Origin: a virus
Length of the DNA stretch: 24,867 bases
IMG/VR virus record: IMGVR_UViG_3300032323_001134
Coordinates: 1-24,867 of that record
Reading direction: 5' to 3' (one strand)
The notes under the pieces are model-generated. The model was not told where the DNA came from, did not search any database, and worked only from the letters and a program-made list of their open reading frames with translations. Shown here one piece after another: positions 1 through 24,867 of the stretch. A program made the translations under genes and the position numbers. How positions within the stretch are numbered: position 1 is the stretch's first letter; each line of letters opens with the position of its first letter.

Positions 1-1
1 A

Positions 2-499
2 CACGAAACAGTGAACTTCTTTGTAGGTACAGAAGTTGAACATTCACCTGCGTATGGGCAAAGAACTTTGTTTGTTGTAGGAGTACATGATGCTGATACC
101 GTGATGGATACAGCACTGGCCAATAACTGTACACATATCTATTTCGGTGCCAATCAAAGTTTTCCAAAACTGGACACCAATGATGGTGATGGATGGAGAA
201 GTTGGGAGGAGATGATTCGTCCATGCTTGGATGCCGATTGTCTTTGCACTCTAGATATTGACGTTAATCAAGCAGAAGGCCTGTTGGAAAGTATGTTGGT
301 CGAATATCATAACTTTATTCCAATGGTCAGTGTCAAACTACCTTACATACAACAATTTGGTTACAATGCCACACTCAAGATTGATGACAAAGATTTTAAA
401 GCCACCAATCCTGGAGTATGGTGTCATAGTCTGCATGCGTTACAAAAACGTTCAGCATTCACTGACTGGTCTAAATACACTCAAGACGAGACACTATAA
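2..499 (+). CDS. Conserved phage-type protein, 5' end outside the window
   Basis: The reading frame is open from the first bases to a TAA at 497-499 (165 codons seen). A GTG at 11 could be read as a start, but it has no ribosome binding site and the frame continues upstream of it, so I treat the gene as 5'-truncated by the window edge. Near the visible N-terminus is the stretch VGTEVEHSPAYG, then a hydrophobic strand (TLFVVGV), and later THIYFGANQSF, an acidic LDIDVNQ segment and ATNPGVW. The alternation of strands and helices suggests a compact alpha/beta fold. I see no signal peptide, membrane segment or catalytic motif I can name. The next gene starts one base after the stop, so they are probably co-translated. 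The style resembles conserved hypothetical proteins of T4-like aquatic phages; no function is claimed. Confidence 0.7.
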   Translation, partial: HETVNFFVGTEVEHSPAYGQRTLFVVGVHDADTVMDTALANNCTHIYFGANQSFPKLDTNDGDGWRSWEEMIRPCLDADCLCTLDIDVNQAEGLLESMLVEYHNFIPMVSVKLPYIQQFGYNATLKIDDKDFKATNPGVWCHSLHALQKRSAFTDWSKYTQDETL

Positions 500-500
500 T

Positions 501-1004
501 ATGGCACAACTATATCGCATTACACCCTTGGAAAAGAAGTCAATGGAATATTTTGTTGATGTGTTTGAACGCATGCCCGACGGCACTATTCGTGGCTTTG
601 ATGTCACAGAAACCTGGCGTTGGGGACAAGCATTTAGAGAACTGGACGAGCCTGTGATGGACATGGAAACAGATCGAGTTCACTGCCGCCCTGATGTAGG
701 CTGGGGCTGTGAGTTAGATGATCTGTGTGCTGTATATGTAAACTTTAGTGATGGTTTTACCGATCAAGAAAAAGAAGAAATTGAAGCTATCTTGCGTTGG
801 GAATCCGAAGACGAAGATGGTCGTTGTGGTACTGCCTGGTTGTATGACGGTGATCATAATTGGGAAATTGAAGACGATCATGTTGCCGTTTTAGGCCCTA
901 TAAAGATTGACCTTGTTGACGAAGAAGCATATAATGAGGTTATAGAAGAAAATGTTCAACCCACTAAACTAGAGCCATCTACCGATTGGCCATTTAAATC
1001 ATGA
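501..1004 (+). CDS. Acidic phage protein of unknown function
   Basis: This is a 167-residue protein. The frame stays open far upstream (to 258), but that part lies inside the preceding gene. The ATG at 501, one base after the upstream stop, is the sensible start. The protein is strongly acidic, with clusters such as ESEDEDG and EIEDDH, and has aromatic motifs (TWRWGQAF, GWGCELDD). There is no signal peptide or membrane segment. It ends with an ATGA overlap onto the T-fold protein at 1001, so the two are translationally coupled. I do not recognise a domain. A soluble acidic protein of this size could be a DNA mimic or a binding partner, but nothing in the sequence proves that. Confidence 0.75.
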   Translation: MAQLYRITPLEKKSMEYFVDVFERMPDGTIRGFDVTETWRWGQAFRELDEPVMDMETDRVHCRPDVGWGCELDDLCAVYVNFSDGFTDQEKEEIEAILRWESEDEDGRCGTAWLYDGDHNWEIEDDHVAVLGPIKIDLVDEEAYNEVIEENVQPTKLEPSTDWPFKS

Positions 1005-1450
1005 ATCAAGAACAAAGAGACACAGTGAATCGTATCATGGAAAGTGCAGAGCGCAAGATCTGGGTGACTTTCCGCAAAGAAGGCATCCATAAATATCCTG
1101 CGGCTGCAACTGATCCACAGTTGGCCACTGGAGACCAATATGATGTATCGTTCCTTGCTAGTCCTCATCGCCATATATTCCATTTCAGGGTGTGGATCGA
1201 TGTGTTCCATAATGACAGGGACATCGAGTTTATCCAATTCAAACGATGGATCGAGTCGCTGTATAATGGTCAAGGTTCCGTTTTAAGCCTTGATTATAAG
1301 TCTTGCGAGATGATCGCAGACGATCTGTATCTACAAATTGCCGGCCGTTATCCTGGTCGCGCTGTGTGGATTGATGTAGCCGAAGATGGTGAGAACGGCT
1401 GCCTCATTAAGTATAATACTCACCGTCCTAATCTTTCAATCGTTATTTAA
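1001..1450 (+). CDS. Probable T-fold protein, QueD/6-pyruvoyl-tetrahydropterin synthase-like
   Basis: The protein is 149 residues, and its ATG overlaps the upstream stop (ATGA). It looks like a divergent tunnelling-fold (T-fold) protein. It has H30 in a GIHKYPAA segment and a histidine cluster HRHIFHF (H56, H58, H61), where QueD and PTPS keep their Zn-binding HGH. A strand-helix follows (RDIEFIQFKRWIESLY) where the family has the D-F-x-x-L-K segment. A late S-C-E motif (101-103) sits where QueD has the substrate-holding P-T-x-E. The last strands (AVWIDVAEDGENG) fit the family's closing beta-hairpin. Exact metal ligands are inferred. A canonical QueD is encoded separately at 10325, so this would be a second T-fold protein. 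It may be a paralogue acting on a pterin or deazaguanine, or a structural relative without activity. Confidence 0.55.
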   Translation: MNQEQRDTVNRIMESAERKIWVTFRKEGIHKYPAAATDPQLATGDQYDVSFLASPHRHIFHFRVWIDVFHNDRDIEFIQFKRWIESLYNGQGSVLSLDYKSCEMIADDLYLQIAGRYPGRAVWIDVAEDGENGCLIKYNTHRPNLSIVI

Positions 1451-1461
1451 AGGAAATCAAC

Positions 1462-1731
1462 ATGGGCAAGCCCACGTTCAAACCCAACCCTCGTAGTCGT
1501 GCTGTCTGGGAAGACCTAGATCGTTATCTCAACTTCTGTGTGGACTATGGTTATCGCTATGATCCAGCGGATCTTTACAACAACAAGTCTTATCCGTTTC
1601 AACAGTTCCGCAAGCTAGAAGCAGGCAAAGACCCTAAGAATATGTGGTATGAAGACGCTCGCAGATTTGCCGGCTATCGTCCAGACTTCCGTCGAGATGA
1701 TCGTCGACCAAGAAGCGACTATAGAAAATAA
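1462..1731 (+). CDS. Small basic phage protein, unknown function
   Basis: The protein is 89 residues, with a good ribosome binding site (AAAGGA, 1450-1455) before ATG 1462. It is rich in Tyr, Asp and Arg. It begins with a Lys/Pro-rich head (GKPTFKPNPRSR), continues with an aromatic core (YLNFCVDYGYRYDPADLY) and ends in a strongly basic tail full of Arg and Asp (RRDDRRPRSDYRK). The tail suggests contact with nucleic acid, which is inference only. The type resembles short conserved proteins of T4-like aquatic phages. I recognise no domain. Confidence 0.75.
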   Translation: MGKPTFKPNPRSRAVWEDLDRYLNFCVDYGYRYDPADLYNNKSYPFQQFRKLEAGKDPKNMWYEDARRFAGYRPDFRRDDRRPRSDYRK

Positions 1732-1732
1732 A

Positions 1733-2101
1733 ATGAATTACTATTTTATATACGATCTTGAGAACTATAATCTTCTCATGAAGATATCTAAAAATATAAG
1801 ATTGTTGTATAAAAATCAAGCTGACTTTCAAATGGAGGAAGTTCGCCCTGAGCAGTTTGAAATGCCAGGTGCAAATTATTTTTTAATAGAAAGTCAGCTG
1901 TGGTTTCTTGGTAAAGTATTGTGCGAACTATCATATATTTTTAAAAACAAAAATACGGTTAAGACTGGTGATACTTTTATCTATGATACAAACAATATTA
2001 TATTAGATCAAGCAGTTGATTTGCTGTGTGCTGGCAACGACATTGTTGTTAAAAAAATTGATTACAAGTTTTATCAAGAAAAATTTAAAAATTATCTATG
2101 A
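1733..2101 (+). CDS. AT-rich gene of unknown function
   Basis: This is a 122-residue protein. The frame is open from 1649, but that part lies inside the previous gene. The ATG at 1733, two bases after the previous stop, fits the packing. The protein is rich in Ile, Asn, Tyr and Lys (for example ISKNIRLLYKNQ and KKIDYKFYQEKFKNYL) and looks soluble and helical. Base composition is strikingly low in GC: I count 14/60 for 1741-1800 and 10/60 for 2041-2100, against 29/60 for 12901-12960 in the second sugar cassette. That suggests a recent arrival together with the methyltransferase at 2098, with which it shares an ATGA overlap. No domain is recognised. Confidence 0.7.
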   Translation: MNYYFIYDLENYNLLMKISKNIRLLYKNQADFQMEEVRPEQFEMPGANYFLIESQLWFLGKVLCELSYIFKNKNTVKTGDTFIYDTNNIILDQAVDLLCAGNDIVVKKIDYKFYQEKFKNYL

Positions 2102-2844
2102 TCAATTATAAACCAACTTTATCTAAATCTCTAGATTTGGGAATGGACATCCGTAGCGAGCCGCAAACTGATCTGGAAAACTTGCTGTCACATCATAAAC
2201 ACCTGTTCCAGGATCGTGTGGTACTTGATTTAGCATGTTATACTGGAGTTTCAAGTAACTACGCAAAACATTGTAATGCAAAATTTGTAATCGGTGTTGA
2301 TTACGACGAAACAGCACTGTCCGTTGCCAAAGAAAATTTTTCAGGAGATCGGATAGAATTTTTGTGTCAGGATGTTGAAGATTCTCTTTTGTTACAACCA
2401 CTTGTAAATTTGTCGCAAGTGGTGATATCGTTTGGAGCAATATATCATTTAACTAACTCGTACAAACTATTAGAAACTCTAGCGCAACCTCACATTGAAT
2501 ATTTGTTACTTGACACATTGTACGGCCCAGAAACCAATAATCCTGAGGTATATTGTAGATTTGAAAATAAAATTATGTCAAACAACCAAACAAAACAAAT
2601 TATACCAAAGTATGCGCACAACCTACCTTGGTTTATAAAGCAACTTGACGTTTTTGATTTTGGTATGGACCGTGTAGAGAAATATTATACAACCACAGAC
2701 TTTTCCAAGGTCAAAGATCTTTCTGCAAATATGCGCATGACAATGAGATTTTTTAATCGAAAAAAATTTACAAATAAACAATCACTAACAGCAGATGAAG
2801 TTTGGGAATGGTCAGCTGATAACTTAATACAGGAAATACAATGA
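2098..2844 (+). CDS. Class I SAM-dependent methyltransferase
   Basis: The 248-residue protein has a Rossmann methyltransferase core. Motif I is VLDLACYTGVSS (residues 42-53), where the usual second glycine of the loop is replaced (ACYTG). The acidic ribose-binding end of strand 2 is VIGVDYD (64-70). A motif III/IV-like region (CQDVEDS, then VVISFGAIYHL) follows. The C-terminal part is helical and holds no extra domain I can name. It overlaps both neighbours by ATGA, and it opens a cassette with a glycosyltransferase, GalE epimerase, oxygenase and aminotransferase. A role in methylating a sugar or a small precursor is therefore plausible. The substrate cannot be read from the sequence. Composition is AT-rich like the gene before it. 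Confidence 0.85.
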   Translation: MINYKPTLSKSLDLGMDIRSEPQTDLENLLSHHKHLFQDRVVLDLACYTGVSSNYAKHCNAKFVIGVDYDETALSVAKENFSGDRIEFLCQDVEDSLLLQPLVNLSQVVISFGAIYHLTNSYKLLETLAQPHIEYLLLDTLYGPETNNPEVYCRFENKIMSNNQTKQIIPKYAHNLPWFIKQLDVFDFGMDRVEKYYTTTDFSKVKDLSANMRMTMRFFNRKKFTNKQSLTADEVWEWSADNLIQEIQ

Positions 2845-4040
2845 GAAAACTTTTTTACATGGGGCTGGAAAGTTATGAGGCCCGCTATACTCTACAACTT
2901 ACAGAATGGAATCGGCGTGTGTTTGACCGCCGTGGACTAGATGTAGTTTATGTGCCTGGTAGCACCATTGACAACACTCAAAGCATCAGTGTAGGTCAAG
3001 TGCTAGACGCACATGGTCGCAGTTACTTTAGTATGAGCCAGATGATGAATTTGGTACAAATGATGAGAAACGGAGAAGTCACAAATGAAGATGTTATCTA
3101 CTTTGAAGACATGTTTCAGCCCGGTATCGAGAGCTTACCTTATATTCTCGATCAAGTTGATCCTGCTCAGCGTCCTAGGATTTTTGTTCGTTGTCTTGCT
3201 CAAGCCATTGATCCTGATGATTTCGTTCATGTCTGGGGCATGGCAGAGTGGATGTCAACGTATGAAAAGATGGTTAACCAATTTGTCACAGGTGTGTTAG
3301 CCACCAACGAAGAGATGGTTGCCCATATGCGTATTGCCGGCTGGAAGGCGCCAATCTATAACATTAGTGGCCTGGCATTCGGCAAGGAAGAAGTTCTAGA
3401 ACGCATCGGTGGCGCTAAAAATATTAAACCATTTGAACAAAGACAAAAGCGTGTGGGTTTTGCCGCACGTTTTGACCAAGAGAAACAACCTGGATTCTTC
3501 ATGGACTTGGCCGAAGAGTATCAACGAGTTTATAAAGACGTGAGCTTTGCTGTGTTCTCAGGCGGACCGTTAAGGTCAAACAACCCTGACTATGTAAAAC
3601 GTGCTCGCAAGATGAGTGACGAAGGTACACTACAGATTTTTGAAAATCTTTCAAAGAACGAATACTATGCTCTGGTCAACGATACTCGTGTGTTGTTTAA
3701 TTGTGCTTTACAAGACTGGGTATCAAACACAGTAAGCGAAGCAGATACATTGGGTGCCAATGTGTTGTACCCTGCTTATCGTAGTTTTCCTGAAACCTTT
3801 GCCAATGATCCTGATCGACTCTACATTCCTTGGAGTGAAGATGACCCATTCAATAAGTTGGCGTTGTTGCTGGAGAAGCCACATCACAACATGGGGTTGA
3901 TCTCAGACTGGAACAATGGTACTGTGGATCGTGTTGTTGACATCCTTGAAGGCAAAGGCGAGCAATGGATGCGTAGCGGTGCTCGGTATCGTGACCATGT
4001 GGCTCATGCCAAATATCCTGTAGTGAAGATCGAATCATGA
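2841..4040 (+). CDS. GT-B fold glycosyltransferase (GT4-like)
   Basis: The protein is 399 residues, with a start overlapping the upstream stop and AGGAAA nearby as ribosome binding site. The C-terminal half carries the usual GT4 signals. KRVGFAARFDQEKQPGFF (203-220) has the Arg and Lys that normally hold the donor diphosphate (R210, K215). SGGP (240-243) closes a strand. SKNEYYALVNDTRVLFNCAL is followed by VSEADTLGANVLYP, where E300 is the likely donor-ribose ligand. The N-terminal half is a less conserved acceptor domain. No signal peptide or membrane anchor is seen, so it acts in the cytoplasm. Lying between a methyltransferase and a GalE-type epimerase, it probably transfers a sugar supplied by the epimerase. 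The acceptor (virion protein, DNA base or lipid) is unknown. Confidence 0.8.
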   Translation: MRKLFYMGLESYEARYTLQLTEWNRRVFDRRGLDVVYVPGSTIDNTQSISVGQVLDAHGRSYFSMSQMMNLVQMMRNGEVTNEDVIYFEDMFQPGIESLPYILDQVDPAQRPRIFVRCLAQAIDPDDFVHVWGMAEWMSTYEKMVNQFVTGVLATNEEMVAHMRIAGWKAPIYNISGLAFGKEEVLERIGGAKNIKPFEQRQKRVGFAARFDQEKQPGFFMDLAEEYQRVYKDVSFAVFSGGPLRSNNPDYVKRARKMSDEGTLQIFENLSKNEYYALVNDTRVLFNCALQDWVSNTVSEADTLGANVLYPAYRSFPETFANDPDRLYIPWSEDDPFNKLALLLEKPHHNMGLISDWNNGTVDRVVDILEGKGEQWMRSGARYRDHVAHAKYPVVKIES

Positions 4041-4984
4041 GAGTAATTGTCACTGGAGCCGCAGGATACATTGGTGGCCAAACTGTTCTTAATCTGATTG
4101 ACCAAGGGCACAGTGTCTACGGCATTGATCAAAACTTGCCGCCTGCACATCTTGAAAATTGTGGGTGCAAGTGGCTTACTGGAGATTTTGCTGGTGAGAT
4201 TGCACTAGATTCAGTACAACGGTTTCAACCTGATGCTATTATTCATTGTGCTGGAACTAGTTTAGTAGGTCCTAGTGTTACTAATCCAATGCTCTACTAC
4301 GAGAATAACTTTGTTAAGACTAAGATAATGTTAGATTATCTAATCAAACAAAATCTTACCAATATTCGAATAGTGTTTAGTTCATCAGCGGCCACATACG
4401 GCGAACCTATCATGACCCCGTGTCAGGAAGAAGATCCTGCTATTCCTATAAGCCCCTATGGTGAAAGCAAGCTCATGGTTGAACTGATGATGAAAAGTTA
4501 TGCCACAGCGTATGGTTTGGATTTTGTAGCATTTCGGTATTTCAACGCCTGTGGTGCAGACAGCCAAGGCCGCCATGGACAAGCGCCAGGTGCCACGCAT
4601 ATCATTGCTCGAGTACTTGAAAGCATCAAAGATGGAAAAACATTCACTCTCAACGGTGATGGCTATCCCACACAAGATGGCACTTGCATTAGAGATTACA
4701 TACACGTAGAAGATCTTGCTGAGGCACATATCATGGCCATGAATCCCGCAGTTCCTGTTGGTATTTTTAATCTAGGCACCAACCAAGGATTCAGCAATCG
4801 CAATATCATTGCCATGGCTGAAAAAATAACAGCACAGCAGGTCGACTTAGAAATTGGCCCAGTTCGTGCAGGAGATCCAGCTGTGCTTACTGCATCTGCA
4901 GATCGATTTACTTCCATTGGGTGGTCTCCTAAATTTTCTTTAGAGCACATGGTTCAACATGCTTGGAATTGGTATAATAGATGA
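4037..4984 (+). CDS. galE: UDP-glucose 4-epimerase-like NAD-dependent epimerase
   Basis: This 315-residue short-chain dehydrogenase/epimerase is slightly shorter than typical GalE (about 340). The N-terminal NAD-binding motif is TGAAGYIGG (6-14), with the acidic end of strand 2 near GIDQN. The catalytic triad is clear: SSSAATYG (115-122) and YGESK (Y141, K145). FRYFNACGA (167-175) and the substrate-loop segment NGDGYPTQDGTCIRDYIHV (206-224) are textbook GalE. It would interconvert UDP-glucose and UDP-galactose or the N-acetyl forms, providing donor for the glycosyltransferase just upstream (ATGA overlap). Substrate preference cannot be fixed here, so the symbol indicates family rather than proven activity. 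Confidence 0.88.
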   Translation: MRVIVTGAAGYIGGQTVLNLIDQGHSVYGIDQNLPPAHLENCGCKWLTGDFAGEIALDSVQRFQPDAIIHCAGTSLVGPSVTNPMLYYENNFVKTKIMLDYLIKQNLTNIRIVFSSSAATYGEPIMTPCQEEDPAIPISPYGESKLMVELMMKSYATAYGLDFVAFRYFNACGADSQGRHGQAPGATHIIARVLESIKDGKTFTLNGDGYPTQDGTCIRDYIHVEDLAEAHIMAMNPAVPVGIFNLGTNQGFSNRNIIAMAEKITAQQVDLEIGPVRAGDPAVLTASADRFTSIGWSPKFSLEHMVQHAWNWYNR

Positions 4985-5595
4985 GCAATGACCACCAACT
5001 GTATAAAAACAGTTTAAAAAATTGGAAAGATACAACTGTTCATTTTCGTGGCACAGTTCCTGTAAATTGGAGCGACAAAGATCTCAATGATCTAAAATGG
5101 GAAGAAACTTTTTGTATTGATGAACTGCCAGTTGACGATTTGTGGAACACATCGGCTACTGAATTCAAACTTTGGCAAGAAGATCTATATCGATCTTGGG
5201 GACATATCAAACCAGCTACACAGCACTATATGTCATTTGAACCAAGATTGGAATTTGATCTTTCAAACATACTAGCGAAGATTGGATCAACCAATGGTTC
5301 GTTCACATTGAATTTTATGAAAATACCAGCAGGGAGAATAATACCCTGGCACTGTGATACCTATGGGTATGCTATTAACAAGTTCAATGTTCCACCTGAC
5401 CGCATCACTGACATACAAAGAACTATTGTTTTTATGGAAGACTGGTCTTTTGGTCAAGTCGTACAATTTGGAGACTCAGTGCTGTCACACTGGAAAGCTG
5501 GAGAATTATACACCTGGCAACACGAAGCCTGGCATGGACTAGCTAACTTTGGTAACAAAGATGTAGTAATTATGCAGATTACAAATTATGAATAA
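4981..5595 (+). CDS. 2OG-Fe(II) oxygenase / aspartyl-hydroxylase-like protein
   Basis: The 204-residue protein has the layout of a double-stranded beta-helix oxygenase. PAGRIIPWHCD (116-126) supplies the HxD metal pair H124 and D126. The distal histidine is in WHGLANFG (H185), with H181 as an alternative. R147 (DIQRTIVF) or a nearby basic residue may hold 2-oxoglutarate. The strand WKAGELYTWQHEAWHG, followed by NKDVVIMQIT, is the usual last part of this fold. The start overlaps the stop of galE by 4 nt; no separate ribosome binding site is seen, so translation is likely coupled. It probably hydroxylates a sugar, peptide or small molecule in the same pathway. The substrate is unknown. Confidence 0.65.
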   Translation: MSNDHQLYKNSLKNWKDTTVHFRGTVPVNWSDKDLNDLKWEETFCIDELPVDDLWNTSATEFKLWQEDLYRSWGHIKPATQHYMSFEPRLEFDLSNILAKIGSTNGSFTLNFMKIPAGRIIPWHCDTYGYAINKFNVPPDRITDIQRTIVFMEDWSFGQVVQFGDSVLSHWKAGELYTWQHEAWHGLANFGNKDVVIMQITNYE

Positions 5596-6487
5596 GCCTA
5601 CCCTTGTTAATTTAAAATCGTTGCCCTATGGTGGAGCTCAATACGTAGTAACTCCTGACCTTGAGCAATTTGTTAAATCCGCGATTGCAAAAGCAACCGA
5701 AGATAACTGTCTTTGGAACACCAATGTCAAACAAAAATTCTTAGATCTATATAGATCTTGGATAACACAATCAAAACTCAATACTATAGTTGGGTTGGAA
5801 GATTTTCCAATAGCAACATTTAGTTCTGGCACTACTGAAGCGTTTGATAAATTTTATCTTAAAAATTTACATCGTCGTCTTCGTTACTTCCGCGGCGAGT
5901 ACATGTACCATCAAGTAGCCGGGCGGCAGTATTTTAAAGAAGCCAAATTTGTTGAAGACGATGATCTTGACAGTAATGATGTTCTAGTACTCAGCTTGCC
6001 ATTCTCCGACACAGGAAATGCTCATCATGCCATGGAAGAAACCTTGAGGAAATGTACTGCCCTTGGTATTCCGGTTTTATTGGATTGTGCATATTTTGGC
6101 ATTTGTTCAGGCATAGAATTCAACTTAAATTATAAATGTATCACTGATCTAACTTTTAGTCTAAGCAAAACTTTTCCTGTGCCACATCTTAGAATTGGTA
6201 TGAGATTAACACGCACAGACGATGATGACGCACTGTTAGTGATGAATAAAACAGATTACGTCAATCGATTGAGTTGTGCGGTAGGAGTTGAACTGCTAGA
6301 AAATTTTTCTCCTGACATGATTGTTGATCGCTATCAAAAATCTCAAATTGAACTCTGCAATAATTTGGGTGTAACCCCAAGCCAATGTGTTATTTTTGGT
6401 ATTGACGAATCTGAAAACTACTCTCAATACAATCGAGGTGGTACAACAAATCGATTATGTTTATCAAAATATCTAAATAATGTTTGA
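5588..6487 (+). CDS. PLP-dependent aminotransferase-like protein (fold type I)
   Basis: This 299-residue protein is shorter than usual fold-type-I aminotransferases (350-420). SSGTTEAFDKF (79-89) is a phosphate-cup-like turn. LSLPFSDTGNAHH (135-147) matches the N-P-x-x-P-x-G region. LLDCAYFG (164-171) holds the Asp that pairs with the pyridine nitrogen. FSLSKTFPVPHLRIGMR (190-206) contains the likely Schiff-base K194. The small domain seems reduced, so activity may be specialised. It overlaps the oxygenase by 8 nt and closes the cassette. An amino-sugar step is a natural guess given GalE and glycosyltransferase nearby, but an amino-acid substrate is equally possible. Confidence 0.65.
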   Translation: MNKPTLVNLKSLPYGGAQYVVTPDLEQFVKSAIAKATEDNCLWNTNVKQKFLDLYRSWITQSKLNTIVGLEDFPIATFSSGTTEAFDKFYLKNLHRRLRYFRGEYMYHQVAGRQYFKEAKFVEDDDLDSNDVLVLSLPFSDTGNAHHAMEETLRKCTALGIPVLLDCAYFGICSGIEFNLNYKCITDLTFSLSKTFPVPHLRIGMRLTRTDDDDALLVMNKTDYVNRLSCAVGVELLENFSPDMIVDRYQKSQIELCNNLGVTPSQCVIFGIDESENYSQYNRGGTTNRLCLSKYLNNV

Positions 6488-6502
6488 CATTGATCTAAAT
6501 AA
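6471..6502 (+). promoter_or_regulatory. Two T4-late-promoter-like sites before folE
   Basis: The 10-mer ATCTAAATAA occurs twice, at 6471-6480 (across the end of the aminotransferase gene) and 6493-6502, 22 bases apart. TCTAAATA differs from the T4 late promoter TATAAATA at one position. Spacing to folE (start 6557) leaves leaders of about 50-70 nt. This is a motif match only. Confidence 0.45.
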
Positions 6503-6545
6503 CCTTTACAATAGCAACAAGACTGGTCATCCACGACCCTAACTC

Positions 6546-6559
6546 GGAGAAATAAATTG
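6546..6559 (+). promoter_or_regulatory. Ribosome binding site fixing the TTG start of folE
   Basis: GGAG at 6546-6549 lies 7 nt before TTG 6557-6559. No ATG or GTG in this frame lies at a better distance, and the protein begins with a plausible MTTFTTQDLE, so TTG is the best start. Confidence 0.7.
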
Positions 6560-7384
6560 ACAACATTTACAACACAAGATCTAGAAAATTCTAAAAAAAT
6601 AGTAGACGAAGCACCGTATCATCCTGGATATGAAGATGCAGTTCCTAATCCAACTGGTCTGGACGCAATGGCAGGCGATGGCGGATACCAAGAAGAAAAG
6701 TATCTAGGAAACTATCTTCGCTTCAAAATGAAACGTGAGGGCAAACGTTTCTGGGCAGGCGATAACATCAGCGATTATGTCACTGAAGAAAACAAAGAAC
6801 AACTAATCGATGAAGCCGCGGAAGCATTTGAAACAGTGCTTGATCGGTTGCTGATTGATCGTGAAAGCGATCCTAACTCACGAGGCACAGCACGTAGACT
6901 TGCCAAAATGTACTTTAACGAAATAATGGCAGGAAGATATGATCCAGCACCTGATGCAACCGCTTTTCCAAATGATAGCAAAGATCGTTATAGTGGTATG
7001 CTTGTTGTTCGTAGCGAGTTGCGTAGTATGTGCAGTCATCATCATCAACCAGTTTCAGGAGTCGCCTATATTGGAATCATTGCCGCGCAGAAGCTTATCG
7101 GATTGTCGAAGTACACACGCATTGCCCAGTGGTGTGCTCGGCGGGGCACACTACAAGAAGAACTGTGCAATGACATAGCACGTGAAATCATGAAGGCTAC
7201 AGATTCAGAAAATGTGGGTGTGTATATTCAAGCCACGCATGGTTGCTGTGAAAATCGTGGTATTATGGCACACAGTTCATTGACTCAAACTACGGTTCTT
7301 CAAGGTGTATTCCAAAGTGATCCAGCAACTAAGAAAGAGTTCATGGATAATATCAAGCTACAACAAGAGTTTGCGCCAAGGTAA
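6557..7384 (+). CDS. folE: GTP cyclohydrolase I
   Basis: This 275-residue protein starts at TTG. An N-terminal extension of about 80 residues precedes the conserved core. The core shows DPNSRGTARRLAKMYF (105-120), the zinc and active-site motif SMCSHHHQP (C159, H161, H162; family CEHH), GLSKYTRIAQWCARRGTLQEEL (182-203), and HGCCENRG (228-235), which gives the second zinc cysteine. It converts GTP to dihydroneopterin triphosphate, the shared first step of folate and 7-deazaguanine synthesis. Because queD and queE are also in the window, the deazaguanine role is preferred. It has its own leader with late-like sites, and a strong terminator follows at 7410-7459. Confidence 0.92.
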   Translation: MTTFTTQDLENSKKIVDEAPYHPGYEDAVPNPTGLDAMAGDGGYQEEKYLGNYLRFKMKREGKRFWAGDNISDYVTEENKEQLIDEAAEAFETVLDRLLIDRESDPNSRGTARRLAKMYFNEIMAGRYDPAPDATAFPNDSKDRYSGMLVVRSELRSMCSHHHQPVSGVAYIGIIAAQKLIGLSKYTRIAQWCARRGTLQEELCNDIAREIMKATDSENVGVYIQATHGCCENRGIMAHSSLTQTTVLQGVFQSDPATKKEFMDNIKLQQEFAPR

Positions 7385-7401
7385 GTGAGCACTAACCTGA
7401 G

Positions 7402-7430
7402 TTGACCAGAAAATCCAGATTAGTTATAAT
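7402..7430 (+). promoter_or_regulatory. Strong sigma70-type promoter of the lipoprotein gene
   Basis: The -35 TTGACC is at 7402-7407 and a perfect -10 TATAAT at 7425-7430, with the ideal 17-nt spacer. The predicted start of transcription is near 7437, giving a leader of about 25 nt without a ribosome binding site. The same -35/-10 pair with a 17-nt spacer recurs at 24392 and 24495. Confidence 0.8.
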
Positions 7431-7459
7431 AATACTATTATAAACTAGTCTGGATTTTT
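7410..7459 (+). terminator. Long stem terminator of folE, overlapping the next promoter
   Basis: The left arm is 7410-7431 and the right arm 7436-7458, with loop ATAC (7432-7435). The arms pair along their whole length except for one bulged T and one G-T wobble. The A-run at the base of the left arm and T-run 7455-7459 give a bidirectional rho-independent terminator. The -10 box of the downstream promoter lies inside the left arm. The ATG of the next gene follows two bases after the T-run region. Confidence 0.8.
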
Positions 7460-7461
7460 CT

Positions 7462-9843
7462 ATGCAGTTTCAGAGAACTATTTTATCTGTTTCAATATCA
7501 TCTATGATGATTACCCTTGCTGGGTGTGGAGGTGGAGGTGGCGGTGGTGCAGGTGGAGGTGGCGGATATCTAAGAGCTGAAGTACCCTACCATACCCCAG
7601 TGCGTGTGGCCACTGCTATAGATCCACTAACCAAAGTTGATGGCGCGGCACCAATATTTGATACTTTCAATGCCAACGTCACTGGCAGTGGCAATGATAT
7701 TATACTAGCCGGGCGCCAAACACAATATGCCACTCCCGAAACCTGGAGCAATAGTCGACTTACTTTGCTGGCTTGGGAAGGCGGTACCTTAGTCGATCGA
7801 ACCGCACAATGGTTTCCTGGTGGTATCAACGAAATTCTAGGCACAGAACCCAGTGTGAAGTTTGCGGACTTGTTTAACACAGGACGACAAGACATGTTGG
7901 TAGCACCCAGCACCGACATGAGGCATTATGGACCTGGGTATGTATTTTCCAACCAAGGTTCCCACTTTAATCGTATCTCTATTCCATTGACCAATGTTTG
8001 GGCGCACGACAGTGCCATTGCCGACATGGACGGCGACGGTTTTAAAGATTTATTGTTTGTGGACTACGGTCCAAACACCACGTTGGCCATTAACAATCGA
8101 GTAAACAACTTTACGCCTTACATTGATAGTCGGGGTAATGCTGGAGATTTAAGATGGGGTGGTTCTAGTATTGTAGCAGATGATTTTTTACAGAATGGTC
8201 AAAAACAAATCATTGTTACCGACAATTCGTGTAATGTTGCAAATCCTGCTTGTAGTGATTCTCGCACAACCAAGATGTATAGTTATACTATCACTGGTGG
8301 CAATCTTAACTATCAATATGTAGGTGATTTACCTACTCCATTGTTAGATCACAATGTGCGTGTAGTGTCGCATGATTTTAACACTGATGGACGTCCCGAT
8401 GTTATAGTTTTCAGTCGGCCATTTGACTACACAGTCAAGCGTAGTGCCATACAATTTTTAAGCAATCAAGGCAGTGGCACATTTACTGATGTCACATCCA
8501 CCACTCTGGTCAACTACGACACCAACACTTACTCTACCTACAATCCCAAATTTCTTGATGTCAATGGAGACGGGCGCACTGACATCTTGGTCAGTGCCTG
8601 GGACTTTTCAGGAAATCATAACAGCACACAGGTATTGTTAAAAAGTTCAGACGGAAAATATGTAGCGGCTCATCAAAAAATATTCACAGACTTTTTAAAA
8701 CAAGCCGCATCTCTAACAGCCAGTCTAGGTAATGGTGCCAATGAAGCTAACAGTACAGTAAACATTTTTCAGGCACCGGATGGCAAGATGTATCTAGTGA
8801 CTATGATTGTGTATGAAGCCAACAATGACAAGAAAATGGCTGTGTATATGAGTCAGATGGGATCTCAGGTCACACTGACAGCACAAGCCGCTGTAGATTT
8901 AATTAAACAGAAATGGCCGTACATGAGCACCGCATCAGCCAACGCTGTACTAGCCCAGACTGCGGCTACTTACTGGAATGGTAGCGTGATTGATATAGAA
9001 GCCGCATTAAGACCGGTGGGTGCTCTTTCAATAGGTGCAAAAATACTGTCAGGACATGTGAGTGGTGTGGACATAGGATCAGGACAGATGATAGCTATGG
9101 ATGCTCTCCAAAGACCTTTCATGGTCAATGCTAGGCCAATGAATGTCACCGGACTTGATGCTTTCCAAAGAAACAACTTCATGGGGGCCGATCACGACCT
9201 TGCCAGCCCTGCTGAGTTTTTAACTGGGGCCAGGGCCAATGTTGTAAATGGTTTACGTATTGCCGGAGATCAATCGCCCAATAATCCCAATGGTGGACAG
9301 TACAGCATAGGTATTCCTGCAGTATGGAAGAAAGATTCGTGGGCGTTTGGAGCACAATACACACGACTCAATTTCAATCCTTGGGTGTCGTTTAGTGGTG
9401 CATGGGGATCTGTGCAGTCATCATCAGTGTTTGACAATGTGGTATCATATCGCCAGGGTGGGTTCGTTGCCAAAGCCAGTTTAATGTATGTAACTACAGA
9501 TATCAATCCAGGCCTGATTACTCGCATAAGTCCCACCATGGGTACCTGGGCCGAAGCAGGTTATCGCTGGGGTGATAAGAAAAACGACATGGGTATCTAC
9601 ATCGGGCAGGCACCTCGTGTGCTCAGTGGACAAGTTGAAGCCAATGTGCCCACTTCATTTGACAGCTCAGGACAATTAGTTTATACTAAGCAAAATCTAG
9701 ATATTCTAAGAACTCCTACATATTACATGCGAGGTGTTTATAGCAAGCAGATTGATAAGCGTACCCAATTCAGATTCAATGCGGCTACCAGCACTGTGGG
9801 GCAGTATCGCATTATGAATGAACTACTATGGAGTTTTAACTAA
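7462..9843 (+). CDS. Large lipoprotein with FG-GAP/VCBS-like repeats and C-terminal beta-barrel-like region
   Basis: This is a 793-residue protein. Residues 1-21 form a short lipoprotein signal with an Arg-containing head and lipobox LAGC, so C22 would be lipidated. A Gly-rich linker (21-35) follows. Residues 130-400 contain FG-GAP/VCBS-like repeats with calcium-type loops: ADMDGDGFKDLL (187-198), HDFNTDGRPDV (304-314) and LDVNGDGRTDI (365-375), plus a degenerate one near 134-146. Residues 475-520 (DLIKQKWPYMSTASANAVL, then IDIEAALRPVG) resemble the region after the catalytic Ser in autotransporter-type subtilases, but no protease triad is present. From about 620 to the end, alternating aromatic strands finish in LLWSFN, as in outer-membrane barrels. 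It probably sits at the cell envelope of a Gram-negative host. No ribosome binding site is seen. Confidence 0.8.
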   Translation: MQFQRTILSVSISSMMITLAGCGGGGGGGAGGGGGYLRAEVPYHTPVRVATAIDPLTKVDGAAPIFDTFNANVTGSGNDIILAGRQTQYATPETWSNSRLTLLAWEGGTLVDRTAQWFPGGINEILGTEPSVKFADLFNTGRQDMLVAPSTDMRHYGPGYVFSNQGSHFNRISIPLTNVWAHDSAIADMDGDGFKDLLFVDYGPNTTLAINNRVNNFTPYIDSRGNAGDLRWGGSSIVADDFLQNGQKQIIVTDNSCNVANPACSDSRTTKMYSYTITGGNLNYQYVGDLPTPLLDHNVRVVSHDFNTDGRPDVIVFSRPFDYTVKRSAIQFLSNQGSGTFTDVTSTTLVNYDTNTYSTYNPKFLDVNGDGRTDILVSAWDFSGNHNSTQVLLKSSDGKYVAAHQKIFTDFLKQAASLTASLGNGANEANSTVNIFQAPDGKMYLVTMIVYEANNDKKMAVYMSQMGSQVTLTAQAAVDLIKQKWPYMSTASANAVLAQTAATYWNGSVIDIEAALRPVGALSIGAKILSGHVSGVDIGSGQMIAMDALQRPFMVNARPMNVTGLDAFQRNNFMGADHDLASPAEFLTGARANVVNGLRIAGDQSPNNPNGGQYSIGIPAVWKKDSWAFGAQYTRLNFNPWVSFSGAWGSVQSSSVFDNVVSYRQGGFVAKASLMYVTTDINPGLITRISPTMGTWAEAGYRWGDKKNDMGIYIGQAPRVLSGQVEANVPTSFDSSGQLVYTKQNLDILRTPTYYMRGVYSKQIDKRTQFRFNAATSTVGQYRIMNELLWSFN

Positions 9844-9844
9844 C

Positions 9845-10240
9845 ATGACAGCCACATTAAAACAAGCCCAGGAGCAAGGTATTGCACCATGGGATGATGC
9901 GTATTTTGAAGATAAGAAGGTTTGGATCTTTAGAGATCGATATCCGGTGAGCCCTGGGCATTTGTTGTTTGTACCTAAAGTCAATACACCCGATAACATC
10001 ATGGATTGTTTTCGTTTGGCACAGAGATACGGCGAGTGGGTAGTGCTCAAAGGTGATGCTGATGCTTACAACATCGGAATGAACTGTGGAACGGAGGCAG
10101 GTCAAACAGTGATGTATCCACACATACACATGATTCCCCGTCGAACAGGAGATTGTGAAGACCCTGTGGGTGGTGTAAGAAATGTGATTCCAGGGCAAGG
10201 AAACTATAAAACTGGCGCCTATAAAAACCCTACTAAATAA
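9845..10240 (+). CDS. HIT-family protein
   Basis: This is a 131-residue protein, the usual size for HIT proteins. The frame is open from 9818, but those codons lie inside the lipoprotein gene. ATG 9845, one base after its stop, gives the natural N-terminus MTATLKQAQE. The strand and loop KKVWIFRDRYPVSPGHLLFVPK match the HIT N-terminal half. The family motif appears as GQTVMYPHIHMIPRRTGD, so the first His of H-x-H-x-H is Tyr, while the central nucleophile His and the last His remain. HIT proteins hydrolyse or transfer nucleotide phosphates (AMP-lysine, ApnA, sugar-nucleotide types). Its partner here is unknown, but sugar-nucleotide enzymes are nearby. Confidence 0.85.
   Translation: MTATLKQAQEQGIAPWDDAYFEDKKVWIFRDRYPVSPGHLLFVPKVNTPDNIMDCFRLAQRYGEWVVLKGDADAYNIGMNCGTEAGQTVMYPHIHMIPRRTGDCEDPVGGVRNVIPGQGNYKTGAYKNPTK
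10232..10240 (+). promoter_or_regulatory. Possible late-promoter-like site ACTAAATAA
   Basis: ACTAAATA matches T4 late TATAAATA at 6 of 8 positions and resembles the sites before folE. It overlaps the last codons and stop of the HIT gene, 85 nt before queD. The match is weak. Confidence 0.25.
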
Positions 10241-10292
10241 TGATCTCAACAGCGGCCTTCCGGCATTCATCCCGCTATACAAATTCTGCAGG

Positions 10293-10317
10293 CCTATGCT
10301 ATAATCTAACATAGGAG
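10293..10317 (+). promoter_or_regulatory. queD promoter (extended -10) inside an inverted repeat, plus ribosome binding site
   Basis: TGC followed by TATAAT (10297-10305) is an extended -10; no good -35 is seen. The arms CCTATG (10293-10298) and CATAGG (10310-10315) flank it. The right arm overlaps the ribosome binding site AGGAG (10313-10317), which is 7 nt before ATG 10325. The rest of the 84-nt gap (10241-10292) holds nothing I recognise. Confidence 0.55.
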
Positions 10318-10324
10318 AATAACA

Positions 10325-10849
10325 ATGGCAAAATATCTTTCAACAAAAACATACGGCAACGACAGAGGGCTGTCATGCTGTTTTAGACAATGGCGTTCAA
10401 CACATAGTCACTGCTCATTGCTACATGGATACTCAATTGGTATCAAACTAATTTTTGAATCAGAAACACTAGACGACCGTAATTGGGTCATGGACTTTGG
10501 TGGACTCAAAGCATTCAAAGAGTGGAGCGAATACATGTTCGATCATACTTTAATCGTTGCAGAAGATGACCCGTATCTGGAACGTTTTGAAGACATGGCA
10601 GGGTTAGGTCTACAAGACAAAGGTGGTGTTTGTGATGTTCGCATTGTTGAAGGTGTGGGTTGCGAAAAGTTTGCTGAACTGGCCTACAAAGAAATGGCCA
10701 CTATATTACACATCTTTAAAACCGGCAATACTTACTACTGCCCTAATGGGGGAACCTTTAACGCTAGATACCCTGTAGGATCAGGTGTTAAACTGCGTTC
10801 AGTAGAAGTTTTTGAACATGCTGGTAATTCAGCAGTGTATGAGGGATAA
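10325..10849 (+). CDS. queD: 6-carboxy-tetrahydropterin synthase (QueD)
   Basis: This 174-residue protein is of normal length for the longer QueD type, with ribosome binding site AGGAG before the ATG. Key motifs are CCFRQWRSTHSHCSLLHGY (18-36), with the nucleophile C30 and histidines H27, H29 and H34. The usual HGH is HGY here, as in a common QueD subgroup, so the zinc ligands are shifted. MDFGGLKAFKEW (56-67), FDHTLIVAEDDP (72-83), VEGVGCEKFAELAY (substrate-holding C-E) and the final VEVFEHAGNSAVY complete the fold. It converts dihydroneopterin triphosphate, the FolE product, to 6-carboxy-tetrahydropterin, the QueE substrate. A GT2 gene starts 2 nt downstream. Confidence 0.88.
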   Translation: MAKYLSTKTYGNDRGLSCCFRQWRSTHSHCSLLHGYSIGIKLIFESETLDDRNWVMDFGGLKAFKEWSEYMFDHTLIVAEDDPYLERFEDMAGLGLQDKGGVCDVRIVEGVGCEKFAELAYKEMATILHIFKTGNTYYCPNGGTFNARYPVGSGVKLRSVEVFEHAGNSAVYEG

Positions 10850-10851
10850 CA

Positions 10852-11709
10852 ATGAGTAAAACACCGCCCGTGGGTATAAACAAATTGTGGGCTAAACCAG
10901 CCACGCATAGAATATCAGTGCTGTTGCCCACTCGTGGCAGAACCGACATGCTAAAAAGAAGCTTGTTGAGTTTGCTCGACCTGGCCAATAATCCAGCTGA
11001 GTTAGAAATATTACTGGCGTTTGACAATGATGACAAACAATCTCTTGAGTGGTGTCAACAAAATATTTTCCCAGAGTTAGAATCACGTGGAGTTGACGCC
11101 ATTGTGGTTGAGTTTACTCCCTTGGGCTATCTTAGACTACATGAGTACCTCAATGCCCTGGCAGGATTGGCCAATGGTAACTGGTTGATGTTCTGGAATG
11201 ATGATGCCGTGATGCAGACTCAAGATTGGGATCAACGTATTACAGAGCACGATGGAAAGTTTTTATGTTTAAGAATGCCTACTCATAATGAACACCCTTA
11301 TGCTATCTTTCCTATAGTGCCTAGAGACTGGTACTACCTACTAGGACATCTCAGCAATCATCAACTCACAGACGCCACTATCAGTCAGATATCCTATATC
11401 GTAGGTATCATAAAAAACATCGATGTTTCTGTGTTACACGACAGATTTGATATCACTGGCAACAACCAAGACACAACATTTAAAAATCGACCCATGCTGG
11501 AAGGTCGTCCAGATGATCCTCGAGATTTTAATCATGCAATCTTTCGAAATAAACGAGTAAACGATGCCAACAAGATTGCGTGGTATTTAGAACGCATTGG
11601 TCAACCCAGCGAGTGGTTCACTCAAGTGATGTCAGGGAAACAAGACCCCTGGGAATACATGTGTGGCAAAGAACAAGATCCAAACGGTCAGGTAGCTATA
11701 CATGCTTAA
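10852..11709 (+). CDS. Family 2-like glycosyltransferase (GT-A fold)
   Basis: The protein is 285 residues; ribosome binding site GAGGG (10841-10845) lies in the end of queD. The N-terminal strand RISVLLPTRGRTDMLKRSLL (20-39) is the GT2 nucleotide-binding start. The acidic motif FWNDDAV (114-120) stands where the family has its DxD metal site. The middle portion continues as a GT-A core. The C-terminal half (PRDWYYLLGHLS and beyond) may bind the acceptor. There is no membrane segment, so it is soluble. It opens a second coupled cassette of methyltransferases and glycosyltransferases. Acceptor and donor are unknown. Confidence 0.75.
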   Translation: MSKTPPVGINKLWAKPATHRISVLLPTRGRTDMLKRSLLSLLDLANNPAELEILLAFDNDDKQSLEWCQQNIFPELESRGVDAIVVEFTPLGYLRLHEYLNALAGLANGNWLMFWNDDAVMQTQDWDQRITEHDGKFLCLRMPTHNEHPYAIFPIVPRDWYYLLGHLSNHQLTDATISQISYIVGIIKNIDVSVLHDRFDITGNNQDTTFKNRPMLEGRPDDPRDFNHAIFRNKRVNDANKIAWYLERIGQPSEWFTQVMSGKQDPWEYMCGKEQDPNGQVAIHA

Positions 11710-12490
11710 TACTGATCAACATCTATTAGATAAAATCAAGGCCTATTGGAATCGCCAACCTTGCAACATCCTACACGGTCGTAGCGAGCTAGGCACTCCA
11801 GAATTTTACCAAGAAGTTTCTGAGCGTAGATATCGTGTAGAACCACACATTAGAGAGTTTGCTGGATTCCATCTCTGGGCTGGCAAGCGTGTTCTAGAGA
11901 TTGGATCAGGCATTGGCAGTGATGCTGAAGAGTTTGCCAAACGTGGTGCCGAATACGTGGGAGTGGACTACAGCGATCAAAGTGTAGAAATTGCTCGTCA
12001 ACGATTTAAAGTATTAGAACTCGAAGGAGAGTTTCACAACATTGATGCCAGCGATGGCAACGCTCTAGAAGCTTTGGGCAAGTTTGACCTTGTGTACAGT
12101 TACGGTGTGATCCATCACTTTCCAGCCATTGACACAATCATTCGCAATGTTCATCGTGTACTTAACCCCAACGGAGAATTCCGTTTCATGGTCTATGCCA
12201 AGAATTCCTGGAAGTATGCCATGATACAAAAAGGCCTAGATCAATTTGAAGCACAAAGCGGTTGTCCATATGCACAAGCCTATACAAGAGATGATATCTA
12301 TCGCATGCTAGATGGTCAGTTTCACATTGAACGTCTTCGTCAAGATCATTGCTTTATGTACAATGTTCCTGCTTACAAGTCTGGCAACTACGAACTAGAA
12401 CCATGGTTCGAGGCCATGCCAGAGGACATACGTCAAGCAGTGAAAGAATATCTAGGTTGGCATTTATTGGTCAAGGCCAGAAAGATATAA
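11702..12490 (+). CDS. Class I SAM-dependent methyltransferase
   Basis: The 262-residue protein overlaps the GT2 gene by 8 nt. A helical N-terminus is followed by motif I VLEIGSGIGSDAEEFA (64-79), acidic strand-2 end YVGVDYSDQS (85-94), motif II region FHNIDASDG, and FDLVYSYGVIHHF, the usual UbiE/Methyltransf_11-like strand 4. The C-terminal region is aromatic and basic. It likely methylates a small molecule or sugar in the cassette. Nothing supports a DNA methyltransferase: no target-recognition domain and no DPPY or PCQ motif. Confidence 0.85.
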   Translation: MLNTDQHLLDKIKAYWNRQPCNILHGRSELGTPEFYQEVSERRYRVEPHIREFAGFHLWAGKRVLEIGSGIGSDAEEFAKRGAEYVGVDYSDQSVEIARQRFKVLELEGEFHNIDASDGNALEALGKFDLVYSYGVIHHFPAIDTIIRNVHRVLNPNGEFRFMVYAKNSWKYAMIQKGLDQFEAQSGCPYAQAYTRDDIYRMLDGQFHIERLRQDHCFMYNVPAYKSGNYELEPWFEAMPEDIRQAVKEYLGWHLLVKARKI

Positions 12491-13233
12491 TGAAAAATCT
12501 ACAACGTTATCTACAAGATGTAGCCAATGCTCGCCGGCAGGAACTGCTACCCTATGTGTTTCATGCCACCAGTGCAAAGGTACAGACTGGTCCTTTCAAA
12601 GGAATTACTTTGATTCCTAGATACATGTGGGGTGATGGCGACACAGCGGCCAAGCTCATGGGTGTGTATGAAGATGAACTACACGGCTTTGTTGAACAGG
12701 CCATTGTCAAGAACCCCGATCTAGTAATCAACGTAGGCTGTGCTGAAGGATATTACAGTGTAGGATTGGCTAGTCGATTGCCTGACTCTCAAGTGTTGGC
12801 AGTTGACATAGAACCGCGATCAGCTGACATAGTCAAAGACACTGCCACTGCCAACCAACTAAAAAATCTTCAGGCTGTAACAAAAACCGTAGATCATGCC
12901 TGGCTAGAACAACATTGCAAGGACGCTGTGAATCCTTTGCTGGTGTTTGACTGTGAGGGAGCGGAACTAGAACTGCTGGACCCTGCTTGCGTACAGTCAT
13001 TGGCAAAATGCTCTATCATGGTAGAATGTCATGATTGTATGGGATTGCCTATTACACCTACCTTGTTGTCAAGATTTGAATCGACACATGACATTCAACA
13101 AGTTTCTCAAACTTACAAAGATTCCTATCAATTTGATTTTCTACACCATCTCAGTGATTGCGACAAGTGGGCCCTGGTGCACGAAGGTCGTCCCAGCACA
13201 ATGAGCTGGTTATACATGGTACCTAAACAATGA
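12490..13233 (+). CDS. FkbM-like SAM-dependent methyltransferase
   Basis: This is a 247-residue protein. The frame extends upstream inside the previous gene, but ATG 12490 shares one base with its stop (TAATG) and gives MKNLQRYLQD, a sensible N-terminus. Motif I is VINVGCAEGYYSVGLA (79-94), with strand-2 acid AVDIEPR (104-110). LLVFDCEGAELELL is the FkbM-type motif (D-x-E-G-x-E), and IMVECHD follows, typical of that family. FkbM-like enzymes are mostly O-methyltransferases on sugars or polyketides. In this cassette a glycan O-methylation is the likeliest job. Confidence 0.8.
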   Translation: MKNLQRYLQDVANARRQELLPYVFHATSAKVQTGPFKGITLIPRYMWGDGDTAAKLMGVYEDELHGFVEQAIVKNPDLVINVGCAEGYYSVGLASRLPDSQVLAVDIEPRSADIVKDTATANQLKNLQAVTKTVDHAWLEQHCKDAVNPLLVFDCEGAELELLDPACVQSLAKCSIMVECHDCMGLPITPTLLSRFESTHDIQQVSQTYKDSYQFDFLHHLSDCDKWALVHEGRPSTMSWLYMVPKQ

Positions 13234-13955
13234 AAAATTATCTAGTTAAAAGTCTGTTCCAAGTACAGGATACCAACTGGCATTTCAAAGATCGCAGTGA
13301 TGAACAAGATCTGCATAAAAAATATGTAGAGATGCATCAAATCTCTGTGGGTAGCTATACCAAGCATCTCAAAGGCACCTGGGAATTAAAATTCATACAA
13401 GGTTCTGTAGGCAACATCAATGATGCGTTCAAGCGTACCTTCCGTGAAATCTACGAGCTATGGCGCCAAGGCAACACCAACATCTTGTATACTGACCCTG
13501 ACACTGTGGCTATCAAAGACATTGATCCTTGGCAAATATCTGATCGGTTCATGATGTTTAATTTCACAGATCCCAAGAGTCTCAACACCAACAATCAATA
13601 CGGACGTACTTTTCCTTATTTTTTCAATGCTGGTGTAAGATTTTTCCCAGCAGGCATGGATCAACGCATCTGGGACTTAGGCCTTGAAATGTTGGATCGT
13701 TGGGAAGAAGGCACTTACAACACTGAACAGACAATATTAAATGCCATGCTGTGGGACCAAGGACTCACACTGGATCAAGCTCTAAGACCCGAATGGGCTT
13801 ATCAAGCACAGTGGTTACCAAATCAAGCCCCACTTTGGGTGCAAGATTTATGGAACGGCATTGACATCAATAGAGCTTTGATCCTGCACACTCATAGCAG
13901 TAGAGGCATTGATGAAAAATTAACGTTTATGAAACAGATCACAGGACAATCATGA
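13230..13955 (+). CDS. DxD glycosyltransferase (nucleotide-sugar transferase type)
   Basis: The 241-residue protein overlaps the neighbours by ATGA at both ends. NILYTDPDTVAIKDI (84-98) contains a DxD (D89, D91) with the surrounding hydrophobics expected for a GT-A metal site. YFFNAGVRFFPAG and NTEQTILNAMLW follow in the order seen in GT8/nucleotide-diphospho-sugar transferases. The late ILHTHSSRG is placed like the C-terminal His of those enzymes. It is soluble. It likely adds a sugar in the same pathway as the GT2 protein and the methyltransferases around it. Confidence 0.75.
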   Translation: MKNYLVKSLFQVQDTNWHFKDRSDEQDLHKKYVEMHQISVGSYTKHLKGTWELKFIQGSVGNINDAFKRTFREIYELWRQGNTNILYTDPDTVAIKDIDPWQISDRFMMFNFTDPKSLNTNNQYGRTFPYFFNAGVRFFPAGMDQRIWDLGLEMLDRWEEGTYNTEQTILNAMLWDQGLTLDQALRPEWAYQAQWLPNQAPLWVQDLWNGIDINRALILHTHSSRGIDEKLTFMKQITGQS

Positions 13956-14557
13956 AAGAAATATTCTCAAACATAGTCAACAACGGCCGGTGGCGAGCCA
14001 ATAATACTGTGTGTGGCAACGGAAGTACCATGGTGTACACTGATAACTTAAGAAAAGAGCTAGGGCCTTTCTTGGAACGCCACAACATCAAGTCCATGTT
14101 TGATGCTCCCTGTGGCGACTATGGATGGATGAGCGAAACTGTACTTCCAGAAGGTTTACATTATATTGGCGGAGATATTGTTGATTCCTTGATAGAAAAA
14201 AATCGAGAACAGCACCCCGCAGTTGACTTTCGTGTGTTTGATATTTCGCAGGATGCTTTTCCTGATGTGGATCTGTTGTTTTGCCGTGATTGCTTGATAC
14301 ACTTCAGTCAGGCTGACATTAGATTGGTATTCGAAAACATTGCTCGCAGTAACATAAAATATGTGTTAATGTCCAGCTATCCTAATCTCAACAACACTGA
14401 TATTCAAACTGGCGGATTTCGTGGAGTTAACTTTGCAAGAGCACCCTATGATTTTGAACCAGCCATAGACAGCATAGAGGATTGGATTCCAAGATTTGAA
14501 CCCAGAGCCATGTGTCTTTGGAGCCGTGAAACAATAATAGATTATTTAAAAAAATGA
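13952..14557 (+). CDS. SAM-dependent methyltransferase
   Basis: This is a 201-residue protein with ATGA overlaps at both ends. An N-terminal GNGSTMVYTDNLRKEL leads into motif I MFDAPCGDYGWM (49-60), which has the A-P-C-G-D variant of the SAM loop. The second strand ends YIGGDIVDS (71-79). DLLFCRDCLIHF is the motif-IV-like strand, followed by YVLMSSYPN. It is the third methyltransferase of this cassette and differs in family from the other two, so they are not recent duplicates. The substrate is unknown; a glycan or nucleotide-sugar is favoured by neighbours. Confidence 0.8.
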   Translation: MKEIFSNIVNNGRWRANNTVCGNGSTMVYTDNLRKELGPFLERHNIKSMFDAPCGDYGWMSETVLPEGLHYIGGDIVDSLIEKNREQHPAVDFRVFDISQDAFPDVDLLFCRDCLIHFSQADIRLVFENIARSNIKYVLMSSYPNLNNTDIQTGGFRGVNFARAPYDFEPAIDSIEDWIPRFEPRAMCLWSRETIIDYLKK

Positions 14558-15117
14558 AAAAAGTTTATGTAAGTTGGACTGATGTACAAAGACAAACTCA
14601 AGAGATCATGCGTCAGATGCATCTAGATGGATGGCACCCAGACTATGTAGTGGGCATCACACGTGGTGGACTGGTGCCAGCCAATCTTATAAGTCAATAT
14701 CTAGATTGCCCAATGGAAACTCTTAAAGTGAGCTTGAGAGATGGCGGCACATGCGAAAGTAATACGTGGATGGCCGAAGATGCATTCGGCCATGAAGTCT
14801 ATGATCCGATGGCATCCAGTGGTGGCCAAAAAAACATTCTCTTAGTGGATGATATCAACGACTCTGGTGCCACTATAAATTGGATACGACAGGACTGGCA
14901 GAACAGTTGTTTCCCTAACGATGCTAGATGGGCTGAGATCTGGGGCAACAATGTGCGTATTGCCACCTTGTACGACAATGAAACCAGCGCCGCTGAAATA
15001 TATGTGAACTACACCGCAGAGACGGTAAACAAAGTAGCAGATCCACAATGGATAGTATTCCCCTGGGAAGAGTGGTGGAAAAACTGGCACCCTAACGAAG
15101 AGCATTACAAACTATGA
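14554..15117 (+). CDS. Phosphoribosyltransferase
   Basis: The 187-residue protein has the PRPP-binding signature ILLVDDINDSGAT (95-107), preceded by the strand VVGITRGGLVPANLIS (32-47), as in Gpt/hypoxanthine-type and related type I phosphoribosyltransferases. The hood and C-terminus are unusual and rich in Trp (VFPWEEWWKNWHP). It would join a base to ribose-5-phosphate or the reverse. A purine-type substrate is likely, and a 7-deazaguanine is a tempting guess because queE and queD lie nearby, but nothing in the sequence settles it. It is coupled by ATGA to the methyltransferase before and the radical SAM gene after. Confidence 0.8.
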   Translation: MKKVYVSWTDVQRQTQEIMRQMHLDGWHPDYVVGITRGGLVPANLISQYLDCPMETLKVSLRDGGTCESNTWMAEDAFGHEVYDPMASSGGQKNILLVDDINDSGATINWIRQDWQNSCFPNDARWAEIWGNNVRIATLYDNETSAAEIYVNYTAETVNKVADPQWIVFPWEEWWKNWHPNEEHYKL

Positions 15118-16511
15118 AACCATCCAATCTAAGGTTATATGTAACACCTGAAGATTATCAAGTATTTGCTGGCCCAGACTGGCCAGCCTATAATGATTTC
15201 TTACAAGGCAATCGTTCAAGCATTCCTAAGATCCAGGAAGAGATTGAAACCATGATTGCCATGAAAAAGAAAGATGGTATCAAATTTCCTATTTCTACCA
15301 AAACTGCTTGCCAAAGTAAATGGACCTGGAGTACCATCTATCTTAATTGGTTATCTACAGCATCTTGTCATCGAGTAAGCCCAGTTCCATTTACATTGGA
15401 AGAATTTGATAATTTTCATAACATTCCTAAGAAATTACAAGATCGACAGCTGATGTTGGCCGGCGAATGGCCCACTGGTGGTTGCGAATATTGTCGGGTT
15501 ATAGAAGATGCTGGCGGGTGGAGTGACCGACATCACAATCTTGAAATAAGAGATCTCACACCGCCTGAATTAGAAAACAATCCCACTGCTATTGAAGTCA
15601 GCCCTCGCATAGTAGAGATATTTGCACAGAACACCTGTAACTTGCAATGTACCTATTGTAACAGTGGGTTGAGTTCAAAAATTGAGCAAGAGAATCAAAA
15701 GTTTGGTGAGTTTAATCAAGGTGGTGTGGTGATACCTGTGACCACTGTTCCTACTGTTACTAAAGAATACTTTGAAAAGTTTATGTCATGGTTAGACAAC
15801 AACATTCTAACCTTAAAACGATTGCATTTGCTAGGTGGGGAAACATTTATACAGCACGAGCTTATGAGTCGAGTGTTGGATGTTATAGAACGCAATCCCA
15901 ATCCTGAGTTACAGTTTTGTGTGTTTAGCAATCTCAATGTTCCCGACAAAGCCTGGAATCTATACATTCCTAGAATACAAGATTTACAACATCGCGGACA
16001 TATGAAAGTTTTTGATCTTACTGCCAGTATTGATTGCTGGGGAGCAGAAGCAGAGTATGCTAGATCTGGGTTGAATTTAGCCAAGTTTGAAGAACGTTTT
16101 GCCTGGGCAGCCAGTCAAGGGGCTTGGCTACGCCTCAATGCCAACCAAACTATAACTTGTCTTACTATGAAAACCATGCCAGAGCTAATTGAAAAATTGG
16201 CACATTACGGCAAAAATAAACATATTGGACATTACTTCCAGTTCTACACTGGACCGCACATGTTCCAACATCCTAATATCTATGCCTATGATTTTTGGGC
16301 TGACGCTTTTGATCGTGTGTTTAAGATCATGCCCAAAGATACCAGCGAACAACGTGAAGCCATTGATCGCATGACAGGCATGCAGAAATATTTACAAGTG
16401 TTTACACACAACAACACAGACGAGATTACAAAATTACACATCTATCTTGATGAATTAGATCGCCGTCGCGGAACCAATTGGAAAAATGTGTTTCCGTATC
16501 TAGATATCTAG
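15114..16511 (+). CDS. Twitch-type radical SAM protein
   Basis: This is a 465-residue protein. The radical SAM cluster motif is NTCNLQCTYCNS (C175, C179, C182). An N-terminal set of cysteines, SCHR (C85) and GGCEYC (C124, C127), is followed by E-D-A-G-G-W-S-D-R. This fits the N-terminal twitch-like auxiliary Fe-S site of a radical SAM subgroup frequent in aquatic phages. LHLLGGETFIQHE is the GGE SAM-binding strand. The C-terminal third is helical. It probably modifies a peptide or protein, as many twitch/SPASM enzymes do, but the substrate is not evident: no obvious precursor peptide is adjacent except perhaps the 19-codon ORF at 16514. Confidence 0.85.
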   Translation: MKPSNLRLYVTPEDYQVFAGPDWPAYNDFLQGNRSSIPKIQEEIETMIAMKKKDGIKFPISTKTACQSKWTWSTIYLNWLSTASCHRVSPVPFTLEEFDNFHNIPKKLQDRQLMLAGEWPTGGCEYCRVIEDAGGWSDRHHNLEIRDLTPPELENNPTAIEVSPRIVEIFAQNTCNLQCTYCNSGLSSKIEQENQKFGEFNQGGVVIPVTTVPTVTKEYFEKFMSWLDNNILTLKRLHLLGGETFIQHELMSRVLDVIERNPNPELQFCVFSNLNVPDKAWNLYIPRIQDLQHRGHMKVFDLTASIDCWGAEAEYARSGLNLAKFEERFAWAASQGAWLRLNANQTITCLTMKTMPELIEKLAHYGKNKHIGHYFQFYTGPHMFQHPNIYAYDFWADAFDRVFKIMPKDTSEQREAIDRMTGMQKYLQVFTHNNTDEITKLHIYLDELDRRRGTNWKNVFPYLDI

Positions 16512-16513
16512 CA

Positions 16514-16573
16514 ATGTCAAGACTTGATGTAGGTACACAGGCGGAACAAACATTTAATCTAGGAAGTAATTAG
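16514..16573 (+). CDS. Possible 19-residue mini-ORF between the radical SAM and cupin genes
   Basis: ATG 16514 begins 2 nt after the radical SAM stop and ends in TAG directly before the cupin ATG, so it fills the 62-nt gap exactly. The peptide (MSRLDVGTQAEQTFNLGSN) has no cysteine and no signal. There is no convincing ribosome binding site of its own, and AGGAAG (16561-16566) at its end serves the cupin. It may be a real small peptide, a gene remnant or chance. Confidence 0.25.
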   Translation: MSRLDVGTQAEQTFNLGSN

Positions 16574-16915
16574 ATGAAAAAATATACAACACACGACATT
16601 GGTGGAGAAATTGTTAAAAGCAACGAAGTTTATTTACTGCGAGACAACCGCGATCTAAATAACCTTGTGCTAAGTTCTACTCTGTTATACAGAGGACAAC
16701 AAACTCGCGGCCACAGGCATTCGGGTCAAGAAGAAGTTTATTTCTTTATACAAGGCTGGGGCAAGATGGTTGTGGGCAACGAGGATGACGAACCGTTTGA
16801 AGTTCGTGCTGGTGACATTGTATTGATTCCTGACGGTGCATTTCACAGGGTAATAAACACAGGAGATCAAAACCTGTTGTTTAACTGTGTGTTTGATGGT
16901 AAAAGGAATCATTGA
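16574..16915 (+). CDS. Single-domain cupin
   Basis: The 113-residue protein has ribosome binding site AGGAAG 7 nt upstream. Cupin motif 1 is GHRHSGQEEVYFFIQG (46-61), giving metal ligands H47, H49 and E54. Motif 2 is GDIVLIPDGAFHRVINTG (80-97), giving H91. There is no extra domain. The arrangement resembles mannose-6-phosphate isomerase-like or sugar-binding cupins, and a sugar isomerase or epimerase role would suit the glycan genes, but other cupin activities remain open. The stop shares its last base with the ATG of the small membrane protein at 16915. Confidence 0.88.
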   Translation: MKKYTTHDIGGEIVKSNEVYLLRDNRDLNNLVLSSTLLYRGQQTRGHRHSGQEEVYFFIQGWGKMVVGNEDDEPFEVRAGDIVLIPDGAFHRVINTGDQNLLFNCVFDGKRNH

Positions 16916-17076
16916 TGTTCAGAAAGTTTTGGAGACTTTGGGCAAAAAGTTTAGGTGAAAAAGCAGGTGTAAATCGGCAAGAAGCCGATCGTATTGCTTG
17001 CATTAGAACAGTGATTGTGTTAACATACATAATCACTAACATTTTTATTGTAGCAGGCGTTATAAGGCATTGGTAA
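16915..17076 (+). CDS. Small single-pass membrane protein (53 residues)
   Basis: The ATG overlaps the cupin stop by one base (TGATG) and the TAA ends directly before the queE ATG. The protein begins with a basic, aromatic head (MFRKFWRLWAKSLGEKAG), continues with an acidic/Arg linker and then a hydrophobic helix of about 20 residues (TVIVLTYIITNIFIVAGV) ending IRHW. By the positive-inside rule the N-terminus faces the cytoplasm. Perfect packing between two real genes and the clear composition change argue that it is genuine. Similar short proteins occur in T4-like aquatic phages. The function is unknown; it might act at the host membrane or in lysis control. Confidence 0.75.
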   Translation: MFRKFWRLWAKSLGEKAGVNRQEADRIACIRTVIVLTYIITNIFIVAGVIRHW

Positions 17077-17958
17077 ATGGAAAAAATTACATACACAGAA
17101 ATATTTTATAGTTTGCAAGGCGAAGGCAAGTGGGCCGGAGTACCCAGTGTGTTCTTTCGCACATATGGCTGTAACTTCCGTTGCAAGAAGTTTGGTCGAC
17201 CTAGAGATGAAAACATTGAAGGACATAATCCTGAAGTTGTGGAGATCATCAAGAACATTGACAAGTATAACAAGTTTGAAGACTTGCCATTGGTGACGTC
17301 TGGTTGCGATACTTACGCCAGTATCTATCCTGAGTTCAAAAGATTCAATGATCAAGATCCTGTGGATATCATTGCCAACAAGATGCATGATCTCATACCT
17401 AACAATCGTTGGGATCAAGGCACAGGCGATGCTGTACATCTTGTTATCACAGGTGGAGAACCTTTGCTGGGCTATCAACAACTGTATCCTGAGTTGTTGG
17501 AATACTGTCGCAAGGCTGGCCTGCGTGATCTTACCTTTGAAACCAACGGTAGTCAAGAACTGTATCCGGAAGTTCGCGACTACTTATTTGAAGAGTTTAC
17601 ACGTCACGGTCGTGACTATGATCGATTGACATTCAGTGTAAGTCCCAAACTACCTTGCTCGGGTGAGAAGTGGGAAACAGCAATCAATCCTCAAGTGGTC
17701 AAGAGCTATGAAATGATTGGCTACACTTATCTTAAGTTTGTGGTGGCCACACGTGAAGATGTAGCTGATGCTGAACGTGCTGTAGAAGAATACAGGCATG
17801 CTGGCTTTGGTGGTCCTGTGTATTTAATGCCTGTAGGCGGTGTTCCGCAAGTGTATAACTTGAACACACAAGAAGTAGCAACCATGGCCCTAGAACGCGG
17901 TTGGCGTTACAGTCCCAGATTGCAAGTAGATATTTGGCGCAACGCCTGGGGCACTTGA
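17077..17958 (+). CDS. queE: 7-carboxy-7-deazaguanine synthase (QueE), phage type with insertion
   Basis: This 293-residue protein is longer than bacterial QueE (about 220). The N-terminus TYTEIFYSLQGEGKWAGVPSVFFR (5-28) is the hallmark QueE start. The radical SAM cysteines are C32 and C36 (GCNFRC) and C77 (SGCDTYAS): the C-x3-C-x2-C motif is opened by 40 residues between the second and third Cys, while the family's C-D-T is kept. VITGGEPLL supplies the SAM-binding GGE. LTFETNGS and SVSPKLPCSG follow as in the family. It turns 6-carboxy-tetrahydropterin into 7-carboxy-7-deazaguanine. It follows the membrane gene with no gap. Confidence 0.88.
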   Translation: MEKITYTEIFYSLQGEGKWAGVPSVFFRTYGCNFRCKKFGRPRDENIEGHNPEVVEIIKNIDKYNKFEDLPLVTSGCDTYASIYPEFKRFNDQDPVDIIANKMHDLIPNNRWDQGTGDAVHLVITGGEPLLGYQQLYPELLEYCRKAGLRDLTFETNGSQELYPEVRDYLFEEFTRHGRDYDRLTFSVSPKLPCSGEKWETAINPQVVKSYEMIGYTYLKFVVATREDVADAERAVEEYRHAGFGGPVYLMPVGGVPQVYNLNTQEVATMALERGWRYSPRLQVDIWRNAWGT

Positions 17959-18441
17959 TTGAAAAACAACCGAGCCAAAGGTCAAAACAGCTTTGACGTT
18001 GTTACTGGCAACGTAGTAGTTGAGTTTTTTAATCGGAACATTACACCGTATCCTACAGAGTCCGGTGGGCCTAAGTTTGATCTTGTACCAGTTGAAAAAC
18101 AAAAAGACATCATGGTCAATGTGGCCAGGATGCATGCCCAACAAGAATACAATCGTATCTCTGAGTTAGTGGCAGTGTTGCAACGCCAAGCCGCTGGCAT
18201 TAAACGTCGCCTAGACATCACAGACATGGTACACGGTGCCTATTACCAATTTCAAACCTACCATGGAAAGCCTTATTGGTTGGCGCAAGACCTGCGTCAC
18301 GACAGAATCATACTCACACATCTTGGCCCCAGCGACTGGAGCACAGGCGCACCTGAGAGTTATCAATACATAGCCAGAGTCAAGTGGATGGGCGACTACA
18401 CCTGGTGTGAAATAGACGAGCAAGGAAACATTGTAGAATGA
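17959..18441 (+). CDS. Conserved phage protein, possibly DUF2452-type
   Basis: This 160-residue protein starts at TTG immediately after the queE stop; this start has no clear ribosome binding site. No better start is evident because the conserved-looking part (NITPYPTESGGPKFDLVPVE) begins around residue 27. A long helix with many Arg and Gln (NVARMHAQQEYNRISELVAV, on to KRRLDI) is followed by beta-strands with aromatics (YYQFQTYHGKPYWLAQD). This helix-then-beta layout, with the P-Y-P and G-P-x-F-D-L signature, fits DUF2452-like proteins often found in T4-like phages. The function is unknown. It overlaps the next gene by 4 nt. Confidence 0.75.
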   Translation: MKNNRAKGQNSFDVVTGNVVVEFFNRNITPYPTESGGPKFDLVPVEKQKDIMVNVARMHAQQEYNRISELVAVLQRQAAGIKRRLDITDMVHGAYYQFQTYHGKPYWLAQDLRHDRIILTHLGPSDWSTGAPESYQYIARVKWMGDYTWCEIDEQGNIVE

Positions 18442-19148
18442 CCGTAATGTTTAATGGTTGCAGTTTTGTAGAACAAAGTCACCTTGAGCTAGAAAATGAT
18501 AACTGGCGCCAGCAATACTGGCCAGCGTTGGTATTTGAGTCTCATGACAACATAGCGGCGTCAGGAGCATCAAACACAAGGATTTTTCGCACAACCATAG
18601 ACTATCTTTACACACATTCTCCCGATGTTGTTGTACTAGGGTGGACAGGTCTAGATCGAGAAGAATTGCCTTGCGCCAATGGAGATCGTATGAGGCTCAG
18701 AGCAGATTGCACTAGTTTTGAAAATGATCAAGACTCTATCACTAGGCAAGTACACAAAACATGGTATGTAGAAAATCACAACGAGTGGCTGAGCTTTGAA
18801 CAATTAGTGCAACAGATATTGATTGTACAGGATCTATGCCGTATGCGTAACATCACTTGCTGGATGTTCAATGCGTTTCATCACAATTATATCGCGTATC
18901 CAAGCCAGCCCTTACAACACAATTTCAATGTAAAAAATAAAAAATGGTTTCACAAAAGACTAGTTGATCTTGATCGAATCAAACAGTTAGTGTCGCAGAT
19001 AAATTTAGATCGCTGGATTTGGCCGCCAAAAACAACCCTGGCTCAATGGGCGCAGATTCAGGGGCTAAATTTTGAAAGTCATGGACACCCTTCAATGTCA
19101 GCTCAATCGGTCATAGCTAATTTTATAAAGAGTCGAATCAATGAGTAA
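18438..19148 (+). CDS. SGNH-hydrolase-like protein (copy 1)
   Basis: In this 236-residue protein, block I is VMFNGCSFVE with Ser9, where classic GDSL enzymes have G-D-S. SGASNTRIFRTTIDYL resembles block II. VVVLGWTGLDREE is the next strand. MFNAFHHN may be block III, and the late ESHGHPSMSAQS has the His of block V. The paralogue at 20379 shows the same order, with NGDSHT at the same residue number. Such proteins are likely esterases or acyl-transferases acting on glycans or lipids, but catalytic identity is inferred. Secretion is not indicated, as no signal peptide is present. Confidence 0.6.
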   Translation: MTVMFNGCSFVEQSHLELENDNWRQQYWPALVFESHDNIAASGASNTRIFRTTIDYLYTHSPDVVVLGWTGLDREELPCANGDRMRLRADCTSFENDQDSITRQVHKTWYVENHNEWLSFEQLVQQILIVQDLCRMRNITCWMFNAFHHNYIAYPSQPLQHNFNVKNKKWFHKRLVDLDRIKQLVSQINLDRWIWPPKTTLAQWAQIQGLNFESHGHPSMSAQSVIANFIKSRINE

Positions 19149-19506
19149 AATATATGTGGAGCCGCCAGATCATCGTGCCAAGATAGTGTACGAAATTGAA
19201 GAGCCTGATGGCGGGTGGCGCAGGGTGTTTACTGACGAAGATCGACGACAACTTAGACCCATTGCTGAAACTCTGGCCATGCTGGATGGCAATGCTTTCT
19301 TTGGCATTGACCCTGATCACTACAAAAGCTATCTCACAGAAGCTGATGCTGTGTATCGTAGCAATGGCGGCGATACTGGCTGGGCATCAACAGCAAGTTG
19401 GATACAGGATTTTAAGATGATACAAGAAGATCCTACACTCAAGGACGCTTACGATAAATTACAAGTGTTACTGGAACTCAAGAGGAAAGAAAATGGGCAT
19501 ATTTGA
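19141..19506 (+). CDS. Conserved phage protein, unknown function
   Basis: The 121-residue protein starts 8 nt inside the previous gene and overlaps the next by 14 nt. It contains an acidic, Gly/Trp-bearing strand region (IEEPDGGWRRVFTDEDRRQL), a helix with AETLAMLDGN, and TGWASTASWIQDF towards the end. It looks soluble and mixed alpha/beta. No catalytic motif or known domain was recognised. It belongs to the run of small genes typical of T4-like phage cores. Confidence 0.72.
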   Translation: MSKIYVEPPDHRAKIVYEIEEPDGGWRRVFTDEDRRQLRPIAETLAMLDGNAFFGIDPDHYKSYLTEADAVYRSNGGDTGWASTASWIQDFKMIQEDPTLKDAYDKLQVLLELKRKENGHI

Positions 19507-19909
19507 TCTGTTCAAAAGAAATAAAAATGTTAGCAACATTGTGGATTCTAAAGAAAAAGTAGAAGAAGGTATAAAAAAGTCCGCAGAACCTGCAAAAAGT
19601 AAGAAAAAGTCTGAGAAAGACATTGCCACAGAAAAGGGCGAGCCATACATTGCCATACTCAGCATGGATGTGGACCCCGAAGACATCAACTCAGGTGCGT
19701 TTGAGTTTGACTGGAATGACAAGTTCATAGCCAATCTATCCCGTGCTGGGTATCAAGGTAAAACTGATGCTGATCTAGTGGATCAGTGGTTTCAGGCAGT
19801 GTGTCGCAATGTAGTGTTGGAAACCTTTGAACAATACGAAGCCATGAACAACGACAGTCGCTATATGCAAAGCAGAGACCTAGGTGGTGGTAGGAGAGAA
19901 GTGGGATGA
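19493..19909 (+). CDS. Conserved phage protein with Lys-rich N-terminal linker
   Basis: In this 138-residue protein, MGIFDLFKRNK is an amphipathic start, followed by a Lys/Glu/Ser-rich low-complexity stretch (about 12-50). A folded domain follows: YIAILSMDVDPEDINSGAFE, then FDWNDKFIANLSRAGYQG and VDQWFQAVCRNVVLETFEQY, ending RDLGGGRREVG. The folded part resembles a small conserved protein of T4-like aquatic phages. The function is unknown. The hydrophobic/basic N-terminus could touch a membrane or a partner protein. Confidence 0.75.
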   Translation: MGIFDLFKRNKNVSNIVDSKEKVEEGIKKSAEPAKSKKKSEKDIATEKGEPYIAILSMDVDPEDINSGAFEFDWNDKFIANLSRAGYQGKTDADLVDQWFQAVCRNVVLETFEQYEAMNNDSRYMQSRDLGGGRREVG

Positions 19910-20382
19910 TATTCAATCATATCAAACAACTGCATGCCGAAGGAAAAAAGATCGGCATCACCTTCAGTACCTTTGACATGTTACATGCCGGCCATATTGC
20001 TATGTTAAGCGAAGCCAAAAATCACTGCGATTATCTAATCTGTGGATTACAAACTGATCCCACAATTGATAGACCTGACACCAAGAATCGACCTGTGCAA
20101 AGCATAGTGGAACGTCAAATACAATTGGCCGCTTGCCGTTATGTGGATGAGGTTGTGGTGTATCAAACTGAACAAGACCTAGTGGATCTGTTGCTGATTC
20201 TTCCTTTGGATGTGCGTATCCTGGGTGTAGAATACGAGGACAAAGATTTTTCTGGCAAGCGCGAGTGCTATCAGCGCAATATTGAAATTGTGTTCAATGG
20301 TCGTGATCATTCATTCTCGTCCAGCAGTTTACGCAAACGTGTGGTCGAAGCAGAAACATTCAAGGCACTTAAACAGCAATGA
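19906..20382 (+). CDS. Cytidylyltransferase-like nucleotidyltransferase
   Basis: In this 158-residue protein, IGITFSTFDMLHAGHIAML (16-34) contains the H-x-G-H motif (HAGH, 27-30) of the nucleotidyltransferase superfamily. The family's lysine-type switch is GKRECY, and the closing motif FSSSSLRKRV (137-146) matches the I-S-S-T-x-L-R end of glycerol-3-phosphate cytidylyltransferase and HldE-type adenylyltransferase domains. The length is right for a single catalytic domain. It would activate a phosphorylated alcohol or sugar as a CDP or ADP derivative. Flanked on both sides by SGNH-like proteins (overlaps of 4 nt downstream, 4 nt upstream), it probably feeds glycan or lipid decoration. Confidence 0.85.
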   Translation: MIFNHIKQLHAEGKKIGITFSTFDMLHAGHIAMLSEAKNHCDYLICGLQTDPTIDRPDTKNRPVQSIVERQIQLAACRYVDEVVVYQTEQDLVDLLLILPLDVRILGVEYEDKDFSGKRECYQRNIEIVFNGRDHSFSSSSLRKRVVEAETFKALKQQ

Positions 20383-21083
20383 TACTGTATGTCAACGGAG
20401 ACAGTCACACCGCAGCCGCAGAAGCTGTAAATGCCCATGCATTTGCCATGGACGATGGTCAACTGTTTTATCAAGGCCGAGCACCACACCCTGACAATCT
20501 AGCAGTGAGTTGGGGCCGCACTTTAGCTGACGTTGCCAAGGCTGTGTTTAAGTGCGAAGCAGAAAGCGCCAGCTCCAATGATCGTATTCTGCGCACTACC
20601 CGTGCCTGGATTGATGCTAACCCGCAGGACTGGTACCGCACTGTAATGATCATACAGTGGTCAACCTGGGAGCGTGAAGAATGGGAGCATGCTGGCACTT
20701 ATTATCAAGTCAATGCATCAGGTACAGATTCAGTACCTCAGGAACTACAGGAACGATATCGTAACTACATTCTTGGTATAGACTGGCAAGCTCGAGCTCA
20801 AGATGCCCATGATAAGATTTGGGCGTTTCATCAAGAGCTTGAAGAAAAGAATATTCCGCATGTGTTCTTTAATGGCAATAATGATTTTTCTGCAATAACG
20901 GAAAGAAAAGACTGGGGTGCTAGTTATATTGGGCCTTACCATCCGGATCAGACTTTTCATGCCATATTAACCAAAAATGGGCATGACACGGTAGCACCCA
21001 ATTCTTGGCATTTTGGTAAAATGGCTCATAGCTTTTGGGCTCGTTTTATGTTACAATATTGTATCAATAACAAATTTCTGTGA
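20379..21083 (+). CDS. SGNH-hydrolase-like protein (copy 2)
   Basis: In this 234-residue protein, block I is LYVNGDSHT with Ser9 in an intact G-D-S. SASSNDRILRTTRAW parallels SGASNTRIFRTTIDY of the copy at 18438. Then come MIIQWSTWEREEW, the strand-loop VFFNGNNDFS (block III Asn), and PNSWHFGKMAH near the end (block V His). No signal peptide is present. It is likely an intracellular esterase or acyltransferase-like enzyme. Substrate is not shown, but its place beside a nucleotidyltransferase suggests glycan or lipid work. It overlaps the RNase H start by 4 nt. Confidence 0.65.
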   Translation: MILYVNGDSHTAAAEAVNAHAFAMDDGQLFYQGRAPHPDNLAVSWGRTLADVAKAVFKCEAESASSNDRILRTTRAWIDANPQDWYRTVMIIQWSTWEREEWEHAGTYYQVNASGTDSVPQELQERYRNYILGIDWQARAQDAHDKIWAFHQELEEKNIPHVFFNGNNDFSAITERKDWGASYIGPYHPDQTFHAILTKNGHDTVAPNSWHFGKMAHSFWARFMLQYCINNKFL

Positions 21084-22090
21084 GCTCTATGCGCTACTTA
21101 CTAATCGATACTGCCAATATGTTTTTCCGAGCTCGTCACGTGGCTTTCCGTGCTGAAGATCCGTGGGAAAAAGTAGGCTATGCTCTGCACATCACACTCA
21201 GTGCTGTGAACAAAGTGTTTAATAAATTTCAAGCAGATCATGTGGTGTTTGCATTGGAAGGACGTAGCTGGCGTAAGGATTACTATGCTCCTTACAAAAA
21301 GAATCGCAGTGATGCTCGTGCCGCACACACCGAAAAAGAAGCCGAGGAAGACAAGCTGTTCTGGGAAACCTTTGACATGTTCAAAGAGTACTTGGAAAAG
21401 CGTACCAACTGTTCTGTTATTCGTGAACCCAATGCCGAAGCAGATGATGTCATTGCACGTTGGATTGCCTTGCACCCACAAGATGAACATTATATTATTT
21501 CCAGCGACACAGACTTTGTGCAACTATTATCAGAAAATGTACATCAATACAACGGCATTACCGACGAATTACTCACTATCAAGGGTATCTTTGATGCCAA
21601 GGGCAAAGAAGTAATTGACAAGAAAACAAAAGAGCCAAAACGAATTCCTGATCCTGAGTGGCTGTTGTTTGAAAAATGCATGCGTGGTGACACCAGTGAC
21701 AATGTGTTCTCTGCTTTTCCTGGAGTGCGTACCAAAGGTACTAAAAACAAAGTGGGCTTGCAAGAAGCCTTTGCAGATCGTGGCAGCAAAGGCTATAACT
21801 GGAACAACATGATGTTACAACGCTGGACTGATCACAACGGCGAAGAGCATCGTGTGTTGGACGATTATAATCGTAATCGCAGTTTGATTGATTTGACTGC
21901 ACAGCCCGATGCTGTAAAAGCGGCAGTGGACTCTGCTATTTGTGAGCAGATTTCACACAAAGATGTAGGGCAAGTTGGCAGTCACTTCATGAAATTCTGC
22001 GGTAAATATGAGTTGAATCGAGCCAGCGAAAATGCCGAACAATTTGGACGGTGGCTCAATAAAACGTATCAAGGAGTGTTGAATAAATGA
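21080..22090 (+). CDS. T4-type RNase H / 5'-3' exonuclease
   Basis: This 336-residue protein has the FEN/5'-exonuclease fold. Metal-binding acids appear in order: LLIDTANMFFRARH (D10), EPNAEADDVIARW (E120, D122, D123), SSDTDFVQLL (D143, D145) and MRGDTSDNVFSAFPGV (D204, D207), which leads into the helix-hairpin-helix region. Basic KDYYAPYKKNR (66-76) matches the arch that threads DNA. In T4 the homologue removes RNA primers from lagging strands. The start could be GTG 21080 (GTGA overlap, used here) or ATG 21089, which gives MRYLLIDTANMF. This is the best core-genome marker of a T4-like phage in the window. Confidence 0.88.
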   Translation: MSSMRYLLIDTANMFFRARHVAFRAEDPWEKVGYALHITLSAVNKVFNKFQADHVVFALEGRSWRKDYYAPYKKNRSDARAAHTEKEAEEDKLFWETFDMFKEYLEKRTNCSVIREPNAEADDVIARWIALHPQDEHYIISSDTDFVQLLSENVHQYNGITDELLTIKGIFDAKGKEVIDKKTKEPKRIPDPEWLLFEKCMRGDTSDNVFSAFPGVRTKGTKNKVGLQEAFADRGSKGYNWNNMMLQRWTDHNGEEHRVLDDYNRNRSLIDLTAQPDAVKAAVDSAICEQISHKDVGQVGSHFMKFCGKYELNRASENAEQFGRWLNKTYQGVLNK

Positions 22091-22533
22091 TTCTAGCAAA
22101 ACCTGTTGTAGCAAACAAATACTGGATTCTAAAAGAAAATGATGCAAAAATAGGATCTGTTGAGGTGACCAATAATGGTTCTTTCACTGTGCGTATGTAC
22201 AACGACCAGCAAGAATTCAAGACCATTAAGACCATAAAGAACAAGACGCAGATCTTTTTCGAAGACCCTCCGGAAAAAAAGAAGCAAAAGAAAGAACATG
22301 CAGTCAATGGATTTGCCACTGATGCCATGCCCTACAATGCCATTTACGATGTACAACGCAGATTGCCCATTTATACCAAACAAAAGAAATCTAAATCATG
22401 GTTTGCGGCTGGTTGGTATCAAATTGAAATCAATGGTCGTTGGGAAACAGAATTCTGCCCCAAACTGATTTTGTTACAACGCTATGACTATCGTGGCCCT
22501 GCACATGCGGCTGATCAGTTTGTGTTCCAGTAA
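22087..22533 (+). CDS. Conserved T4-like phage protein, unknown function
   Basis: In this 148-residue protein, the N-terminal half forms short beta-strands (NKYWILKENDAKIGSVEV). A highly basic linker (EKKKQKKEH, about 63-71) follows. The rest has aromatic strands (YTKQKKSKSWFAAGWYQIEI) ending VFQ. The basic linker suggests nucleic-acid or RNase H contact, but that is inference. It is coupled to RNase H by a 4-nt overlap and shares one base with the next gene. Proteins of this look sit next to RNase H in T4-like aquatic phages. No named domain. Confidence 0.78.
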   Translation: MILAKPVVANKYWILKENDAKIGSVEVTNNGSFTVRMYNDQQEFKTIKTIKNKTQIFFEDPPEKKKQKKEHAVNGFATDAMPYNAIYDVQRRLPIYTKQKKSKSWFAAGWYQIEINGRWETEFCPKLILLQRYDYRGPAHAADQFVFQ

Positions 22534-22739
22534 TGAGCAATCTTTATATAAAGAAGTTTGTAGATCGACTGCAACATTTTGAAATGCGCGGTGGCAAGGA
22601 GTTTACTTGTAGCTTGCAGGATGCCAAAATGTTGCACACCGAAATAACTCGTTTATTGTTGGATCTAGAGCAGGCACGCACACAACCGCAGGCCAACGAC
22701 TCAGCAATCACTGTGGAAATGCAAGGAGGTTCATTTTAA
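22533..22739 (+). CDS. Small helical phage protein, unknown function
   Basis: The 68-residue protein starts with the last base of the previous stop (TAATG). It is predicted mostly helical: NLYIKKFVDRLQHFEMRGG, then SLQDAKMLHTEITRLLLDLE (a possible coiled coil), then a Gln/Asn-rich tail ending VEMQGGSF. There is no cysteine and no membrane segment. It probably acts through dimerisation or binding a partner. No function recognised. Confidence 0.72.
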   Translation: MSNLYIKKFVDRLQHFEMRGGKEFTCSLQDAKMLHTEITRLLLDLEQARTQPQANDSAITVEMQGGSF

Positions 22740-22753
22740 TCTACGTAGTTTAT

Positions 22754-22770
22754 CATAAATAAACTGGAGA
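22754..22770 (+). promoter_or_regulatory. Late-promoter-like CATAAATA and ribosome binding site
   Basis: CATAAATA (22754-22761) differs from T4 late TATAAATA at one base. GGAGA (22766-22770) is 7 nt before ATG 22778. The leader would be very short, as in some T4 late genes. This is the only gap in the run 17077-23426, which supports a transcription start here. Confidence 0.5.
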
Positions 22771-22777
22771 GATTATT

Positions 22778-23074
22778 ATGAGCCGACCAAAACCCAGAGT
22801 TCTTGTTGAACTCACTAACAAAAGCACTTACAAGACTGAACAGGTATTAGCATCTGAAGGAATCTGGGCAGTGTTTTTTGACAACAAGCCCATCAACCTA
22901 AAGACTTCCAACTTCTTGGTACAGTACCCTGGTCCCAAGTACAAAAAAGTTTCCTTCTCCAATCCTGGACATGCCATTAACCTGGCCAAGAAGCTGAACA
23001 CACAATTCAAAACTGATAAGTTCTCAGTGGTACTACTCAAGAGCGGGGATCAGATCTACCCCGATGCGAAATAA
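22778..23074 (+). CDS. Conserved T4-like phage protein, unknown function
   Basis: This is a 98-residue basic protein with a strong ribosome binding site and its own late-like promoter. Sequence features are KPRVLVELTNKSTYKTEQVL, IWAVFFDNKPINLK and NPGHAINLAKKLNTQF, ending VVLLKSGDQIYPDAK. It is a compact alpha/beta protein without catalytic signature. It resembles a short protein repeatedly seen near RNase H in T4-like cyanophages and relatives. It overlaps the next gene by 11 nt. The high Lys content is compatible with DNA contact, which is not proven. Confidence 0.78.
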   Translation: MSRPKPRVLVELTNKSTYKTEQVLASEGIWAVFFDNKPINLKTSNFLVQYPGPKYKKVSFSNPGHAINLAKKLNTQFKTDKFSVVLLKSGDQIYPDAK

Positions 23075-23426
23075 ACTAGAACTCACTCAAACACTGTTAA
23101 AACAACTGCCATCTGGACATGGCTATGTTGCAGAAGATGTCATACCCATATGGTGGGTTAACATACGCAATACCGGAGGATTAAGACTCACTGCTCTGGG
23201 ATTTCAAATGTTAAAACTCATGGACATTGAAAGTTGGACTGTGGATTTAGATCCTGCAAAGTTTGATCGCAATCTCGTCTTGCTGTTGGATCGCAAACTG
23301 CAGGCACCCTACTACATAGAAATAGAAAAGAAACTGGCACGCCGGCTGATAATGTTTTCCAGTCGCGAAGCCATGATGGCCACCCTGTACGGCGACTTAA
23401 AAACCTTTCTCAAACAACTTCCGTAA
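23064..23426 (+). CDS. Conserved T4-like phage protein, unknown function
   Basis: This is a 120-residue protein. The N-terminus MRNKLELTQTLLKQLP, then PIWWVNIRNTGGLRLTALGF, and LDRKLQAPYYIEIEKKLARR, with FSSREAMMATLYGDLKTFL near the end, form an alpha/beta protein with the look of a conserved T4-like phage family. R-L-T-x-x-G-F suggests a winged-helix-like turn, which is speculative. The 3' end overlaps the convergent minus-strand gene by 30 nt (23397-23426), so the last codons are antisense to that gene's end. No function recognised. Confidence 0.75.
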   Translation: MRNKLELTQTLLKQLPSGHGYVAEDVIPIWWVNIRNTGGLRLTALGFQMLKLMDIESWTVDLDPAKFDRNLVLLLDRKLQAPYYIEIEKKLARRLIMFSSREAMMATLYGDLKTFLKQLP

Positions 23427-24380
23427 TTGACCTTCGGCCAAGGCACGAATGCTGTCAGCATACCCACCCATGAGCCATTCAAAGTTGGAATCAATTTTTT
23501 CTTCGAGATGGGCAACATCCACCAGATCCTGCAATCTACCTCGATTTTTTTCTATGGCTGAATACAGTCTTGTGGCCTTGAGTTCACTGTCGTAGCTGAG
23601 ATCAAACACATCATTGTAGTTTTGAAATCCCAAGGCGGCCACATCTTCGTGACAGTATCTATGACCAATACACATGAAAGGATGTCGGGCCGCTATGGCC
23701 AGCAGAGTTTTTTCTGTAACAATACCGCCCACATCCTGATAGAGACTTTCTGTGAGTATGGATGCATGAGCTGATTGATACACTGGCATGAGTTTGACAA
23801 AATTATCTACATTGTTGAAATTGTAATCTTGATAGGGATGTATGTCAATGGGGTTGAATATACTGTGACTGACAAACCCAGAAGATTCGTGTCTCAGTAG
23901 ATTGTACACTTCTTGGCGATATTCTCTGGCTCGACCATTTAAACAGATCCAGTTATGCTTGATGTTCTTTTTGTGTACATCTTGCCATTCTGACCATCGA
24001 GCTCGTAATTGATGGACCAGTTCAAAACTGTGACTGGCAAAGTTTACAACCTTGATATGCCCTTGCCATATGTCATGTAATCTATGATCCCAGCATACAA
24101 AGATTATTTTTGATTGTTGTTCAGGGGTGTACTGTTGTTCTAACCAATGCAGTTCCACACAAAGATTGTCAAAAAAATGTATAAAATCTTGAGCATGTAT
24201 TACCAATCGGAAATTGGGCTGACGCCAACGGTGCTCGGGTATGTCTGGCAACTCAATGTGCCAACGACTGCTCACAATGGGTCGACCCAAAGCACAGGGC
24301 AAGAAATGCGGGTCGACACCACAGCCCTTTAGCATGTGGATCATGGCTTTGTTAAAGTTGGGTTCCGTATAGTTGGGCAT
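23397..24380 (-). CDS. Probable glycosyltransferase (GT10/exostosin-like C-terminus)
   Basis: The 327-residue protein is the only minus-strand gene. The N-terminal two thirds are rich in His and Trp and match nothing I can name. The C-terminal segment 222-264 has the order TEKTLLAIAARHPF, then C-I-G-H, then AALGFQNYNDVFD and LSYD. This corresponds to the T-E-K-x-x-x-A-I-x-x-x-H-P-F ... G-F-x-x-x-x-x-x-F-D pattern of GT10-like and other phage glycosyltransferases. There is no signal peptide. No ribosome binding site is seen before ATG 24380, so an internal ATG at residue 13 or 16 is possible. It shares a 149-nt divergent region with the GIY-YIG gene but has no clear promoter of its own there. 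Confidence 0.6.
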   Translation of the reverse strand: MPNYTEPNFNKAMIHMLKGCGVDPHFLPCALGRPIVSSRWHIELPDIPEHRWRQPNFRLVIHAQDFIHFFDNLCVELHWLEQQYTPEQQSKIIFVCWDHRLHDIWQGHIKVVNFASHSFELVHQLRARWSEWQDVHKKNIKHNWICLNGRAREYRQEVYNLLRHESSGFVSHSIFNPIDIHPYQDYNFNNVDNFVKLMPVYQSAHASILTESLYQDVGGIVTEKTLLAIAARHPFMCIGHRYCHEDVAALGFQNYNDVFDLSYDSELKATRLYSAIEKNRGRLQDLVDVAHLEEKIDSNFEWLMGGYADSIRALAEGQLRKLFEKGF

Positions 24381-24391
24381 AAAATCAGGGG

Positions 24392-24420
24392 TTGACCAAT
24401 AATTCCGTTTTTTGTATAAT
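24392..24420 (+). promoter_or_regulatory. Sigma70-type promoter, upstream copy of a tandem pair
   Basis: TTGACC (24392-24397), 17-nt spacer, TATAAT (24415-24420). The predicted start is near 24427. The ~100 nt that follow contain no ORF, only nested inverted repeats, before the second promoter. Confidence 0.75.
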
Positions 24421-24443
24421 TGTGGCTAAAATACAACACTAAA

Positions 24444-24482
24444 AACCCCCTAAAAACAGGGTTAGTACGCACTAACTTAGTG
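24444..24482. repeat. Nested inverted repeats between the tandem promoters
   Basis: AACCC (24444-24448) can pair with GGGTT (24459-24463). GTTAGT-ACGC-ACTAAC (24461-24476) is a perfect 6-bp hairpin. CACTAACTTAGTG (24470-24482) is a 13-nt palindrome around a central C. The three overlap, so they are mutually exclusive in RNA or form operator half-sites in DNA. CTAAAAAC is also directly repeated (24439-24446 and 24450-24457). Confidence 0.5.
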
Positions 24483-24494
24483 GATTTTCGCTGG

Positions 24495-24523
24495 TTGACC
24501 AAAAACTCGTTTTCGGTTATAAT
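24495..24523 (+). promoter_or_regulatory. Sigma70-type promoter of the GIY-YIG gene
   Basis: TTGACC (24495-24500), 17-nt spacer, TATAAT (24518-24523). Transcription should start around 24530, which is the ATG itself, so the message would be leaderless or nearly so. Confidence 0.8.
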
Positions 24524-24529
24524 ATATGT

Positions 24530-24867
24530 ATGAACAGTAAAAAAGTAACCCGTAAAAAAAGAGTAGATCGCTTGCATATCATTTATGTGATACGCTCGGG
24601 TGCAGACTTTTACATTGGCGTCACTGCCAAAACAGAAAGCACTGTGCAAAAAAGCCTGCGAGTTCGTATGAACAAGCACCTGTATCGTAGCCGCTCAGAA
24701 GACAAATCCTGGGCACTTTACGAAGCCTTGCGTGAGCGTGGCACTGACTCTTTTGATTATGGTATCCTGGGTGTGGTGCGTGGTAAAACAGAAGCTCACC
24801 AATTAGAGCGTGAATTGATTCGCACTCACCGCCCAAACTTGAATACAGATGTACGTGAAAGGAAACT
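24530..24867 (+). CDS. GIY-YIG-type nuclease domain protein, 3' end outside the window
   Basis: The frame is open from ATG 24530 to the window edge (112 codons). LHIIYVIRSGADFYIGVTAK (15-34) carries the paired I-Y-V and Y-I-G strands of the GIY-YIG fold. RVRMNKHLYRSRSEDKSW supplies the conserved Arg and following helix. EAHQLERELIRTHRPNLNT is the region with the metal-binding Glu and the N-x-N-x end. The N-terminal KKVTRKKRVDR is basic. Free-standing GIY-YIG proteins in T4-like phages include homing endonucleases, and others are of unknown role. No ribosome binding site precedes the start. Confidence 0.8.
   Translation, partial: MNSKKVTRKKRVDRLHIIYVIRSGADFYIGVTAKTESTVQKSLRVRMNKHLYRSRSEDKSWALYEALRERGTDSFDYGILGVVRGKTEAHQLERELIRTHRPNLNTDVRERK

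Follow-up and report, generated by a model that had tools for sequence, protein, structure and literature searches.

What would a phage use a 793-residue lipoprotein for, and from where would such a protein have come? The question is raised by an ATG-initiated open reading frame at positions 7462..9843 (+) of a 24,867-nucleotide stretch of DNA from a large phage of lake water (IMG/VR record IMGVR_UViG_3300032323_001134, positions 1 to 24,867, referred to here as the window), which encodes an FG-GAP propeller head on a tail resembling those of S8 autotransporters. An earlier note on this DNA had read the gene as a reworked autotransporter-type subtilase in which repeats replace the protease, and our analysis strongly supports that reading through the homology of the tail, the shared genomic slot and promoter, and the nesting of the propeller-bearing clade among proteases. 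What is new is an autotransporter-type S8 protein with its protease replaced, carried by phages.

The N-terminus is a lipoprotein signal peptide (7462..7527, +) with the lipobox LAGC (L19-A-G-C22; Cys22 at 7525-7527), followed by a Gly-rich linker (7528..7566, +) that has Gly at +2 and stays rich in Gly up to residue 35; the lipobox and the Gly run had both been described in the earlier note. Under the E. coli rule, Gly at +2 after the lipobox Cys is of the outer-membrane sorting type. C22 is invariant and the lipobox is retained in all complete relatives read, and the signal peptide, lipobox and invariant Cys are those of a bacterial lipoprotein. The head (7645..8856, +; about residues 62-465) was delimited using Pfam, AF2 strands and Foldseek. 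Two Pfam models exceed their curated cut-offs, PF13517 in five stretches (E 7.1e-19) and PF01839 (E 1.2e-8), which bears out the FG-GAP repeats claimed earlier. Four calcium-type loops lie within the head, all on the + strand: DLFNTGRQD (7867..7893, residues 136-144; D136 and D144 invariant), DMDGDGFKD (8023..8049, residues 188-196; D188, D192 and D196 invariant), DFNTDGRPD (8374..8400, residues 305-313) and DVNGDGRTD (8557..8583, residues 366-374; D366, D370 and D374 invariant). Repeats and calcium-type loops are both common to FG-GAP/integrin-alpha propellers (PF13517, PF01839), and the head belongs to this beta-propeller class. Foldseek matches of the head were propeller proteins, including integrin alpha and DDB1. 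For the full-length protein AF2 gave a poor model (pLDDT 57), whose best PDB matches, DDB1 and BBSome, indicate only the fold class "propeller" and nothing finer. No donor of the head was found among bacteria, a search of 299 Pseudomonadota genomes giving one weak match only, and the propeller head seems specific to phages carrying the FG-GAP form.

The combination of FG-GAP head and tail was found in IMG/VR viral contigs only, in about 38 contigs; successive, overlapping IMG/VR searches gave 8, 13, 24, 25 and 27 loci. Placement of the gene in a phage is borne out by the viral origin of the contig and by syntenic relatives of 315-344 kb that encode a T4-type Gp23 capsid protein. About 25 complete proteins, down to 29-30% identity (L125/L127), all have the lipobox, an FG-GAP-type head and the tail, and the FG-GAP form is present once per record in 11/11 records tested. 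Where dN/dS was computable against close relatives it is about 0.05, and the architecture is under purifying selection. The FG-GAP lipoprotein is thus a conserved family and no one-off, and conservation together with dN/dS rules out chance or artefact. An accidental fusion under no selection, which we regard as next to impossible, is refuted by the same data: no domain has been lost in about 25 complete relatives, some as distant as 30% identity, and dN/dS is about 0.05. The nearest relative differs between the two ends of the protein (L021, 97% in the head and 83% in the barrel; L010, 90% and 96%), which suggests continuing recombination among relatives. A tblastn search of cultured phages and plasmids gave no credible relative, the match in Dolichospermum phage Dfl-JY45 being weak, stop-crossing and of E 0.01.

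The tail consists of a junction with S8-derived C-terminal helices (8860..9021, +; residues 467-520, GSQVTLTAQAAVDLIKQKWPYM...), which are homologous to S8 proteins, a linker (9022..9297, +; residues 521-612) with a D...R.F motif common to S8 proteins, and a predicted outer-membrane barrel (9298..9840, +; residues 613-793). Residues 470-793 have no match in Pfam, NCBIfam or PDB sequences, and a first genome scan with the tail gave none either. A degenerate DNA pattern representing the S8 serine motif GTSMAAP, 12 residues and WPxM recovered eight bacterial or metagenome-assembled genome (MAG) loci, including L059 and L057. A profile built solely from FG-type phage tails gives a 110-bit match, spanning positions 10-335 of 341, to the tail of L059, a MAG subtilase (PF00082, E 2e-32). 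The phage tail aligns with L059 over 297 columns in hhalign (P 99.6%), and L059 aligns with bacterial S8 proteins over 296 columns (P 99.1%). The post-serine part of the phage tail can also be aligned directly with bacterial S8 lipoproteins (P 97.3%, E 1.8e-11, 86 columns); the phage barrel alone gives no significant alignment with the barrels of those lipoproteins (P 21.7%). Since L059 matches both the phage tail and the bacterial S8 proteins, the barrel part is linked through L059, and through the phage S8 forms described below. The tail profile A6 has matches in 36/398 Pseudomonadota genomes, mostly to its N-terminal third, and most of the bacterial S8 proteins read start with a lipobox and Gly run (for example LAACGGGGGG), a CGGGGG start as in the window protein. 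L059:1-4152 is itself a short MAG contig on which small genes of kinds common in phages lie beside the subtilase, so that phage DNA may have been binned with a bacterium here.

The C-terminal region of the window protein is therefore homologous to S8 autotransporter-type proteins, and the S8 catalytic domain with its D/H/S triad is gone: PF00082 and all other Pfam peptidase or autotransporter models are absent from the 793-residue protein, the Asp and His parts are missing, and the Ser is unconserved (12/21). A subtilase-like tail without a protease, as the earlier note had put it, is accordingly what the profile homology and the absence of PF00082 reveal, and in a profile comparison of the kind that it had suggested for residues 470-793, the FG-type tails match both L059 and the phage-encoded subtilase L129, at 125 bits the higher-scoring of the two.

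An IMG/VR scan with L059 identified 23 contigs, of which 22 were read, and 22/22 match the tail profile, some of them weakly; at least 22 IMG/VR contigs thus carry subtilases with a homologous tail. D, H and S motifs occur in nearly all phage S8 forms with a readable head (L142 yielded no Asp motif, and L151 is a fragment), and PF00082 was present in 5/5 tested. Three of these subtilases (L129, L130 and L133) resemble the window protein in the homology of the full-length tail, in their slot directly after folE and in a TTGACC-N17-TATAAT promoter (TTGACCATAAATTCC..., TTGACCAAAAAATCCG... and TTGACCATAAAATCC..., respectively, each with TATAAT), and around L129 and L130 the genes for QueE, glycosyltransferase and methyltransferase correspond to those in the window. 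They differ in having a D/H/S protease where the window protein has its propeller, and the nearest of them have a signal peptide without a lipobox, which implies that the lipobox either came in together with the propeller head or was acquired again. No S8 gene was found elsewhere in the large phage records that carry the FG form (0/11). Two other phage S8 subtilases of more than 1200 residues (L135:3830-7510 and L142:4528-8163), on contigs without the folE neighbourhood, start with LTACGGGGGGG and are apparently lipidated phage proteases, and in L129:4456-7848 the signal peptide and the protease are separated by a long, repetitive region rich in Ala, Glu and Lys.

In an unrooted tree of 63 tails, the FG forms make up one clade (100/100), sister to the L129-L132 phage proteases (98/91), with L059 (100/100) and then the L134 group (87/94) further out. 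Because the FG clade is nested in an otherwise S8 set, the tree is most simply explained by one exchange of the protease for a propeller. The junction can be aligned without gaps, S8 GTSQAAP...WPYM against FG (L/M)GSQ....WPYM, and the register of the S8 motif GTSQAAP falls at about residues 466-472 of the window protein. At this point Gln is kept in 17/21 and Ser in 12/21 FG proteins, residues that may be a vestige of the motif or a product of chance. Read most simply, homology, tree and synteny show that the head was swapped once, at the catalytic-serine motif, with the tail, promoter and gene position unchanged.

An AF2 model of the tail, built from 18 sequences, has a pLDDT of 73.5 and a pTM of 0.69, and its 324 residues are predicted as two helices followed by 11-12 long antiparallel strands, mostly with pLDDT above 80. 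Essentially all of its 50 best PDB matches are outer-membrane barrels, including FapF, OmpG, EspP and porins, with weak E-values (0.009-0.09) and TM scores of 0.2-0.5. The best match in BFVD was an FG-type phage protein, A0A6J5L9S5 (831 aa, 42% identity, E 8e-32), and the second an S8 form with a barrel tail, A0A6J5TBB6 ("Peptidase S8/S53 domain containing protein [uncultured Caudovirales phage]"; E 5e-8, TMq 0.59). By structure and sequence A0A6J5L9S5 belongs to the same family as the window protein; it is thus already in UniProt, under the automatic name "Repeat domain in Vibrio, Colwellia, Bradyrhizobium and Shewanella [uncultured Caudovirales phage]", with no stated function or subtilase origin. 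Many relatives end in F or W; the window protein ends in WSFN, without a terminal Phe, a point against the overall explanation given below. A closed barrel at the C-terminus is likely on the strength of this model and its matches. The barrel-like end proposed in the earlier note is upheld as regards the 11-12 strands and the barrel fold matches, with closure a matter of prediction and the matches weak (E about 0.01); a structure lacking a barrel, the result which the note had said would count against it, did not arise.

The gene has a sigma70-type promoter of its own (7402..7430, +; TTGACC-17-TATAAT, 11/12 consensus), which is found at the matching place in 17/19 relatives and justifies the earlier description of it as strong. 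A long inverted repeat (7409..7459, +; folding -24.2 kcal/mol) extends over the -10 box almost to the start codon; inverted repeats of -22 to -27 kcal/mol precede the start codon in L010, L021 and L014, and weaker ones do so in distant relatives. A transcript starting near 7437 would contain the right arm only. The repeat would consequently be folded in readthrough transcripts and unfolded in transcripts from the promoter, and could act as a switch that keeps transcripts arriving from upstream untranslated. The window contains eight TTGAC-N18-20-TANAAT sites where chance would give 0.27, at 907, 6484, 7402, 24392 and 24495 (+) and at 2581, 2714 and 23848 (-). TTGACCA is common to the sites at 7402, 24392 and 24495, the last two standing in tandem, and from these shared letters the three look like one phage promoter class.

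The constant left neighbour of the lipoprotein gene is folE, for GTP cyclohydrolase I (6557..7384, +; phrog_2197, E 4e-45), and the usual right neighbour is a HIT-domain gene (9845..10240, +; PF01230, E 1e-13). In most relatives the order is glycosyltransferase, GalE, FolE, the lipoprotein gene, HIT, QueD, glycosyltransferase and methyltransferase. Together with queD (10325-10849) and queE (17077-17958), folE (6557-7384) makes up a set of 7-deazaguanine (preQ0-type) synthesis genes that perhaps serve DNA modification. The protein encoded at 2841-4040 shares 67% identity with a protein from Synechococcus phage BUCT-ZZ01 (Kyanoviridae, from a lake), in which folE, queD and queE lie nearby but no relative of the lipoprotein is detectable. 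A large radical-SAM protein is encoded at 15114-16511, between phosphoribosyltransferase-like and cupin-like genes. No receptor-binding protein gene was recognised adjoining the lipoprotein gene. A large extracellular-type protein in a phage genome could be a virion component, either a receptor-binding or a decoration protein, but the locus lies between folE and queD, away from structural genes, the relatives are envelope proteases, and the lipoprotein signal, barrel tail and sigma70-type promoter also speak against this role, which we consider highly improbable. The gene also lies amid glycosyltransferase and sugar-nucleotide genes, and FG-GAP propellers are binding modules, as in integrin alpha; both would suit a displayed adhesin or glycan binder that altered aggregation, grazing or nutrient capture rather than blocking phages. 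The S8 form in the same slot, however, points to a target in the host envelope, and we judge this alternative unlikely.

Two further groups of known proteins offer close comparisons. NalP and SphB1 are lipidated S8 autotransporters (autotransporter Group 15) held on the cell surface by their lipid (PMC9289746). The window protein is like them in its predicted lipidated N-terminus, its passenger, its predicted C-terminal barrel and its S8-type post-Ser helices, and differs in lacking a protease, in having a barrel outside the Pfam autotransporter model and in being phage-encoded. T5 Llp and Cor are superinfection-exclusion lipoproteins of phages, located at the outer membrane, and Llp is expressed early (PMC9586334). 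The window protein resembles them as a phage-encoded lipoprotein with an early-type promoter and a predicted outer-membrane location; in contrast, Llp and Cor are small and have neither propeller nor barrel, and at 793 residues the window protein falls outside the small lipoproteins. Within open-access literature, we found no paper that describes FG-GAP lipoproteins or S8 autotransporters from phages.

These two comparisons pull in different directions over where the propeller resides. It could be periplasmic, tethered by its lipid in the outer membrane's inner leaflet with the barrel as pore or anchor, and act on envelope proteins from within, much as T5 Llp acts on FhuA. Llp does so from the periplasm (PMC9586334), the propeller with its roughly 400 residues is a bulky cargo for a 12-strand barrel to export, and the Pfam autotransporter model fails to recognise the barrel. 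Set against this arrangement are the S8 relatives NalP and SphB1, which are lipidated and surface-exposed (PMC9289746), and the retention of the architecture as a unit, a better fit to export, and we assign it a low probability. We favour surface display, which like lipidation and the outer-membrane barrel is a well-founded prediction.

The best explanation as a whole, and one that we consider reasonably probable, joins descent from a phage subtilase, head swap, surface display and exclusion. The protein descends from an S8 subtilase that was encoded by a phage and carried a predicted outer-membrane barrel at its C-terminus; in the lineage of the present phage the protease head of this ancestor was replaced once by the lipidated Gly-linker and calcium-type FG-GAP propeller. 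Judging from the consensus, host sigma70 RNA polymerase would transcribe the gene early from its own promoter; the product would leave the cytoplasm through Sec, receive its lipid at Cys22 and, having Gly at +2, go to the outer membrane, where the tail would insert as a barrel and carry the propeller to the cell surface or hold it there, in the manner of NalP and SphB1. The propeller would there bind or mask a ligand, probably the receptor used by the phage itself or a point of contact between cells, and this would keep out superinfecting phage and stop progeny from sticking to debris, as Llp and Cor do by other means, a last step which taken by itself we hold to be doubtful. The product probably coats or changes the surface of the infected cell, and superinfection exclusion or altered adhesion, both proposed in the earlier note, or a block to re-adsorption is plausible by analogy, because the promoter is of early type, the anatomy is that of an outer-membrane protein, and exclusion lipoproteins are known from phages. 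A protease head in the same slot would suit that purpose too, by cutting its target.

For annotators, the present analysis provides a handle on a tail that escapes Pfam, NCBIfam and PHROGs, and it ties a widespread, unnamed phage protein family to subtilisin-like autotransporters through a clean head swap at a fixed genome position. It is possible, at a little short of even confidence, that large lytic phages carry an early-expressed, type V-like outer-membrane display cassette for remodelling the surface of the infected cell, in which slot, promoter and barrel tail are constant and the head is exchangeable, being either a protease that cuts surface proteins or a lipidated propeller that masks or binds them. 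If surface display is true, the family would allow a direct test of host-surface reshaping by large phages that have no cultured model, and protease and propeller heads on one tail would offer a paired comparison of what that reshaping is for. Should the cassette exist as described, protease and propeller would be alternative answers to one problem.
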